A stretch of 64,000 nt of DNA, taken from the NCBI RefSeq assembly GCF_000427095.1, contig NC_021487.1, positions 2,775,241 through 2,839,240 of the forward strand, read 5' to 3'. A program made the translations under genes and the position numbers. The notes under the pieces are model-generated. The model was not told the origin of the DNA. It was given only the letters and a program-made list of their open reading frames with translations, and did not search any database. Positions 1 to 64,000 of the stretch are shown here, in pieces. Origin of the DNA: Chthonomonas calidirosea T49. GTDB lineage: Bacteria > Armatimonadota > Chthonomonadetes > Chthonomonadales > Chthonomonadaceae. How positions within the stretch are numbered: the first letter of the stretch is position 1; each line of letters begins with the position of its first letter.

Positions 1-205
1 CGAGCCGCATACGAGAGGATGAACCTAAAAGACATTGGAAGCGTGTTAGTTCATCAACGTCATAGGTCATCGTGGTTTGGCGTATCGCCGGGATGTGGTG
101 CACCAGCGTGTGAGCTGGTATGTTTAGTGGCAGAGGGTATGATGATTGGTGGTACACTTTGCTCAACAGGAATAGATACTTAACTCTCTGTTTGGAATGC
201 TATCA

Positions 206-325
206 ATGAAAACAGATCGAGATGACGAGGAACTCTATATTTATGTGCCCGGTCTTTACTCGCTAGTGGATGTCGCAGTAATTGCTGGGTGGATAGTGTT
301 TGCCATCCTGTTGCCCAAAAGATAG
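206..325 (+). CDS. Possible small membrane protein (39 aa), doubtful
   Basis: A short frame with an ATG start encodes an acidic N-terminus (MKTDRDDEELYIYV) followed by one hydrophobic segment (AVIAGWIVFAILL) and a basic end. That is the layout of a small single-pass membrane protein with the N-terminus outside. There is no convincing ribosome binding site and no family is recognised. It sits in a decayed region, so it may be a fragment. Confidence 0.2.
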   Translation: MKTDRDDEELYIYVPGLYSLVDVAVIAGWIVFAILLPKR

Positions 326-331
326 TATCAG

Positions 332-784
332 TTGCCTATTATAACAATGAGCCTGATTTGCTTCGCTCTGATTGCCCTGATTAATGGTATAAGATCGAGG
401 TACACCTTCAGGAAAAAGTATATCCGAAAGATCACAGAAGCCTCCTCTCTCGTGGAGAAGATAAGAGCCTGGGCTCAATTCCTCAATCGAAGTTTGCTCT
501 GTGTGTGTCCGTTTGATCTTTGTTTCTTAAAGCTCATCTATTTTTGGTATTCTCGGTGCTTATTCAGATTGGAAGCTGTTGATATCGCGATATGGAGCCG
601 CCTGGGTCTCCTGGAGGTTGGAGCAGGCGATGGAACTAGGGAAAGGGCGATACAGGAGTTAAAGACGCTGTTAGTTCCATGGAACGGTTCACCCCCTTTG
701 AGCCCTGAAGACATGGGGGCTTTATGCGGGATTTTGGTAAGTGATAGGCGCCATTTTAGAAGGCGAGATAGGGCAACTTTTTAG
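332..784 (+). CDS. Hypothetical protein, doubtful
   Basis: This frame begins with a hydrophobic stretch (MSLICFALIALI, if the ATG at 347 is used), followed by a basic region and a second hydrophobic, cysteine-containing stretch. The last 60 residues are of a different, polar character. I do not recognise a family. The surrounding region is decayed, so this may be a chance frame or a broken membrane-protein gene. It immediately follows the 206-325 frame, and the two could be parts of one frameshifted gene. Confidence 0.2.
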   Translation: MPIITMSLICFALIALINGIRSRYTFRKKYIRKITEASSLVEKIRAWAQFLNRSLLCVCPFDLCFLKLIYFWYSRCLFRLEAVDIAIWSRLGLLEVGAGDGTRERAIQELKTLLVPWNGSPPLSPEDMGALCGILVSDRRHFRRRDRATF

Positions 785-948
785 AGCTCTGTTTGGCGAT
801 TGTCAGGGTCAGGGAGCGCGTGTGTCATTTGGAGGCGCGTCCCTACTTGAGGTTTTTATAGGAGCGTAATAGAACCAAAGTCTTAAAGGAGCGGATACGG
901 GGTGTTTAGGCGTATTCGAGAAAAGCAGCTCAGGAGCGTGGTGAGCAC

Positions 949-1038
949 TTAGTGCGGGCTGCTGATGTTTTAGATACCTTAGTTCGGGCTACTGATGTTG
1001 CGGACACGTTGGTACGGGCAGCTGATGCTCCTGTGGTG
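949..1038 (+). repeat. Three-unit 30-bp tandem repeat
   Basis: Three consecutive 30-bp units start at 949, 979 and 1009. Each begins TTAGTGCGGGCTGCTGATG or a close variant. In the frame open from 910 to 1134 each unit codes for a decapeptide like LVRAADVLDT (second LVRATDVADT, third LVRAADAPVV). Divergence increases toward the 3' end. The period is a multiple of three, so it could have arisen in a coding gene, but no intact gene is present. Confidence 0.75.
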
Positions 1039-1082
1039 GGTGAACGCGAGGATGAGGAGACTTTAGGCCAAAGAGGATTTGA

Positions 1083-1301
1083 AGGTTTTGTACTCAGAGC
1101 GCGTACGGTTACGACAACGATGGGCAGCGACTGACCAACCAGATCACCGACAGCAGCGGGAACGTTTGCACGGAGCAGTATGGTTACGACAGCCTAAACC
1201 GTTTGATCAGCGTGAACTATGGGGATGGAGAGACGCAGAGCGATGCCTTGAATGCCATGGGCAACTCGTACTTTGGGGTATCGGCACCTTGTTCACGGTA
1301 G
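1083..1301 (+). pseudogene. RHS (YD-repeat) protein fragment
   Basis: In the frame beginning at 1083 the translation contains two YD-type repeats: AYGYDNDGQRLTNQI followed by QYGYDSLNRLISVNYGDG. The pattern YxYDxxGRLTxxxDxxG is diagnostic of RHS/YD repeats, which form the shell of RHS and wall-associated toxin-delivery proteins. The frame has a stop just upstream (1080-1082), no start codon, and ends at TAG 1299-1301 after about 73 codons. Intact RHS proteins are normally over 1000 residues, so this is a remnant. No toxin tip or immunity gene can be identified nearby. Confidence 0.8.
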
Positions 1302-1765
1302 GCTTTGAAAAAGCTCACAGGACGTTGAAAGAGGGGCTTGTCGGACGGGGATACGCAATGGATCACGCATTCTCACTGCTCACGGATATGCTGGTTTCAT
1401 TTGGGCTTACAGCAATGATGTTAAAGTGGTGACAAGATCGCCCCTCGAAGTAACAGCAGCGCGGTAAGAGTGTGCGGTTCGTCGCTCGGGCGCAATGTAG
1501 ACGGCAAACCAAGAGATCCGCATGGGGTTGCGTTAGAGGACGTTGTGAGACGATAGGCTTTGTGGGGGCTCGGAGGCTGTGGCAGAGGACGGGGTGATCG
1601 GCAGCTCCATGGCATGGACAATGGACCAGGCATCACGGGCCCTAGAGGTTCTTGGAAATGATACGCAAGCGACCCGAATTTAGCAAAGGAATCCCCGAGG
1701 TACTTGCCTCGAAAGCATGGCAGGCCTTCGCGCGAGAGAGCTGGTAAGCCGAATTTTGGAGGTCT

Positions 1766-2761
1766 CTAGGCGGCGGCACGACGAAGCCGATCCCAGATGG
1801 CGAGCCATTCTTGTGTTTGAGGAGGGGCGTCCACCACGATCCGGGTCACCGCTTCCGCTTCCAGCTCGCGTAGGGCGGCATAGAGCCTCTGGGCGTAGGC
1901 CTCTGCCGACGTCGGCATCTCTATAACCACAGCGTTCTCACCCCACCGCCCCGGCACCTGCAACGCAAGCCACCCAACGCGCTCCCCTTGTGCCAACAAC
2001 TCCTGCACCCGCGCGGCGGCGTTCTCGGCGATTTCGAGAGGGACTTTGGGCGCATAGTGTCGGCGCAACATGCCGGGAGATGGCAACGGGGTGCCCTCTT
2101 GCTCTGCCTGGGCGGAACTTAGAGGAGGTAGCCGAATGGGACCAACGACCGCCTCAATAGCTGCCGGAGGTATCAGCCCCAAGCGCAGAATGCGAGGTGG
2201 GTCTTCCGCCAAACTCAGCACCGTAGATTCGAGGCCTCCTTGCGTAGGCCCGCCATCGAGGATAAGGGCGATCCGTCCCTTAAGGTCGTCCCACACGTGT
2301 TGAGCGGTTGTGGGGGAGACATGGTTGGAGCGGTTGGCGCTGGGGGCGGCGATGGGAACTCGGGCGGCCTCCAGCAACGCCCTCGCCACCGGATGCGACG
2401 GGGCGCGCAGCCCCACCGTGGGACCACCGCCGGTTACCTCGTCGGGAACGGACGCGTTTTTCGGGAGAACCAGCGTGAGCGGCCCAGGCCAAAAGCGTTC
2501 GGCGAGCCGTTGGGCGTGTGCAGGCCAAGTGGTGACCAACGAGCGCGCCGCCTCGATGTCGAGCACGTGTACGATCAGGGGGTTGGTGGCGGGGCGGCCT
2601 TTCGCGGTAAAAATGGCGGCCACGGCCTGCGGATTCAGCGCGTGAGCCCCCAGACCGTAAACCGTTTCCGTGGGAAAAGCCACCAGTTCGCCGGAGCGAA
2701 TGCGTGCAGCTGCCTCCGCAATCGCCTCCGGCGTGGCAGGAACACACTTGGTCTCTATCAT
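1766..2761 (-). CDS. tsaC: L-threonylcarbamoyladenylate synthase (TsaC/Sua5 type)
   Basis: This enzyme makes threonylcarbamoyl-AMP from threonine, bicarbonate and ATP, the first step in the t6A modification of tRNAs decoding ANN codons. The YrdC domain fills roughly residues 1-205, with the ATP and threonine pocket motifs PTETVYGLG (about 30-38), KGRPATNPL (about 54-62) and APSANRS (about 140). The linker SPGMLRRHYAP leads into the C-terminal Sua5 domain, giving 331 aa. This is the long Sua5 form rather than the ~190-aa TsaC form. It lies 9 bases downstream of the hypothetical membrane gene and probably shares its transcript with gpmA. No clear Shine-Dalgarno precedes the ATG. Confidence 0.93.
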   Translation of the reverse strand: MIETKCVPATPEAIAEAAARIRSGELVAFPTETVYGLGAHALNPQAVAAIFTAKGRPATNPLIVHVLDIEAARSLVTTWPAHAQRLAERFWPGPLTLVLPKNASVPDEVTGGGPTVGLRAPSHPVARALLEAARVPIAAPSANRSNHVSPTTAQHVWDDLKGRIALILDGGPTQGGLESTVLSLAEDPPRILRLGLIPPAAIEAVVGPIRLPPLSSAQAEQEGTPLPSPGMLRRHYAPKVPLEIAENAAARVQELLAQGERVGWLALQVPGRWGENAVVIEMPTSAEAYAQRLYAALRELEAEAVTRIVVDAPPQTQEWLAIWDRLRRAAA

Positions 2762-2770
2762 GATAAAGGT

Positions 2771-3490
2771 TCAAATGCCTTTGGCGATCATCTGTTCGTC
2801 GGCGAGGCGCAGCGAGAGGGGAGCGTCGGAAGGCGGCAGCGCGTCAATGGCTTCCGCCATATCGGCAATAAGGTGGTTCAGTCGCTCCATGGCCTTGAGA
2901 TCGGACACCTCGCCGGCGCGGCGCCACTCGATCTCCTGTAAGCGGACGTAGATCTCAACATCGTGATATCGGCTTAGCTCGCGGCGCGCCTCCTTCGTCA
3001 ACACCAGCGGCAGGACGTCAGGCTGGTTGCACACCACGAAGAAGCGACGTTCGAAATCCGGATCGTTCAGATCGAAGGACGAGAGCTCTTTGCGCGTCTG
3101 CATCTCCTCCAAAAGGCTTTTACGACGCACGCCTAAAATGAAGCTGGCGGGGTTGCCAATGGGCAGAGCGCCGCGCGTGTGGTAGTAAGGCGTTTCATCT
3201 TCGTGGCTGGTGGCCGTCTCCAAGAGGAAGGGGCGGTCGCGAAAGGTCGCCGCGATGCAGGCGGGAGAGAACCGGTTGCGCATGCGAATCTCCCCCTGGA
3301 GGTTTTTGGCGTAACGGCGCCAAGCTGCCCCTACGCTCCAACGCCGCCATAGCCACAAGAGCAGCACAAGCAGTAGGAAAAGAGGAAGCAACACCTCAAA
3401 CGGCGGATCGTGCGGGGACGAGGCCGATGCGGCCTCGCGCCCTGACGGTCTTTTTAACGTTGCGGTGGACGGATTCGGCTGTTGGGGCAT
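2771..3490 (-). CDS. Hypothetical single-pass membrane protein
   Basis: A protein of 239 aa with a Pro/Ser-rich N-terminal tail of about 30 residues. One strong membrane helix follows (VLLPLFLLLVLLLWLWRRW, about 33-51), ended by a basic stop-transfer cluster, and then a soluble domain of about 185 residues. The soluble part has alternating strand-like and charged segments (GNPASFILGVRR, RRFFVVCNQPDVLPLVL) reminiscent of cytosolic domains that quantify or bind small ligands, but I recognise no family. It lies between gpmA (24 bases) and tsaC (9 bases) in an apparent three-gene unit. Function unknown. Confidence 0.7.
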   Translation of the reverse strand: MPQQPNPSTATLKRPSGREAASASSPHDPPFEVLLPLFLLLVLLLWLWRRWSVGAAWRRYAKNLQGEIRMRNRFSPACIAATFRDRPFLLETATSHEDETPYYHTRGALPIGNPASFILGVRRKSLLEEMQTRKELSSFDLNDPDFERRFFVVCNQPDVLPLVLTKEARRELSRYHDVEIYVRLQEIEWRRAGEVSDLKAMERLNHLIADMAEAIDALPPSDAPLSLRLADEQMIAKGI

Positions 3491-3514
3491 GGCGCCACCT
3501 CCCTTGGAAGACGG

Positions 3515-4126
3515 TTAGAGCTCCGTTTTGCTGATGGGGCGACCCTCCGAGTCGATCTCGTAAACGATGGGCACGCCGTTAGGGATGTTGAGGTCAATAA
3601 CCTGTTCTTCACTCAGGTTATCAAGTTTCATCACAATGGCACGCAAGCTGTTTCCATGTGCCGAAACCAGCACATTTTTGCCCGCTTTCACTTCAGGTAG
3701 AATTTTGTCGTAGAAATAGGGCAGAGCGCGTGCGGCCGTATCCGCCAAGCTTTCTCCGCCTGGCGGACGAACCGAGTAGCTGCGGCGCCAAAGTTTGACC
3801 TGTTCCTCGCCAAATTTGGCGGCCGTTTCTGCCTTGTTCAGCCCCTGCAGATCGCCGTAGTGACGCTCGTTGAGCGCTTCACTCTCCTCTGTGGGCACGC
3901 TCGTTTGTCCGGCCGCATGAAGGCAGAGGCGTAGGGTCTGTTTGGCGCGATCCAGCACTGACGTGAAGGCTTTATCAATATGAATGCCCGCCGCCTTGAT
4001 CTTCTCTCCAGCCTCGATGGCCTCTTGTTCTCCTTGCGGGGTTAGGGGAACATCCACCCAGCCGGTAAAGCGGTTCTCCAGATTCCAAAGAGATTGTCCA
4101 TGTCGCAAAAGGATCAACTTCGCCAT
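3515..4126 (-). CDS. gpmA: 2,3-bisphosphoglycerate-dependent phosphoglycerate mutase
   Basis: Interconverts 3- and 2-phosphoglycerate in glycolysis and gluconeogenesis through a phosphohistidine. The LRHGQSLWNLENRFTGW motif at residues 7-23 carries the catalytic His9. Further family motifs are ALNERHYGDLQGLNK (about 85-99), RPPGGES (about 121-127) and the second histidine in SAHGNSLRAIVM (about 156). At 203 aa it is shorter than the E. coli enzyme (about 250), as in many dPGM enzymes of other phyla. A 195-base gap separates it from the upstream gene, so it probably has its own promoter and leads a unit with the two genes downstream. Confidence 0.93.
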   Translation of the reverse strand: MAKLILLRHGQSLWNLENRFTGWVDVPLTPQGEQEAIEAGEKIKAAGIHIDKAFTSVLDRAKQTLRLCLHAAGQTSVPTEESEALNERHYGDLQGLNKAETAAKFGEEQVKLWRRSYSVRPPGGESLADTAARALPYFYDKILPEVKAGKNVLVSAHGNSLRAIVMKLDNLSEEQVIDLNIPNGVPIVYEIDSEGRPISKTEL

Positions 4127-4321
4127 AAAATAGCCTTTCTTACTTGCAAACGTTTTTCTGCTGAAGAGACTCTACCCCAACAGAGGACAGAATGCAAGCT
4201 GATAAAAGCACAAGGTCTTTCCCTGTTGAAGAGGCATGTCGCGCATGTTTGTCTATGGGGGCGGCCTTACAGAAGGATAAAAGGCGAGGAGGGCGCGATG
4301 GCGGCTGGTCGTGTGAAGAGA

Positions 4322-4729
4322 CTACTCCTGCCAAGCTGGCTCGATGTAGCACGTGCCGCACTCTGGCTCCTGAATAGCAACCCAGCGCACCGTCTCTTCT
4401 ATCTCCTGCCAGTCCACTTCATCGGGATGCACGAGCGTCCATCCATCCATAAAACAGCCCCGGAAGTCGAGGCAGAGAAGGGCGATCTCCTCCTCTGCTT
4501 TCGGCAACGCGATCCCTGCTGTTTCCTCGTACAGAACAGCCAACTGCGTTCCCCAAGCTTCCCATATAGCGCGGCGTTCCTGTAGCTGTGCCTCTATGGT
4601 TTGGCAATACGCACACGCGGGGCCGTGCAGAAGAAGCAAGAGCAGATTTCCTTGAGGGAAACCAAGCGCTTTCCTGATCTGGTGGCGCATTGGAAGGGGA
4701 TGTTGACGGGGAAGGTCTATCGGTTTCAT
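4322..4729 (-). CDS. Thioredoxin-like protein
   Basis: A 135-aa protein with a predicted strand (NLLLLLLHGPA) followed directly by the redox motif C39-A-Y-C42 and an amphipathic helix, as in thioredoxin-fold proteins. A later LAVLYEETA strand fits the second beta-alpha unit, but the usual cis-proline segment is not obvious. No signal peptide is visible, so it should be cytoplasmic. It lies 9 bases downstream of the glutamine amidotransferase gene and probably forms an operon with it and the GNAT gene. The substrate is unknown. Confidence 0.65.
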   Translation of the reverse strand: MKPIDLPRQHPLPMRHQIRKALGFPQGNLLLLLLHGPACAYCQTIEAQLQERRAIWEAWGTQLAVLYEETAGIALPKAEEEIALLCLDFRGCFMDGWTLVHPDEVDWQEIEETVRWVAIQEPECGTCYIEPAWQE

Positions 4730-4738
4730 CGGTTTACC

Positions 4739-5443
4739 TCACGGTTTTAAGAGCGCTACCCAACGCGAGAAGACCTGATGGCCTATCTGTTGTAAGGGGG
4801 GTAGATGCTGTGTCGTCTCTGTCAGTATCTGGGTTTCGTCTTCCCCGGCCTCTCGAATCTCCTCTGCAAAGGTTCGCACCATGTTCTGGATCATCGTCTC
4901 CGTGACCTCCATATGGAACAGAAAGCCATAGGCGCTGTCGCCATAACGAAAGGCCTGATAGGGCGTGAGCGCGGAGGAGGCTAGCGGCGTGGCCCCTTGG
5001 GGACATTCGAAAACATCGCCGTGCCAGTGGAAGGCCATAAAAGAGGTTGGGGTGGCCTGCAACAGCGGGTCGGCCGCAGCTGCTTGGGTAAGCGTGAGCC
5101 GATGCCAGCCGATCTCTTTCTGAGCGCCTTTGTACACTTTGGCTCCGAGCGTGGCGGCAAGCAACTGACTGCCAAGGCAGATGCCCAAAATGGGTTTATG
5201 AGCTTCGATGGCGTTGGCGATTAGGCGTTTTTCGGCGTCTAAGAAGGGATAGCGTTGGCTATCGTAGACGCCCATAGGTCCGCCCATAACGATGAGGCCC
5301 GCAGAAGCACGGAGGTCACGGGGAACGGGTTCTCCTGCGTAGGCGTGGACGACATGTGGAGAGAGGCCGGCAACCTGCAAAGCCTGTGCGATGGTGCCGA
5401 TGGTCTCAATTTCAATATGTTGCAGCACGAGGACGTCGGTCAC
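4739..5443 (-). CDS. Class I glutamine amidotransferase (GMP synthase-like)
   Basis: A stand-alone GATase1 protein of 234 aa. The nucleophile elbow GICLGSQ puts the catalytic cysteine at residue 89, and the His-x-Glu pair lies in FHMEVTE (H177, E179). The oxyanion strand MGGPMGVYD and the FHWHGDVFE segment match the family of single-domain 'GMP synthase-like' amidotransferases. Such proteins act on small amines or gamma-glutamyl compounds, and the exact substrate cannot be told from sequence. Its start overlaps the end of the GNAT gene by four bases, suggesting translational coupling. Confidence 0.85.
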   Translation of the reverse strand: MTDVLVLQHIEIETIGTIAQALQVAGLSPHVVHAYAGEPVPRDLRASAGLIVMGGPMGVYDSQRYPFLDAEKRLIANAIEAHKPILGICLGSQLLAATLGAKVYKGAQKEIGWHRLTLTQAAAADPLLQATPTSFMAFHWHGDVFECPQGATPLASSALTPYQAFRYGDSAYGFLFHMEVTETMIQNMVRTFAEEIREAGEDETQILTETTQHLPPLQQIGHQVFSRWVALLKP

Positions 5444-5907
5444 GTTGTGGAGGTCTCCTTTTCTGCTCTATGGAGCGTTTTTGTCATTTTTCTGTGTTGG
5501 ATGCCTGCATCCAGAAAAATATCACCACTAGCAGTATAGCCTAAACGCTCGTAGAAAGGAATAGCCTGGAGTTGCGCATCAAGCTCAAGGTAACGTAAGT
5601 TTCTTTCATGTGCAAAACTTTCGATTACTTGCATAATTTGGGTGCCGACGCCTCTTCCGCGATGGTCGGGCAGAACGGCGACACGACCGATTTTTCCAAT
5701 TTCTGGCGATTTTTGAATCAAGCGCGCGGTTCCAATAACTTTGTTGCTTCCCCTTTCCTTTGCTATAAAATGAACGGCCTCTGCGTCATAAACGTCTAGT
5801 TCTTCCTCTTCGGGTACCCCTTGCTCTTTCACAAAAACCTCCAGTCGCACGGCGAAGGCCTCCCGCAGCAGATCGCTTGTCTCGACACATATCACCTCGT
5901 AGTCCAT
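5440..5907 (-). CDS. GNAT family N-acetyltransferase
   Basis: A 155-aa GNAT protein with the N-terminal signature LREAFAVRLEVFVKEQG and the acetyl-CoA binding loop RVAVLPDHRGRGVGTQIM (R/Q-x-x-G-x-G/A). The C-terminal AIPFYERLGYTASGDIFLDA strand-helix is typical of the family. The start at 5907 is chosen because a strong Shine-Dalgarno (GGGAGGAG) lies just upstream; the longer frame to 6021 has none and adds an unconserved extension. It overlaps the downstream amidotransferase by four bases. Acceptor substrate unknown. Confidence 0.87.
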   Translation of the reverse strand: MDYEVICVETSDLLREAFAVRLEVFVKEQGVPEEEELDVYDAEAVHFIAKERGSNKVIGTARLIQKSPEIGKIGRVAVLPDHRGRGVGTQIMQVIESFAHERNLRYLELDAQLQAIPFYERLGYTASGDIFLDAGIQHRKMTKTLHRAEKETSTT

Positions 5908-6057
5908 CTCATCTCCTCCCCTCTCTTTTACGCGCGAAGAGGTCTGCTTCTGCGTGTGGAAACAAACAAAATAGGGTTTCCATCCCGCAAAAAACCTTCT
6001 CTCTGCCGTTCCCCACTGCAAATGTAAGAAAATTTTTTATGGATTCTGCCATACCCC

Positions 6058-6086
6058 TTGTTTTATGTTCCATTCTCTTGTATAAT
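6058..6086 (+). promoter_or_regulatory. Predicted sigma-A-type promoter of the SigH-like gene
   Basis: A perfect -10 box TATAAT (6081-6086) lies 17 bases after TTGTTT (6058-6063), which keeps the TTG of the -35 consensus. It sits about 145 bases upstream of the sigma factor gene in an AT-richer segment, leaving a long 5' leader. No other feature is seen between 5908 and the gene. Confidence 0.6.
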
Positions 6087-6229
6087 GTAAGTTGTAAGCG
6101 CCACGTCTGCAGACCGGTTTGGTTGCCGGATTGCTTTCGCTTTCGTCGAAAGGTCTATCCTTTTAGAAAGCTGAAATATCTGCAGACCACGCTTCCTAAA
6201 CCTGTTAAGGCAGGTTCATTCCACACTAA

Positions 6230-6934
6230 ATGGATAGAGGGACAAGCGTGATAAGCGAACAGCAGCGCCATCTCCCCGCCAGTCACCATCGTTTTGCGGA
6301 TATGCAAGACGCTGAAATCGTCGCGCAAGCGCAAAAGGGTGACCGTGCTGCCTCGGAATACCTTCTGTATAAGTACCGTAACCTGGTACGCACCAAGGTA
6401 AAGTCCTACTTCCTCGTGGGGGCCGAGCGCGAGGATCTTCTACAAGTAGGCATGATAGGACTGTGGCAAGCGATTGTGGACTTTCGGGTAGACCGTGCCA
6501 TCGCTTTCCCAGCCTTCGCAAAAGTCTGTATTCAACGCCATATCATTACCGCCATTAAAACCGCCACGCGCCAAAAGCAGATGCCTCTCAATACCTCCGT
6601 TCCTCTCGAGGGCCCTCCTGAAGACGCCTCTTCCGACTGGTGCCTCTGCGATATGATCCCCAGCGCCAACGCCCCCGACCCCGAAGAGCTGGTGATCCAG
6701 GGCGAGGACACACGCGCCCTTCAGGAGATGCTGCGGCAGCTGCTCTCGGACTTCGAATGGCATGTGCTTGCCGGCTACCAGCTCGGTAAGTCCTACCGCG
6801 AGATCGCCGAGGAGCTGCGTTGTAAAACCAAGTCGGTGGATAACGCCCTCGCTCGCATTAAGCGAAAGGTCGCGACGCTGCCTTTGGGCGTGGCGAACTT
6901 GAGCCAGCTTTTCGCAAACTCGTCCTCGCGCTAA
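6230..6934 (+). CDS. RNA polymerase sigma factor, SigH-like (sigma-70 family)
   Basis: A 234-aa alternative sigma factor of the SigH/sigma-30 type. Region 2 (about residues 27-90) includes AQKGDRAASEYLLYKYRNLV, the core-binding YFLVGAEREDLLQVGMIGL and the -10-recognition helix. A linker follows, then region 4 with the helix-turn-helix GKSYREIAEELRCKTKSVDNALARIK (about 187-212). In Firmicutes SigH drives stationary-phase genes; the role here is inferred only from the family. A GTG at 6248 is preceded by a better Shine-Dalgarno (AGAGGGAC) than the ATG at 6230, so the true product may be six residues shorter. It has its own promoter and a terminator hairpin at 7022. Confidence 0.9.
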   Translation: MDRGTSVISEQQRHLPASHHRFADMQDAEIVAQAQKGDRAASEYLLYKYRNLVRTKVKSYFLVGAEREDLLQVGMIGLWQAIVDFRVDRAIAFPAFAKVCIQRHIITAIKTATRQKQMPLNTSVPLEGPPEDASSDWCLCDMIPSANAPDPEELVIQGEDTRALQEMLRQLLSDFEWHVLAGYQLGKSYREIAEELRCKTKSVDNALARIKRKVATLPLGVANLSQLFANSSSR

Positions 6935-7021
6935 TCACCTGCTAGGACGGGAGCGAAAAGTAGTAGATCGCTCGTGTCTTATTTTGCGTTTTCGATAGCT
7001 ATCCGGCTTTGCCGTTCTCTA

Positions 7022-7046
7022 CAGACCTGAGAACCTCTCAGGTCTG
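7022..7046 (+). terminator. Hairpin terminator after the sigma factor gene
   Basis: A perfect 11-bp stem (CAGACCTGAGA / TCTCAGGTCTG) with a three-base loop lies about 90 bases after the stop codon. It is followed by ATATTGTTTG, a weak U-rich tail, so termination may be partial. Confidence 0.6.
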
Positions 7047-7132
7047 ATATTGTTTGTCGTGCCTGGTTCGGCGCAAAGAGCTGCCAGCGCTCCGTATTTT
7101 AAATTAAAAGGACGCTTTTGGAGAACACACCC

Positions 7133-7432
7133 ATGAACGACCGATTACTTCCAGAAGAGGAAGAAGAGCAGGCCGTGGAGCAGGCGCTTGGTGATAACCC
7201 GCGCGCCGTGGAGTTACAAGAGCTACGCCATGTGCTCGAAGAGCGATTGAAGGCGTTACAAGCTGACCTTATGGCCGCCGATGAGCCCGAACAGCGGCGG
7301 GCGCTGCAGGCTCAGGTGAACGAGCTGAAGCGCCAAATTAGGGTCTTGAGACAGGAAGAGGCCATTTCCGATTTTGTGGAACGCTCGGTGCGCGTCTCGG
7401 CTCGACGCGCCTCGCTTGAAGAGATGCTGTAG
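7133..7432 (+). CDS. Small acidic coiled-coil protein
   Basis: A protein of about 99 aa with a Glu-rich N-terminus (PEEEEEQAVEQAL) and a long heptad-like helix from about residue 30 to 75 (LRHVLEERLKALQADLMAAD, then VNELKRQIRVLRQEE), suggesting a coiled coil. The start at ATG 7133 is chosen because GGAG lies nine bases upstream; an upstream TTG overlaps that ribosome site and is unlikely. It is followed closely by the zinc-ribbon gene at 7444. Function unknown. Confidence 0.6.
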   Translation: MNDRLLPEEEEEQAVEQALGDNPRAVELQELRHVLEERLKALQADLMAADEPEQRRALQAQVNELKRQIRVLRQEEAISDFVERSVRVSARRASLEEML

Positions 7433-7443
7433 GAGTTCTTTCC

Positions 7444-7641
7444 ATGCAAACACCGCCCCTACATACCTGCAAAGCCTGTGGGTATCGCTACTCCAGCGAG
7501 TGCGAACGCTGCCCTCGATGTCTTGTTCCCCGCGGCGGCGACCTCGCTCGTAAATGGCCGGCCATTCGCGCCTATCTTTTCTTCCTCATCGTCTGCTTCA
7601 TCGGGGGCATCATCGCCTTCTACGAGGCCGCAAAACACTGA
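7444..7641 (+). CDS. Small zinc-ribbon membrane protein
   Basis: A 65-aa protein with a zinc-ribbon-like pair CKACGYRYSSECERCPRC (residues 9-26) and one C-terminal membrane helix (YLFFLIVCFIGGIIAFY, about 44-60). An AGGAG ribosome site sits about 9 bases upstream of the ATG. Such tail-anchored zinc ribbons are common and uncharacterised. It follows the coiled-coil gene by 11 bases, so the two are probably co-transcribed. Confidence 0.6.
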   Translation: MQTPPLHTCKACGYRYSSECERCPRCLVPRGGDLARKWPAIRAYLFFLIVCFIGGIIAFYEAAKH

Positions 7642-7718
7642 CTCTCTCCGCCACCCTTTGATGGATAAGGTCTCGCGCGTCGTGCCTCTGAGAGATCGGT
7701 CTTCTTTGGGCAAGCCGC

Positions 7719-10700
7719 TCACTCCTCCTCCGAGTCTTCCTCGCCTAAATCGAAATGGCGGTCACAAGCCCAAAGATAGGGGCAGCGGCAGCATTCCCAA
7801 GCGTTTCCTTTTGCCGGAAAATCCCCTTGTCGAATGCCTTGAAGTGCCTCTGTGAACTTTTCGATCCGCGCTCTGGCATGCTTAGTTTGCCCTCGTACTT
7901 CTTGTGAGTTGCCATCATAAAGCGAGACGAGCTCGACAACGATTGAATGTTCTGGCCAAGTCTGTGTGGCACCCTCGTACAACAGCGAATAGAGCGGCCT
8001 ATTCTTCTCTTTGTCCTTTAGGGGGCGTGGTTGCCAACAGAGAATCGTTACTTGGGAGTCTGCAACCTCCACCAGCGGAAAAGCGGTACGAACGCTGCCA
8101 CCCCCTAATGCTACAGAGAGTGACCAGCCTGGTTGAAGTTGAGGCCGAGCGGACAGCAGGGTATGGGCGTTCGGCAACAGGACTTGAAGGGCACAGTTTT
8201 GCAGCAACCGCCCGTGCACGTTGTCCGTGGAGAGCCTATGGTTGCGATACTGCTCCAGGAAGTGACTCTTCATGTGATCGCAGGTGGGCGGTTGCCCGGC
8301 ACGTTGTGATTGCAGAAACCAGCGGAATGTGGCGTCAAGCGCCTCGCGAAAACAGAGGTAGGGCGCGCGTTGCGGCTCCTCCACACCTAGGACATAGCGA
8401 TAGTAGTATTGCTTCGGACAGTATCTGAAATAGCACTCTAAAGCAGAGGCTGTAAAGGCCTCTTCAGAGAGTGGACGACCCACTAGCCGATACTCCTTCG
8501 ATCGCGGGGCGGGAACAGCTGTCTCGTTGCTGGCTGACAGAGATGAGAAGACCCCTGGCCATGCTTCCGGCGCACGACGCAAGGGTGTTAGCTCCGGGAT
8601 CTCGTGAAGAAATGGGCTCTCTTGTAACTCACGCCTCCCACGATAGTACGGGGCTGAGAGAAAGAGATAGTCTTTTGCCCGCGAGAGAGCCACGAAGAAA
8701 AGTCGGCGCTCCTCTGCCAGATCATCTTCGTTAGCCGCATGGTCGGCCTGGAGAAGGGCACGAGGAGGAGACACCAACGCAGCACGTCCCCTCGCCGGAT
8801 AGTTGCCTTTGACGATGCCCGGCACGTAGACCGCTGTGAACTCAAGTCCTTTGGCCTGATGAACGGTCATTACCTGCAGGGCGTTCGTATGACAAAGTTC
8901 AGGGGGAAGGCGCAGACGGCGGTTGGTGCCGGTGCGAATCAGCAGACGCGCGTAAGTTACAAATTGGGATACCTCTTGCTCTGTTCTCCCTGGCCAGCCT
9001 AGGGTCATCTGCAAAAACTGGTAGATCGCGGAACGCTGCAGTAGCGCTTCCAAATCGGTTTGGGATTGCAACAGCTCTCTTATCCATCGGCTGCGTTGAA
9101 AGAGATATCGGACGCAAAAGCGCCAAATATCGGCACCCCCCTGCGCACATGCGATGAGGTCGTCCTGAAGTCGTTGAAGGCCGTTTCTTCCCTGCTCGCT
9201 TAGGTTAGGCAGCTGTTGCGCCAACGCAAGCGCCCCGGGAAAGGAGGCGTTGTGAGCGTTCGCTGCTTTTAGCAGCTTCGTAATATCGGCTTCGGGAACC
9301 GCATAGTCCGGCAAAGTTCCTAGGGAGAGGAGAGCTAGGCCGCTGCCACCGCTGCTAAGCGCTAGCAGAGCCATAAGACGGCGCACGGCAGGCTGTGAAA
9401 GCGGGTCGGCGACCAACTGCACGGGCACACCGCGTTTTAACAGGGCGTGTGCGATGGCGGCCGCCTGCTGGTTCTTACGGCACAGCACGGCTTGCTCTTC
9501 AAAAGGAACGCCGCGCTTCTGAAGGAGTCGGGCTGTCTGGGCGATCCAAGCCGTCTCTTCCTCTTCTGTTTGGGGACGCCCGTAGACCACGGCCGCCTCC
9601 GAATGGCCTTGTCGCACGGCCTGCCACTCAGGAGGACGCTCTGCCTCCGACGATGTCTGCGCATTTGACGAATGATCGGCTAGCTGTTTTAACAGGGTTA
9701 GGATGCGTGGATGCGAGCGGTAGTTGTATTGAAGAGCTACACGCTCTAAGCCGGGAAAGAGCTGTTCAAGTTGCTGGAGATTGATAGCGGCGGAGCCGCG
9801 AAAGCTGTAGATGGCCTGTCGGGTGTCTCCTACAAGCCAGAGGCTCTCGCACCTTTCACTGAGCCATCGTAACAAGGACACCGCTGCGCGGTTCATATCC
9901 TGGCACTCGTCCACCAGAATATGTTGGTACTTTGCCTGCCAGCGGTTGCGAGCCGATTGGCTCTTTCTCAGAAGTTCTACGGGGCGCATAAGCAGATCGC
10001 CAAAGTCAAGTGCCCCCTTCTCCTGCAAAAGCTCTTGATAACGACGGTAGATTTCAGCAACAACTAGAGCTACCCGTGCCCGTTTCTGCTCAGTTGGGTT
10101 TAGAGCGTTCACAAGCTCCTTTTCGGCAAGCTCCCGATAGCACTGCGGCCCGCAAAGCTCATCTTTTGCACGGGCAATGCAGGTAACGATGTCTGGCAGC
10201 ACCAGGTCGGGTTGTGCCAAATCGAGCAGCTCTTGAAGATCAAAGGTATCTAGCTCGTTGTACAACAGCAGTGCTGCCTCAAGGGGTTCAAGAAGTTTCG
10301 GAACGGGCGGCAGCCCTAAAAGGTTGGCCTCTAGGCAGATCAGTTCGTAGCCGAAAGCATGGAAAGTACCAATCCAGACCCTGTCGGCCACAGGGCCTAC
10401 CGCCTCTCGCAGTCGCGAGCGCATCTCTTCGGCAGCTCGGTTGGAGAAGGTAAGCGCTAAGATCTTTTCCGTGGGTGTTTTATTTTGCAGCAGATAGGCT
10501 AGGCGGGCAATCAGCGTACGGGTTTTCCCCATTCCAGGGCCGGCCTCCACTAAAAGCCTTTTTTCGGTGGAGACGGCAGCGCGATACTGGCTTTCATCTT
10601 GGGGTGGAGACGGGGAGACGGGAGGTTTGGGGGCAGGTAGGGGAGGCAGCAAGAGTGCACTGGCGAGTTGAGCCCCAACGCACTCCTCAGAAAGGCCGGT

Positions 10701-11219
10701 TTCCGCGCAGATTCGTTGGAAATCCCAGTTCTCCTGCAGGAACGCCTGGCGAAGCCGCGGAGCCGGCAGAAGCAGCTCGGCTGCGTAAAGGTTTGCTTCA
10801 AGTTCCTGGCGCATGCGAGGGCTATAGCTCTGCAGAGTCTGCACCTCCGAGGCCCCGTCGCAAGGCAACTGAAATAGAAGGAGTTGATCTCCCTCCTCTG
10901 CAAAGGAGTCGGTGGAAAGGTCGGGATGGATTTCCAAATGGGCGAACTCGTGGGCTCTGGAAAAGCGCTGGCGTTCCGGCGAGATGCCCGGCCCGCTCGC
11001 ATAGTAGATCACGTTGAAATCTCTCTCTAAAACGGCCAGGGCGCCTGCTAACAGAGAGTCCGTGGGGGCCAGCGGATGCTCCTGAAATCCCGTTTCCTCG
11101 CAAAGGGCCTTTAGCACCGCTTCGGCGGGCGCAAGCACAGGTGTATCAGGAGGCATAAGCTTGCGCAGGCGCTCATGCCTCTCGTCGGCGCGGCGTTTTA
11201 AGTCGGTCCAATCCGGCAT
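7719..11219 (-). CDS. ImmA/IrrE metallopeptidase - UvrD-like helicase - RecB/AddB-like nuclease-domain fusion
   Basis: A 1166-aa three-part protein. Residues about 35-160 form an ImmA/IrrE-like zinc peptidase: the HEFAH motif at 90-94 followed by LEIHP, and a downstream ELEANLYAAELLLP segment supplying the third ligand. From about 205 it is an SF1A (UvrD/Rep) helicase with GPGMGKT (about 227), LTFSNRAAEEM (motif Ia), ILVDECQDMN (motif II), GDTRQAIYSFRG (III), YNYRSHP (IV), VMTVHQAKGLEF (V) and FFVALSRAKDYLFL (VI). The last ~270 residues resemble the RecB/AddB nuclease domain with the iron-sulfur cysteine layout (ALECYFRYCPKQYYYRYVLG; CCRCPYLWAC near the end), but the acidic-lysine catalytic motif is not recognisable. 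ATG 11219 has GGAGAGG upstream; a GTG at 11237 abuts the previous stop. The partner gene lies 18 bases upstream. Confidence 0.85.
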   Translation of the reverse strand: MPDWTDLKRRADERHERLRKLMPPDTPVLAPAEAVLKALCEETGFQEHPLAPTDSLLAGALAVLERDFNVIYYASGPGISPERQRFSRAHEFAHLEIHPDLSTDSFAEEGDQLLLFQLPCDGASEVQTLQSYSPRMRQELEANLYAAELLLPAPRLRQAFLQENWDFQRICAETGLSEECVGAQLASALLLPPLPAPKPPVSPSPPQDESQYRAAVSTEKRLLVEAGPGMGKTRTLIARLAYLLQNKTPTEKILALTFSNRAAEEMRSRLREAVGPVADRVWIGTFHAFGYELICLEANLLGLPPVPKLLEPLEAALLLYNELDTFDLQELLDLAQPDLVLPDIVTCIARAKDELCGPQCYRELAEKELVNALNPTEQKRARVALVVAEIYRRYQELLQEKGALDFGDLLMRPVELLRKSQSARNRWQAKYQHILVDECQDMNRAAVSLLRWLSERCESLWLVGDTRQAIYSFRGSAAINLQQLEQLFPGLERVALQYNYRSHPRILTLLKQLADHSSNAQTSSEAERPPEWQAVRQGHSEAAVVYGRPQTEEEETAWIAQTARLLQKRGVPFEEQAVLCRKNQQAAAIAHALLKRGVPVQLVADPLSQPAVRRLMALLALSSGGSGLALLSLGTLPDYAVPEADITKLLKAANAHNASFPGALALAQQLPNLSEQGRNGLQRLQDDLIACAQGGADIWRFCVRYLFQRSRWIRELLQSQTDLEALLQRSAIYQFLQMTLGWPGRTEQEVSQFVTYARLLIRTGTNRRLRLPPELCHTNALQVMTVHQAKGLEFTAVYVPGIVKGNYPARGRAALVSPPRALLQADHAANEDDLAEERRLFFVALSRAKDYLFLSAPYYRGRRELQESPFLHEIPELTPLRRAPEAWPGVFSSLSASNETAVPAPRSKEYRLVGRPLSEEAFTASALECYFRYCPKQYYYRYVLGVEEPQRAPYLCFREALDATFRWFLQSQRAGQPPTCDHMKSHFLEQYRNHRLSTDNVHGRLLQNCALQVLLPNAHTLLSARPQLQPGWSLSVALGGGSVRTAFPLVEVADSQVTILCWQPRPLKDKEKNRPLYSLLYEGATQTWPEHSIVVELVSLYDGNSQEVRGQTKHARARIEKFTEALQGIRQGDFPAKGNAWECCRCPYLWACDRHFDLGEEDSEEE

Positions 11220-11237
11220 CGTTTCCTCTCCGAGCAC

Positions 11238-11993
11238 TCACCTAGGCCGCATCGCTTCCCAGAACTTCCGATCCTCTTCGCTCAGAGTCGATTCTGAGAA
11301 GAGAGCTTCCCAAAAATCTTGCTGATCGGGAAGTTGCGGAGCCGCTTCCGCACGAAAGGCCGCATTCGGAGAGAGGAAAGGCCGACTCTGTGCAAACGCA
11401 ACGCGTACCTGCTCGATGGAAAGCTCTGCTGCTTCAGCCAGTTTCTGGTAGACGAACTCCGGAACGGAGTCGGGGTGCAGGTGGGCACGCAGCAGCCGAT
11501 TAAAGAAAGGAACTGGCATGTGCAGTGTCTGTGCCCATTGGTGAAGGCTTCGCTTTGTTTTCAGAAGCTTCTGCAAGCGGGTTAGCGTAAGCGGCTGTTC
11601 TTGGAGGGCTGTATCGGAGATCTCAGAGGGTTGTTGGATGTGCTGCGGGGATGCGTCCGCTCTCTCCCTGGTCGGGAAATAGCGCTCGATCGTCTCTTGA
11701 ATGTGCTGTTCGAAGCGGGCCTCTAGTTCCGGCGGAATCGCTATCTCCTCTTGTTCTGCTGCATGAGAGAGGCTCTCGATCTCGATCAGGTTCCAAAGCT
11801 CCTCATGCAGGTATTCAGGGGTCTCGCGCAGCCACTCCTCTAACGTTCTGGTTTGGCCCGATTCTATCTCTGCGTGCCAGCGCAGGTAAAGAAGCTCTAT
11901 CTCCTGCTCTGGGGGAGAGGGCATCGGCCTCACAGAAGATGAGACCGGCCGCTTGCTCCGCTTCCGAGCATCTGTCTTGTCTGCTTCTGACAT
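11238..11993 (-). CDS. Protein with putative XRE-like helix-turn-helix, partner of the peptidase-helicase
   Basis: A 251-aa protein. The N-terminus is basic and disordered. Residues about 31-75 (YLRWHAEIESGQTRTLEEWL, then RETPEYLHEELWNLIEIESL) resemble the short helical module found ahead of regulators and kinases in Planctomycetes and related phyla. Residues about 137-200 (LQKLLKTKRSLHQWAQTLHM, then VPEFVYQKLAEAAELSIEQV) have the spacing of an XRE/Cro-like helix-turn-helix, though divergent. The C-terminus is a third helical segment. It ends immediately before the metallopeptidase-helicase gene. By analogy with ImmR/ImmA pairs it could be the regulator cleaved by the peptidase domain; that is inference. 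Confidence 0.55.
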   Translation of the reverse strand: MSEADKTDARKRSKRPVSSSVRPMPSPPEQEIELLYLRWHAEIESGQTRTLEEWLRETPEYLHEELWNLIEIESLSHAAEQEEIAIPPELEARFEQHIQETIERYFPTRERADASPQHIQQPSEISDTALQEQPLTLTRLQKLLKTKRSLHQWAQTLHMPVPFFNRLLRAHLHPDSVPEFVYQKLAEAAELSIEQVRVAFAQSRPFLSPNAAFRAEAAPQLPDQQDFWEALFSESTLSEEDRKFWEAMRPR

Positions 11994-12171
11994 TCTAGAA
12001 CCCTTTCTGCGACAACTTTATGATCTGTTCTTTCGATTTTGTAAGGAAGCCCTTGCTCAGCGGCTTCCACAAAGGTAAATGGTTTTCTAGGCGTCTAAAG
12101 CGGAAATATTTTCCCGTAACGAAATAGCTCACCGCTTTCCGCTCACCTGTCAAGTTACGTGCTCCCTGCCT

Positions 12172-12900
12172 CTAAGGCGCTATCTCATGGTCGATCATCA
12201 CCTGTTTAATCCGCTGGATCATGTTTCTCACCGTTCTATCAGTACAGTTAAGTTCATTGGCTATCTCGGCTTGGCTGTAGCCATCCCTTAAGAGCTTCAC
12301 GATACGGGTCTGTTTTGGTGTAAGCGCCTGAAATAACTTCTCCACACTTAGTCTGTTTAAAGCTTGGGTGATGATGTCGGCTTCGCAGTCCGCCGTTGTC
12401 TCAATGGGCGCTGCGGCATCCTCATAAGCGGCGACTTCTAACGATATGACGTTTCCTTGCTGGCGCTTTAGTCGCTGGAGATATTTAGAAAAAGTTCGTT
12501 TTAAAGCCGCAATAAAGTTGCAACACCAGAAATAGTGGCTATCCAAGTTGCCCTGAGCGAGCTGCATGCCCACTTCAGAGACGATCTCGTTGCTACACTC
12601 CTCGCAATCGGGGACGGCTGCCTTTTTACACAGCCGATAGGCCCGAACTTTGACTCGCTTTAGGATCACTGCTAGAAGCCTTTTCGCCTCTTCTGGTTGT
12701 GTCTCATCTCGCCGGCGGAAAAAAAGTTCAACAAGAGCTTCCGTGTAGATATAGCCGGGTTGTCCATAAGGTATTCGAGCGAATCGCTCTACGTAAGAGA
12801 GGGACTCCCGAAGCAGATCCGTAACTTGCTCATCTATTTGGCTGTTGCGCTCATACTTTTTACGGAGCGGTAGTTCAACCAACTCTTCATTGTCGCCCAC
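12172..12900 (-). CDS. Sigma-70-like factor with C-terminal region 4 HTH
   Basis: A 242-aa protein whose last ~60 residues form a clear region 4/LuxR-type helix-turn-helix (LTPKQTRIVKLLRDGYSQAE, then IANELNCTDRTVRNMIQRIK). The N-terminal part is helical and basic, with a short cluster CKKAAVPDCEEC (about 90-105), and only faintly resembles region 2. It could be a divergent sigma factor or a sigma-like DNA-binding regulator. It points toward the XRE-like gene with 178 bases between them. The gap has no other gene. Confidence 0.6.
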   Translation of the reverse strand: MGDNEELVELPLRKKYERNSQIDEQVTDLLRESLSYVERFARIPYGQPGYIYTEALVELFFRRRDETQPEEAKRLLAVILKRVKVRAYRLCKKAAVPDCEECSNEIVSEVGMQLAQGNLDSHYFWCCNFIAALKRTFSKYLQRLKRQQGNVISLEVAAYEDAAAPIETTADCEADIITQALNRLSVEKLFQALTPKQTRIVKLLRDGYSQAEIANELNCTDRTVRNMIQRIKQVMIDHEIAP

Positions 12901-13195
12901 GGATTTTCCCTTTCCTAGAAAATAGGCTTACGAATGACACAGCTGATCAACATTAGGTTACCCAAATAGAGAGAAACTCCTGCTCTATTTCGCAAAAAGC
13001 TCCCGTTTACCCATATGTGGCCAATTTGGGGGAAGAGGAACGAAAGGGAACGGGGCTAAGGGGCGGTTTGTATCTCAAAAAAATGAAAATATATGGAATA
13101 AAGAAGACGAGCTAGTAAACCCACTAGGGTCGAGGCATTCCTGCTGTGTACAAGCATGCACATACAGACAACACGACGCAACCATGAGGAAACCA

Positions 13196-13474
13196 ATGTC
13201 ATCATCACAACAATACCAGGCTGAAATCCCAAAGAGGATACGGCTAACTCGACGCGAGAAGGAGATACTCAGCCTCATTGGAGAGGGCCATCCAAGTAAG
13301 CGTGTTGCCGAGATGCTTTTCGTAAGCAAGCGTACGGTGGATTTTCATTTAGACAATATCTATCACAAACTTCATGTAAAAAACCGCCTCCAGGCCTTGC
13401 AGTTGGCTCGGAGACTGGGTCTTCTTAGCGCTTCAGAGGTAGGAGACTCCGGTGTCGGTCTTGAGGAGCCGTAA
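13196..13474 (+). CDS. Small LuxR-type helix-turn-helix protein
   Basis: A stand-alone GerE/LuxR DNA-binding domain of about 92 aa: LTRREKEILSLIGEGHPSKR followed by VAEMLFVSKRTVDFHLDNIY. No receiver or ligand-binding domain is attached. The start at 13196 follows a GAGGA five bases away; ATG 13184 is an alternative adding four residues. It is divergent from the sigma-like gene, and the roughly 295-base space between them (12901-13195) shows no other gene. Confidence 0.8.
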   Translation: MSSSQQYQAEIPKRIRLTRREKEILSLIGEGHPSKRVAEMLFVSKRTVDFHLDNIYHKLHVKNRLQALQLARRLGLLSASEVGDSGVGLEEP

Positions 13475-13501
13475 GAATTTGTAAGGAGATGGCTTGCTCT
13501 T

Positions 13502-14569
13502 TTATCTACGTTCTCCCTCAAAAAGCGGTGTAGCGCCGTTATCCATGAGCTGTATTTTGCCGCCTTCGGCATAGAAGGCGGCGCTTTTTTGGGGCTCTTT
13601 CAGTAGAAGGTGACCATCGAGGTCGAGGAACTCGAAGGCGCCGGTGCCACAGGCAATGGCCGCTGAAACGGCGATGCTGTGACTGGTCTCCAACATGCAG
13701 CCGAGCATTAGGCGCTTGCCTGCTGCACGCCCAATGGCTATGAGGTCTAAAGTGCCTTGAATGCCGCACTTGTTGATCTTGAGGTTAAAACCGTGAACGG
13801 GAGTGTCCGCTAAACGCAGCCCCTCCTGTCGGGTTCGGCAGCTCTCATCGGCAAATACTGGCACAGGGCACCGCTGCGCAACATAGCATAGGCCGGCAAT
13901 ATCCTCTTTCGCCACCGGCTGTTCCAACAGTTGAATGGGAATGGACTCATTCAGCAGCGTGTCCACAAATCGCAGCGCCTCATCCGGCAAAAAGCCCTGA
14001 TTGGCATCAAGGCGCAGCAGAGCCTCCGGAGCCGCTCTGTGCACCTCGCGCACACGTTGAAGGTCGCCCTCCTGATCGCTCTGCCCCACCTTAACCTTGA
14101 GAAAGCGGATGCCGCGTTGCCAGGCCTGAGCTGCCAAGGCGCCCGCTTCGGGAACGAGAGGAATGGTAATGTCCGTTTCGCACTGCGAGCTAGCACCACC
14201 CCACAAACGCCTCAAGCTCATGCCGTGCACGAGGCTCCAGGCGAGAAAGATCGCCATCTCCATACCGCACCGAGCGCTTGGCTGATGAGGTGCCAAGCGC
14301 TCGATATGCGCGATGGGCCCTGCATAATCGCTTACGTCCATACCGATAAGGGTAGGGCCAACCTGCTGAACCGTTTCCAGCACCGTTTCGCGCGTTTCAC
14401 CGGTCACATAGCTAGCCGGCACCGACTCGCCACGTACCGTGCGACCGTCATCGAGCTGCAGCAAAACGGCCACACCACGTGCCTTGTCGCTAGAGCCTCT
14501 GGAGGTTACAAAAACGCCGTGCAACGGGGTCTCAAACGGTTGCGCTTCTATCGCGCGAATGCGAGGCAT
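13502..14569 (-). CDS. Dipeptide epimerase (enolase superfamily, L-Ala-D/L-Glu epimerase-like)
   Basis: A 355-aa muconate-lactonizing-subgroup enzyme. The K-x-K catalytic pair is in FLKVKVGQ. The metal ligands are in LLRLDANQGF (Asp), LLEQPV (Glu) and VFADES (Asp), and the second catalytic lysine is in NLKINKCG. This layout, with an Asp-x-Asp-like substrate region near the end (EFLDLDGHLLL), matches dipeptide epimerases that recycle murein peptides. The longer frame to 14686 overlaps topA, so ATG 14569, ten bases after the topA stop, is the likely start. Substrate specificity is inferred from the family. Confidence 0.87.
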   Translation of the reverse strand: MPRIRAIEAQPFETPLHGVFVTSRGSSDKARGVAVLLQLDDGRTVRGESVPASYVTGETRETVLETVQQVGPTLIGMDVSDYAGPIAHIERLAPHQPSARCGMEMAIFLAWSLVHGMSLRRLWGGASSQCETDITIPLVPEAGALAAQAWQRGIRFLKVKVGQSDQEGDLQRVREVHRAAPEALLRLDANQGFLPDEALRFVDTLLNESIPIQLLEQPVAKEDIAGLCYVAQRCPVPVFADESCRTRQEGLRLADTPVHGFNLKINKCGIQGTLDLIAIGRAAGKRLMLGCMLETSHSIAVSAAIACGTGAFEFLDLDGHLLLKEPQKSAAFYAEGGKIQLMDNGATPLFEGERR

Positions 14570-14579
14570 GGGGTGCAGC

Positions 14580-16778
14580 TTATCCTTTCTTTTTTGTGGT
14601 ACGGGATTTTGGGGTGGTACGGGCTTTTCGCGCTCCCTTTTCCGAGTAGGTGCACTTAAACTCTTGGCAGGGGAGCGGCAGCCCATCTTCCCCTAACTTC
14701 AACACCGTGCGACATTTAGGATAGGCGCTGCATCCGAGGAAGGGACCAAAAGGCCCTTGACGACGCACCATCACGGCCTCGCGTCCATCAGGGCAGCGCA
14801 GCTCCGTGGCGTTAGGAAGGGTGCTTGGATCGCCCACGGCAGCGCCAGCAGGCTTTGTTTCTTCCAGTCCGCAGGTGAACTCCGGCCCTTCCACCGGCTC
14901 GCCTTTCTCGTTCAACTTAAGTATCTTCTTGCACTTGGGGTAGGCGCTACAGCCCAAGAAAACACCGTAGCGGCTCTGCCGGAGCAGCATCACATTCCCT
15001 GTCTTCGGGCAGCGATACTCGGTCTCGACCGGTGGAGGTTTGTGGCTCTCCATCTTTTCAAGCGCCTGAGCGACCGACTGTTCAAAAGGCCCGTAGAACT
15101 CTCTTAATAGAGCGACCCAATCCGTCTTGCCCTCCTCGATCTCATCGAGATGGGTCTCCATTTCTGCGGTGAAACCTACATCCACGATGTCAGGGAAATG
15201 CTTAACGAGCTGGTCATTTACCAAGAAGCCGAGCTCGGTGGGCACAAAGCTTCGGTTTACCAGCTCCACATAGTTTCTATCGCGCAGCACCGAGATGATG
15301 GTCGCATAGGTGGATGGGCGTCCAATACCTTTTTCCTCCAGCGCTTTTACAATGGTGGCCTCATTATAGCGCGGTGGAGGCTCGGTGAAGTGTTGGCGAG
15401 GCTCCAGCCTTTCCAAAGCCAGCGGTTGTTGCTCGTGCAAGGGAGGTAAAGGCGGGCGCTCTTCATCGCTCTTCTCCTCTGTGTCCTTCCCCTCGGTATA
15501 GACGCGCGTGAAACCGTCGAACTTCATCACGCTGCCGGTTGCGCGGAAGATGTAGGGTGGTTTTTCGGCGCCCTCCACCTGAGCTGCAATGTCGGCGGTG
15601 GTTACCTCAATTTGAGCGGGGCTCATTTGGCTGGCCACAAACCGTTGCCAAATAAGGCGATAGAGTTTAAGTTGGTCTTCGGTAAGGTAGGGCGCCACCT
15701 GCTCCGGCAGGCGGTCTACACGGGTAGGGCGGATGGCCTCGTGTGCATCTTGGGCCTCACGGCGGGTTTTGTACTGGCGGGGTGCTGGCGGTACGTAGGC
15801 CTCGCCGTATCGCTCCAAGATGAAGCGCCGTGCCTCCTCTTGAGCCTCCTGCGCCACGCGCACCGAATCGGTACGCATGTAGGTAATGAGACCTACACTG
15901 CCCTCCGGCCCCAACTCTACGCCCTCGTAGAGCTCCTGTGCCACCGCCATGGTCTGGCGGTTGGAGAAGTAGAGTTTACGAGCGGCCTCTTGCTGTAGTG
16001 TGCTGGTGATGAAGGGCGGTGGTGGGTTGCGGCGGACATCGCGCTTTTTTAGCTCCACTACCCGGTAGCGTGCGCCTTCGATCTCAGCCAGAACGGCGTT
16101 AACGTCCGCCTCTGTCTTCAGCTCTACGCGCTCGCCCCCACGGCTGTGGAGTTGGGCAGCGAACAAAAAGGGCACCTCGGGAGGTTCCGGAGTGAGAATA
16201 GCGGTAAGTGACCAGTACTCTTCAGGCACAAAGGCCTGTATCTCGCGTTCCCGTTCGCAGATAAGCCGTAAGGCCACCGATTGCACGCGCCCGGCGGATA
16301 GCCCGCTCTGAATTTTCTTGGAAAGAAGAGGCGAGAGCTTGTAGCCGATCAGTCTATCGAGAATGCGGCGTGCTTGCTGCGCGTTCACAAGGTCCATGTT
16401 GATGTCGCGCGGGTTTTGCAGTGCCTGTTGCACCGCCTGCTGGGTGATCTCGTTAAACTGAATGCGGCGAGGATTCTTAAGTTTCAGAGTCTCAGCAAGG
16501 TGCCAAGCGATGGCCTCGCCCTCTCTATCCGGATCGGAGGCGAGATAGACGGTATCGGCTTTCTTCGCTGCCTCTTGCAGGTGTTTCAGCACCTGCTTGC
16601 GCTCGGCAATGGGGCGATATTCCGGCGCAAAATCCTGTGCTATGTTCACTCCCAAGCGCGAGCGCGGCAGGTCGCGAACGTGGCCCATACTGGCTTCGAT
16701 CTGATATCTATCACCAAGAAAGTTCTTCAGGGTTTTGGTTTTCGCGGGCGATTCCACAATAATGAGCGGTTTTGCCAT
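14580..16778 (-). CDS. topA: DNA topoisomerase I
   Basis: Type IA topoisomerase that relaxes negative supercoils, 732 aa. The Toprim domain starts at IIVESPAKTKTLKNFLG and includes YLASDPDREGEAIAWHL. SAGRVQSVALRLICERE and the active-site segment GLITYMRTDS (catalytic Tyr) follow. The C-terminus has two zinc-ribbon-like repeats (about 595-690), both with the FLGCSAYPKC half. In both, the first half is CPKTGN or CPDGRE where CPxCG is usual, so one zinc ligand is missing. It starts three bases after the thioredoxin gene and is followed by the epimerase gene. Confidence 0.96.
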   Translation of the reverse strand: MAKPLIIVESPAKTKTLKNFLGDRYQIEASMGHVRDLPRSRLGVNIAQDFAPEYRPIAERKQVLKHLQEAAKKADTVYLASDPDREGEAIAWHLAETLKLKNPRRIQFNEITQQAVQQALQNPRDINMDLVNAQQARRILDRLIGYKLSPLLSKKIQSGLSAGRVQSVALRLICEREREIQAFVPEEYWSLTAILTPEPPEVPFLFAAQLHSRGGERVELKTEADVNAVLAEIEGARYRVVELKKRDVRRNPPPPFITSTLQQEAARKLYFSNRQTMAVAQELYEGVELGPEGSVGLITYMRTDSVRVAQEAQEEARRFILERYGEAYVPPAPRQYKTRREAQDAHEAIRPTRVDRLPEQVAPYLTEDQLKLYRLIWQRFVASQMSPAQIEVTTADIAAQVEGAEKPPYIFRATGSVMKFDGFTRVYTEGKDTEEKSDEERPPLPPLHEQQPLALERLEPRQHFTEPPPRYNEATIVKALEEKGIGRPSTYATIISVLRDRNYVELVNRSFVPTELGFLVNDQLVKHFPDIVDVGFTAEMETHLDEIEEGKTDWVALLREFYGPFEQSVAQALEKMESHKPPPVETEYRCPKTGNVMLLRQSRYGVFLGCSAYPKCKKILKLNEKGEPVEGPEFTCGLEETKPAGAAVGDPSTLPNATELRCPDGREAVMVRRQGPFGPFLGCSAYPKCRTVLKLGEDGLPLPCQEFKCTYSEKGARKARTTPKSRTTKKKG

Positions 16779-16781
16779 AGA

Positions 16782-17249
16782 CTACTTCGACGGTTTTGAC
16801 AGAAAAGGAATATTTTCAAGAAGATGACGATCACTGTGGGGCGCCAAGGCTTTCAGCAAAGGCGCCAGTTTTTCGGGAGGCACATAACCTTCTAGTCGGT
16901 AGAGCGGGTGTCCGGCGGCGTCGGCTACAATCAGCGTAGGATAGGCCATCACGCGGTAACGGGCGATAAGCGCTTGGTTTTCCTCGCTATCCACGCGAAC
17001 GCACACGAAATGCTGGGAAAGGCGTACCACGTTGGGGTCGGAAAAGGTGTCGGCATCCATTTTTGCACACCACCCGCAGTCGGGTGCGGAGAAATCCAGA
17101 AGCAGGTAGCGGCCGCTTCCGACCGCTTCTTTTTGGGCGGCGGCGAGGTTGCTGCGCCAGTGCACATCGCCTCCAATATGCTCCCCGTGCATATAGCCAA
17201 GCACCCCAACGAGAAAAAGCGTTATCCAAAAGAGATGACGATTTCGCAT
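16782..17249 (-). CDS. Membrane-anchored or secreted thioredoxin-like protein
   Basis: A 155-aa protein with an N-terminal hydrophobic segment (HLFWITLFLVGVLGYMHG, about 4-21) that can act as signal peptide or anchor. A thioredoxin fold follows: LLLDFSAPDCGWCAKMD with the CGWC redox motif (about 58-61), and VMAYPTLIVADAAG with the cis-proline. CGWC in a DFxAxxCGWC context is typical of the thioredoxin_7 group involved in extracytoplasmic thiol reduction. An AGGAG ribosome site precedes the ATG. It sits between the aldo/keto reductase and topA with very small gaps. Confidence 0.85.
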   Translation of the reverse strand: MRNRHLFWITLFLVGVLGYMHGEHIGGDVHWRSNLAAAQKEAVGSGRYLLLDFSAPDCGWCAKMDADTFSDPNVVRLSQHFVCVRVDSEENQALIARYRVMAYPTLIVADAAGHPLYRLEGYVPPEKLAPLLKALAPHSDRHLLENIPFLSKPSK

Positions 17250-17258
17250 GCGCGACTC

Positions 17259-18116
17259 CTAGGCAGCCCGGAAAATGGGCTGTAAGCTCTTGGCCTCCTC
17301 TTCAAGCCGTCGGTGCTCTTCCGAAGTTAGTGGACGGAAACGCTCGGCAAAGGTAACCCCCATACGGAAAAGGCGTGGGTCTCCAGGCGCCACAGCGGCC
17401 GTTACCGGCTGAGATAGGGTAAAACGGAAGGCCAGCTCGGCCAGTTCGGGATCGGAGATCGGCTCGTACCAACAGTGAGGATAGGGACGCGGTGCTCCCT
17501 CTGCCCAATGCGTACGTGCCATGGCCTTTAACGCCAATCGGCCTACCCCTTTTTCTTCAGCTCGGGCGATGATCTGAGGTCCGAAGTGCCCCTGTAGGTA
17601 AGTTACGAAATTGACGGGAAAAAGTGCCGAATCGAAATCAAAACGATCCATGGCCAACAAGGCGGCCTCCACGGAGTGGGCGCTAAAGCCTATATAACGT
17701 ATCAGCCCGGCTCGCTGCGCCGCCACAATAGCCTCCATAGCTCCATTGGGCCCAAAGCATGCTTCCACCTCCTCCAGAGTCGTGATCGCGTGAAGTTGGT
17801 AGAGATCAAAGTAGTCGGTTTGGAGGTGGCTTAGGGAACGGCGAAGCTCCTCTTCGGCCCCATCACGGTCGCGTCGCGCGGTTTTGCAGGCCAGAAACAC
17901 CCGTTGACGATAGGGGCGAAGCGCAGGGCCCAGCTTCTTTTCAGCCTCTTGATCGGCCCCATAGCTCGGCGCTACATCAAAATAGTTTACGCCCCGATCC
18001 ACCGCCTCGGCCACCAACGCGTTGACCTCTGGTTGCTCCAGTCCTAACAGAGCAACCCCTCCTAGCCCTATAATGGAGAGCGTTTGGCCTGTGCGCCCCA
18101 GCGTTCTTCTTTCCAT
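17259..18116 (-). CDS. Aldo/keto reductase
   Basis: An NADPH-dependent oxidoreductase of about 285 aa with the AKR signatures MERRTLGRTGQTLSIIGLGG, the catalytic Asp/Tyr region NYFDVAPSYG, and the catalytic Lys in VFLACKTARR. Downstream segments include YFDLYQLHAI and GLIRYIGFSAHS. The start at 18116 is preceded by AAGGAG at good spacing; the longer frame to 18152 has no such site. The natural substrate cannot be inferred. It appears to lead an operon with the thioredoxin, topA and epimerase genes. Confidence 0.88.
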   Translation of the reverse strand: MERRTLGRTGQTLSIIGLGGVALLGLEQPEVNALVAEAVDRGVNYFDVAPSYGADQEAEKKLGPALRPYRQRVFLACKTARRDRDGAEEELRRSLSHLQTDYFDLYQLHAITTLEEVEACFGPNGAMEAIVAAQRAGLIRYIGFSAHSVEAALLAMDRFDFDSALFPVNFVTYLQGHFGPQIIARAEEKGVGRLALKAMARTHWAEGAPRPYPHCWYEPISDPELAELAFRFTLSQPVTAAVAPGDPRLFRMGVTFAERFRPLTSEEHRRLEEEAKSLQPIFRAA

Positions 18117-18328
18117 GTGTAGGCTCCTTTTATCAAATTCTCGCCTTACCATAATACCTTCAATTGCTTGATACGCGTTCCAAAAGTTTCGTCAACGAGG
18201 TAGAAAGCGACTTCTTCTTATTTCGGGCGCATAACGAAGGTAGGGTGGGAAGTGGCACCGATTTTCTCTTTACCAATTGCCTCTGCTCTTGATAGAGAGT
18301 GAAAAATAGGGACGGCCATCGCAAAACC

Positions 18329-19042
18329 CTATAGAGGCAGGTGCCATAACTTCCAAACCTGGCTGAAGGTGAGCGACTTCACGTGATAGTCGCCTAAGAG
18401 GGTGTTGAAGCGGCGTTGAAATAGCTCCGAATTGCCCTCGAAGAAGTGACCCGCGCCGATAGAAAGGTCTGATGGACCGCTGCCATGCCATAGCCCTGAA
18501 CCGTCCATGTAGACGTTGAGCTCGGCAGGATTTTGGAAAGTGGCGTCGCCGGCATGGCGAAAGGCTATCTCAGTTCGGTAGAGATAGCTGGTGCCGAACT
18601 TCCCGAACATTGTGGGGCGGCCATTGAGAACGAATCCGGTGAAATCCTCAATATCCATGCCACTATCCGAGGGGCAATGAAAGATTTCACGGGACTTCAC
18701 ATAGGGCAGGAGCACCTCATGAAGCCAGGGCATAAAGGGAATTTGGCTTTGCCAGGCCGGGTAGGCTGCCCATATTTGCGGGGTGTAGCGATCGGCGGGG
18801 TCTACAGCGTAAGGGTAGAGGCCATCGTAGTCCTCCGCATAGATCGAGAAGGCCATCCCGGCCTGGTGCAGATTGGAGAGACAGGCCACGGAGAGGGCTT
18901 GACTTTTGGCCCGAAGCAGCACGGGCAACAACAACCCGGCCAAGACCGAGATGATCGCGATAACCACGAGCAGCTCTACCAAGGTAAAGCCGCCCTGAAA
19001 GCGGCGAGCCATGAAGGTCCGCCTAGGGGGGATAGCGGACAT
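18329..19042 (-). CDS. Pseudopilin-like protein with prepilin N-terminal motif
   Basis: A 237-aa protein with a type IV prepilin motif [20 protein letters not shown] (about 17-36), which a prepilin peptidase would cut after the second Gly and methylate at Phe. The following segments LLRAKSQALSVACLSNLHQA and MAFSIYAEDYDGLYPYAVDP match the large family of 'type II secretion-like' pseudopilins abundant in Planctomycetes and Armatimonadetes. Unlike the second such gene (32191), it lacks the C-terminal ADGH motif and ends instead with GDYHVKSLTFSQVWKLWH. Role unknown; probably envelope-associated. Confidence 0.85.
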   Translation of the reverse strand: MSAIPPRRTFMARRFQGGFTLVELLVVIAIISVLAGLLLPVLLRAKSQALSVACLSNLHQAGMAFSIYAEDYDGLYPYAVDPADRYTPQIWAAYPAWQSQIPFMPWLHEVLLPYVKSREIFHCPSDSGMDIEDFTGFVLNGRPTMFGKFGTSYLYRTEIAFRHAGDATFQNPAELNVYMDGSGLWHGSGPSDLSIGAGHFFEGNSELFQRRFNTLLGDYHVKSLTFSQVWKLWHLPL

Positions 19043-19161
19043 CGTTTTAACCCCTTTTTACCGTTTCAACTAGCTCCGCCAAGCCGGTATAACCGCTTAG
19101 GGGAGCTTCCTGGCAGGCTGTAGATATATCAACGCGTCGTTGTTTTAAACGACGCTCTGAC

Positions 19162-20022
19162 TTACGTAGTCACCGTGACTTTGGCCGTTGCCTTGATGTC
19201 GGGGCGCACTTGGCTGGAGACCGTCACATAGTAGGTGCCTGGCGTGCTGGGAGCCGTGTAGTTGCCGTTTTGATCGATCGTGCCGTCGCCACTCACTGGG
19301 TTGCCGTTCTGATCGGTAACCGACCAGGTGACCTTATTGTTCGTCGAACCGATCACCTGAATGTTATACCCAAACCCATAGGTTTGGTTTACTTTCATGG
19401 TAACGGACGTTGGGGAGATACTGAGAGTTACTCCCACCACCTCCACAAGAATGTAGTCGGTTTGGGAAGGATCGGATTGCAACGAAACGGTTACGTAGTA
19501 ATCGCCGGGGGTTGAAGGAGCGGTATAGTTGCCGTTGGCGTCTACGGTACCTAGGTTCGGAGCGGTTACGTTCCAGAGCAACGTTGGGTTAGAGGCGTTG
19601 CTCACCGTGACATCGGAGGCAAGCGACACGGTGTTGCCCGGTGCCACTACCACTTGGCGCTGTGTAACGGTCAGCAGGGGGCCGCTGCCCCCAACGGTAA
19701 CGGTGGCCGTAGCAGAAACAGATGGGTTAGCCACACTGGTTACCACGACGTGATAGGTCCCCGGTGTTGTGGGGGCTGTATAAAGCCCTGTATTGTCAAT
19801 GGTGCCACCGCCAGCCTCTTTCACGCTCCAAACCACGCCAGTTTGTGCCGTTCCTGAACCGGACAAAACATATTGAAACCCACGTATGCCTCCGGGAGCT
19901 ACGGTGGTGTTCGAGGGAATGATGGCAAGAGACAAGGAGTTGCCCACGCTGCCATGTCCTCCGCCGCAGCCCCAAAGACCCACTAACGCCAGCAGAGTTA
20001 CTACAAAACCCACACGGCGCAT
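19162..20022 (-). CDS. Lipoprotein with three Ig-like repeats
   Basis: A 286-aa secreted protein. The signal peptide MRRVGFVVTLLALVGLWGC ends in a lipobox-like LWGC with Cys19 as the lipidated residue. Three repeats of about 80 residues follow, each ending in a near-identical block: GLYTAPTTPGTYHVVVTSVA, GNYTAPSTPGDYYVTVSLQS and GNYTAPSTPGTYYVTVSSQV. These are bacterial Ig-like (Big_2-related) domains usually found on surface proteins that bind carbohydrate or partner proteins. It is preceded by AAAGGAG. Confidence 0.8.
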   Translation of the reverse strand: MRRVGFVVTLLALVGLWGCGGGHGSVGNSLSLAIIPSNTTVAPGGIRGFQYVLSGSGTAQTGVVWSVKEAGGGTIDNTGLYTAPTTPGTYHVVVTSVANPSVSATATVTVGGSGPLLTVTQRQVVVAPGNTVSLASDVTVSNASNPTLLWNVTAPNLGTVDANGNYTAPSTPGDYYVTVSLQSDPSQTDYILVEVVGVTLSISPTSVTMKVNQTYGFGYNIQVIGSTNNKVTWSVTDQNGNPVSGDGTIDQNGNYTAPSTPGTYYVTVSSQVRPDIKATAKVTVTT

Positions 20023-20094
20023 AAAACGAACTCTCCTTTAATATCTTATTTCTCTCTTAAGCCTCTGCAGTCTGTTACGGCTTTCCGAGTTTGG

Positions 20095-21909
20095 CTACTC
20101 CTGCTTGGCAGCCAAGCCGGAGATGAGCAGACCAAACCCGATCAGCACATTAGAGGCGCACCAGGGTAGTAGGGCCAAGCGCCCATAGTCTAGGCCAACC
20201 GGGATGGTGTCACGCAGAAACTCCCAGCCGAGGTGCAGGGTGAAACCGAGCGCCATGTAGCCCAGGAACCTTCGTTCTTTAGGGCCATCGGCGCCAAGCA
20301 CCAAGAGGGCGGCGGGGATAAGCACGCTATGGGTGAGCAGGTTCCAATGGGAACCAAGCCCGAATGTACTGCTAAGCCAATCGGGAGCAAGCAGGCCAAA
20401 GGCAAAGGCGGCGATAGGCCAGAAAGGATAGTGTCTCGGTCCGCCCGTTTTACGGTTGAACCACATGACCAGCCCTCCAAGGCCGAACAGCGCCACTACA
20501 AACCAAAATCGCGCAACACCGTCCTCGTAAGTATTGACGGCAAGCTTAACGGCGCGACCGGCATCGAGGATTCCGGCACCGTATTTCTTGGTTGGCTCTT
20601 TCGGCTGGGCCGATTTTTGTAGAATGCACTTCACGTCGTCGGGGTTACGAATGCCCACGGCCTCAATGAGCGCGGCCACGGCAGCAACATGAGGCGATGC
20701 CATAGAGGTACCCTGAAAACCGTAGTAGTCATCCACAGGGTTGCCGGAGGCATCGCGTAGGATGGTGTTTTGCAGAATGGTTCCAGCCTGCCCACCTACT
20801 CTCGAATCGCCGCCTGGAGCTGCGAGCGCGATCTGGGGGCCATAGGAGGAGTAGAATGCAAGGTTGCCCTTCGGCCCAACGGCAGAAACGGCAATGCACG
20901 GCTTGAAAGCGGCTGGGTAGCCCACTCCCTCCGTGCCTGTATTCCCTGCGGCACAGACAATAACGACCCCTTTCTTATGAGCGTAATCGCATGCTTCGGC
21001 CATCAATTTGTCGGGGAAGGGGCCACCTAAACTCATGTTAATGACGTTCGCCCCATGGTCGGCGGCATAGCGGATACCCTCTGCGATCCAAGCGGAGGAG
21101 CCCATACCGGAGCCGGTAAGCACCTTCACCGGCATGATGGTAGCATCGAAGGCGAGCCCTGCCACCCCCTCGTTATTGTTGGTGCTTTCGGCGATGGTGC
21201 CGGCCACATGAGTCCCGTGCCCGTTGTCGTCGTAGGCAATGGCCGAGCGACTGGTAAAATCGTAGCCTGGCACAAAACGGGTCTGCTTAAAGTCGCGGGC
21301 GATGGGGCCTTTATCGCAGTTGGTGTAGGCCACTCCCGTATCTATCACAGCGACCTTAATGCCTTTGCCGCGCGAAAGCGCCCAGGCTTCCTCCGCGTGA
21401 ATAAGGCGGAAATTCCACTGTTCATCGTAACGAGGGTCGTTCGGGCGCCAACCCGAAGCGTCCTTCTTCAAGGTGGAATTCGAGTCGGAAGGCTCTTCAG
21501 CTACCAGTTCCTGCGGCAAAACGGCGCTTGTGGGCTCTGTATAGTAGTGCACTACATCAGCTGTTTCCACGCGGCCGTCCGAACGTAGTTTGTCCAGCGC
21601 TTGGGCTACCGAAACGCCGGAGGGCAGAGTGGCCACAGCGATCTCTGTTTCCGCATGCAACGGGCTATCCCACTGTAAAGGCGCCCCTATTTCTCGGCTT
21701 AGCGCCTCCAGCGTCGAATCGTCGGCGCCAGGGCGCAGTTGCACCTCTATCTGGTTCGGCGAGATGAAAGCGCTGGAGTTTGCTATAGATGGTTTGGGAG
21801 GGGCTTGAGTGGAGCGCGCCTCTCTCTGCCAGTCGCGTAGCATCGGCCAAGCAGACAGCGCTAAGAGGAGAAAAGCAAGCCATGGCCATGGGGTCTTACG
21901 CTCATTCAT
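20095..21909 (-). CDS. S8 family serine peptidase (subtilase) with C-terminal membrane domain
   Basis: A 604-aa subtilase. An N-terminal hydrophobic segment (about 9-24) is followed by a fervidolysin-like prodomain (about 52-125) and the catalytic domain. The triad is complete: Asp190 in VAVIDTG, His231 in NGHGTHVAGT, Ser402 in GTSMASPHVA, with Asn323 in CAAGNTG as oxyanion residue. From about 455 to 600 there are four to five hydrophobic helices, including PFWPIAAFAFGLLAPDWL, an unusual tail for this family. The active site should lie outside the cytoplasmic membrane. Its start overlaps the preceding 70-aa gene by eight bases. Confidence 0.9.
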   Translation of the reverse strand: MNERKTPWPWLAFLLLALSAWPMLRDWQREARSTQAPPKPSIANSSAFISPNQIEVQLRPGADDSTLEALSREIGAPLQWDSPLHAETEIAVATLPSGVSVAQALDKLRSDGRVETADVVHYYTEPTSAVLPQELVAEEPSDSNSTLKKDASGWRPNDPRYDEQWNFRLIHAEEAWALSRGKGIKVAVIDTGVAYTNCDKGPIARDFKQTRFVPGYDFTSRSAIAYDDNGHGTHVAGTIAESTNNNEGVAGLAFDATIMPVKVLTGSGMGSSAWIAEGIRYAADHGANVINMSLGGPFPDKLMAEACDYAHKKGVVIVCAAGNTGTEGVGYPAAFKPCIAVSAVGPKGNLAFYSSYGPQIALAAPGGDSRVGGQAGTILQNTILRDASGNPVDDYYGFQGTSMASPHVAAVAALIEAVGIRNPDDVKCILQKSAQPKEPTKKYGAGILDAGRAVKLAVNTYEDGVARFWFVVALFGLGGLVMWFNRKTGGPRHYPFWPIAAFAFGLLAPDWLSSTFGLGSHWNLLTHSVLIPAALLVLGADGPKERRFLGYMALGFTLHLGWEFLRDTIPVGLDYGRLALLPWCASNVLIGFGLLISGLAAKQE

Positions 21910-22114
21910 CTTGTTCCTCTTTCTCTAGCTGAGGCAGCCAGTCGCGATGGCGACTGAGAATATATTCGTACCGATCGAGCATACGGCCGGTCCGCATATC
22001 GAACAGCGGTGTGCCCCCGGCATACACGGTACCCTTAGGATCTCCAAACTCATTCAGACCTTCACGCCGAATGCGCTCGTCTATCAGCTTTTTCTGCTTC
22101 TCCGTTAGCGGCAT
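21902..22114 (-). CDS. Small hypothetical protein coupled to the subtilase
   Basis: A 70-aa charged protein without membrane segment (starts MPLTEKQKKLIDERIRREGL, ends in an acidic tail). The middle part GTVYAGGTPLFDMRTGRMLD and the following DRYEYILSRHRDWL recur in small proteins of uncertain role in related bacteria, from my memory of the family. The stop codon lies inside the start region of the subtilase (eight-base overlap), so the two are probably translated together. It could be a regulator or inhibitor of the protease, but nothing shows this directly. Confidence 0.6.
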   Translation of the reverse strand: MPLTEKQKKLIDERIRREGLNEFGDPKGTVYAGGTPLFDMRTGRMLDRYEYILSRHRDWLPQLEKEEQDE

Positions 22115-22228
22115 ACCCCTTATCTCCTTTCCGCACCATTTTTTAGGAATACGGAAGGAATTTAAAAGCGTTTCCTAAAAATGCTGTTCAACCTATGGTA
22201 GTTTACCCAAATTAAGGCCAATGCAACT

Positions 22229-23182
22229 CTACGGCGAGTTCACCTCCACTGGAAGCAGAACGTAGGTCGCCCCTTGTTTCTGCAGGATATAGCCCACGGA
22301 CCCCATGCGTTCATTGCCTTGAGAGTCTTTAAACACGTGAATGCCAGTAACCTGATAGGTATTTGGGTCTATCTGTCGTATGCCGTGCAGCCCAAAGCTC
22401 AGCGCTAGTGAGGCGGTGAGCCCTTGTCGCGTTCTCTGAAGAAACTGATCGGGAGGAAGTGCATAGCTATACTGTCCTCGCAAGTAGACAGCTATAACTC
22501 CCTTCGTGGGAAGATGTCTTGCCAGCGCATCGAACTCGTTGTGCTGAAAGGCTTGTGTAATATCGGCGATGGTCGCGCGCAGCGCCGGATCGAGTTTAGA
22601 TACGTCTATTTTGGCAATAGGGCTGTCGCTTCCCAAGTAGTAAGCGCCTACGGCATCGGTGGGAAAAGAATCGCTATCGGAGGTCCCACGTTGCGGGTGA
22701 TTGGGCACATAGACTCCATAGGGCGGATACCAGGCTCCACTACCGTGTATGCTCGGAACAGGGCCGTTGTTCGTCGGTTCGTAGATAGGTGGTAAGAAAA
22801 CCGGCGGGCAGCAACGGTGCGGTACGGGAGACCTGCAGGAGTAGAGAGCGTAGCAAGCAAACTCGTCGCAATCCAAGGGAAGTGTGTAGATGTAAACGAT
22901 GATGCTGCGCTGCTGATCGGTTCGATAGAGGTAACCCGCTGTGGTGTGAAGGAAGCGGTCGTATGCGGTGGTTATGGCGACGTCTTGTCCTCTTGCTGGG
23001 GTCGGGGCTGACCGAGACGGCATATTGAAAACAGGGGGATGTGCTTGCACTGTTATCGGAGCGCTATATGCCGGTGCTCGCGAACGACGTTGCGCTGAGG
23101 CCGGCCGACTGACAAGCAGTAGCGCGAAGAAGACAACGGCCAGCCAAAAAATTTGAAGGGTTTTCTGCGTAAGGCCAGACAT
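22229..23182 (-). CDS. Secreted hypothetical protein
   Basis: About 317 aa with a typical signal peptide (TLQIFWLAVVFFALLLVSRP, cleavage after ASA). A Pro/Ala-rich region and a Cys-containing segment (LDCDEFACYALYSCRSPVPH) lead into a C-terminal half with DITQAFQHNEFDALARHLPT and FLQRTRQGLTASLALSFGL. The latter recalls NTF2-like or DUF4864-type folds, but I cannot assign it. AGGAGA upstream of 23182 favours this start over the longer frame. It is probably periplasmic. Confidence 0.65.
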   Translation of the reverse strand: MSGLTQKTLQIFWLAVVFFALLLVSRPASAQRRSRAPAYSAPITVQAHPPVFNMPSRSAPTPARGQDVAITTAYDRFLHTTAGYLYRTDQQRSIIVYIYTLPLDCDEFACYALYSCRSPVPHRCCPPVFLPPIYEPTNNGPVPSIHGSGAWYPPYGVYVPNHPQRGTSDSDSFPTDAVGAYYLGSDSPIAKIDVSKLDPALRATIADITQAFQHNEFDALARHLPTKGVIAVYLRGQYSYALPPDQFLQRTRQGLTASLALSFGLHGIRQIDPNTYQVTGIHVFKDSQGNERMGSVGYILQKQGATYVLLPVEVNSP

Positions 23183-23376
23183 AGCTCTTCTCCTATCTTC
23201 CCGCACCATGGCTATCATGATGCGCAATAAGAACGGATAACGCGGAGAGAGCCCGCTCGCACTCTTTTTGCAAGCTAGGACTCCTATTTTGCTATTACGT
23301 ATTTTTTGTTCTATAGTTACCTGGTTATTCTGGCCGCGACCTTGCCCTCTACAAAAAGAAAAAGCGATTTTGCTGG

Positions 23377-24435
23377 TTACTTTGCCTGCTCATGCGGGAG
23401 GGGGATCAGCTCTATCTGTCCACGGGCATAGTTAAGAGTCAACTGATAGCGATCTAAGAAGTTTCTCCCTAAGACGGCCTCCGATTCCAAAGGAGAAGAC
23501 GCTGTCTCTGGTTTGGTTTGACCGGGCAGGGCCAGGGGCGGTTGGAGAAAGGAGACATCGAGCTTATCCACTCCGGCCTTGCCTACGGAAAGGCGCGGGG
23601 CTATGGCGCGGGTAAGCCGATAGGGTTTACCGTCGGTCCCTACGCACAGAAGGCTTTCTAGCGGTTGGAGTTTTAGTGTTTCAGCCACTTTGGTGGGGAT
23701 GATGGAGATAGGAGCCGTGAGGTCTACAAGGGCGGGAAAAGGGGGGGATTTTGGCAGACTTACCATCACTTCGGGACAGCCATTGCGCAGCTTCATTGGC
23801 ACGACCACCGCGCCACGCCCCTTAGGCAAGGGAGCGTTCGGCAGTTCCAACTTCAGGAACTCCTGTTCTGCGTTGATGGTCACCTGAAAAGCGGAAAGAA
23901 AGGGCCCACCAAGCCAGCAGACTGGCGCATCGGCGGAGCTAAGGGCGATTTCCGGCGATAGCATCTGCAGCACGTCGAGCTGCACGACCTGCAGCGGAGC
24001 TATCTGTAAGGTGCCAAAGCTCACCGAGGGAATCTCTGTGGTCGGAGCGTGCAGCTCCTGCCAGAGCCTTTGCACATGAACATCGCCGGAGGGGTTGGGC
24101 AGCTTTAGCCGCAACACGGTGAGGGGGGGAACGGCACAAGCGTTCATCGCCGTATCTAGGCCGCAGTTAAGCAACTGGTGCCCCGGAAATTCTGCCTGTA
24201 CAACAAGGAGGCCGTACCACTTATGGCAGGGCAACTGCAGTGGCAGGTGCCCCTTAGAAGGAAGCGTTATCGGCTTTGTAGCCCAAACAGCGCCCGCTTT
24301 TTCTACCTGCTTTGCCGATGAGGCTTCTCTCTCCGGCGCCCATCCGCCGCAGAAGAGCAGCATTCCCAATGTCAGCAGACAGAACCCAAAGAGTTTTTGC
24401 CAACGCATATGCCAACGATCTACCAAGAGCGCCAC
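23377..24435 (-). CDS. Pepsin/retropepsin-like secreted protein with degenerate active sites
   Basis: A 352-aa protein with an N-terminal hydrophobic segment (about 13-30). Two halves resemble aspartic peptidase lobes. The first has LLNCGLDTAMNACAVPPLTV, where DTG is replaced by DTA. The second has FPALVDLTAPISIIPTKVAE, where DTGA is replaced by DLTA. LGRNFLDRYQLTLNYARGQI is the typical closing segment of the retropepsin-like family. The fold is recognisable but catalysis is doubtful. The start may be the GTG directly after the aroQ stop or ATG 24408; neither has a good ribosome site, so reinitiation after aroQ is possible. Confidence 0.6.
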   Translation of the reverse strand: MALLVDRWHMRWQKLFGFCLLTLGMLLFCGGWAPEREASSAKQVEKAGAVWATKPITLPSKGHLPLQLPCHKWYGLLVVQAEFPGHQLLNCGLDTAMNACAVPPLTVLRLKLPNPSGDVHVQRLWQELHAPTTEIPSVSFGTLQIAPLQVVQLDVLQMLSPEIALSSADAPVCWLGGPFLSAFQVTINAEQEFLKLELPNAPLPKGRGAVVVPMKLRNGCPEVMVSLPKSPPFPALVDLTAPISIIPTKVAETLKLQPLESLLCVGTDGKPYRLTRAIAPRLSVGKAGVDKLDVSFLQPPLALPGQTKPETASSPLESEAVLGRNFLDRYQLTLNYARGQIELIPLPHEQAK

Positions 24436-24888
24436 TTAGCGATGGCTTTGCTCGATGAGCTGACAGATGGCCTCTAACGCCAGCAGGTAGCCAAGAGAGC
24501 CCAGCCCTACAATCTGTCCCATAACCACGGGCGCAATGACCGAGCGATGCCGAAACTCCTCGCGAGCGTGAATGTTGGAAAGGTGCACCTCCACCGTGGG
24601 CAAACGCACAGCCGTAAGGGCATCGCGTACAGCGTAGCTGTAATGGGTTAGCGCGCCCGCATTAATGATAATGCCGTCCGCCGTCTCTCGGGCCTCCTGA
24701 ATGGCGTCTACTAAGTCACCCTCGTGGTTCGATTGAAGGATTTTCACCTCGACGCCAAGCTCCTGAGCCTTCGCTTTTATCTTTCGGTTGATCTCATCGA
24801 ACGTCTCACGCCCATAGAAGTCCGGCTCACGGGAGCCGATGAGGTTAAGATTAGGTCCTTGTAGCACCAAAACCCGTAGCGATGGCAT
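24436..24888 (-). CDS. aroQ: 3-dehydroquinate dehydratase, type II
   Basis: Converts 3-dehydroquinate to 3-dehydroshikimate in the shikimate pathway. At 150 aa it has the full family length. VLQGPNLNLIGSREPDFYG carries the catalytic Tyr and Asn, followed by ILQSNHEGDLVDAIQEA, the IINAGALTHYSYAVRDAL active-site loop with the catalytic His, and VEVHLSNIHAREEFRHRSV. It lies three bases after the Trm112-like gene and ends at the start of the pepsin-like gene. Confidence 0.95.
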   Translation of the reverse strand: MPSLRVLVLQGPNLNLIGSREPDFYGRETFDEINRKIKAKAQELGVEVKILQSNHEGDLVDAIQEARETADGIIINAGALTHYSYAVRDALTAVRLPTVEVHLSNIHAREEFRHRSVIAPVVMGQIVGLGSLGYLLALEAICQLIEQSHR

Positions 24889-24891
24889 CGG

Positions 24892-25173
24892 TTAATCTCC
24901 TTCTTGCGGAGGGGCGACAGTGGCCGGATCGGCCTGCTCGTCCAAGAGAATGGCCTCTTCGACGAGCAGTACGGGAATGCCCTCTGGGCTTATGGGGTAG
25001 GCATAGCTGCCGCACCAACAGTGAAGTGCCGTTTTCGACTCGTCAAGCTGCAGCGGCCAGCGTTGCGGACAGGCTGGGCAGGCCAAGAGCTTGAGGAACC
25101 ACGGCTCCAGAGGTTGCGGTTCCAAGGCTGACGTAGGCTCGTTCTTCGCGGTCTCTTCCGATTCGCTTTCCAT
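24892..25173 (-). CDS. Trm112-like zinc-ribbon protein
   Basis: About 93 aa. After an acidic N-terminal tail comes the Trm112 fold: LLACPACPQRWPLQLDES, then LHCWCGSYAYPISPEGIPVL, with the zinc-binding Cys pairs. Trm112-like proteins activate methyltransferases in eukaryotes and archaea; the bacterial members are small and largely uncharacterised. The start at 25173 has AAGGAG five bases upstream. It is adjacent to aroQ. Confidence 0.8.
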   Translation of the reverse strand: MESESEETAKNEPTSALEPQPLEPWFLKLLACPACPQRWPLQLDESKTALHCWCGSYAYPISPEGIPVLLVEEAILLDEQADPATVAPPQEGD

Positions 25174-25366
25174 CTCTACTCCTTCTGACAACCGACGTAC
25201 ACACAAAGTTACTTATTCTCTACATTACCCTATTTTCTCGTAAAGGGGCACGGTGAGGTTGGGTTCGCAAGCTGTTTGCACCGCATGCTCTTAGGAGAGA
25301 ATCTGTTAAGGGAGAGGCTAGCTTTCGCTAAGATGAGCTCGCGCTGTCGGGAAGCCTTCAAACCGA

Positions 25367-25394
25367 AAAGCGGCATTCGTACGAATGCCGCTTT
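25367..25394 (-). terminator. Perfect palindrome, likely terminator of the YgiT-type gene
   Basis: A perfect 28-bp inverted repeat (AAAGCGGCATTCGT and its complement) lies 17 bases downstream of the minus-strand gene ending at 25412. Read on the minus strand it is followed by TTTTCGGTTT, a short U-rich tail. The plus strand has no downstream gene to serve. There is essentially no loop, so two to four central bases would be unpaired. Confidence 0.6.
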
Positions 25395-25411
25395 GCAGTT
25401 GCCCATGTCTC

Positions 25412-25690
25412 CTATTCTGAGGAGGTCGAGTCGTTACCGAAGCGGTAGACAGGCACGTGGTTTGTAGCGATCGGTAGGTGCTTGCCGTTCAGCAGCCCTA
25501 GAAGGGCTGCTGCCGTTGATACCGAAAATAGAATCTCACCACACTCTTGGCACACCTCTGCCGGTATCTCTTGCACGATAACGTAGGTGTTTCTCTCTCG
25601 GCATAGTGGCAAGGTAACCTCTTGTGGTCTGCACTCACCACCGCAAAAAGGGCATGGTGCCCAAACCGTTTTGATCTCTGACAACAACAT
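25412..25690 (-). CDS. YgiT-type zinc finger protein (MqsA N-terminal-like)
   Basis: A 92-aa protein with two CxxC pairs: WAPCPFCGGECRPQEVT and PAEVCQECGEILFSVSTAAA. This is the YgiT-type zinc finger found at the N-terminus of MqsA antitoxins and as short stand-alone proteins, often next to a DUF4258 or HigB-like toxin. No toxin-like gene is adjacent in this window, and the DNA-binding XRE half of MqsA is absent. It ends with SVSTAAALLGLLNGKHLPIA, an unrelated tail. Confidence 0.75.
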   Translation of the reverse strand: MLLSEIKTVWAPCPFCGGECRPQEVTLPLCRERNTYVIVQEIPAEVCQECGEILFSVSTAAALLGLLNGKHLPIATNHVPVYRFGNDSTSSE

Positions 25691-25915
25691 CGCGATAAAT
25701 CCTGTTTCGTTCCCTTTCTCATATTATCCATCAAAAATACGCCCCGAAGCACGCGCAGTTTTGCGAGAAAGCGATCTCTATGGGCAAAAACCGGTAGATA
25801 TTCTATGAGGATCTTAGGTTCTCTTTGATTTTCTCATCATGCTGTAGCAGGAGGGTGGTGTTTAGAGGAGGAGGTATAATTTCTCAGATTAGTCAACATT
25901 TCGAGGAAGCCTACT

Positions 25916-27046
25916 GTGTCCGAACCACGTTCTGCTATAGCACACCCACTGAGAGTAGCTGAAAATATTGCTCACCTCGTGCCTTATGTACCTGGGAAGC
26001 CCATCGAGGAGGTTCAGAGAGAGCTCGGCATCCAAGAGGTGGTTAAGCTTGCCAGCAACGAAAACCCCTTAGGGCCTTCGCCCAAAGCTCTCGAGGCCAT
26101 CGCCCAGATGGCGCCAAAGCTGCACCTCTACCCCGATATCTCTTCCCGTACCCTGCGTCTAGCTCTTGCCAAAAAACTGGACATAGCTCCCGAATCGCTC
26201 GTTTTTGGCAACGGCTCCGACGACATCATCCATCTTTTAGGGGTCACCTTTTTAGAGCCTGGTGATGAGGTGATCCAGGCCGATCCCTCTTTCGTGCGTT
26301 ACGAGGCGGCCGCTGTGCTCAACAAGGCGCTCTGTCATAAAGTGCCTTTGACACCCGATTGGGGGTACGACCTCGAAGCGTTGCTGAGGGCTGTAACTTC
26401 ACGTACCCGCTTGGTATTTATCGCCAATCCAAACAACCCCACGGGAACTATCTTGAGCCGATCTGGGATTGAGGCGCTGTTGGACCGTCTGCCCGAGCAG
26501 GCTATCTTGGTGCTAGATGAGGCCTACTATGAGTATGCCACCGGCTTGCCAGAGTATCCGGAGTGTCTCGATTTCGTGCGTAACGAGCGGAATGTGGTGT
26601 TGTTGCGCACTTTCAGCAAGGCCTACGGTTTGGCGGGGCTGCGCATCGGTTATGGGATCATGCGCCCAGAGATCGCCGGCTGGCTTGAGCGCACGCGGGA
26701 GCCTTTTAACGTGAACCTGCTGGCGCAGACGGCAGCAGCAGCTGCTTTAGAGGATGAAGCCTTCGTGGCTCAGACGGTGGCTGTAAACGAGGAGGGGAAA
26801 CGAACGCTCTACGCTGCTTTTGAGCATCTCGGGCTTGACTATACTCCTACCTACGGCAACTTCATCTTTGTGCAGGTTGGGCGCGATGGGCGGGCGGTGG
26901 CCGATGCTCTGCTACGGCGAGGGGTCATCGTTCGCTTCAGCCCTGACTTCAAGAGTCAAACCCATCTGCGCGTCTCCATTGGGACGCCCGCACAAAACGC
27001 CCGGTTTTTGGAGGCTCTACCCGAAGCCCTGGCGGAAATAAAATAG
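25916..27046 (+). CDS. hisC: Histidinol-phosphate aminotransferase
   Basis: A 376-aa fold-type I PLP enzyme that transaminates imidazole acetol phosphate to histidinol phosphate. Motifs are KLASNENPLGPSPKALEAI, LVFGNGSDDIIHLL, the cofactor Asp/Tyr region FIANPNNPTGTILS and LVLDEAYYEYA, the Schiff-base lysine in LLRTFSKAYGLAGLRIGYGI, and VRFSPDFKSQTHLRVSIG near the end. The start is GTG at 25916, with GAGGAAG upstream. A TATAAT (25875-25880) lies ahead but without a clear -35. No other his gene is near. Confidence 0.92.
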   Translation: MSEPRSAIAHPLRVAENIAHLVPYVPGKPIEEVQRELGIQEVVKLASNENPLGPSPKALEAIAQMAPKLHLYPDISSRTLRLALAKKLDIAPESLVFGNGSDDIIHLLGVTFLEPGDEVIQADPSFVRYEAAAVLNKALCHKVPLTPDWGYDLEALLRAVTSRTRLVFIANPNNPTGTILSRSGIEALLDRLPEQAILVLDEAYYEYATGLPEYPECLDFVRNERNVVLLRTFSKAYGLAGLRIGYGIMRPEIAGWLERTREPFNVNLLAQTAAAAALEDEAFVAQTVAVNEEGKRTLYAAFEHLGLDYTPTYGNFIFVQVGRDGRAVADALLRRGVIVRFSPDFKSQTHLRVSIGTPAQNARFLEALPEALAEIK

Positions 27047-27150
27047 TACACATTGAGATATAGCTGGCATGAACAAGCGATTGGTGGCTAGCTTTGCAAA
27101 AAAGATCAAAGTTGGGAACTTTTTGTCATGAACATGGAGTATAATAAGGT

Positions 27151-27238
27151 ACGAGCAGTTCGATCGCGATCCCTGCAGAAGTTCTGCGGGTTGCGACCTC
27201 CTTTCTTTCCCGATGCCGAAAGGCATCGGGCTTTTTTT
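27151..27238 (+). ncRNA. Candidate small structured RNA with anti-Shine-Dalgarno segment
   Basis: A TATAAT (27140-27145, no convincing -35) is followed by two strong structures. Hairpin 1 at about 27162-27196 has the stem TCGCGA-CCC-GCAGA paired with TCTGC-GGG-TTGCGA and a three-base loop. The terminator hairpin at 27209-27230 carries a T7 tail. Between them lies ACCTCCTTTCT starting at 27196, identical to the 3' tail of 16S rRNA that base-pairs with Shine-Dalgarno sites. There is no reading frame. It could be an independent sRNA or a transcription attenuator ahead of the DUF429 gene, whose ATG follows the T-tract by ten bases. Confidence 0.5.
27209..27238 (+). terminator. Strong intrinsic terminator
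   Basis: A nine-bp GC-rich stem CCCGATGCC / GGCATCGGG with a stable GAAA tetraloop is followed by CTTTTTTT. This is a textbook Rho-independent terminator on the plus strand. It would end either the hisC transcript or the small RNA described above. It lies only ten bases before the DUF429 start codon, so that gene needs read-through or another promoter. Confidence 0.9.
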
Positions 27239-27248
27239 GTGAGCTACC

Positions 27249-28043
27249 ATGCGATTTGTAGGGATTGACCTTGCATGGGGAGATCGCAACACGAGCGCTG
27301 TGGTTGTGTTAGAACCTCGCGATGCCTCCTATGAAACGCTGCAAACGCTAGAATGGCACGACGCTCTGGGTTCAAATGAGGAGATCGTGCGCTTCGTGGG
27401 TTCTATTGATAAAGGGGCTGGCCTGCTTATTGGGGTTGATGCTCCTCTTATCGTCCCCAATATCCACGGAGAGCGCCCTTGCGAAACCCAACTACGACGC
27501 TGTTTCGGTCGTTACGAGGCCGGTCCTCTTCCGGTCAATCAGCGCATCTGTGGAGGGCGTTTGCGGGGTGAGGGGCTTCTGCACCTGCTGCGCACGACGC
27601 TCGGGACGACGCCCGAGTATCGGTTCCCACCGCTTGAGCCCACGGTTCGACGTTGTTTAGAGGTGTTTCCGCGTAGCGCGCAGTGCGCCCTCTTTCATCT
27701 CAAACGCTCCTTGAAGTATAAAGCTAAATCGGGGCGCTCACTGCAAAGCCGTTTGGCGGAGTATGCGCGCTATGCGACTCTGCTGGAATCGTTAGAAACA
27801 GCGCGGCCCTCTCTTTTGCCACCGTCCTGGCTTTCGGAGGTACCGAAGAGGTACGGGCGCGAGCTAAAACGTTACGAGGATCGGCTCGACGCCCTTTTGT
27901 GCGCCTACGTGGTGGCCACCTACTGGCATTACGGCGAGGGCGAGCATTGTTGCGTGGTAGGCGATAGTCGGCATGGCTACATTCTTACTCCGGTAACGCC
28001 TGAGCTGGCGATCTGTCTTCGAAAAGGGGCAGCCCAGGCGTAG
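27249..28043 (+). CDS. DUF429 family protein (predicted RNase H-like fold)
   Basis: A 264-aa protein starting MRFVGIDLAWG, the acidic first strand typical of DUF429, followed by LLIGVDAPLIVPN (second Asp), RPCETQLRRCFGRYEAGPLP and LEVFPRSAQ. A closing YEDRLDALLCAYVVATYWHY supplies a further Asp. DUF429 is predicted to have an RNase H-like fold with metal-binding acids; its biochemical role is not known. No Shine-Dalgarno precedes the ATG, which sits next to a terminator, so expression may be controlled by read-through. Confidence 0.8.
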   Translation: MRFVGIDLAWGDRNTSAVVVLEPRDASYETLQTLEWHDALGSNEEIVRFVGSIDKGAGLLIGVDAPLIVPNIHGERPCETQLRRCFGRYEAGPLPVNQRICGGRLRGEGLLHLLRTTLGTTPEYRFPPLEPTVRRCLEVFPRSAQCALFHLKRSLKYKAKSGRSLQSRLAEYARYATLLESLETARPSLLPPSWLSEVPKRYGRELKRYEDRLDALLCAYVVATYWHYGEGEHCCVVGDSRHGYILTPVTPELAICLRKGAAQA

Positions 28044-28064
28044 AGTCGAACGGCCGATTTTTTA

Positions 28065-28089
28065 GGGAAGCTTGCAGGGCAAGCTTCCC
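28065..28089. repeat. Inverted repeat between convergent genes
   Basis: A perfect 11-bp stem GGGAAGCTTGC / GCAAGCTTCCC with a three-base loop sits between the DUF429 gene (plus) and the GH15 gene (minus). Neither strand has a U-tract on the correct side, so it is not a standard terminator, though it may still stabilise or delimit both transcripts. Confidence 0.55.
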
Positions 28090-28164
28090 TCACTTGTCTC
28101 GTTTCCCTTTCCTTGAGACACAAACGTTGCTCTGATGTGGTGAAGATATTCGCTTTGCGAAGCG

Positions 28165-30150
28165 CTAAGCTGCAACGCCGATTCGATCCTCCTGATGCAA
28201 AAGCTGTCGGTACTTGTCGCGTAACTGGCAAACGGTGGAGATGAAGGTGGCGTGTGACCAGGTGAGCGGCGAGACGGATAACGGAGCGCCGGTGAAGGGA
28301 TGGATCTGTTCCGCCATAATGCCCGAGGGCAACGCATGACGGATGCACCATCGCAAAAGCGATTCGGCCTCTTGCAGCTCGCCGAGGCTTTGGGCGCGCA
28401 CTATGCGCCACTGGGCGAGCCACAAAGTGCACAAGAACCAGGGGTTGCCGGGGACGCTGGCTATATCGTCGGAGCAACGATAGTAGTAGTCGCCTTCGTA
28501 GCGCGCGATGCCGCCCACTTCCGTGCGAACCTGAAGTTTCGCCTCCAGCTGCTCCATAGTAGAGATAAGTCGAGGATCGTCGGGTGCTAAGAACCGAAAG
28601 AGAAACAGGCCAGCGAGGCTGGCGTCCATTGTGAGGTCGGGAACGATCTGGCCTTCCTCCACACGTATGGTTCGCAGAAAGCGGTTCTGGCTTGCACAGT
28701 AAAGATAGCGAAGTGCAGCCTCATGAATCTCCTCGGCAACGCGCCGATATCGTCGTGCGCGCTCCTTGTCGCCAAAGATGCCTGCAAATCGGGAAGCCGC
28801 TAAAAGCCCGGCCCAAACCGAGGCGACCGTAAAGGTGTGGATGCCACGCCTCTCTTCCCACAAGTCCCAACACATGTCGGGCAGGCCGGTATGCGGATCG
28901 CGAAAGGCCGCTAGGAAGTCAGCTGCCGGTTGAATCATGTCACGATATACCGTGCGCAGGTAGTCCACATCGCACAGTCGGTCGAAATGCTCGCCCAAGG
29001 CAAACAGTACCAGAGCCGTCTCATCCTCTTGAATGGGCAGTTGCAGGTGTCCAGTGCGGTCAGCCCACGGGTGCCAGGAGGAGCCGACGCTGCCGTCTGG
29101 GTTGTATTTGTGCCAAAAATAGCCTTTTGGGTCTATAATCTGCGAGCAGAAGGTAAAGAAGCGACGCGTGGTCTCGTGATAGCCGGCGAGGTCCATGGCG
29201 TAGGCTACAAGGGCGCCATCTCTAGGCCACATATAGGAGTAGGAATCGCGGCTATATTGCAGTACATCCGAATCGTTGGCTGCAATAATGGCCCCTCGGT
29301 TGTCTATCTGGGTGCGAAGCACCAGCAGGCAGCGGTGGTAGAACCGCAAAATATCGTCTGGCATCTCAAAAGGCGTGTCGCCCTTTGTAACCCAAAAGTG
29401 CCAGTAGGTACGTACGCGCTGCAAGATGGTTTCAGGGCCTATCTCACGAATTTCGTGATCAAGACGGCTTACCTCGGCGAGGTCGCGACCGGCGCATATC
29501 CAGCTATAGACCACAGCCTTGTCGGCCACGCGCACCATCACGCGACCCACCGAATCCACGCTGCCTTGCGCAATGGGGTTGCGCGAAAGGGAGCCGTCTT
29601 CGGCATCGCGCCAGGTGCCCTGGGCCTTGTGATGGCCGATAATGCCTACCGCATAGCTTGAGAGCCCCCAGTCTCTGCCGTTGGTTCCGCTGATCAGAAA
29701 CCAATGGCGGCCCTTGTAGTGCAAAATGGCACGATGGATAGGGTCGTAGTAGGCCGTATCGCCCTCCCGTGAGCCGCTGATATTAAGGTCATGATGCCAA
29801 AATAGGCGCACATCCCGTTCGCCCCCTAACAGATTATGAATCTCTACCCGCCGCAGAAGGATGTCGGCGTTGCAGTCCACACAATCTTGACAGATCAGAC
29901 GCAAGCCCATGCCCTGATGGAGCAGGTGCACTTCGGTAACCAGAGTGTCTTCCTCGTAACGCAGCTGGCGTTCCCAACCGTCATCGCATACCCACGACAT
30001 CTGTCCGTCGCACCACACTCCGAATCGGCAAGGGTAGCCCATGGTGTGGTTGTATTGCCCGACATAAGGATAGAAAAGCTCCCTTAAGTTATAGCGGTCA
30101 TCGAAGGCGACCAGCAGATTTCCATTGCAGATCGGTATGTCGCGTGGCAT
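28165..30150 (-). CDS. Glycoside hydrolase family 15 protein (glucoamylase/trehalase-like)
   Basis: A 661-aa protein without a signal peptide. The N-terminal beta-sandwich (about 1-270) begins DIPICNGNLLVAFDDRYNLR and contains FYPYVGQYNHTMG. The (alpha/alpha)6 barrel has the GH15 signatures SYSYMWPRDGALVAYAMDLA and DLWEERRGIHTFTVASVWAG, with the catalytic acid Glu in the second block. The late segment LTWSHATFISTVCQL is also typical. GH15 enzymes release glucose from alpha-glucans or trehalose; being cytoplasmic, this one may act on storage glycogen or maltodextrin. Exact specificity is unknown. A GGAG ribosome site precedes the ATG. Confidence 0.9.
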   Translation of the reverse strand: MPRDIPICNGNLLVAFDDRYNLRELFYPYVGQYNHTMGYPCRFGVWCDGQMSWVCDDGWERQLRYEEDTLVTEVHLLHQGMGLRLICQDCVDCNADILLRRVEIHNLLGGERDVRLFWHHDLNISGSREGDTAYYDPIHRAILHYKGRHWFLISGTNGRDWGLSSYAVGIIGHHKAQGTWRDAEDGSLSRNPIAQGSVDSVGRVMVRVADKAVVYSWICAGRDLAEVSRLDHEIREIGPETILQRVRTYWHFWVTKGDTPFEMPDDILRFYHRCLLVLRTQIDNRGAIIAANDSDVLQYSRDSYSYMWPRDGALVAYAMDLAGYHETTRRFFTFCSQIIDPKGYFWHKYNPDGSVGSSWHPWADRTGHLQLPIQEDETALVLFALGEHFDRLCDVDYLRTVYRDMIQPAADFLAAFRDPHTGLPDMCWDLWEERRGIHTFTVASVWAGLLAASRFAGIFGDKERARRYRRVAEEIHEAALRYLYCASQNRFLRTIRVEEGQIVPDLTMDASLAGLFLFRFLAPDDPRLISTMEQLEAKLQVRTEVGGIARYEGDYYYRCSDDIASVPGNPWFLCTLWLAQWRIVRAQSLGELQEAESLLRWCIRHALPSGIMAEQIHPFTGAPLSVSPLTWSHATFISTVCQLRDKYRQLLHQEDRIGVAA

Positions 30151-30326
30151 TATTTACACTCCATTGCGCTTTTCTTGTTATTTTTTGCTGAGGAATTATC
30201 GGTGTTCTGAGAAGAATGTTCCATATTTTCACCTAGAGTTGGGTAGAATTCTGTAGAAGAGCGGGTAGAACGCAGCAAAACGCCTATGTTGTGTTCCCCA
30301 AAGCGAGATTTTCTAAGGGAAGGCTT

Positions 30327-31649
30327 ATGAAAAAGCATGACGATGTGCGGCGGCGGCTTCTAAAAAGCACAGCGCTGGCTGCGGGTGCCGGCTTTTTAGC
30401 CGGTTCCACTTCGCACAGCGAGGCGGCGATATCGGCGGCCAATAGCGCTCATTTTGACGCTCGGCAGTTTGGGGTACGAGGTGATGGCCATCACGACGAT
30501 ACGGACGCTCTACAAAAAGCCCTCGACGCCGCGGGCAAGGTCGGCGGCGGCATCGTGAGCTTGCCCGCAGGGCAGTATCGCATTAATAGTCATCTCTCCA
30601 TCCCCGGAGGGGTTACCTTGCAAGGGACTTTTCGCGCCGCGCCCTGTGCACGTCACGATCCCTATCCTCAACTTTACGGCACCGTTCTGTTGGCCTATGC
30701 GGGTCGCGGCAAGCCCACCGATCCGCCGTTCATTCGCCTCGCCGGCCAGATGGCAGCCCTTGCTGGCGTTATCATCACCTATCCCGAATGGAAGCAGACC
30801 GATGTGCCGCCCGTTCCCTATCCGCCCACTGTGCTGGCCGAAGGGGGTGTGGAGGATGTGGCCATTATGGACTGCTGCTTCCTCAACACCTACGAGGCCA
30901 TTCGGCTTCAGGAAGCGCATCGGCACTACGTGCGCAACGTCTACGGCTATCCCCATTGGCGTGGCCTCTATGTGGATGCTTGCTACGACATTGGGCGCGT
31001 GGAGAACTGCCACTTCTGGCCTTTCGGCGTCAGCTTCGATCCCAAAGACCCCTTCTGTCAGTGGGTCAACACCAATGCCGTCGCCTTCGAGTTTGCACGT
31101 ACCGATTGGCAGTATGTATTAAACACCTTCTGTTTTGGTTATGGCGTCGGTTACAAGTTCTCCGAATCGAAGGCCGGCGCTTGCAACGGCAACTCTTTGG
31201 GCATAGGTTCCGACTCCTGCGAGCGCGATATTTTGGTGGAACAGGCTCAGCCCTACGGCCTGCTCATCAACAATGGCGAGTTTGTGGGGCGCTGGACGAG
31301 CACGTCGGCCGTGTGCGTGGAGATAGGTGAGAAGGTCTCCTCCAAAGTGAGCCTAAGTAACTGTGCTTTCTGGGGGCCCATTGAACGAATCGTCTGGCAG
31401 CGCGGCCCTAACGCCCAGTTCACCGCCTCTGCCTGCCATTTTGTGGACTGGACTTCTACCGCTCTCCAGATCGATGCAGGTAAAGTGATCGTGCAAGGCT
31501 GCACCTTCATGCAGCCTAAAACCGCCGCCATTATTGGGGAGCAGGTGAAGTCCGCTATCTTCATTGGCAACCAGGCCAACGGTGGGCTTATTGTGGATAA
31601 TCGGGCGGGCAATCGAACCCAGCTTGGCTTTAACGAGCAGCCCACCTGA
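30327..31649 (+). CDS. Tat-exported right-handed beta-helix protein (pectate lyase 3-like)
   Basis: About 440 aa. The N-terminus carries a twin-arginine signal (RRRLLKSTALAAGAGFLAGS). The mature part starts ARQFGVRGDGHHDDTDALQK, the hallmark of the pectate-lyase-3/GH28-related beta-helix family, followed by GGGIVSLPAGQYRI and several coils rich in N-G-C turns. These proteins bind or cleave polysaccharides; the substrate here is unknown. The start at 30327 follows GGGAAGG; the longer frame adds twelve residues before the Tat motif. The gene is divergent from GH15. Confidence 0.85.
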   Translation: MKKHDDVRRRLLKSTALAAGAGFLAGSTSHSEAAISAANSAHFDARQFGVRGDGHHDDTDALQKALDAAGKVGGGIVSLPAGQYRINSHLSIPGGVTLQGTFRAAPCARHDPYPQLYGTVLLAYAGRGKPTDPPFIRLAGQMAALAGVIITYPEWKQTDVPPVPYPPTVLAEGGVEDVAIMDCCFLNTYEAIRLQEAHRHYVRNVYGYPHWRGLYVDACYDIGRVENCHFWPFGVSFDPKDPFCQWVNTNAVAFEFARTDWQYVLNTFCFGYGVGYKFSESKAGACNGNSLGIGSDSCERDILVEQAQPYGLLINNGEFVGRWTSTSAVCVEIGEKVSSKVSLSNCAFWGPIERIVWQRGPNAQFTASACHFVDWTSTALQIDAGKVIVQGCTFMQPKTAAIIGEQVKSAIFIGNQANGGLIVDNRAGNRTQLGFNEQPT

Positions 31650-31702
31650 CGAAAGATCGCACGGTTGTTGCGGTAGTATATGGGAGGAGGGAGCCAAGAA
31701 CG

Positions 31703-32116
31703 GTGTTTCGTGGGACAGCCGTACTTCTTATCCTCTGTTTCCTGGTCAGCGAGGTGTGGGGCCTTCGCCTTGAGCAGTGCTCTGTGCGTCGTACTCCCAC
31801 TCGTACCGTCTCTTGCGATATGCCCTGCTGCCGAACAGCGCTTGCTAAGGGAAAGATGTGCTGCTGTTGCTGCCCTAAAGCGCAAAAAGGATACGCCTTC
31901 TGCCCTTGTCTGCATGCGTCGTCGGCTAGACAACATGCCCTCCTGCTTTCAGTTAACCAGAAGCTTCCCCTCCTGCCCCCAACACGCTTTGTGGTATCGG
32001 TCCCTATAGAGGGAACCTATCTAAGTTCTAGGGTGCAGCCTTTGTGGCCTCCCTCTTTCGTCTATTCGCCATCGCCTCCGCCTCCTCGATCGATCTCTTC
32101 ATCTCTTTTGGCATAG
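31703..32116 (+). CDS. Small cysteine-rich secreted protein
   Basis: A 137-aa product starting with GTG, preceded by GGGAGGAGGGAG. A hydrophobic leader (GTAVLLILCFLVSEVWG) is followed by a Cys-rich block: SCDMPCCRTALAKGKMCCCC and then CPKAQKGYAFCPCLH. The C-terminal half has no cysteines and is Pro/Ser-rich. The five consecutive cysteines are striking and suggest metal binding or extensive disulfides. No family is recognised. It lies between the beta-helix protein and a pseudopilin, both exported. Confidence 0.55.
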   Translation: MFRGTAVLLILCFLVSEVWGLRLEQCSVRRTPTRTVSCDMPCCRTALAKGKMCCCCCPKAQKGYAFCPCLHASSARQHALLLSVNQKLPLLPPTRFVVSVPIEGTYLSSRVQPLWPPSFVYSPSPPPPRSISSSLLA

Positions 32117-32190
32117 ATGCTCCTCTGAAGTTCTTTTGTGCTTCGGAGAGCTGTGAAGAGATAACGATCTTTTGAGGAGGTAAGTTTTTT

Positions 32191-32934
32191 ATGGTCAAAC
32201 GCACGCGAGCGTTCACGCTTATCGAGTTACTTGTCGTGATAGCGATAATCGCGATACTTGCAGCCATTCTCTTCCCTGTCTTCGCACAGGCCAGAGAGAA
32301 GGCGCGCGCTATCGCCTGTCTGTCCAACTGCAGGCAGATCGGGTTGGCGCTCTCGATGTATCTACAGGATTGGGATGAGAAGTTCCCACAGGAGCATCCT
32401 ACTACGAGCAACCCGGTTGTGGACGACAGTCAGGGGCAGTTAGAGACAATAGACTACGGTTCACCGTTCGATAAGATTCTGCCCTACGTTAGCGGACACG
32501 ATTCCAACAAGGTGGGCATCTACATATGTCCGTCGGATCCGGATCCTCATGGGCAGTCGCTTTTGGATGCCAATGGCAACTGTAAAAACACCGATCCGCC
32601 TGCACCACCGCCGGGGGCGCTCACCAGTTACGTGCTCAACGCCTACTATCTTTTCGGTGCCACCTTGGCGCAACTGCCGGACCCGTCGCGTTCCATCTAT
32701 ATTAGTGAGCGGCGCGACACGTTTTGTGACGTTCACTACCATCCCTGGTTAGGTGAGATACTTGCACCCAATGGGCCTAACGATCCGATCAATCCGATCG
32801 CTATTGCCTACAATCGGCATAACGGGGGAAGTAACTTTGTCTATGCCGATGGCCATGCAAAGTGGCACCGTTTCGAGGACACCATACGTCCTTTTGAAGG
32901 GCATGAGCTCTACGGTGAGCATCAGGCGTTTTAA
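32191..32934 (+). CDS. Pseudopilin-like protein with C-terminal ADGH motif
   Basis: A 247-aa protein. The prepilin motif [20 protein letters not shown] (about 7-26) is followed by [20 protein letters not shown] and [20 protein letters not shown]. It ends with [18 protein letters not shown], the H-x9-DG-type closing motif of this family. The segment [12 protein letters not shown] is a strong hallmark of Armatimonadetes/Planctomycetes pseudopilins. A GAGGAGG ribosome site precedes the ATG by about ten bases. It is probably an envelope or secretion-associated minor pilin; its partner machinery is not in the window. Confidence 0.9.
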
Positions 32935-32958
32935 TGCAGAATAGGCTGTAGGTAGCAC

Positions 32959-32992
32959 TGCGCCTCTACCTCGTTTGCAAGGTAGAGGCGCA
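32959..32992. terminator. Hairpin between convergent pseudopilin and dnaN genes
   Basis: A perfect 13-bp stem TGCGCCTCTACCT / AGGTAGAGGCGCA with an eight-base loop sits in the intergenic region between converging genes. No U-tract follows on either strand. The position suggests bidirectional transcript end formation. Confidence 0.5.
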
Positions 32993-33036
32993 CGACCGTC
33001 CTTCACGTCTACAAATAGGGCCCTCGAGGGGATCGC

Positions 33037-34218
33037 CTAGACGATCTGCATCGGCATCAGCACGCAGAGATAATCGAGATCAAACCCGCTGTTCTCTTCT
33101 TCTTCCACCTGTGCAATGGGGCGGATGACCCCCGGCTTCAGTGGCTCGGTGAGGTCGAGCGTAACGCCCTCCTCCTCAATCACCGAGAGCACATCGAGAA
33201 GGTAGCGGGCATTGAAAGCCACCTCCACATCATCGCCCTCTCGTAGCACCTCGAGCTCCTCATAAGCGCTGCCGACGATCTGGTTTTCCGCGGTCAGCAC
33301 AAGCTTGTCCTCATCGGTGCGTAGAATGATGCGATGGGCGCTGGCGCTGTCTCGCGCGACGATGGAGGCGCGTTTCACCGCCTGAAGGAAGGGCTGAGTT
33401 GGAATGGAGAGGCGGCGGCGGTACTCTGTGGGAATGACGCGCTGATAGGGCGGGAACTGGCCCTCGATGAGGCGCGAGACGATCTGCACATCGTCCTCTC
33501 CAGGCAGCAGGAAGCGGACCTGGTTGGAGGAGATGGTAACGTTGACGTCACCCTCACTATCGGTAAGAAGACGCAGAAGCTCGTTCATGGTGCGTGAGGG
33601 CACCACAGCGTTCTGGGTTCCGCGCACGTTGTTGAGGGCCACCGTACAGAGGGCAAGACGATGGGTGTCGGTGGAGACTAGATGCAGTGCGTTCTCCTCA
33701 ACCACCATAAGAATGCCGGTAAGGATGGCGCGTCCTTCATCGGAGGAGACGGCGAAAATGGTTTTTCGGATCATCTCTTTGAGAACGGCTTGCGGCACGG
33801 TAAAGGAGACGGCATCGGCCACCTCCGGCAGCTGAGGATACTCCTCGGCAGGAAGGCCGAGGATTTTGTAGTCGGATCGCTCGCAGTGGAGGCGCACGGT
33901 GTGGCTGCGATCGACGGAGAGGGCCACATCGCTCTTATCGGGCAGGTTGCCAAGCACCTCCGCCAAGGTACGTGCCGGTGCGGTTAGCGCCCCAGGCTCT
34001 TGCACGGTGGCCGCGACACGGCAGGAGATGCCCAACTCCAGGTCTGTGGCCACAAGGCGCAGACCGCCCTCCTCCGAACGAATAAGGATGTGGCTGAGGA
34101 TGGGCAAGGGACTGCGGCCGCTCACCGCATGTGCGACGGCCTGCACAGCGGAAAAAAGATCTTTACGAGGGCAGATAGCCTTCAAGCTGCTGTTGGTTTC
34201 GATGGGTGTGGTTACCAT
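33037..34218 (-). CDS. dnaN: DNA polymerase III subunit beta (sliding clamp)
   Basis: The 393-aa processivity clamp that tethers DNA polymerase III to DNA and binds clamp-interacting partners. Three clamp domains are visible: AVQAVAHAVSGRSPLPILSH at the start of domain 1, RAILTGILMVVEENALHLVS and TDTHRLALCTV in domain 2, and ISRLIEGQFPPYQRVIP-type linker before domain 3. The conserved C-terminus ends YLCVLMPMQIV (the usual VMPM-R motif is MPMQ here). No dnaA, recF or gyrB is adjacent, so the usual origin cluster is not conserved. Confidence 0.95.
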   Translation of the reverse strand: MVTTPIETNSSLKAICPRKDLFSAVQAVAHAVSGRSPLPILSHILIRSEEGGLRLVATDLELGISCRVAATVQEPGALTAPARTLAEVLGNLPDKSDVALSVDRSHTVRLHCERSDYKILGLPAEEYPQLPEVADAVSFTVPQAVLKEMIRKTIFAVSSDEGRAILTGILMVVEENALHLVSTDTHRLALCTVALNNVRGTQNAVVPSRTMNELLRLLTDSEGDVNVTISSNQVRFLLPGEDDVQIVSRLIEGQFPPYQRVIPTEYRRRLSIPTQPFLQAVKRASIVARDSASAHRIILRTDEDKLVLTAENQIVGSAYEELEVLREGDDVEVAFNARYLLDVLSVIEEEGVTLDLTEPLKPGVIRPIAQVEEEENSGFDLDYLCVLMPMQIV

Positions 34219-34296
34219 GAGGTTTCCCTTTCTCGTTGTGAGGTTTCGTAGAAAAGGACGGGCGGGAGGACGAAAAAGTGTCGCATGGATTTTGCT

Positions 34297-34355
34297 AATT
34301 TTTGCCTAATTTGGCTATAAAAAGAAATTTTTTCAAATTTTTGCCCAATTGGCTA
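34297..34355. repeat. Two copies of a palindrome-containing motif upstream of dnaN
   Basis: AATTTTTGCCTAATTTGGCTA (34297-34317, written here as a 21-base unit in 20+1) and AATTTTTGCCCAATTGGCTA (34336-34355) are near-identical direct repeats, each with a partial CCAATTGG-type palindrome at its core. They lie in an AT-rich segment between dnaN (minus) and the 76-aa gene (plus). They look like paired operator sites for a dimeric regulator, or part of an origin-like region. Confidence 0.45.
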
Positions 34356-34469
34356 CTTTTATGGCTCGAATCGGGTAATAATATATAGGGGAAGCGTTCT
34401 CTGCAACTGGAGCGCCTCCTGCGAACATCAACCGAGATGCTCGCGTGAACGGAAGGAGACATAAAACGG

Positions 34470-34700
34470 ATGTCCAGCCTGCTTGTCACCAACAAAGAAG
34501 AGTTCGTTTCGGGCGAAGTGGTTGAGCCTGGGGTATACGAAGACCTCGAAAGCGGCGCCATTTTGGAGATTCGCGAGCCGGATGCGTTGCCAGAAGGGGC
34601 CCGCGTGGTTCACTATCTGCGGCGCTTCCGGCGCATCGGGCAGCTACAAGAGGACGCCCGTGACCTCAACTCCGGAAGTGAGGCCACCAGAAACCGCTAG
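34470..34700 (+). CDS. Small hypothetical protein
   Basis: A 76-aa acidic protein: MSSLLVTNKEEFVSGEVVEP, then GVYEDLESGAILEIREPDAL. The EVVEPGVYEDLESG segment suggests a compact beta structure resembling small YjzC-like or 'cold-shock-size' proteins, but no family is assigned. AAGGAG lies about a dozen bases upstream. It is divergent from dnaN and has its own terminator at 34791. Confidence 0.65.
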   Translation: MSSLLVTNKEEFVSGEVVEPGVYEDLESGAILEIREPDALPEGARVVHYLRRFRRIGQLQEDARDLNSGSEATRNR

Positions 34701-34790
34701 GGCTCTGGAAACGGGCGTCTTTGCTTGTACCCGAACTTCACAGAAAATCTTCCCCTATGAGCCGCGCACCTGGGGGTGAAGTCGGGAGAT

Positions 34791-34826
34791 ACAGGGCGGC
34801 AGAAGGCCCTCTTGCCGCCCTGTTTT
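34791..34826 (+). terminator. Intrinsic terminator of the 76-aa protein gene
   Basis: An 11-bp stem ACAGGGCGGCA / TGCCGCCCTGT with an 11-base loop is followed by TTTCCTTTT. It lies about 90 bases after the stop codon on the plus strand, just before the convergent outer-membrane gene ends. Confidence 0.8.
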
Positions 34827-34830
34827 CCTT

Positions 34831-36093
34831 TTAGAACCGCCAAGTGGGCTGAAGGTAGAACCAGTTCACCTCATGGGCCAGCGTCGGAGCGAGCGTACGT
34901 ATGAAGTGCCCTGGAAAGAAGTGGCTATAGCCCATTTCGAGGCTTAGCGTCCTGGAGAGGTGGTAGGTCGCAATGAGGTCTACATCGGTGCCGATCTCTC
35001 GCCCCGCTGTCCCGTTAGGGCTACGTAAAGGCAGCCCATTAACTCCCTTCACCGGCCCACCGGCGTACCAGTAGTCACGTGCATCGGCCAGCGCCAAAAA
35101 GTGCGTGTCTACCGAAAGCTCCCAGCGACGTATGGGGGCTCCGCTCAGCATAACTCGCCACTGCCTCACGTTGCGCCAGTTGGCGTAGATCAGTGAGCCG
35201 AAAAAGGCATGGCTTGAACCAAACAACGGGTCAAACGTGTTGGTGTGGTGGGGATCGGTGGGGCTGCCGCCACTGGCGAAATCGCGTTCGAGAAGGAGCC
35301 GTAGGCCGGCTTTGCCTGGAAACCGAGTGTTTAAGGTCGCCCCATAGGCCCAAGCGGTTACGGCCTTGCTGCCGTTGCTGCCAAACTGAAATGCCGTTTC
35401 CACCGAGGCCTCGATGCGTCCGAGCAGATGCACCACCGGGCGTGTGCCCACCGTCCATAGTCCAAAGTTGTTGTCGGCCTCATGGTCGTGTACATAGAGC
35501 AGGTAGAGGTCGGTGGTGTTTTGTGGACCCAAGGTCAGAGTGGAATAGAGGCCTGTAAGCACCGGTCGAATCGGCTTGCCATCCGCCACCCCAACGCGTC
35601 CCACAAACAGGTCGGTGCTGGCGCCACGCCGTTCGTAGCGTAGTCGGATGGCATCAAAAGAGCGTGAGATGTTGTTCCAGTTATCGTCGTCCAGCAGGCG
35701 GTGCACACCATAGGCCAGAATCTGGCGCCCTACGCGTACGCTCCAGGGGCCATAGCGCTTTTCCACGTACCCTTGATACAGCTCCGCCACACTCTGAACT
35801 CGCCAGTGGCTGCCCACCAGCTGTTCGCTTTCCCGGTGCTGCGGTTGCACAAAGAGGCTTAGACCAGAGCTGTCGTGCCATGCAAAGCCTAACCGTAGTC
35901 GGCTAAGCCACTCTTGCGGCGCCGAAGTGCTGCCAATCGAGGGGGCATTTGCTTGCGAGCCATCGTGCCGAATCCGCCATTCGGGCTGAAAGGAAAAAGG
36001 GGTGGAGGTTTGGGCGGGCACCATTTGCCCGGCTGCCAGAAGGGCCGACAACAGGCCGGCCCCTATAAGGGGTTTCTGTTTCGCGATATGCAT
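34831..36093 (-). CDS. Outer-membrane beta-barrel, alginate-export (AlgE-like) family
   Basis: A 420-aa protein with signal peptide (cleavage near MVPAQ) and many alternating amphipathic strands, ending in the aromatic YLQPTWRF expected of a barrel inserted by the BAM machinery. Segments such as WSVRVGRQILAYGVHRLLDD, RSFDAIRLRYERRGASTDLF and SLEMGYSHFFPGHFI match the alginate_exp family, which also includes porins for other sugars or hydrocarbons. The presence of such a barrel argues for a diderm envelope. A strong AGGAG precedes the ATG. Transported substrate unknown. Confidence 0.85.
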   Translation of the reverse strand: MHIAKQKPLIGAGLLSALLAAGQMVPAQTSTPFSFQPEWRIRHDGSQANAPSIGSTSAPQEWLSRLRLGFAWHDSSGLSLFVQPQHRESEQLVGSHWRVQSVAELYQGYVEKRYGPWSVRVGRQILAYGVHRLLDDDNWNNISRSFDAIRLRYERRGASTDLFVGRVGVADGKPIRPVLTGLYSTLTLGPQNTTDLYLLYVHDHEADNNFGLWTVGTRPVVHLLGRIEASVETAFQFGSNGSKAVTAWAYGATLNTRFPGKAGLRLLLERDFASGGSPTDPHHTNTFDPLFGSSHAFFGSLIYANWRNVRQWRVMLSGAPIRRWELSVDTHFLALADARDYWYAGGPVKGVNGLPLRSPNGTAGREIGTDVDLIATYHLSRTLSLEMGYSHFFPGHFIRTLAPTLAHEVNWFYLQPTWRF

Positions 36094-36554
36094 CTCTCTC
36101 CTAAAAAAATAAAGAAATCGGTAACATCGCTCCCTCGTTTCTGAAGCCTAATGCCGCGGTCTCTACGAGGTTGGAAAAGGAACAGGCAGGCAAGGAGAGT
36201 GGGGAGCTTTTGCGCTCTTTCCATCGCAGGTCAAACTTCGCCCTGCGGGAAGGAGCCATTTTATTCTGGCATCCAAATTATTAAGGGAATGTTAAGGCGG
36301 CCATGAAAGCGCGTTGAAAGCAAAGAAGGTTCGACTTTTGCAGCCTTCAGCGGTAGACAACGAATCGGCATGCTTTCAAAACGGAAGAAAGAATCGGGCG
36401 AGCAAGTGCGAATCTATTTATTTCATATCTTTTACATCCGTTTCTGGTCTTGTCCAACGCCGCATTTTCCAGTTTTGCCTGCCGTGACGGTATTTCCTTA
36501 CTAGTGGGCAGCACGAAAAAGCCTTTAAGGCAGCAAGCAAGGAGATGCACATCC
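36094..36554. other. Intergenic region upstream of the broken cmr genes
   Basis: About 460 bases between the divergent outer-membrane gene and cmr1. I see no CRISPR repeats, RNA gene or credible reading frame. It presumably contains the promoters of both directions; an AT-rich stretch near 36250-36290 and another near 36410-36435 are candidates without clear boxes. Confidence 0.5.
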
Positions 36555-37857
36555 ATGCGCCCTAGGAAATCTTTGGAGCCGCCGCAATGGCCGCAAAGAC
36601 CTTCTATCCCTTATCGGGCGTCGCTGGCTCTCTCGCTAAAACTGATCACCCCCCTGTTTGGGGGCGGCTACGAGGCCGGCGAAGTGGACAAGGACTGCCC
36701 CGTGCGCGCGGCCACTATTCGAGGGCATCTGCGCTTTGGGTGGCGTGCGATCTACGAAGCTCAATACGATAGCCCCAAGGCGCTGTTTGAAGCCGAAGAG
36801 GGGATTTGGGCAGCACCAACCGACCCAGTGCCCTCGCTCTTAAAGCGGAGGTTACTCAGGAGGGTATGCCTATTCCCTACTCTAAGCTTAAAGATGGCCA
36901 TCGCCCTTTAGCCTATTTTCTTTTTCCTTTTCAAGGGAGCTCAAAAGATCAGCAGAAAGAGGGATATCAAGATATCGCCTTCGATCTCACCCTCGAATTT
37001 CCCTCGGTACGTCAGCAAGCCACCGAGCGCACTATCAAAGCCTGGATCGCCTTTGGAGGCGTGGGGGCGCGCACCCGTCGCGGCTGCGGAGCGTTACAGG
37101 TTACTGAGGATGCGGCTAGGTGGTGTATGCCGGCTCAGCCTGAAGGCCGATCGAGTTGGCTGAACGACCTGGTTCCAAGCTCTGTCAGCCGGCCTTCTGC
37201 CCCTCGAATGTCGGTGCTTCATGGCGCTGAATGCGTTATAGGGATGCCACAAGGGGATGCATTGGACGTATGGGAAAAGCAGGCCGACTTTTGGCAGAGG
37301 TTTCGGAAAGGGTATATAGGGGAAAAAGGGAGGAGTATAGGCCTCAAAAGTCGGGTTTATGGAAAGACTATACTAGCCTTTCCGAGACTTTACCCTTGCA
37401 AGGTGCCTCCCTGTCTCTTGTAAAACCTTTTCTCGGTCTTCCAATTCTTTTTCAAAAGACCCCCACGTATCGCCGCGCTAACCGAGCGTTTTTTATTGGT
37501 GAGCTCCTTCCTGAAGATTCCCGCCGCATGGCCTCGCCCATTGTTCTCAAACCTATTGCCCTGGCCGAGGAGAAAGTCTGCCCCTGCGTTCTAAGGCTTT
37601 CCGCACCTCCGCCTAAGAAGCTAAAGGCAACAAGAGATAAAGTTATCCGTCAAGGCCAATCTGATAAAGAGGTGGTTGACGAGTTTGTCTTGCAGATGCC
37701 CACCCCAGAGACGGAGCCCTTGTTGCGTACGGCAAATCCCCATGGGGAGGAAGAGAATATCGATCTCTATGGTGTGGTGATAAAGGAAGCAAAGGAGGTC
37801 TTCGAGGACTCTTGGGTCTACTCACTCGGTACATCGGGGGGTGATCCTCATGCGTAA
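36555..37857 (+). pseudogene. cmr1: Type III-B CRISPR protein Cmr1, broken by two frameshifts
   Basis: Cmr1 is a RAMP subunit of the Cmr effector complex that caps the crRNA end of the filament. The first reading frame, with ATG 36555 and AAGGAG upstream, contains LKLITPLFGGGYEAGEVDKD and VRAATIRGHLRFGWRA, diagnostic for the Cmr1 N-terminus. Near 36804-36807 the homologous frame shifts by -1 to one containing GSTNRPSALALKAEV, IKAWIAFGGVGARTRRGCGA and DVWEKQADFWQRFRKGY. Near 37320-37332 (A5/G3 tract) it shifts by -1 again to YRPQKSGLWKDY, ASPIVLKPIALAEEK and the true C-terminus. Both sites look like single-base losses in homopolymer runs. The full product would be about 434 aa. Confidence 0.88.
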
Positions 37858-39544
37858 TCTGCTGACTATCTCCATTGGGCCCGTGCAGGAGTTCATCGCG
37901 GCGGCGCGAAAAACGGCCGACCTTCAAGCCGGATCGAACCTACGACAACGCCTTGCCTGTGAGGCGGCCAACTATGTGAGCCGTTATGGCGAGCTCGTCT
38001 TTCCATCCGATGCAGCGGAGGGTGGGGCCAATAAAATTCTTGTTCTCCTTCACGAAAACGAAGACCCCAAAGTGGTGGCGCGGGAGTGCCATAAGTGCCT
38101 GAAGGAGAGTCTGATGAAGTGTTGGCAGACCGTGCTGGAGAAGCTGTCGGAGAAAGCCGTGGGCAAGGAGCTTGGCAATAACCAGATCAAAAACTTTGTG
38201 GAGTTCTATGCCGCCTGGATGCCACTGGAAGACGAGGCCTCCTATACCACTGCACGCAAAGATCTGGAGCGTCTGTTGGCCGGGCGTAAAGCCCTGCGTG
38301 ATTTTAAACAACCGCTCAGCTATCCCGATCGGTTTAAAAGCCCCTTCGATCCCTCGCGCGACACGGTGATTCGGGATCACGATAGTCTCAAAAAGCCTTT
38401 AAAGCTCAAAGAGAGCGAATATCTTGATGCCATCTCGTTGATGAAGCGCTCTATAGGGTTGCACCCTGATATCCTCGATAGCTGCTTCCCAACAAGGAGG
38501 AAACACGAAATGGTCGCCACGTTTCAAAAGCAAGATCAACATAGCCGACCTCAGAGCGACGCATCGAATGTCCCCTCCACCTCGGAGATGGCCTTCCGCT
38601 CGCTGGAGCGGCGCGTTAGAGATGCTGCTAGGCCTAGCGCTGGTTTACACTCTCCAAGCTTTCGCCAAGACGCACAGAATAGACGAGCTTAGCGAGCTAG
38701 TGTTTGAGAACCGACTGAACGAGCTAGCGGAGGAAGGAAAGCTTACAGAGGATGAAAGAAAGCAGGCGGACAACCTCCGCAAAAAGCTGCTAGACGAGTT
38801 GCAGACGATGGTGATCGCATAGGTAGAATCCTGAACACTCTAGTCGCTCCTGATGCCCATCGGAATTTTTCGAAAGCGCTCGCGAAGTTTGCTCAAAAAG
38901 CGCGCGAGATCATTAAAGGCTACAGCGACTACTGCATCTATGCTGGAGGAGACGATGTGCTCGCCCTTCTGCCCTTGGAGACAGTCATCGAATGTGCAAA
39001 TGCGCTGAACAAAGCTTTTCGTCAGCACCTACAAGGTTTTCAGCTGCCGGATGATTCAGGCACGCTTTCTATAGGCGTCGCGATATGCCATCGGATGGAG
39101 CCGCCAAGCATCGCTCTGGAGGCCGCTCGCAGTGCCGAAAGGGCGGCCAAGCAACTTCGCAATGCCCTGGCCGTTGCCGTTCATCCGCGGAGCGGATCTA
39201 GCGTTATGGTGAAGGATCCATGGCGCGATACCCTGCTGCAAGACTGGCAAAACTCCAAAAAGGCCCTGCGCCACGGGATAGCGCGTGGATTCCCTTACGA
39301 GCTGCAGCATCTTGCCAGGCAGTGGGAAGGTGCGATATCGCATCCTAATTTCTCTCCGCGTCAGAAGAGAGAGCTCCCAAAGCGTCTGAAGAAGGAGGCC
39401 CTGCGCATCCTCGAACGCAAGAAAGAGACCGGCCAAAACACCAAAGCGATCATGGAAGAGGTCATTGATAGCATTCAATCGGTCGATCAGTTAAAAACCC
39501 AGGCCGATCGCTTGGCCATCGCCCATTTCCTAACGAGAGGTTAA
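37850..39544 (+). pseudogene. cas10: Type III-B Cas10 (Cmr2), broken and internally shortened
   Basis: Cas10/Cmr2 is the large subunit that makes cyclic oligoadenylate signals. The first frame gives NLLTISIGPVQEFIAAARKT and ADLQAGSNL, the classic Cmr2 N-terminus, then FKSPFDPSRDTVIRDH, SEYLDAISLMKRSIG and NVPSTSEMAF. Between about 38600 and 38690 the homology moves to another frame (LSELVFENRLNELAEEGKLT). Near 38797-38806 it moves by -1 to a third frame carrying DGDRIGRI and the palm motif YAGGDDVLALLPLE, ending at 39544. At about 565 codons it is far shorter than the usual 800-1000, so internal sequence is also missing. ATG 37850 overlaps the cmr1 end. It cannot give a functional enzyme. Confidence 0.88.
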
Positions 39545-39549
39545 AACCG

Positions 39550-40354
39550 ATGTGAGCCTTTCAAATTCTGCCCATCGAGCCTCTACTGCTACGTGACGGC
39601 CGACCGTTTAGCACCGATGAGGGCGCTCTGGATGCCACCTCTCTCAATGCCCATGCCGGGCACCCTTGCCGGCTTCCTACGCCCGCTGATCGGGCAACGA
39701 CGCGGATACTCCTGGGAGCCCTCGGAGGTGGCCATCCTGCGGGACATCGGCGTTGCCGGGCCGCTGCTAAAGAACGAGACGGTCTGCTTTCCCGCCCCTG
39801 CGGATGCGGTCGTGCTGGAAGGAAAGGAGCTGATGACTCTGCGCCCCTTTGAACCGGAAAAGGGCGGCTGCAACCTTCGCCCTGGGCTTTTGCCCCTTAA
39901 GGTCACCAAGGACGGCAAGCCCGCGCCCGGCTATACCTACTGGAAGGCCAGAGATATGTTTCAATGGCTTGCTGGCAATGTGCAAGAGAGCTTCTTGCCT
40001 GAAGAGATCGGCGACTTCCCCCGCGACACAAGCCTTCATGGGGCCATAGATCCGAGGACCCATACGGCGCAGGAGGGCAGGCGCTATTCCACGGAAATGG
40101 TGGTTTATGAGCAGTTAAAGAAAAGCAAGGAGGACGAAAACTGCGACCAGAAGTACGAAAGCTGGTCCTTCTTGGTGGCCGCGGAGGTTTCTGAGGAGGA
40201 AGACCTCTGCACCGTTCACACGCTGGGCGGAGAACGTTGGCTGGCCGCTGTTCGGGAGGCCCCTAAGAAGTGGCCAGATACGTGCCCAAACCCCATTAAA
40301 GAGGCGCTACGGCATGCACGGCAGATGCGTCTGAAAAGCTGCCGAGACGGTTAG
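39550..40354 (+). pseudogene. cmr3: Type III-B Cmr3, stop codon at position 2, frameshifted and truncated
   Basis: Cmr3 is the Cas5-like subunit that holds the crRNA 5' handle. ATG 39550 is followed at once by TGA; the same frame then reads FQILPIEPLLLRDGRPFSTD and LDATSLNAHAG, the Cmr3 N-terminus. Around 39640-39655 the homology shifts frame to PGTLAGFLRPLIGQRRGYSW, VAGPLLKNETVCFPAPAD, RRYSTEMVVYEQL and IKEALRHARQMRL, each typical of Cmr3. After MRL, about 40334, the homology ends abruptly: the conserved C-terminal part is missing and the frame stops at 40354. So the gene carries a nonsense codon, a frameshift and a 3' deletion. Confidence 0.85.
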
Positions 40355-40533
40355 ACGAAGCGGAGATAGATAGGTTTAAGAGGGCCTGGTCACAACTTGG
40401 GCAGCTGCGCAATGATATCGCCCATTGCGGTATGCGGGCCCGTCCGCGTTGGGCGGTGGATGCCATAAACGAGGTTCAACGTTTATCTAAATTGCTGGAG
40501 CCGCTATACGAGCTTATCAAAACTCAGCCCTGA
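40335..40533 (+). pseudogene. C-terminal fragment of a probable Csx-type CRISPR accessory protein
   Basis: In the frame open from 40300 to TGA 40531-40533 the translation reads KLPRRLDEAEIDRFKRAWSQ, then LGQLRNDIAHCGMRARPRWA. The RNDIAHCGMR segment and the helical end resemble the C-terminus of Csx2/TIGR02221-type proteins with a HEPN-like R-x4-H core, often found beside Cmr genes. There is no start codon. Its fusion point with truncated cmr3 marks a deletion that removed cmr4, cmr5, cmr6 and the front of this gene. The family call is tentative. Confidence 0.5.
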
Positions 40534-40638
40534 CGCCCGTGATCCTTTTGAAAGCGCCTAATACCTTGGTGGCCTAGTATATTACCGGCACCGCTTTCCC
40601 ACAACAACCGTTGCCCTCTCCTCTAGAAGAAGGGCGTG

Positions 40639-41613
40639 TTAGCCGCATGGCTGCGCAAAAGCCACCTGTTGCCGTCGTTTTCGTAAGGTGAAGAGCGATA
40701 GGGGCAGCGAAAAACCTAGGATGAGCGATCCCAGCCCGCCCTCTGGTACAAATCCATGGGGCGTTTGACCTCCAGAAGCAGAAAATTGTGGCGGCAAAGC
40801 CCCAAGAAGGGGAGGTGAACTGCCGTGCCCTCCGCCATGAAAGAGAAACGGCAGCCCCAAAGCTCCATAGGGAAAGCCGCCCGTTACGTGCGCTTCCGGC
40901 AGACCAGGTGGCACAAGGGGAGCTAGGGAAGGTGAGAGCGCGACCTCCACACTTTTGATCTGTTCCGGTACGGCAGGGGCGACGGCGGAGGGGGATGGGC
41001 TGCTAGACGCCATAGCCACCGAGAGGTTTGGGGTTGTTACGTTAAAGAGGTTATGCACCACGCTTTTGGGAGGAGGCAGTTGGATGTTGCCAATGGGGTT
41101 GCCGCACACGGCAATGAGCACGGGGGTGCCGTTCGCGTCTACAAAAGCAGGGGTACCGGCGGGCAAGCGCCGCATGCGGTAGCCCACGATATCATGGCCT
41201 TGTGCATCGTGATGCACGTACCACACGGGCAATACGTGGGCACTGGAGAGGCGCTTGAATCGAAGTTGAGCGAGCGCCAGCTCTAATTCTCCTAAAGAGG
41301 ACAGGTTGTAGTGGTGTAGATAGCGTGCAGCCACCATACGATTCGTGCGGACTTCGATCACCAGTTCACGGGTGCTCTCGACCGGTGTGACCAGAAAAGA
41401 GCCGGGGGGCACAACGGAAGGCCTCAAACGGAGCGAGGGCAGGGGCGGCTGTGCGAGGACGAAAAGAGGGTTTATAAGTCCGAGAAGAGCTATCAAGAAC
41501 CGGGCGTTCAGAATGCGGACACCCTTGAAGCAGAAAGCCATCGTTCGTTTCAGCGCACACGGTAACAGTTGTGCTCTCTGAAGCGCTTCCCATTGTCGTT
41601 GCATTTTGTTCAT
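40639..41613 (-). CDS. Secreted protein with PEP-CTERM-like sorting signal
   Basis: About 324 aa. The signal peptide is internal to the N-terminal extension (NARFLIALLGLINPLFVLAQ). The body has LVIEVRTNRMVAARYLHHYN and a Pro/Ser-rich stretch (about 190-280) typical of surface-exposed linkers. The C-terminus reads FVPEGGLGSLILGFSLPLSL followed by FTLRKRRQ: a Pro-Glu motif, a membrane helix and a basic cluster, which together define a PEP-CTERM-like signal handled by exosortase. The start may be 41613 or 41604; the GAGAGGGG just upstream fits 41604 better. No exosortase gene is in the window. Confidence 0.7.
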   Translation of the reverse strand: MNKMQRQWEALQRAQLLPCALKRTMAFCFKGVRILNARFLIALLGLINPLFVLAQPPLPSLRLRPSVVPPGSFLVTPVESTRELVIEVRTNRMVAARYLHHYNLSSLGELELALAQLRFKRLSSAHVLPVWYVHHDAQGHDIVGYRMRRLPAGTPAFVDANGTPVLIAVCGNPIGNIQLPPPKSVVHNLFNVTTPNLSVAMASSSPSPSAVAPAVPEQIKSVEVALSPSLAPLVPPGLPEAHVTGGFPYGALGLPFLFHGGGHGSSPPLLGALPPQFSASGGQTPHGFVPEGGLGSLILGFSLPLSLFTLRKRRQQVAFAQPCG

Positions 41614-41929
41614 CCCCTCTCGCAGTGCCGTGGCTTCGTTATGTCTCTACACTCGAGGGAGCACCTTTCTATTTTGATCAAAGAAATTGTATCTATCATT
41701 CCGTTGACCAACTCTAAAGACTAATTTTAGCACATCATTGAGAGCGAAGCTACAAATCATTTTACAAGGGCACTCCTACAATAGATACGGTGGTGGGACT
41801 GAGATTCCCTTCTCTGGGAGCTTAAAGCATCTGACTGATAGTTGATATAACAAATCGCTATCTAAAGTGGCGGCCGCTGTCTGCGTATACGTACCCCATT
41901 TCTATTACAAGACATCACAAGAAAGGAGG
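41614..41929. other. Intergenic region left of the phage-tail module
   Basis: Roughly 315 bases between the divergent PEP-CTERM-like gene and the leader of the SGNH hydrolase. The sequence is AT-rich, with several TTTA and TACAAT-like elements (for example TACAATAGAT near 41776). I see no attachment-site repeat, tRNA or gene. It marks the left edge of the phage-derived module. Confidence 0.4.
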
Positions 41930-41977
41930 ATGCGGCTTTCCTCCCTACCCACAGGTAGGGGCTTAGTCGCAATTTGA
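41930..41977 (+). promoter_or_regulatory. Leader peptide and alternative hairpins ahead of the SGNH hydrolase gene
   Basis: ATG 41930 is directly preceded by a perfect AAAGGAGG. The 15-residue frame (MRLSSLPTGRGLVAI) ends at TGA 41975-41977, overlapping the TTG start of the next gene by three bases, so the two are likely coupled. GGAGGA (41925-41930) can pair with TCCTCC (41939-41944), hiding the ribosome site. The overlapping CCCTACC (41943-41949) can instead pair with GGTAGGG (41954-41960). These structures exclude each other, which suggests a translational switch. Confidence 0.4.
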
Positions 41978-43602
41978 AGACGACATTGATTAAAACGCTA
42001 AAACGCACACTAGGGTTGTGGATGATGATGACTCTCTTGGCGCTCGGCGCCAGGGCCCAAACGATTATCCTCGACGATACGTTTAACCGTGGCCCTACAA
42101 CCGTAGGCTCCGGGGCCAATAGCACCACCGGTATCGGGAACGGGTGGATTGACACAACCGGCAATATCTGGAGCATCCCCACCGTGGGCCAACTGAATGC
42201 AAGCGCAGGGGGGTTGGGCAACCCTTGTTACTGGGCGGGCAGCGGAGGACAGATGCAGACCGAAGAGTGTGCGGTGACCTTCGTCTGCTCGAGTTCGGCC
42301 AACCGAGATGTGGCCGCCGTTGTGAAGCTGCAGGATGCCAAAGATTACTATTGCGCATTTGTTGATTCGGGCACTCTCTATGTGCAGAAAGTCATTAACG
42401 GGACCTTCATGAACCTTGTGGCTGTGCCCGCTTTTAGTCTTTCCGTAGGGCAGACGGCGACGATAGTGCTTTATGCCAATACCAGTGGAGGTTCCACCAC
42501 CCTGATCGCCTATTCGTTTGTTGGAACGCTTGGTGCACCGTCGGGAACGATCTACACCGCTACCACAGTGAACAGTGCCCCTAACCTGCAAAACGCTGGC
42601 TATTGTGGCATTACTAGCTTTTTAAACTCTGCAATTAACTATGTGACCGAGGCCAAGATTTGGAATGGACTTTACATCCCCGGCAACGTGTTGACAAGTG
42701 GAGCTGTCGCCCTTACCGCAGCCAACACCACTACGATTACGGCAGCGGTAGGCGCGCCTATGGGCGGCACAAGTCCCTATACCTATGCTTGGTACTACAG
42801 CACTGCGGCCAATGTAACCCCTAACGTGTTAATAGGCGGGCAGACGACGGCGACTTTAACCTGGAACCCTCCGACAAGTGGGCACTACTATGTGAGGTGT
42901 GTTGTAACCGACAGCACTGGCCATAACGTCTCCTCTAACACCGTGCTGGTGGCAACGAACGGAGGAAGCCTAGTGATCGGCTTTATTGGAGATAGTATCA
43001 CGCAGTATGGAGATAGTTTAGGAAACGCCCCGCCCTACTATGAGTGCCAGATAGTACAGTATGTAGGGAACTTCTATAAGGTGAGCCTTGTGAACGAAGG
43101 GATTCCAGGCTCCAAGACATCGGATTGGGTGCCTACAAACTCCAATAACTATTTTAACAACGCGTTGGCGGCCTTTCAGGGCGCGGGGGTAAGCGTTGTG
43201 AGCATTATGCTGGGCACCAATGATGCTTATGGGGGTATGCCCCAAGCGACGTATCAGAGTAACCTCCAAGCCATCGTGAACGGCCTTGTGGCCAATGGGT
43301 TTAAGGTGATTCTCAATAGTCCTCCGTACATTCTTAACACAAACTATGCTAGTGCCAATGCGTTATTGGAGAGCGCCTATCCCAAAGCCATAGCGGCGGT
43401 GGTGGCAAGCAACCCGAAAATGGTGTATCAAGGAGCTCTATACGATTACCGCTATTTTGCGCAGCATGTTGACGAGATGAAAGACCAATTTCATCCAAAC
43501 GATGCTGGGATACAGAGCTATGCGAAGATGTGGGCACAAGCGTTTATCCAGTCGTTCTTGGGGCCTGGGAAGAGTCCGCTTGAGGGCGGGCCAGTGCATT
43601 AA
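41974..43602 (+). CDS. Secreted SGNH/GDSL hydrolase with Ig-like domain
   Basis: A 542-aa protein from TTG 41974. The N-terminus KTTLIKTLKRTLGLW followed by MMMTLLALGARAQ is a good signal peptide, favouring TTG over the internal ATGs. Residues about 30-230 form a lectin/glucanase-like beta domain, about 235-325 an Ig-like domain (SPYTYAWYYSTAANVTPNVL). From about 330 it is an SGNH hydrolase with block I GFIGDSITQYG, block III SIMLGTNDAYGG and block V DQFHPNDAGIQSYAKMW (Asp-x-x-His). Such enzymes remove acetyl or other esters from polysaccharides. In a phage context it could be a receptor-modifying or depolymerising factor. Confidence 0.8.
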   Translation: MKTTLIKTLKRTLGLWMMMTLLALGARAQTIILDDTFNRGPTTVGSGANSTTGIGNGWIDTTGNIWSIPTVGQLNASAGGLGNPCYWAGSGGQMQTEECAVTFVCSSSANRDVAAVVKLQDAKDYYCAFVDSGTLYVQKVINGTFMNLVAVPAFSLSVGQTATIVLYANTSGGSTTLIAYSFVGTLGAPSGTIYTATTVNSAPNLQNAGYCGITSFLNSAINYVTEAKIWNGLYIPGNVLTSGAVALTAANTTTITAAVGAPMGGTSPYTYAWYYSTAANVTPNVLIGGQTTATLTWNPPTSGHYYVRCVVTDSTGHNVSSNTVLVATNGGSLVIGFIGDSITQYGDSLGNAPPYYECQIVQYVGNFYKVSLVNEGIPGSKTSDWVPTNSNNYFNNALAAFQGAGVSVVSIMLGTNDAYGGMPQATYQSNLQAIVNGLVANGFKVILNSPPYILNTNYASANALLESAYPKAIAAVVASNPKMVYQGALYDYRYFAQHVDEMKDQFHPNDAGIQSYAKMWAQAFIQSFLGPGKSPLEGGPVH

Positions 43603-43614
43603 AGGAGGGGAGGA

Positions 43615-44199
43615 ATGAGTTACAAGCCTGGGGACACCTATATTCGAGTCATAACCACGAACAGCAGCACGGGGGCGGCGGTGAACGCGGATAGCTTGCC
43701 GACAGCGCAGATAGTGCATAACGGCGCAGTGGATACGACGGTCACCGTATTGGTGACAAACCTGGCTACGGGGGTCTATGCCTGCAGTTATACGATACCA
43801 TTGGGCTATGCTGCAGGAGATAGTGTTCAGTTGGTAGTGAACGCAACGGTAGACGGTGTGGCCGGTGTCGCAGCCTACGAGGTTCAGAAGCTGGACAGCA
43901 AACGGCTGGCTGATATAACCGATGCGAGCGGGCGAGTAACGCTGACGCCCGCAGAGCACAGCATAATTTCGGGAACAGATGTGCCGGCCGCTTTGGATGC
44001 GTCGGGGAGTTTAGAGAGCAATCTGACGTTGCGGCAGGCGCTTAGGTTGATGGCGAGTGTGTTGTTGGGGCCGGCGAGCGGGGCGACCGGGGGAGCGGCG
44101 ACGATAACGTTCTCCGCAGCGGGCAACGGTGGGGTAACACGAGTTGTGGCTAACGTAGATGCCAACGGGAACCGCACCAGCATTACATTGACGCCGTAG
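43615..44199 (+). CDS. Phage-like structural protein
   Basis: A 194-aa protein with a strong AAAGGAGGGGAGG ribosome site. The first ~110 residues form an Ig-like or beta-sandwich unit (LATGVYACSYTIPLGYAAGD). A helical linker (LTLRQALRLMASVLLGPASG) is followed by a beta C-terminus (VVANVDANGNRTSITLTP). The LRLMASVLLGxASG / GNRTxxxL combination is common in phage proteins encoded between the capsid and connector genes of siphophages. The exact role (decoration or upper baseplate) is not determined. Confidence 0.6.
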   Translation: MSYKPGDTYIRVITTNSSTGAAVNADSLPTAQIVHNGAVDTTVTVLVTNLATGVYACSYTIPLGYAAGDSVQLVVNATVDGVAGVAAYEVQKLDSKRLADITDASGRVTLTPAEHSIISGTDVPAALDASGSLESNLTLRQALRLMASVLLGPASGATGGAATITFSAAGNGGVTRVVANVDANGNRTSITLTP

Positions 44200-44290
44200 A
44201 GGCCTGCGGCCGTGTTGAGCCTATGATGTTGGATCGTTTACTTGTACTAAAAACCAGAAACTAGAATCCCTTAAATAGAGGACAAAAGCT

Positions 44291-44419
44291 ATGTATTTCT
44301 CGTGCTATCTGTGCGGCTACCTGCCGGTACCCTATCTCCTCAACGGTAGCTACAAAAGCACTTCATCGGCTGGAAGAGAGGCGACTCTGAACGTCTTGAG
44401 CTTAGGATTGGAGGTGTAG
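44291..44419 (+). CDS. Small ORF in the phage module (42 aa)
   Basis: MYFSCYLCGYLPVPYLLNGS begins a 42-residue frame with GAGGAC upstream, ending one base before the GTG start of the next gene, so translation is likely coupled. It contains a C-x-x-C pair. No family is recognised. Its small size makes this uncertain. Confidence 0.35.
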   Translation: MYFSCYLCGYLPVPYLLNGSYKSTSSAGREATLNVLSLGLEV

Positions 44420-44420
44420 C

Positions 44421-45245
44421 GTGCTTTTGGTGGGCGATACCCAAACGATAAGTCACAGCGAAACCTTCTCTGTTGCGGCTATGGTAGCCGGCGCTAGCGC
44501 AAGCCTTGTGCGTCCGGACGGCACCCTGCAAAACGATTTGAGCGTGAGCTGGACGCCAACAGGGGCCGGCACGAGTTTTATCTTCTCCACACAGGTCGCT
44601 GCGCCCTTGCCAGGAGAGTACCGGCTGACGTGGACAATACACCTAGGAGATGGGCAGGTGCTGAACCGCAGCGAAGGCCATTTTGCTACCTATACCGATG
44701 TCGGCGCTCTGATCCGTCGCAGGCTCAATGAAACAGTCCTCAGTTTACCGGAGGCCGATCTAGATGCGGAGGTTACGTACACCGTTCGTAGCCTAGTGGA
44801 TCGGTTCGTGCCGTTGCAGATGGCCGGCGGATACGGCGGTTTGATAGGCCTTGATCAGGTTCGTTTCGACCGAGCTATGGGGCTATTAACCGCTCTAAGG
44901 CTAAGAGCCAGTCGTGCTAAAAGCGTGCCGATTGGGGAGATTGGCCGTGTGCAGTTGGGTCAAAACGGTTTCCAGTTTGCCAATGCGCAGGGCAATGGGC
45001 TAAAGCCGCTTGAACAACAGTGGCTTGAGGAAGCCCTGATAGCACTGGGACACGTCAGCCCTATCCACGCATTGTATCAAAGTGCAGCCGCCTCTTACAA
45101 ACCGTTTGTGGTAAGCGGTCCCACACGCAATGCGCAGTGCCAGGGGGCCTTAGAGACGTTGGCAAGTGGAGTGATTCGGCTTTTAACCGATGCGTGGCAG
45201 GTAGGCACTCCTCCGGAAGACTACGCTGCCGATTATGCGGAGTAG
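44421..45245 (+). CDS. Phage head-tail connector-like protein
   Basis: A 274-aa product from GTG 44421 (GGAGGTGTAGC upstream). The N-terminal ~90 residues are a beta-sandwich (TFSVAAMVAGASASLVRPDG). The middle region TYTDVGALIRRRLNETVLSL, then PEADLDAEVTYTVRSLVDRF, has the helical pattern of Gp6-like head-tail connector proteins. The C-terminus is helical. It is followed at three bases by a small head-closure-like protein and fits the neck position of a siphophage. Assignment is by position and fold impression. Confidence 0.5.
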   Translation: MLLVGDTQTISHSETFSVAAMVAGASASLVRPDGTLQNDLSVSWTPTGAGTSFIFSTQVAAPLPGEYRLTWTIHLGDGQVLNRSEGHFATYTDVGALIRRRLNETVLSLPEADLDAEVTYTVRSLVDRFVPLQMAGGYGGLIGLDQVRFDRAMGLLTALRLRASRAKSVPIGEIGRVQLGQNGFQFANAQGNGLKPLEQQWLEEALIALGHVSPIHALYQSAAASYKPFVVSGPTRNAQCQGALETLASGVIRLLTDAWQVGTPPEDYAADYAE

Positions 45246-45248
45246 TTT

Positions 45249-45575
45249 ATGGACGCGACAGTAGAAGCTCGGCTTGTGGCTCAGCTCTTGACGCTTCAAG
45301 GCAGCCCTACCACGGTGAACGGAAGTGCTATTGGCAATGGCCTATGGGCGCGTGCGGAACCTAATCGCATTCAGATGCTAATGGGCGATCTGGTGGCGCA
45401 ACAGGCCGTTTATGAGGTGAAGTTGGCGGGAAGCCTTTGGGGGCAGGTGCATGTAGGCGATGAGGTGACCAATGTGGCTACAGGGTTACATCTCGTTGTA
45501 CGTTGGGTGGACGTATCGGACGTTGGCGGTGTGCCGGTGGTGGTAACCCTTCTTGGCATCGCGCTTTCGGAATAG
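45249..45575 (+). CDS. Phage head-closure-like small protein
   Basis: A 108-aa beta-rich protein (VYEVKLAGSLWGQVHVGDEV, then TNVATGLHLVVRWVDVSDVG). The strand-rich, 100-residue size and the position directly after the connector-like gene fit the head-closure/stopper proteins of siphophages. The preceding stop codon is three bases upstream and GGAG lies near the ATG, so it is in the same operon. Confidence 0.5.
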   Translation: MDATVEARLVAQLLTLQGSPTTVNGSAIGNGLWARAEPNRIQMLMGDLVAQQAVYEVKLAGSLWGQVHVGDEVTNVATGLHLVVRWVDVSDVGGVPVVVTLLGIALSE

Positions 45576-45639
45576 CCTCAAGCGAGAGATTGTGGAGGTG
45601 TGTTAAAGGTAGAACCATGCCCGCCTCTGCGGTACGGTG

Positions 45640-46617
45640 TTATCTGCGATGGGCAACCAATAGCCTTTGGCTTCCTGGCAGCATGGTTAGCATCAGGCCA
45701 GCAAAGCTCTTGAAATTGGGATAGGTTCTTAACGACTGAAGATAGAGGGAACGCGCCTGTTTGCCTAACCCATTTTTGAAGGAGAAGTTCGCGAAAACAC
45801 GTTGCGCAACACTCTTTCTCTGGCGTAGCTGAGCTGCATACGGTGAAAAGGCGGGGTCAGCAAGGAGGCAGTCGTAATAGTAAACATGGCTAAAATACCG
45901 CTCTCTTGCTGTTTCAAAAGATTTGGAACTAGCAGCCGTGCAAGAGTTAATAAGATGTACACGGTAATAGGTAAGACGCTCTGGAGTGTAATAGGCCGCT
46001 TTGCCATTCCGACTTGCTAGGTAGGCGAGATAGCGGTCAAGAGCCAAGTCAATTTGCGGTGGAATGTCCTCGTTTTCTAGAATGGAACCTCGAAAGACAC
46101 TCGCCATCACTGCAGGAATGCTTAAGTTGGCTACAAGAGAGTAGAAAGGTTGATGGATACCCTCGGCCAATCCCACACATTTATACTCTCGAGACAAGCG
46201 TTGGGTCGTTTCCAAGTCCACCTGTCCTATCTCGTCCATGACATAGTGGTCTGAGAAGCTCACCGTGATGTTTGGATTGGATAGCAAAGGGGGAACAACC
46301 TTTTCTAGGAAGGTAGGTTCCCATCTGTCGTCATCGTGGAGAAAGCTGAAAAACTCTCCTCGTGCTGCTTGCAGACCGGCGATGGTGTTGGCGAACTGAC
46401 CAAGGCATTGGGGATTTCTTCGGTAGCGAATACGTGGGTCTTGGAACTGTTTTAGTGCGGCCTCGACGTCTTCTGTGCTGGCGTCGTCAGAGATGATCAG
46501 CTCAAAGTGCAGGTAGGTTTGGCAGAGAACACTTTCTACCGCCTGGAGAAGATACGTTGTGCGGTTATATGTGGGTGTGATGATGCTAATAAAGCCATGC
46601 TGCTCTTGCACCAGCAT
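45640..46617 (-). CDS. Glycosyltransferase family 2, inverted inside the phage module
   Basis: A 325-aa GT2 enzyme with the GT-A start ISIITPTYNRTTYLLQAVES, LIISDDASTED, and the metal-binding FSFLHDDDRWEPTFLEKV (DDD). The C-terminus is helical and contains RSLYLQSLRTYPNFKSFAGL, typical of GT2 proteins in polysaccharide loci. It is on the opposite strand to all phage genes and has its own promoter, features of a lysogenic-conversion 'moron'. Its local base composition looks more AT-rich than the flanking structural genes. The sugar transferred is unknown; it could alter the receptor made by the adjacent polysaccharide locus. Confidence 0.85.
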   Translation of the reverse strand: MLVQEQHGFISIITPTYNRTTYLLQAVESVLCQTYLHFELIISDDASTEDVEAALKQFQDPRIRYRRNPQCLGQFANTIAGLQAARGEFFSFLHDDDRWEPTFLEKVVPPLLSNPNITVSFSDHYVMDEIGQVDLETTQRLSREYKCVGLAEGIHQPFYSLVANLSIPAVMASVFRGSILENEDIPPQIDLALDRYLAYLASRNGKAAYYTPERLTYYRVHLINSCTAASSKSFETARERYFSHVYYYDCLLADPAFSPYAAQLRQRKSVAQRVFANFSFKNGLGKQARSLYLQSLRTYPNFKSFAGLMLTMLPGSQRLLVAHRR

Positions 46618-46647
46618 ATTTCCAACTCACTTTAATAGCAGTAGAGT

Positions 46648-46676
46648 AGTATTTTACCATTCAAAGGCTATGTAAA
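46648..46676 (-). promoter_or_regulatory. Predicted promoter of the inverted glycosyltransferase gene
   Basis: Read on the minus strand, TTTACA (5 of 6 to the -35 consensus, plus-strand 46671-46676) is separated by 17 bases from AATACT (4 of 6 to the -10 consensus, plus-strand 46648-46653). The start codon is 31 bases further on. An autonomous promoter is what a moron would have. Confidence 0.55.
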
Positions 46677-46719
46677 TACATCGGTAATGTTCTGAGTTTT
46701 CAGAGAAAGGAACGAAAGA

Positions 46720-47262
46720 GTGGTTGGGAGATTAGAGGGACACCTGCTAGATATTCTTCAGGCGGATCCACGCACTTATGCCAGTGGTTCGGTCTATTCC
46801 ATGGGCTGGAGCGGTGTAACGCGTCCCGATCGCGGCTTAGCGGCACAGGGGGGCTGGGTAAATATCTACGATGGCGGCTACGAACCCTCTGGAGGAGGGC
46901 ATCGGCCGGCGATCTATTTGGGTCTACGTGCATTGGAGTATGAGGACACTTTAGAGGCGCCAGCTCTTGCGGGCGGGTTAGTGGAATTTCGGAAGTTGGT
47001 CGTTCCTCTGGTGATCGTGGCGCAGGCCGCCACCGAGTTGGAGGCGCGAGCGCAGCGAGACCAGCTTTGCAGCAATGTGCGTCTTGTGCTGGCAAGCCAT
47101 ATCGTGGAGAGCGGCTACTGGTACGAGTTAAGAACTGGCCTATCGGAAGCGACAGCAGGAGAGACTCACGCTTGGCTGAATCGCCAAGGGGCGGCGAACG
47201 CAGTGACGGTGACTGCGGGGATCCTACTCCCTTGCCGTTTTCTCTATGTATGGACCGCTTAG
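46720..47262 (+). CDS. Phage tail terminator-like protein
   Basis: A 180-aa protein from GTG 46720 with AAAGGAACG upstream. It contains AIYLGLRALEYEDTLEAPAL and VEFRKLVVPLVIVAQAATEL with a repeated strand-helix pattern, and FRKLVVPLVIVAQAATELEA resembles tail terminator or minor tail U-type proteins. The position, just before the tail-tube gene, matches the siphophage order. No other assignment is supported. Confidence 0.5.
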   Translation: MVGRLEGHLLDILQADPRTYASGSVYSMGWSGVTRPDRGLAAQGGWVNIYDGGYEPSGGGHRPAIYLGLRALEYEDTLEAPALAGGLVEFRKLVVPLVIVAQAATELEARAQRDQLCSNVRLVLASHIVESGYWYELRTGLSEATAGETHAWLNRQGAANAVTVTAGILLPCRFLYVWTA

Positions 47263-47371
47263 ATCACAAGTGTGGGATGTGGTGTCCTATGGTGAGGTGC
47301 TCCCAGAGGTCTTATGACAACCTCCTGTGCGGACGCTCTCATACAGATTCGTTGATTAGGGAGGAGAACTT

Positions 47372-48610
47372 GTGGCTTACACAGGCATTACCAGTGCGGT
47401 TGGATTGGCTATCGAAAGCTACTTCTGTCAACCGCCGCTTTCCAGTACCAACCCAGCGACGGTGGGCATTGCGGGGACGAACCCCTTACGTTACATGATG
47501 GTAGAGCCTGGCGGAGGATTTGCGGGCGAAGCTGAATTAAGCCTAGGGGCGGAGGTGGATGGGGATATACAGCTGCTGCGGGCGCCCATTGTGGGAAGAC
47601 GGTACCAAGGGGCCTTTCGTTTCTATGCCGACCCAGAAAATCTGTTCTATCCGCTGTTGGGGGTGTTTGGACGCGATATCGCCTCCACTCAGCAGGCGGC
47701 TTCCAGCACGAACCCCGCCGTTTACCAGCATCAGTTCCTCCCTGGCCGACAGATCCCCTCGTTCAGTGTGGAGGAGGACATTGGCGACGGCACGTGGGCA
47801 CGTCTTTCAACTGGGGTTTTGGTGCAGAAGTTAGAGCTGCAGTTGGCACGTCTTTTTACCGCGGAAGTCACCTTTTTAGCCCATCGGCAGCTACCTAACC
47901 GCTATCCAGATGGTAACGGGCATTTTGTAGACTACTTTTTTGGGTCAACCCCAACGCTTTTGCCGCCAGCTATGGGTGGAAACGGGAGCCTCACCGTGGT
48001 GCGCACACCGCCGCCACCGAGTTTTGTGGATGTAAGCGCCAATGGGGGTGGCCCCTTCGTGTTCGCTGAAATCGGGTATGGAACCCAGGCCGGATTTGCC
48101 TCCGCATGGCTGCAGGTGGATGGCAATCCGATAGCGATTAACCTTTTAGAGGGAAGCCGCATTCTTTTTGAAAGAGAGATTCAAAGCGTGCTTGTGGCTG
48201 GAAGTGGCTACGATCCTGGTGCGGCAGTGGTTAATCGGTTTCTCTGTTCCGGTCGGCTCGTCTGCCTATACGATGCCATGGATTTGCCCGAAGCGGCGTT
48301 GGCTGCGCGTCAGGTGAGCCTGAATTTCGCGGTTACCGGAGTCGGCATTGGGAGCACGGGACTGAGCTACCATATGGAGGTTCATCTGCCCAATCTAAGG
48401 ATTCTCAGGGCTCCCCTCCCTTTAACCGAGGGAATGCTGGCCATAGATGCGGATTTTGTGGGGCTGCGCGATCCCATCTTGGGCTATGCCGCTAAAGTGA
48501 CCCTGGTGAACACGGTGAATGCTGCCATTTTAGGTGGGCAGTTCGGTTCAGGCGGTGGTTCTTCCTCCATAGCGGGATTCTCGAATGGGATTGGTTGGAT
48601 CAGCACCTAG
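47372..48610 (+). CDS. Phage tail tube protein
   Basis: A 412-aa protein from GTG 47372 preceded by GGGAGGAGAAC. It has the features of long-tail-tube proteins of siphophages: GLAIESYFCQPPLSSTNPAT, the repeated barrel-like pattern FRFYADPENLFYPLLGVFGR, and the duplicated SSTNPAVYQHQFLPGRQIPS / SFSVEEDIGDGTWARLSTGV segment recognisable in 'phage tail tube protein' families. The second half (from about 205) is a further beta domain. At 412 aa it is longer than usual, so it may carry an added surface domain. Confidence 0.6.
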   Translation: MAYTGITSAVGLAIESYFCQPPLSSTNPATVGIAGTNPLRYMMVEPGGGFAGEAELSLGAEVDGDIQLLRAPIVGRRYQGAFRFYADPENLFYPLLGVFGRDIASTQQAASSTNPAVYQHQFLPGRQIPSFSVEEDIGDGTWARLSTGVLVQKLELQLARLFTAEVTFLAHRQLPNRYPDGNGHFVDYFFGSTPTLLPPAMGGNGSLTVVRTPPPPSFVDVSANGGGPFVFAEIGYGTQAGFASAWLQVDGNPIAINLLEGSRILFEREIQSVLVAGSGYDPGAAVVNRFLCSGRLVCLYDAMDLPEAALAARQVSLNFAVTGVGIGSTGLSYHMEVHLPNLRILRAPLPLTEGMLAIDADFVGLRDPILGYAAKVTLVNTVNAAILGGQFGSGGGSSSIAGFSNGIGWIST

Positions 48611-48662
48611 CTCTCTCTACAGCACCTTTGCCCCTAATTTTTCGCAGAAAGGACGATTTCCA

Positions 48663-49346
48663 GTGTCGCTTCCATTCCCGCTGAGCAAGAAGATAGCGTT
48701 GCCTCACGGTAAGCAAGTCGTGGTGCGACCGCTCAACCAACTACAACGCCACGATGCACGTTTTAAAGCAGACATCTATGCGATGGAGCAGATTCTGGCC
48801 TGGGCTGCTGGTCAGCCCAGAGAATCGCTGCTAAAGGCAGAGTTTGCCTCCATGCCCACAGCGCAGCAGCAGGCCTACTTGGTCCAAGCCATTCAGGAGG
48901 CTTTACAGATAGAAGCAGAGGAAAAGTTTCCTCCACCTCCGCCCCCCATTCGTTCACAAGAAGCTGGCGAAAGCGCAAACGCACTAGAGAGTTTCGCCCA
49001 AAAAGTTCGTGCTTGGCAAGAGGCGAAGCGGCGAGTGGAGGCCGAGCGGCAAGCTTGGCTGACTCAACGTTTGGGAGAGGAACGGAAACGGGTGGAAGCG
49101 TTAGAGGCAGAAAAACGCCTCGATAACTGCTGCCATTGTTGGCGTGAGCGTCTCTATAGAGAGGCGTTTACCATGCGGTTTCTCTTGGAGGCCTTGGTGT
49201 GGGCGGTGCGTATAGCAGAAAACCCCCAGGATCGGTACTTTCATGATGCGGAGGAGGTAGCTGACAGCGATGATACAACGCTAGAGATACTCATCAAAAC
49301 CTATCTGGAAATAGACGGCGTGCGGGAATCGGAGGTCCCTACATAG
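48663..49346 (+). CDS. Tail assembly chaperone-like protein
   Basis: About 227 aa from GTG 48663 with AGAAAGGACG upstream. It is helical and charged: FPLSKKIALPHGKQVVVRPL, a Pro-rich hinge FPPPPPPIRSQEAG, a coiled segment RRVEAERQAWLTQRLGEERK, and a closing IAENPQDRYFHDAEEVADSD. The size and position between tail tube and tape-measure genes match the gpG type of chaperone. The last ~72 bases overlap an open -1 frame continuing into the next gene (see findings). Confidence 0.5.
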   Translation: MSLPFPLSKKIALPHGKQVVVRPLNQLQRHDARFKADIYAMEQILAWAAGQPRESLLKAEFASMPTAQQQAYLVQAIQEALQIEAEEKFPPPPPPIRSQEAGESANALESFAQKVRAWQEAKRRVEAERQAWLTQRLGEERKRVEALEAEKRLDNCCHCWRERLYREAFTMRFLLEALVWAVRIAENPQDRYFHDAEEVADSDDTTLEILIKTYLEIDGVRESEVPT

Positions 49347-49381
49347 CCGCCGCCCTGTTAAGGGCCTACGGGCTAGAGGGT

Positions 49382-49609
49382 ATGGCGGCTGCACGATGGG
49401 AGATCGACTCGGAAGAGCCTTGGTGGCTTACGGCCGCAAAAGATTGGGGGGCACGGGTGAAGGCGATTTTAGAGGGGCAAGGGCCGGCAGCGGCGGCCTG
49501 GCGCGCTCTTCTGCTGAGGCGTTTAGAGCGCGAGCCTCCCCATTTTGTCTATCGTTTTTATGAGGAGTGGCGTCATGCAATGGAGACGGCTTATGGGAGA
49601 CAAAGCTAA
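49382..49609 (+). CDS. Small protein, possible frameshift extension of the tail chaperone
   Basis: A 75-aa product starting MAAARWEIDSEEPWWLTAAK. In the same frame the reading is open back to 49274, overlapping the end of the upstream chaperone. So it may be produced both alone and as a -1 frameshift fusion, like gpGT of lambda-type phages. A weak GAGGG precedes the ATG. It overlaps the start of the next gene by 35 bases. Confidence 0.45.
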   Translation: MAAARWEIDSEEPWWLTAAKDWGARVKAILEGQGPAAAAWRALLLRRLEREPPHFVYRFYEEWRHAMETAYGRQS

Positions 49610-50273
49610 ACGTTCTGATCTTCTTATTCCGGAGGGGTTCGCGTCGTTTCTAAAAGCGACTAAATTAGGCGAGGGAGGGAGATGGCAGCAGATCGTTCGT
49701 CATTACGGGCGAGGAGCGCGAATCGGGCACCTAGCGCAGACGTCTCCCATCTCTTCTCACACCTTGCTGCGGGCGCTGGGCGCTTACACCAGCCCAGCAG
49801 TTCGTAGCACTCTACAGACGGCATTCGCGGCCTATGGCGTTTTTCAGCAGGGCGAGCAGCACGGGATCACTTTAGGAGGGGTTTTGCAGGGGGCGATCAC
49901 CGGTTATGAGGTCGGCGGCCCAGTGGGTGCATTGGTGGGGGCCGGTCTCGATATTTTAGGCGGTCTGTTCCACCATTCGCATCTGCCTCCGGTGGCATCA
50001 CAAAATTTAGCACAGCAGTTCGGCCCGGGAGGGTTTGACTATCTGGCTTATCGTTACCACTACTTTCATACGTTGGGGCCTGTGGGCTCTCTGTTAGGCC
50101 CTCTGCCCGCCACTTCCTATCGGTTGGCGACCCAGTTTTTTCAGCCCGCGCCTCAGATCCACCTTTATATTGATGGGGTGAAGACGGCCGTAAATGCCCA
50201 GTTGCAGAAGAGTGCGGGCTTGGACGCTGCCGCTAACGCCAACGTCTACTACAATGCGGCAAGACCGCTTTAG
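49575..50273 (+). CDS. Short tape-measure-like protein
   Basis: A 232-aa protein from ATG 49575 (GAGGAG upstream), with a basic N-terminus and helical segments around a glycine-rich hydrophobic stretch, GGPVGALVGAGLDILGGLFH (about 123-142). The C-terminus reads PQIHLYIDGVKTAVNAQLQK. The position between the chaperone and tail hub is that of the tape-measure protein, but those are usually longer than 600 aa. If it is one, the tail would be very short. It may also be a remnant or a membrane-active tail component. Confidence 0.4.
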   Translation: MQWRRLMGDKAKRSDLLIPEGFASFLKATKLGEGGRWQQIVRHYGRGARIGHLAQTSPISSHTLLRALGAYTSPAVRSTLQTAFAAYGVFQQGEQHGITLGGVLQGAITGYEVGGPVGALVGAGLDILGGLFHHSHLPPVASQNLAQQFGPGGFDYLAYRYHYFHTLGPVGSLLGPLPATSYRLATQFFQPAPQIHLYIDGVKTAVNAQLQKSAGLDAAANANVYYNAARPL

Positions 50274-50532
50274 AGTGGAACGACTAGGCGGTTGCCTTCT
50301 GAACGAAGCTCGCATGCAGGTGCTATCTCATCCAAATATTGTCTCTAATGTGATTGCTAGACGAGGCAAAAAGCTTTGTCCTATGGATGTATGAATGCTA
50401 AATAGGGTTGAAGGCATTCACATCTGTCTGTGTCATCGCGCCCAGACAGCAATGTTTGCATCACCATTTTAGTTTTAAGTTTTTAGTGGCTAGAAACTAA
50501 AGGCTAATCCCAACCGGGCGTTCGGGGGTTAC

Positions 50533-50916
50533 ATGGATACAACAGAGCGGAAGAATCAAGAGCTTGTTCTCTACATCACTCTAAGAAGTGAGACCGACGC
50601 GTATTTTGGGCTTGTAAAACGGTATAAGCTTCTCTTTTTTGCCGACCGGCTGGCTCTTCGCAAATTAGGTAGGCCTCTTTCGGGATTTGAGTACCGAAAA
50701 ATGGAGTTTGTCCCTGTGCCTGAGGGCATTGATTCGACGATTGAGACCCTCCAGACCCAACAGGACATAGTGGTAGCGAAACGTCCATTCTACGGATACA
50801 CTCAAAAGAAACCGCTCGCTCTTCGTGAGCCACGACTCGATGAGTTCACTGCCGACGAAATTACAAGGTCCGCTAACCTCCGTTCAAACTTCTGTGCTGA
50901 CAATTTCTTCTCATAG
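50533..50916 (+). CDS. Truncated Panacea (SocA-like) antitoxin-domain protein
   Basis: A 127-aa protein with VKRYKLLFFADRLALRKLGR followed by PLSGFEYRKMEFVPVPEGID, the core of the Panacea domain (tyrosine/alanine-aspartate-rich 'KLLYxAD...GRPLSGxxY...GPVP'). A later KPLALREPRLDEFTADEI matches the 'LxALKxP...FSxxEI' part. Panacea proteins usually reach 150-190 aa, so the C-terminus seems lost. They neutralise diverse toxins in toxin-antitoxin pairs and phages. No toxin is seen next to it. It interrupts the otherwise structural phage genes. Confidence 0.65.
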   Translation: MDTTERKNQELVLYITLRSETDAYFGLVKRYKLLFFADRLALRKLGRPLSGFEYRKMEFVPVPEGIDSTIETLQTQQDIVVAKRPFYGYTQKKPLALREPRLDEFTADEITRSANLRSNFCADNFFS

Positions 50917-51375
50917 CCTCGACAATGGCAGATGGATACCCCCTTTGGATATAGTGTATTATTGGAGCGATTCAGCAGAAGCGGTCAATTAAAACGGGCA
51001 GGCACGGGTAAAACGGGCAGGCACGGGGGCCTGCCCCTACAATCGAATATACGCCCGGCTCGCCTTTCATCTTTGTAGTTGCTTAACATAAGACAAGTTG
51101 TTCCATCCAACCATAGCATGCCTTTCGAAACTATCTGTCATGCCAATAGACACCTGTACTATTCACTGAGCTCCAGCGAGCTATTAATCTCTCTACTAGC
51201 TGCGGCAACAGGATAGAAAGACAAGCCCTTGATCTTAAGCAGATTCTCATAGGTAGTCTAGCTTGAAAACCGAAGCAACTAGACAGACAATCGCATTATA
51301 AGATGACTGTCCAGCCGCATGGACTATCCAATAGGATGTGAAAAATCTTAGAACAGAGGTTGAGATCGCTACACC
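50917..51375. other. Non-coding gap within the phage module
   Basis: About 460 bases between the truncated Panacea gene and the tail hub gene, with no credible gene. It holds a direct repeat and a REP-like hairpin (see 50991-51036). The gap and the truncated gene suggest that a former accessory gene pair was lost here. Confidence 0.5.
50991..51036. repeat. REP-like element: tandem 18-mer plus GC-rich hairpin
   Basis: AAAACGGGCAGGCACGGG occurs twice (50991-51008 and 51010-51027), and the second copy continues into a palindrome GGGCAGGC (51015-51022) / GCCTGCCC (51029-51036). The string GGGCAGGCACGGGGGCCTGC is similar, from memory, to scattered extragenic palindromes in several bacterial phyla. 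It may be a small mobile repeat. Confidence 0.6.
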
Positions 51376-53925
51376 ATGCCCAATCCACAAACCTATTCTG
51401 ACCCCTATCCCCTTAGCGCCACCGCCATTGCAGGCCTGACGACGCCGATGAATGCCTGGATGGCGAAGGTGCATCGGCAAAGCCGCTTCGGAATGACAAC
51501 CGCTGAGCTTTGGTTCTACAAGGATGGCAGCTGGATCGCTAGCCCTGCCCCGGTGCTGATGACCGCTGGTAACCACCCCGTGCTGCGCCGACGTCTGAGG
51601 GAGCCGGCGACGCTGGAGGCGACCCTGCTAGACCCGCAAGGCCTTCTAGCCCCTACGAATGTGAGCTCGATCTACAATCAGGGTATAAACGGCTTCGAAC
51701 CCTTGGTAACCGAAGCTCGTCCCATTCTATTTCGGGTGGGAACATGGTGCTATAACGATCTGGCGCTGGGGTTGATGGCGAATGCAATGATCTGGAATGC
51801 GCCCCCAAGTCCCCAGCAGTATGCAATGCACTTGACGGCAGTTCCTGCAAGTGGACAGCTTTCTTATCTGACCGATGGGGTTTTTACTCCCTGGAACGCA
51901 ACCTCTAACCCAAACCAGCATGCGGTGACGTTTTCGTTGAATGCCAACCAGGTGTTAACGTTGACCTTCGACTTGGGGTCGGTGAAGATGGTGCATCACA
52001 TCGCGGCCCGGTTTGGAACAGGGGGGCTGACGGGGTGCACCTTGCCGGCCAGCTTGACGGTGGCCTTCTCTAACGATAACGTACATTGGGTAAGCATGCC
52101 AGCGCGGCCCGTAGGAGGGCCAAAGGGGGATTGGGATGAGGCCTACCTTAACGATGCGACCGACCCAAACGTGACGGAAGTGTTTATATGCGATGTGGAG
52201 CAGAACGCCCGTTATGTGCAGTTGCAAATGGTAGCCTATCAGAACCAGACGATCGGGCTAGATGAGGTGGGCATCTTTGGGGGCATGGCGGGGCAGTGGC
52301 TGGGCATGAACCGCTTTTGCGGCTATTTGGGCGATAGTATGGCCTATGATGCCGAAGGATACTTTACATTTTCGGCCACCGATGTGTTGAAACGATTGGC
52401 CGACAACAACGAGACGCGCCTGACAGCTCCGTTCGGGAACGTGGATGTGGCCGACATCGCATATGCGCTGCTGACAGGCGCGGGTTATTGGCCTGGCGCG
52501 ATGGGAGCTTACGACGGGCCGTGGATCGGCTCGCAGATCGGGTGGCAGAGCGGAGTGGGGTTGACGGGTCTGATCATGCCGATTTGGCAGGGGCAGGGCA
52601 ACAACCATCTGGGCTATCAGTATGAGCTGTGGCATGAGGTGGGCTGGATATTTGAAGCGGATGGAAACGGGGTGTTACAGGTTCGGGAGCCGCCCTATCG
52701 TCAGATGCGTCCGGACAGGGTACTGATTTCGGCACCCGATGGAAATGAGGATGTACGGCATGTGGTGCGGACAGGAACGGGAAAGGAGCTGAGGAATGCG
52801 GTTTCGATAACGACGGGGAAGGTGAGCGCCGGACAGTTGGGGGTGACGGTGCAGCTGTACGACCCGGCAAGCGTGGCTGCTTTTGGGCACAGGCGCCTCA
52901 TTGTTACCGACCCGTTGTTAATTACACCGGACTTACAGACGAAGATGGGGGCAGCGATTTTACGGGATTATGCATGGCGTTTATGGCGGCTTCATTGTGA
53001 GATTTCGCCCGATTACGACACAAAGATTCACAGTATCCATGCGTTTCGAACGACGTTGCGCCCTGCGTTATCTGCCAAGACACAGGCGGGAGTGACGGTT
53101 CAGGAGCTATGGAGCCTGGAAGCGATAGAGGAGCACTTTATGCCAGGCGAGTGGTGGGGTTTGGCGGAGTATGCGCCCTATGTGCCTTCCGCATTGCCAC
53201 CGCCGACGATAACGAGTTTGGATAGCAGCTCCACTAGTCCCTATGCCCTGACGATCCGCTGGCAGAGCTATACGGGGCAGCCGGGGGTAGTGGGTTTCCG
53301 TGTGTACTATTCGACGGCAAGCTCCAGCGGGCCGTTTACTTTGGCGAACGGGAGCTCGCCGGCGCCGGTGGGTGCGACTGCATACACCTTTGGGAGTTTT
53401 AATGGTGGGCAGCAGGTGTGGGCGTATGTGACGACGCTTGACATCAACGGGCATGAAAGTGTGCCTAGCGTGGTGTACTCGGCGTTGGCAGGAGGGGCGC
53501 CCATGCAGCAGAGCGGGTGGGTGGTAACGGATTTGAGCCCTGCGGGGCAGACAAGTGTGGCCACTACGCAGGGGGGTGTGAGCGGAACAACATACGAGTT
53601 TGCGTTTTTGTTCAGCAGTCCGCCGGCAGGATTAAGAGGGTTTTTCTTTACGTACGCCGTGGGAAGTATACCGAACAACCAAGACGATTTCCGTTCGTGG
53701 GTTCATGCGGTAGGGAGCGATGTGGGTCATATCAACGTGCCTGCGGGTCAGCGCGGTTCGAGCCAGAACGAGTTTGCTCCGCCATGGGTCGCGGGTTCGC
53801 TGACGTGGTACCAACGTCTATTTGTGCCTGGAGGGATAGCGAGCGGAACAAAGATATATTGGCGATTGTGGAGTTGGTACAATGGCCAATGGTTGGGCAG
53901 CAACATAGTGGACTGGCAGTTTTAG
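51376..53925 (+). CDS. Phage tail hub/distal tail protein with discoidin-like and FN3 domains
   Basis: An 849-aa protein. The first ~150 residues (LRRRLREPATLEATLLDPQG) resemble tail hub domains that continue from about 320 to 620 (DVADIAYALLTGAGYWPGAM, RHVVRTGTGKELRNAVSITT). Inserted at about 150-310 is a discoidin/F5-8-type-C-like domain: YLTDGVFTPWNATSNPNQHA, FSLNANQVLTLTFDLGSVKM, AFSNDNVHWVSMPARPVGGP. An FN3-like domain lies at about 640-715 (VVGFRVYYSTASSSGPFTLA, VWAYVTTLDINGHESVPSVV). The C-terminus is another beta domain. The discoidin domain probably binds a sugar receptor. Weak ribosome site. Confidence 0.65.
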   Translation: MPNPQTYSDPYPLSATAIAGLTTPMNAWMAKVHRQSRFGMTTAELWFYKDGSWIASPAPVLMTAGNHPVLRRRLREPATLEATLLDPQGLLAPTNVSSIYNQGINGFEPLVTEARPILFRVGTWCYNDLALGLMANAMIWNAPPSPQQYAMHLTAVPASGQLSYLTDGVFTPWNATSNPNQHAVTFSLNANQVLTLTFDLGSVKMVHHIAARFGTGGLTGCTLPASLTVAFSNDNVHWVSMPARPVGGPKGDWDEAYLNDATDPNVTEVFICDVEQNARYVQLQMVAYQNQTIGLDEVGIFGGMAGQWLGMNRFCGYLGDSMAYDAEGYFTFSATDVLKRLADNNETRLTAPFGNVDVADIAYALLTGAGYWPGAMGAYDGPWIGSQIGWQSGVGLTGLIMPIWQGQGNNHLGYQYELWHEVGWIFEADGNGVLQVREPPYRQMRPDRVLISAPDGNEDVRHVVRTGTGKELRNAVSITTGKVSAGQLGVTVQLYDPASVAAFGHRRLIVTDPLLITPDLQTKMGAAILRDYAWRLWRLHCEISPDYDTKIHSIHAFRTTLRPALSAKTQAGVTVQELWSLEAIEEHFMPGEWWGLAEYAPYVPSALPPPTITSLDSSSTSPYALTIRWQSYTGQPGVVGFRVYYSTASSSGPFTLANGSSPAPVGATAYTFGSFNGGQQVWAYVTTLDINGHESVPSVVYSALAGGAPMQQSGWVVTDLSPAGQTSVATTQGGVSGTTYEFAFLFSSPPAGLRGFFFTYAVGSIPNNQDDFRSWVHAVGSDVGHINVPAGQRGSSQNEFAPPWVAGSLTWYQRLFVPGGIASGTKIYWRLWSWYNGQWLGSNIVDWQF

Positions 53926-54038
53926 AGAGTTTGGGAGCAGGAATAAGAGCGAAGGGTTGATTGGCGAATGCGGAATAGCAAACGGTTGATCCTCTCTCCT
54001 TGCCATTCGCTATTCGCCACATACAGAAGGAGCTAAGG

Positions 54039-55142
54039 ATGTCGTTTCTACGGCAGCTAGAGCAGCAAGGGTATCGGGCACGGGCAGATAGGCGCTACCT
54101 GAACGGCACGGTGGTGGATGTGGATTTGTTGGCACACACCTGTTCGGTGGATGTAGGGGCGACCGACGTGAATGGGAACCCGGTCTATCTGCAGGGAATT
54201 TCGTTCAATCCGGCCACCCCACCGGCCGTTGGGAGTCAAGTAAACCTGCTCTACGGCAACAGCAGCCCGCATTCCGCGGTGATAGCCGTGAGCCAGCTGG
54301 GGGGAGGAAATCCTCAGAGCGCGATAACGGTGGTGGGGGCTGTAACAAGCCTTGCGGCGGCTGGAGGATTGCCCTTACAGGGGGCGGTAAACTTGGCGGC
54401 TGGCAGCAACGTCCAGCTGAGTGAGAGCGGGCAAACCATCACGATAGGGGTGCCGAACGCCATGACGAACCCTATGACGGCCGCAGGGGATTTGATGGTG
54501 GGCGGCATTGGTGGAACCCCGCAGCGTTTGCCTGTGGGCAGCAACGGGCAGGTTTTGGAGGTGGTGAACGGAACCCCAACGTGGGCAAATCTCTCTGGCG
54601 GAGGCTCTCCGGCCAGCACGGTGCAGCCTGTAGGGGCGATCGGCGGTGTGGGAACCAGCACGAACTACGCTAGGGAAGACCATGTGCACCAAGGGGTGCA
54701 CAGCCTAGCCGTAAGTGGGAACGCAGGACTTACGGGCGATGTGGTGCTAGCGGCGGGCTCTGGCGTAACGCTAAGCCAAAGCGGGTCGCAGATAACGATA
54801 GCGGCCGGTGGAGGCGGTTGGACCACGGGGATAGTGACGAAGGTGTCTCTTCCCTACACCATAGGCAGCACAGAGCAGATCGTCGTGGTAATAGGGGGCA
54901 CGGGAGGGCTGACGCTCCCTCTTGCGGCCAACTATCCTAATCGTCTGCTTTGTGTGAAGAATGGAACAGGGGGCGCGCTAAGCCCTGTCACCTTTTATGT
55001 GGCCCCTCAGGGTTCAGATGCAATTGACACACGTACTAGCTACAACTATCAGCTGAACCCCATTGGCAGTACGGCCTATGTGGAGGCTTGGTTTGTTAGC
55101 GACGGACGGAATACGTGGTGGAGCGTTGCAGCGGGATCGTAA
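54039..55142 (+). CDS. Phage tail fibre-like protein
   Basis: A 367-aa protein with AGAAGGAGC upstream of ATG 54039. The N-terminus (QQGYRARADRRYLNGTVVDV) attaches it to the tail. It then has fibre-stalk repeats: PMTAAGDLMVGGIGGTPQRL, LPVGSNGQVLEVVNGTPTWA, REDHVHQGVHSLAVSGNAGL, GSGVTLSQSGSQITIAAGGG. These phrases are common in tail fibres and stalks of many phages. The C-terminus is a compact beta tip. It is the last recognisable phage gene, 152 bases before the Wzt gene. Confidence 0.75.
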   Translation: MSFLRQLEQQGYRARADRRYLNGTVVDVDLLAHTCSVDVGATDVNGNPVYLQGISFNPATPPAVGSQVNLLYGNSSPHSAVIAVSQLGGGNPQSAITVVGAVTSLAAAGGLPLQGAVNLAAGSNVQLSESGQTITIGVPNAMTNPMTAAGDLMVGGIGGTPQRLPVGSNGQVLEVVNGTPTWANLSGGGSPASTVQPVGAIGGVGTSTNYAREDHVHQGVHSLAVSGNAGLTGDVVLAAGSGVTLSQSGSQITIAAGGGGWTTGIVTKVSLPYTIGSTEQIVVVIGGTGGLTLPLAANYPNRLLCVKNGTGGALSPVTFYVAPQGSDAIDTRTSYNYQLNPIGSTAYVEAWFVSDGRNTWWSVAAGS

Positions 55143-55293
55143 AGGGCTTTTATACGAACCAAATCGTTCCTCAGCTCCATCGAGTATAATGGAAGTGTTC
55201 TGATGAAGAGAAAATAGGGGTTTAGATTTTGGTAAGAGCGCCGACACTGTAAGGGTTTACGAGCGTTCAAGAGAAAGAAGGAGCTGTTGGTGT

Positions 55294-56544
55294 ATGCCGT
55301 CCGCGAATATTGCCCTAGCGGTTCAAGGTTTGAGTAAAGCCTATCGGATTGCTCATAATCGGGAGACCCATCTGACCCTTGTCTCCGCTCTTGCGCACAA
55401 GCTACGTCATTTCAACCGTTCCACCGAGACCTTTTGGGCTTTAAAAGACGTTAACCTCGAAATTCAGCAAGGGGAGGTGGTGGGCATTATCGGCAAGAAC
55501 GGGGCCGGCAAATCCACGTTGTTAAAGGTATTAAGCCGCATCACGACGCCGACGCGGGGACGGGTGGACTTATACGGCCGTGTGGGCAGTTTATTGGAGG
55601 TAGGGACAGGTTTCCATGGGGAGTTAACGGGTCGGGAGAACATCTATTTGAACGGTGCGATTTTGGGGATGAGTCGTTCGGAGATACGCCGTCAGTTTGA
55701 TGCGATCGTGGAGTTTGCGGGGGTAGAGAAGTTTTTGGACACTCCGGTGAAGCGTTATTCGAGTGGGATGTATGTGCGTTTGGCGTTCGCGGTGGCGGCG
55801 CATTTGCGGACGGAGATAATGATAGTGGACGAGGTATTGGCGGTAGGGGATGCGGAGTTTCAGCAGAAGTGTTTGGGGAAGATGAAGGATGTGGCGAGCG
55901 GGGGACGCACGGTGTTGTTTGTGAGCCACAACATGCAGGCGGTGTCGCGTTTATGCACGCGTGGGGTCTGTTTACGTAGTGGGGAGGTTGTGTATGATGG
56001 CGATGTGGAGGGAGCGATTGAGCGTTATTTAGCGGAGTACAGTGAGGTGAGCCGGGAGGAAAGCGAACCAGAACGCCGGCCTGGTTCTGGGGAGTATCGT
56101 TTTGTGTGGGTGAAGCCGGTGAAGGAGGTATTTGCTCCTGAGGAAGAGAAGGTCATCCTCTTTCGCATTGAAAGAAGAAAGGAACGCCCTATTTATGGGG
56201 CCTTGTGTGCCCAGGTCTTCAATGAGCTAGGCGCCTCCGTCTGTTTGTTGGATGATATGTGGGTCAAACATCGGTTTCCGGAGGGGGACGCCATCGAGGG
56301 CTCTTTGCGCATTCGGTCCCCTTGGTTCAAGCCGGGCACTTACCGTATAGATATCCAGATTCATCCTCCCGGAGGGCATGAGGTCATAGACTACTTTGCA
56401 GATGCCTGTTCGTTTGTAGTGTCACCGCAGTTGCCTTACTCAGGTGCAGCTCCCGAGGAGGCCTTGAAATATGGCACGGTTTTAGCTGATTTCGATTGGA
56501 ATACCCGTGTGGTTACTCTGGAAGAGGAGAGGCTATCTGTATAG
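55294..56544 (+). CDS. wzt: ABC transporter ATP-binding protein, Wzt type (polysaccharide export)
   Basis: A 416-aa ATPase. The nucleotide-binding domain (about 1-255) has VVGIIGKNGAGKSTLLKVLS (Walker A), FHGELTGRENIYLNGAILGM, KRYSSGMYVRLAFAVAAHLR (signature) and IMIVDEVLAVGDAEFQQKCL (Walker B). The C-terminal ~140 residues form the beta-sandwich Wzt carbohydrate-binding domain that recognises the finished chain. The gene product works with a Wzm permease to export O-antigen or capsule; no permease gene is found upstream or downstream in this window. AAGGAG precedes the ATG. Confidence 0.92.
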   Translation: MPSANIALAVQGLSKAYRIAHNRETHLTLVSALAHKLRHFNRSTETFWALKDVNLEIQQGEVVGIIGKNGAGKSTLLKVLSRITTPTRGRVDLYGRVGSLLEVGTGFHGELTGRENIYLNGAILGMSRSEIRRQFDAIVEFAGVEKFLDTPVKRYSSGMYVRLAFAVAAHLRTEIMIVDEVLAVGDAEFQQKCLGKMKDVASGGRTVLFVSHNMQAVSRLCTRGVCLRSGEVVYDGDVEGAIERYLAEYSEVSREESEPERRPGSGEYRFVWVKPVKEVFAPEEEKVILFRIERRKERPIYGALCAQVFNELGASVCLLDDMWVKHRFPEGDAIEGSLRIRSPWFKPGTYRIDIQIHPPGGHEVIDYFADACSFVVSPQLPYSGAAPEEALKYGTVLADFDWNTRVVTLEEERLSV

Positions 56545-56563
56545 GAAACGATGAGGAGAGGGC

Positions 56564-57508
56564 ATGCCCAAGGTATCCGTAATCACCCCGATGTACAATG
56601 CGGAGCGGTTTATTGGAGCCACAATCGAAAGCGTGCGCGCCCAGACCCTACAGGATTGGGAACATATTGTTGTAGATGATGGCAGTACGGATGGCTCTAC
56701 AGAGGTTGTAAAGCGCTACTTGCCTCTTGAACCGCGCTTGAAGCTTGTTCAGCAGCCTAATGGGGGAGTGTCTAAGGCACGGAACAGGGGGTTTTGCGAG
56801 TCCTCGCCAGAGAGCGACTACATTGTCTTCTTTGATGCCGACGACATAATGGAACCAGAAATGCTGGCAACCCTAAGCGCCCATCTTGACCAATATCCGG
56901 AGGTGGGTATGGTGTTCTGCCGGCTTCGGCGCATAGATGCCGAGGGCCAGCCGCTAGAAGATACCCAGAATACCGTCGTGAAACGTTATCAGCCCACACG
57001 ATTTTGGGTGCGGCCTCTAGCGGAAACAGAACTACATACTCCTTTTTGTTCCTTTTTCTGTCTGAACATTATCCTACCATCGACTACTATGTTACGTCGC
57101 GCTGTTTTTCAACAAACTCCAGGATTTGATGAGACTTTTGGGCATGTGTTTGAAGATGCCGATCTCTTCTTCCAGATGGCGCTTCGAGCACCCGTACACT
57201 ATCTTCCAATTCGGGTTGTTCGCTATCGCTCCCATGAAGATCAATCTACGTCCATCAAATATCTCGAGCGGTATGGGCAGCAGGAGCAGAAGTTACTTCA
57301 TAAATGGCGAAGTATGGAGGGCTTATCACCGGAACAAGAGCGAATGGTGAAAGAGGCCTTTTGGTTTCGTGAAACGCGACTGTTGCCCTATCAAGGTTTT
57401 CAGGCGGGTTGGCGCCATTTGAAAAAAGGACAAGTTCTTCATACGGCGCGCTTTTGGGGCGGAGCTATGAAGCGATATGTAAAGGGCTTAATGACCCGAC
57501 CGCGTTAA
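56564..57508 (+). CDS. Glycosyltransferase family 2
   Basis: A 314-aa GT2 enzyme with SVITPMYNAERFIGATIESV, the nucleotide-binding IVVDDGSTDGSTEVV, the DxD motif YIVFFDADDIMEPEML, and the acceptor side GFDETFGHVFEDADLFFQMA. The C-terminus has a basic helical tail. It follows wzt by 19 bases with AGGAGAG upstream. Likely builds the polysaccharide repeat unit; donor and linkage unknown. Confidence 0.9.
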   Translation: MPKVSVITPMYNAERFIGATIESVRAQTLQDWEHIVVDDGSTDGSTEVVKRYLPLEPRLKLVQQPNGGVSKARNRGFCESSPESDYIVFFDADDIMEPEMLATLSAHLDQYPEVGMVFCRLRRIDAEGQPLEDTQNTVVKRYQPTRFWVRPLAETELHTPFCSFFCLNIILPSTTMLRRAVFQQTPGFDETFGHVFEDADLFFQMALRAPVHYLPIRVVRYRSHEDQSTSIKYLERYGQQEQKLLHKWRSMEGLSPEQERMVKEAFWFRETRLLPYQGFQAGWRHLKKGQVLHTARFWGGAMKRYVKGLMTRPR

Positions 57509-57789
57509 CAGCATCTGCAACCTGCACGCAGTCAATTTATACTCCTTGCGTTTTCCCAACGATTCGATGTTCCTCTAGCAAAGGAAGAGGGTACAAATGA
57601 TCGCTCGGAATCGTCTGCGCTGAGAGGAAGTTGTTCTCTAGTTTATTTTTGCTTTAACCGATAACTAACCGGGCGAACTCTCCGTTCTGCAAAACTCGTC
57701 GGTAAAAGGAGAGAGCCTTGAACGGAAAATGCGCTCGATAGTCCATAATAATAACGGTAGGAAAAAACCTGTAAAGAAAAGTTTTTAGG

Positions 57790-59016
57790 ATGCCCATGCG
57801 AATCCTGCTTGTAGCGCAAAACTATCATCCGTTTATTGGTGGGGTGGAGACGCATGCCCGCCAAATCGCTCATGAGATGAGCAAAAAGCACCACGTGGAC
57901 ATAGCAGCGGGCAACTTTCTTCAAAAAAAACTTCCCACGCGCCTTGCCGTCCTCGGCACGAGCCTACTGGTCCCTTCCTACCCTAGCTACCAAGACGGCC
58001 CTGTTTTTGTGCACTCGCTGACACCCAAGCTGTTTGACAGGGTGCGCATGTTGCCGATCGCGCTCCGATGCGTTCCCAAACTATGTAGCCTGGCCTATCA
58101 TTCCCTCAATCGTTTTGGCTATCCTTGGTATCGCAATGTCTATCTACCTAAACTGCGAGCGCTCGTGCAGGGGGTGGATGTCGTCCACTCTCTCGCGGGC
58201 GGCTATTTGGGCTGGACAGCGCAAGAGGCGGCCAAACGTGCGGGCGTTCCCTTTGTATGCACCCCCTTCTGCCATCCACATCAGTGGGGCGATGGCCCGG
58301 AGGATATCGCCTACTACCAAAAAGCGGATGCCGTGATCGGCCTTGTGGAGACCGACCGCGACTACCTCGTTTCCATCGGGGTGCCAAAGGAGAAGACCCA
58401 TGTGATCGGGGTCTCCCCAGAGCTACCGGAGCGCGCCGACCCAGAGGAGTTCCGCAAGCGACACGGGTTAGAGGGGGTTCCCATTGTGCTCTATGTAGGG
58501 CGGATGATGCCTCAGAAAGGGGCGAAAGCGGTGTTTGATGCGGCTCCGCTGGTGTGGGAGCGGTTTCCAGAAGCGCGTTTTGTGTTTATTGGGCCGGGCA
58601 CGGTGGATTGGTTTCAAGCAGCCGACCCTCGTATCGTTTTTCTCGGAAAAGTAAGCTTTCAAGAAAAAGCGGATGCCCTCGCCGCCTGTGATATCTTCTG
58701 TATGCCCTCGCTCAGCGAAATTCTGCCGACGGTTTACCTTGAGGCCTGGAGCTACGGAAAGCCGGTGGTTGGCGGCATGGCGCACGGTCTGCCGGAGCTA
58801 GTGGAAGGTAATTGTGCAGGTCTTAATGTCTCCCAAAAACCACCAGAAGTTGCCGAAGCTATTATCAAACTATTAGCCAACCCAGAGTTGCGCACCCGCT
58901 TTGGTGAGAATGGGCGCCAGCTAGTATGCCAGAAGTACTCTGTGGCGGCTGTTACGCAAGCTCTACTAACCCTCTATTCCAGCCTTTTAGAAAGTCGAGA
59001 AACTGTGGCCCTATGA
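57790..59016 (+). CDS. Glycosyltransferase family 4 (GT-B)
   Basis: A 408-aa GT4 enzyme: MRILLVAQNYHPFIGGVETH, donor-binding VLYVGRMMPQKGAKAVFDAA, and the EX7E-type region MPSLSEILPTVYLEAWSYGK. These bind UDP- or GDP-sugars. It overlaps the epimerase gene by four bases (ATGA). The 281 bases before it (57509-57789) contain no gene that I can support. Confidence 0.9.
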   Translation: MPMRILLVAQNYHPFIGGVETHARQIAHEMSKKHHVDIAAGNFLQKKLPTRLAVLGTSLLVPSYPSYQDGPVFVHSLTPKLFDRVRMLPIALRCVPKLCSLAYHSLNRFGYPWYRNVYLPKLRALVQGVDVVHSLAGGYLGWTAQEAAKRAGVPFVCTPFCHPHQWGDGPEDIAYYQKADAVIGLVETDRDYLVSIGVPKEKTHVIGVSPELPERADPEEFRKRHGLEGVPIVLYVGRMMPQKGAKAVFDAAPLVWERFPEARFVFIGPGTVDWFQAADPRIVFLGKVSFQEKADALAACDIFCMPSLSEILPTVYLEAWSYGKPVVGGMAHGLPELVEGNCAGLNVSQKPPEVAEAIIKLLANPELRTRFGENGRQLVCQKYSVAAVTQALLTLYSSLLESRETVAL

Positions 59017-59996
59017 GCCTTAACGCTTACGAAGAGAGTTTTCGCAACACCGCGATCGTCGTTACCGGCGCTGCTGGTTTTATCGGGTCGCATCTGGTTG
59101 AACACCTGGTGACCCTGGGCGCCAAAGTGACGGCGGTGGATAACCTTCAGGCGGGAAGCTGGGCGAATCTGCGGGCGGTAAGCGATCGCGTGGTTTTTGC
59201 CGAATGCGATGTGCGTGACGCGGATGCTATGGGCGCCCTCGTCGAAAAAGTTCAGCCGAATTATGTGTTTCATTTGGCAGCAAATGCCTCCGTCCCAGGC
59301 TCCGTGCAAGACCCTGTCTACGATTTTGAGGCTAACTGTGTGGGCACATTTCGAGTGCTAAACGCCTTAAGGGGGCAGATGGCCTGCCGCAAGGTGGTGG
59401 TGGCCTCCTCCGGTGCCGTCTATGGGGAGCCGGAGGCGTTCCCAATTACGGAGGAATCTCCCCTTCGCCCTATCTCTCCTTACGGCGCTAGCAAGCTGAA
59501 CACCGAGATCACCGCCCAGATGATGCATCGCGTCTATCAGGTGCCGGTTGTTATCGCCAGACTTTTTAATGCCTACGGTCCGCGCATGGCACGCTTTGTG
59601 GTGCTCGATTTTCTAAAGAAGTTGCAGCGCGACCCTTATCGTCTGGAGGTGCTGGGAACGGGCCAACAGATCCGCGATTTTACCTACGTTGCTGATACGG
59701 TGCAGGGGCTGCTAGCCCTTGCTCTAAAGGGGGACTGTGGCGAGGCTTATAATGTTTCATCGGGGAAAAACTGCTCGGTAACGGATTTGGCGAACGCGAT
59801 CATCGCGGCACGTGGCCTCAGCGGCAAAACCCGCATCGAATACACCGGCAAAAGCTGGGTGGGCGATGCACAGCGCTGGGAAGTTTCCATTACGCGACTC
59901 AAGGCCCTGGGCTACCAACCGCAGTATACGCTGGAAGAGGGCTTGCGCGAGACTATCGTTTGGTTCGATACAACCTACGGCCCTACGGCAATGTAA
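59013..59996 (+). CDS. NAD-dependent epimerase/dehydratase (GalE-like SDR)
   Basis: An extended SDR of 327 aa with the Rossmann signature IVVTGAAGFIGSHLVEHLVT, catalytic VVASSGAVYGEPEAFPITEE and YGASKLNTE (Tyr-x3-Lys), and RLFNAYGPRMARFVVLDF. This group covers UDP-glucose 4-epimerases and related 4,6-dehydratases. It starts at the ATG overlapping the GT4 stop codon; the longer frame into the GT4 gene is not needed. Confidence 0.88.
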   Translation: MSLNAYEESFRNTAIVVTGAAGFIGSHLVEHLVTLGAKVTAVDNLQAGSWANLRAVSDRVVFAECDVRDADAMGALVEKVQPNYVFHLAANASVPGSVQDPVYDFEANCVGTFRVLNALRGQMACRKVVVASSGAVYGEPEAFPITEESPLRPISPYGASKLNTEITAQMMHRVYQVPVVIARLFNAYGPRMARFVVLDFLKKLQRDPYRLEVLGTGQQIRDFTYVADTVQGLLALALKGDCGEAYNVSSGKNCSVTDLANAIIAARGLSGKTRIEYTGKSWVGDAQRWEVSITRLKALGYQPQYTLEEGLRETIVWFDTTYGPTAM

Positions 59997-60044
59997 GAGG
60001 ATAGCCGCTAAGATAACCTATGCAGTGAGAAAGAGGACGAGAAG

Positions 60045-61082
60045 ATGACGAAACGCGCCTTAATTACAGGCATTACAGGGCAGGATGGCGCCTATTTGGC
60101 GAAACTGCTGTTAGACCACGGCTACGAAGTCTACGGAGCCTATCGGCGTAGCGCCTCGATCAATCTTTGGCGCTTAGCGGAACTGGGCATCGCCAACGCG
60201 GTTAAACTGGTGTCTCTGGAGCTGCTGGAGTATTCTAACATCCTACGTTGTCTTGATCAGGTTCAACCGGATGAGGTCTATAATCTGGCCGCCCAAAGTT
60301 TTGTAACGGCCTCATTTGACCAGCCCATCTACACAGCAGATGTGGACGCTTTGGGCACTACGCGGCTGTTAGAAGCCCTGCGACAGGTTCGACCGGAGGC
60401 GCATTTCTATCAGGCCTCCACCTCCGAAATGTTTGGCAAGGTTCGCGAGGTGCCGCAGACGGAGGAGACGCCATTTCACCCAAGAAGTCCCTATGGGGTG
60501 GCCAAACTCTACGCTCACTGGATAACAGTGAACTATCGGGAATCCTACGGCATGCACGCAACTTCCGGCATCCTATTTAATCACGAGTCGCCCCTGCGTG
60601 GACAGGAGTTCGTCACCCGCAAAATCACCTCCTCCCTAGCACGCATTCGACACGGGCAGCTCGATGTGTTGGAGCTTGGCAACCTCGATGCAAAGCGAGA
60701 CTGGGGGTTCGCTGGCGACTACGTTCGCGGCATGTACCTGATGCTGCAGCAGCCACAAGCCGATGACTATGTGCTGGCGACCGGCGAGACTCGCACGGTG
60801 CGCGAGTTTGTGGAGGTCGCGGCGCGCTACGCGGGATTCGATATCGTGTGGGAGGGCGTGGCGGAGAACACACGCGGCATCGATCGAAAAACCGGCAAGG
60901 AGATCGTGCGGGTGAACCCCAAACTCTACCGCCCGGCCGAGGTAGACCTGTTGCTAGGCTGCCCAAAGAAGGCCGAGACGAAGCTGGGCTGGCATCGAGA
61001 GGTGAGCTTTGAGGGGCTTGTGGAAAGTATGGTGCGCGCCGATCTTGACCGAGCGGCGCGCGGTATGCTTGATTCACACTAA
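60045..61082 (+). CDS. gmd: GDP-mannose 4,6-dehydratase
   Basis: A 345-aa SDR converting GDP-mannose to GDP-4-keto-6-deoxymannose. The signature ALITGITGQDGAYLAKLLLD, the segment EVYNLAAQSFVTASFDQPIY, QASTSEMFGKVREVPQTEET, SPYGVAKLYAHWITVNYRES and GILFNHESPLRGQEFVTRKI are all typical of Gmd. No fcl (fucose synthase) or rmd is clearly present nearby, though the adjacent SDR genes could supply the reductase step. AGAGGACGAGAAG precedes the ATG. Confidence 0.95.
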   Translation: MTKRALITGITGQDGAYLAKLLLDHGYEVYGAYRRSASINLWRLAELGIANAVKLVSLELLEYSNILRCLDQVQPDEVYNLAAQSFVTASFDQPIYTADVDALGTTRLLEALRQVRPEAHFYQASTSEMFGKVREVPQTEETPFHPRSPYGVAKLYAHWITVNYRESYGMHATSGILFNHESPLRGQEFVTRKITSSLARIRHGQLDVLELGNLDAKRDWGFAGDYVRGMYLMLQQPQADDYVLATGETRTVREFVEVAARYAGFDIVWEGVAENTRGIDRKTGKEIVRVNPKLYRPAEVDLLLGCPKKAETKLGWHREVSFEGLVESMVRADLDRAARGMLDSH

Positions 61083-61163
61083 CAGCCACGGCGCTCGACT
61101 TGTGAGTGGGGTTGCGAACAGGTCACCAGCGCGAGAAACATCTGTGAAAGGACATCTACTCCT

Positions 61164-62189
61164 ATGACTGCCGATTCTCAGAAGCCGACGATTATCTGCC
61201 TCACCCCTGTACGAAACGAGGCATGGATTCTAGAACGAATTTTAGCAAGTACTAGCTTGTGGGCCGACCATATTGTGATTGCCGATCAGTGCTCAAACGA
61301 TGGGTCCCGCGAGATCGCCTCGCGCTTTCCGAAGGTGACGTTGGTAGATAACAGCTCTCCAGAGTGGGACGAAGGCGTACGCCAACGCCTTCTTTGGAAC
61401 GAGGCGCGAAAGATCCCCGGTAGGCGCTTACTTTTCGCGTTGGATGCAGACGAGGCCCTCACCGCTAACTGGGCAGAAAGCGAAGAGTGGAGAAAGGCGT
61501 GGAGTGCTCCCGAAGGCACGGTGATCTACATGGATTGGGTGAACATCTATCCGGGGTTTGAACAGTGTTGGATCCCGCCCCACCCCATTCCACGTGGCTT
61601 CATGGACAATGGTGTCGAACATAGTGGTGAAAAGATACATGGCCCGCTGGTACCACAGCCGCAGAGCGGCCATCGGATTGTGTGGAAAGAGATTAAACTT
61701 CTCCATTTTCAATATGTTAACTGGGAGAGAATGAAAAGCAAACAGCGGTGGTATCAGGCTTGGGAGCGCCTCAACTTCCCTTCGAAGCGTCCTATTACGC
61801 TCTACCGACAGTACCATCATATGGATGCGCGACCTCCACAAGAGATGCATCCGGTACAAAGAGACTGGCTGGAGGGCTATGAACAGCATGGCATTGATTG
61901 GAGGGCGCTGCAGGAGGAATCGAAAGCGCCTTACTACTGGTGGGATGAAGAGATCGTGGCGATGTTGCTGAAGCACGGTACCCGTAAATTCCGCAAAATA
62001 GCCTTGTGGGATGTAGATTGGGAGGAGAAAGCAAGGCGGATGGGGCTCAACGTGCCGCCAGGCCTGCTGGCCGACCCGAGAAGCACTTTTGAGAAAAAGG
62101 TGCATCGTTGGCTGGCGGCCACGCAGGGGAGGCAGTATGAGCGGAAGATACGCCTCCTTCAGCGTGCGCTCCGGCTCTTCGGATGGTAA
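61164..62189 (+). CDS. Glycosyltransferase family 2-like protein
   Basis: A 341-aa protein with a GT2-like start IICLTPVRNEAWILERILAS, DHIVIADQCSNDGSREIASR and LLFALDADEALTANWAE with the DxD. The rest is unlike standard GT2: it has a Trp/His-rich centre (IWPYxW-type WKEIKLLHFQYVNWERMKSK, YHHMDARPPQEMHPVQRDWL) and a basic C-terminus. Such proteins occur in lipopolysaccharide and capsule loci. Donor unknown. Confidence 0.82.
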   Translation: MTADSQKPTIICLTPVRNEAWILERILASTSLWADHIVIADQCSNDGSREIASRFPKVTLVDNSSPEWDEGVRQRLLWNEARKIPGRRLLFALDADEALTANWAESEEWRKAWSAPEGTVIYMDWVNIYPGFEQCWIPPHPIPRGFMDNGVEHSGEKIHGPLVPQPQSGHRIVWKEIKLLHFQYVNWERMKSKQRWYQAWERLNFPSKRPITLYRQYHHMDARPPQEMHPVQRDWLEGYEQHGIDWRALQEESKAPYYWWDEEIVAMLLKHGTRKFRKIALWDVDWEEKARRMGLNVPPGLLADPRSTFEKKVHRWLAATQGRQYERKIRLLQRALRLFGW

Positions 62190-62326
62190 GACGCTTTGCC
62201 AGTCTCAATGCCATGTAAGGACATGAGGGGAGCTCACGCACACCGAAAAGTTTGTAGACTCTCATCCCCTAGGTTGGAAGGGGGAGAGTAAGGTACGATA
62301 GACTATACCAACTTGAGGGAGAGGAA

Positions 62327-63394
<1,068 letters not shown>

Positions 63395-63607
63395 GTAACG
63401 TTAACCTCAGAGAGATGGTCGCTGTCTGCCTAGCTGCACGATAACAAAGATGTGCCTCTAACACCGTCCCTAACAGAAAGGGTTTTATGCGCCTTTTCCG
63501 CAAGGGCGACGGCCAACTCTGTGCCGAAAAGCCCTCTTTAAACCGTATCAAAGCCATGGGTAGAATGTAGGGGATCGTATATAGGCAATGGTGAAAGGAA
63601 AGCTATC

Positions 63608-64000
63608 ATGGCAGCGAGCTCAGGACGCATTGTGTGCCCGCGTTGCGGTGCAAACAACTTCGATACGGCTTCCTTTTGTTGGAAGTGCCAATCGCCGCTT
63701 TCGGGGACCGCTCCCATCGTGGGGAATCCACCCCCGCGCGCGGGCACGTCGGAGGCTGGGCGCGCCTACGTCCCTCCAACCGTTTTAGCTGGCGATGAAG
63801 GAATGGCCAAACGGGCGGCGCTGTGGCTGGCCATTACGCTGCCCTATGTGGGGCTACCTATCGGATGGGCGTTTATGATGATGAGCGACAACCGTCAGCG
63901 CCAGCAGATCGGAAGGTTCTGTGTCCTGTGGAGCTGTGTTGCTATGGTGTTTCATCTCCTGCTGCTTTTTGTTGGCCTTCAATCGCTTACTTCGATGCTC
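63608..64000 (+). CDS. Zinc-ribbon membrane protein (partial, runs off the window)
   Basis: ATG 63608 with AAAGGAAAG upstream opens a frame that continues past the last base. It starts MAASSGRIVCPRCGANNFDT, followed by ASFCWKCQSPL, a double CxxC zinc ribbon. A Pro-rich linker is followed by at least two membrane helices (ALWLAITLPYVGLPIGWAFM; LWSCVAMVFHLLLLFVGLQS). Such double-CxxC tail proteins are common and of unknown function. It is not obviously linked to the polysaccharide genes. Confidence 0.75.
   Translation, partial: MAASSGRIVCPRCGANNFDTASFCWKCQSPLSGTAPIVGNPPPRAGTSEAGRAYVPPTVLAGDEGMAKRAALWLAITLPYVGLPIGWAFMMMSDNRQRQQIGRFCVLWSCVAMVFHLLLLFVGLQSLTSML

What the first reader, a model, noticed from the sequence alone, without database searches (positions are those of the whole stretch)
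7719..11993. ImmA/IrrE peptidase fused to a UvrD helicase and nuclease-like domain, paired with a putative XRE-like gene
Seen: an HEFAH-type zinc peptidase, a complete set of SF1A helicase motifs and an iron-sulfur-type nuclease C-terminus in one protein. The gene directly upstream encodes a divergent helix-turn-helix protein. Known: ImmA-type peptidases cleave their ImmR repressor when DNA damage is sensed. Inference: here the helicase could be the damage or foreign-DNA sensor built into the protease, releasing the neighbouring regulator. A sigma-like gene and a LuxR-type gene lie next to it, possibly as outputs. This combination would be an unusual self-contained regulatory or defence unit.
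Basis: partly seen in the sequence, partly recalled or inferred. Interest (0 to 1): 0.72.

Follow-up and report, generated by a model that had tools for sequence, protein, structure and literature searches.

The report
Protease-helicase controller with sigma factor
A protease fused to a DNA helicase sits in a conserved three-gene unit with a sigma factor and an HTH partner; on plasmids the same unit stands in front of bacterial ubiquitin-like (Bil and polyubiquitin) defence operons, so it looks like a new DNA-sensing switch for turning genes on.

Summary
Gene 7719-11219(-) encodes an M78 peptidase (HEFAH plus third ligand Glu139), a complete UvrD/PcrA helicase and an AddB-like Fe-S domain whose four Cys are invariant but whose nuclease residues are gone in all 32 homologues aligned. 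The upstream gene is an XRE-fold protein, and the 'sigma-like' gene upstream of it is the third member of the unit, not a bystander. The order sigma - partner - M78-UvrD recurs across Armatimonadota, Chloroflexota, Proteobacteria and a cyanobacterial plasmid. In 291 Armatimonadota the partner occurs only with the helicase (40/47 versus 0/244); in Chloroflexota 48/48 helicase genomes have it. Lineages whose peptidase lost its catalytic Glu also lost the partner (two independent losses). On Proteobacterial plasmids and chromosomes the unit lies directly before BilABCD or polyubiquitin-E1-DUF6527 operons, with a shared promoter-like element (TT(A/T)CCGG-N16/17-CGATT) in the gap. Best reading: a DNA-activated protease cleaves the partner, freeing a sigma factor; a relative of CapP/CapH and IrrE/DdrO, but with a built-in helicase and a sigma output. 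Cleavage, DNA activation and sigma release are inferred. In the window's genome no Bil E1 was found, so its targets there are unknown.

The parts
7719..11219 (-). M78 peptidase - UvrD/PcrA-like helicase - Fe-S (PD-(D/E)XK-derived) protein, 1166 aa from ATG 11219 (GTG 11237 is the longer alternative)
10635..11219 (-). M78 (ImmA/IrrE-type) peptidase domain, residues 1-195
   Evidence: Pfam PF06114 over cut-off; best PDB profile matches CapP 7t5t 8.9e-10 and IrrE 3dte 2.8e-8
10938..10952 (-). HEFAH zinc motif (H90-H94)
   Evidence: invariant H, E, H in 27 homologues
10803..10805 (-). Glu139, third zinc ligand in ELEAN
   Evidence: invariant in 27 homologues
8550..10610 (-). SF1A helicase core, residues 204-890
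   Evidence: Pfam, PDB UvrD/PcrA/Rep, structure match to D. radiodurans UvrD Z 37.8
7755..8462 (-). AddB-like Fe-S domain with degenerate PD-(D/E)XK fold, residues 920-1155; Cys 934, 1143, 1146, 1152
   Evidence: Cys invariant 32/32; no (D/E)xK in any homologue
11238..11993 (-). partner protein, 251 aa; putative substrate of the peptidase and inhibitor of the sigma factor
   Evidence: conserved adjacency and co-occurrence; model pLDDT 83.8
11382..11597 (-). XRE-fold domain of the partner, residues 133-204
   Evidence: PDB profile hits are mainly XRE proteins; structure matches ImmR 7t8i Z 5.7, DdrO 6jq1 Z 5.1
12172..12900 (-). ECF-type sigma factor-like protein, 242 aa, first gene of the unit
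   Evidence: family profile matches full-length ECF sigma factors, 32/35 members hit TIGR02937, conserved position

Best explanation
The three genes form one regulatory switch. An ECF-type sigma factor is held inactive by the co-encoded XRE-fold partner (anti-sigma role). The M78 peptidase, physically joined to a UvrD-like helicase and an Fe-S DNA-binding domain, is switched on when the helicase part engages unusual DNA (single strands, ends, stalled forks or incoming DNA); it then cleaves the partner and frees the sigma factor, which transcribes from TTTCCGG-type promoters. On plasmids and in Proteobacteria the genes so driven include ubiquitin-like conjugation operons (Bil or polyubiquitin/E1/DUF6527); in Armatimonadota they include the unit itself in many species and, in some, a small divergent gene. 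Shown here: the three genes, their conserved order and co-occurrence, an intact peptidase active site tied to presence of the partner, and the promoter-like element. Inferred: cleavage, DNA activation, anti-sigma action.
For: Order sigma-partner-M78UvrD with overlapping or abutting genes in most loci. Sigma and partner stay adjacent even where the helicase has moved away, in Armatimonadota and Chloroflexota, the usual pattern of a sigma/anti-sigma pair. Partner only in genomes with M78-UvrD: 40/47 vs 0/244 (p 2e-42); in Chloroflexota 48/48 vs 11/332 (p 1e-50) (not corrected for kinship). Natural knock-outs: the four M78-UvrD copies read in full whose peptidase lost the catalytic Glu (HHFAH x2, HAEAH, HAIGH; two separate lineages in the tree) have no sigma-partner beside them, and genomes holding only dead copies (G003, G022, G024, G025) have no partner at all, against 40 of 43 genomes with a live copy (p 2e-4). 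The peptidase is nearest to CapP and IrrE, the partner to DdrO/ImmR-type folds: proteases and substrates of known DNA-damage switches, two of which respond to ssDNA (PMC10904395, PMC13373217). Promoter-like element in 11/16 gaps before Ubl genes vs 0.03 expected, and before the sigma gene in several loci; held-out Pseudomonas loci 2/3 exact, third with one changed base in the second half.
Against: No biochemical evidence. The helicase persists in lineages with dead peptidase and no partner, so it must also do something by itself. The XRE domain is mostly basic, which would also suit DNA binding rather than sigma binding. No such promoter element was found before the window's own sigma gene and the own-genome scan was at control level. 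In Chloroflexota the element is not clearly enriched (4/19 vs 1.6 expected).
Confidence: 0.55

Rival explanations
1. CapH/DdrO-like version: the partner is a DNA-binding XRE repressor of the promoter, cleaved by the M78 domain; the sigma-like protein is an activator that works once repression is lifted, not a captive of the partner.
For: Partner fold is XRE, like DdrO and ImmR; XRE domain basic in most members; CapH+CapP act this way before Bub and CBASS operons (PMC13373217).
Against: Sigma and partner are inseparable neighbours even when the protease gene is elsewhere; the conserved element looks like a sigma promoter (two half-sites at fixed spacing) rather than an inverted-repeat operator.
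Confidence: 0.25
2. The helicase is the effector: it attacks or processes incoming DNA together with the Ubl system, and the peptidase-partner pair only tunes its level.
For: Dead-peptidase paralogues keep helicase and Fe-S domain; plasmid location beside defence genes.
Against: The nuclease residues are lost in all homologues examined, so DNA destruction would need another enzyme; the unit is near-universal and single-copy in several Armatimonadota families with no Bil system found.
Confidence: 0.15
3. A housekeeping DNA-repair helicase whose neighbours only set its expression; the Ubl link is secondary on plasmids.
For: Vertical, mostly single-copy presence in Chthonomonadales relatives; standalone in Acidobacteria and Roseiflexus loci L073, L074.
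Against: Strict loss of partner with loss of peptidase activity; Bil beside the unit in two separate branches of the helicase tree.
Confidence: 0.1

Closest known systems
CapH+CapP (DNA-damage controller of CBASS/Bub operons)
   Same: M78 peptidase next to an XRE/HTH partner, upstream of ubiquitin-like conjugation operons; CapP is the best PDB match of the peptidase domain
   Different: here the peptidase carries a 950-residue helicase/Fe-S part, the HTH lies in the middle of the partner, and an ECF sigma factor is always part of the unit
IrrE(PprI)/DdrO of Deinococcus and ImmA/ImmR of ICEBs1
   Same: M78 peptidase with HExxH + Glu; XRE-fold partner (DdrO and ImmR among the structure matches)
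   Different: no GAF-like sensor domain; helicase instead; sigma factor output; partner has an extra N-terminal helical domain and a conserved C-terminal tail
CapK+CapS and CapW/BrxR
   Same: regulators encoded ahead of Bil, Bub, CBASS operons (PMC13373217)
   Different: kinase/STAS or WYL proteins, not peptidase-helicase plus sigma factor
BilABCD and polyubiquitin (type 6e of Iyer 2006, PMC1779556) operons
   Same: lie directly downstream of, or divergent from, this unit on many plasmids
   Different: BilD was not found in the window's genome; the text of Iyer 2006 names no UvrD, helicase or sigma gene in these operons
PcrA/UvrD and AddB/AdnAB-type helicase-nucleases
   Same: helicase fold and C-terminal four-Cys domain
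   Different: N-terminal peptidase; catalytic nuclease residues absent

Membership tests
M78 peptidase (ImmA/IrrE) | HExxH plus downstream Glu zinc ligand | tested here: met
   H90 E91 H94 E139 invariant in 27 homologues
M78 peptidase (ImmA/IrrE) | score over Pfam cut-off | tested here: met
   PF06114 42 bits vs 22
M78 peptidase (ImmA/IrrE) | cleaves its XRE partner | not testable with these tools
   needs biochemistry
CapH+CapP controllers | M78 peptidase encoded with an XRE/HTH partner ahead of an immune operon | tested here: met
   met for plasmid and Pseudomonas loci; in the window no Bil/polyUbl genes lie beside the unit
CapH+CapP controllers | two-gene unit without helicase or sigma factor | tested here: not met
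   helicase fused, ECF sigma factor conserved
CapH+CapP controllers | activation by ssDNA | not testable with these tools
   needs biochemistry
SF1A helicase | Walker A, DExQ-type motif II, motifs V and VI | tested here: met
UvrD/PcrA orthologue | NCBIfam equivalog cut-off | tested here: not met
   PcrA 292 bits vs 911 needed
AddB/RecB-type nuclease | four Cys for a Fe-S cluster | tested here: met
   32/32
AddB/RecB-type nuclease | catalytic D...(D/E)xK | tested here: not met
   absent at that strand in 32/32
ECF sigma factor | regions 2 and 4 | tested here: met
   family profile aligns with full-length ECF sigma factors over positions 68-249 of 254; 32/35 members hit TIGR02937 at E<=0.001
ECF sigma factor | window protein over the TIGR02937 cut-off | tested here: inconclusive
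   40.1 bits vs 42.9
Bil defence system | BilA-D present in the same genome | tested here: not met
   no BilD match in G000
Gabija | GajB helicase beside GajA nuclease | tested here: not met
   GajB models ring only as generic UvrD; partner gene is XRE-like, not GajA

The most novel reading that the evidence does not exclude
A fourth family of DNA-responsive controllers of bacterial immune operons, and the first in which a DNA helicase is built into the protease and the output is a dedicated sigma factor released by cleavage of its inhibitor; ancestral and stand-alone in Armatimonadota and Chloroflexota, and recruited by mobile Bil and polyubiquitin operons.
Probability: 0.5. Interest if true: 0.85.

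Novelty: new variant of a known kind. Interest (0 to 1): 0.74.

Why it matters
Three DNA-damage controller families (CapW/BrxR, CapH+CapP, CapK+CapS) were known to sit ahead of bacterial immune operons as of mid-2026 (PMC13373217). This would add one that couples helicase engagement of DNA directly to a protease and to a sigma factor, and it would give Bil and polyubiquitin operons a regulatory front end that can be tested with a simple reporter. It also gives a stand-alone form in Armatimonadota and Chloroflexota in which the ancestral role of the switch can be studied.

Tried and rejected
LuxR-type gene 13184-13474 as part of the unit: not recurrent. SigH-like gene 6230-6934: a separate sigma factor. 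SOS replacement: LexA is present in the window genome and most relatives. Own-genome scan for the promoter element: 25 one-mismatch hits, same as the reversed control. Phages as carriers: no record covers the peptidase-helicase junction. PADLOC named only generic GajB/DRT helicase models for the window protein. The paper library holds neither the main Bil papers nor the Bub papers, so prior description of the unit there cannot be excluded. Foldseek against PDB gave no hit below E 0.001 for the partner; only its XRE domain was matched, by VIA-align at Z 5-6.6.

Full report
WHAT IS THERE. The window lies in a single 3,437,861-base contig of an Armatimonadota genome (probably Chthonomonas calidirosea, from memory of its size, not tested). 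On the minus strand three genes follow one another: 12900-12172 (242 aa), 11993-11238 (251 aa) and 11219-7719 (1166 aa). The third is the protein in the finding. Pfam places Peptidase_M78, UvrD-helicase, UvrD_C and PDDEXK_1 in it, all over cut-off. The peptidase site is complete: H90, E91, H94 and E139 are invariant in 27 homologues, and its closest solved relatives are CapP (8.9e-10) and IrrE (2.8e-8). The helicase aligns with UvrD/PcrA but falls far below the PcrA equivalog cut-off (292 vs 911 bits), so it is not the PcrA orthologue. The C-terminal domain keeps four cysteines in all 32 aligned sequences, the AddB-type Fe-S pattern, but none has a (D/E)xK at the catalytic strand: the fold is nuclease-derived, the activity very probably lost long ago.

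THE PARTNER. No Pfam family matched the 251-aa protein. A profile of 27 homologues hits mainly XRE-type chains in the PDB, on the same region, and the predicted structure (pLDDT 83.8) matches XRE repressors at residues 133-204, among them ImmR and DdrO, the known substrates of M78 peptidases (Z 5-6.6 over about 65 residues, modest as expected for a small domain). It also has an N-terminal helical domain and a conserved C-terminal tail (PPTL..ASYR..P....F..AL...WL).

THE SIGMA FACTOR. The 242-aa protein belongs to a family that aligns with full-length ECF sigma factors (SigE, SigH, CnrH; up to 1.1e-11); 32 of 35 members hit TIGR02937, although the window's own copy is just below that model's cut-off.

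CONSERVATION. In 291 Armatimonadota genomes the fused protein is found in 47 (45 seen directly; G012 and G013 are counted from their congeners), nearly always once, as one frame of 1000-1300 aa. The partner profile is found in 40 genomes, all of them among those 47. In 380 Chloroflexota genomes all 48 with a fused protein also have the partner, which 11 further genomes have without a helicase match at the strict threshold used. Fisher p-values are 2e-42 and 1e-50; genomes are related, so these overstate independence. The order sigma-partner-helicase is the rule. Where the helicase gene has moved, sigma and partner remain neighbours (L164-L168; L211-L218).

A NATURAL KNOCK-OUT TEST. Four Armatimonadota copies read in full have lost the catalytic Glu: L059 and L068 (HHFAH), L066 (HAEAH), L065 (HAIGH). 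None has sigma and partner beside it, and the genomes with only a dead copy (G003, G022, G024, G025) lack the partner altogether; 40 of 43 genomes with a live copy have it, the other three being incomplete or broken assemblies (p 2e-4). In the tree L065 groups with live copies, apart from the other dead ones, so there were at least two losses. Every Chloroflexota copy inspected keeps HExxH and has the partner in its genome. The peptidase is thus kept only where the partner exists, as expected if the partner is its substrate. The same copies show that the helicase can persist without the switch.

LINK TO UBIQUITIN-LIKE OPERONS. On plasmids about 90 records carry the fused protein over at least 80% of the query. 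In the twelve examined it is preceded by sigma and partner in nearly all and followed by either multiubiquitin-E1-DUF6527 (L152-L156, L162; divergent in L163) or a Bil operon (L157, L158, L159, L161; only a BilA remnant in L160). PADLOC names the Xanthomonas genes BilA-D at 5e-57 to 6e-175. The same holds for loci in Chloroflexi GWB2_49_20 (L072), an alphaproteobacterium (L076), Aeromonas (L075), Mesorhizobium (L077) and the Armatimonadota genome G021 (L044). An unbiased search of 249 Pseudomonas genomes by the partner found four (patchy, hence mobile); the three not already known all have Ubl genes directly downstream. The window's genome has no BilD match. Bil beside the unit occurs in two separate branches of the helicase tree.

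PROMOTER-LIKE ELEMENT. The gap between the helicase gene and the Ubl genes holds TT(A/T)CCG(G/A)-N-CGATT at fixed length (27-28 bases) in 11 of 16 cases, against 0.03 expected in dinucleotide shuffles; four loci have the same element before the sigma gene; 11 of 31 Armatimonadota sigma genes have TTTCCG-N-(C/G)AGT, expected 0.11. The patterns were read off the data first, so these numbers are optimistic; three held-out Pseudomonas loci gave two exact matches and one with a single change (CGATC). The window's own sigma gene shows no such element, and Chloroflexota sigma genes show no clear enrichment.

HOW IT MOST LIKELY WORKS. IrrE/PprI and CapP cleave XRE-fold partners when bound to single-stranded DNA (PMC10904395; PMC13373217). 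Here the protease carries its own helicase and Fe-S DNA-binding part, and the genetic output is a sigma factor with a recognisable promoter. The simplest chain is: helicase engages unusual DNA, protease cuts partner, sigma factor is freed, target genes (own unit; on plasmids the conjugation operon) are transcribed. Steps shown: components, conservation, dependence of protease integrity on partner, promoter-like element. Steps inferred: DNA activation, cleavage, and whether the partner acts on the sigma factor or on DNA.

NOVELTY. PMC13373217 (June 2026) lists CapW/BrxR, CapH+CapP and CapK+CapS as DNA-damage controllers of immune operons and, in the passages found, names no UvrD-fused protease or ECF sigma factor. 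The 2006 description of the 6e operons does not mention them in its text. The Bil and Bub primary papers could not be read, so a passing mention there is possible. I therefore rate it a new variant of a known kind (M78/XRE proteolytic switches).

Noticed in passing
L059, L065, L066, L068, L177 (G025, G003, G021, G024, G022): Paralogues or orthologues with a dead peptidase (HHFAH, HAIGH, HAEAH, HADAH) but, where complete, intact helicase and Fe-S domain, without sigma and partner; their own function is unexplained.
   Followed up: partly
L032:6010-6294, L041:11088-11423, L045:8088-8420, L051:12032-12553, L061:7280-7675, L167:2350-2727, L175:3058-3426: A small helical protein family (about 95-170 aa) divergently transcribed from the sigma gene in seven Armatimonadota loci, four of them with the TTTCCG-type element facing it; a possible second target.
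   Followed up: partly
L039:3767-11260, L037: Tandem duplications of sigma and partner genes ahead of one helicase gene (sigma-partner-sigma-partner-partner-M78UvrD in L039).
   Followed up: no
L156 (Leptolyngbya plasmid) vs L077 (Mesorhizobium): 70.7% identity over the peptidase-helicase junction between a cyanobacterial plasmid and a rhizobium: recent transfer of the operon between phyla.
   Followed up: no
L160:12275-12604 (Aquincola plasmid): Sigma-partner-M78UvrD followed only by a 109-aa BilA remnant; E2, JAB and E1 not found.
   Followed up: no
L171 (G097): A complete Bil operon in Armatimonadota with no sigma-partner-M78UvrD found on its 8.8-kb contig.
   Followed up: no
L069:9230-12536 (G019): Peptidase and helicase in two overlapping frames: frameshift, sequencing error or a genuine split.
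   Followed up: no
window 13184-13474 (+): A 96-aa GerE/LuxR-type HTH gene divergent from the sigma gene; not conserved next to homologues.
   Followed up: partly
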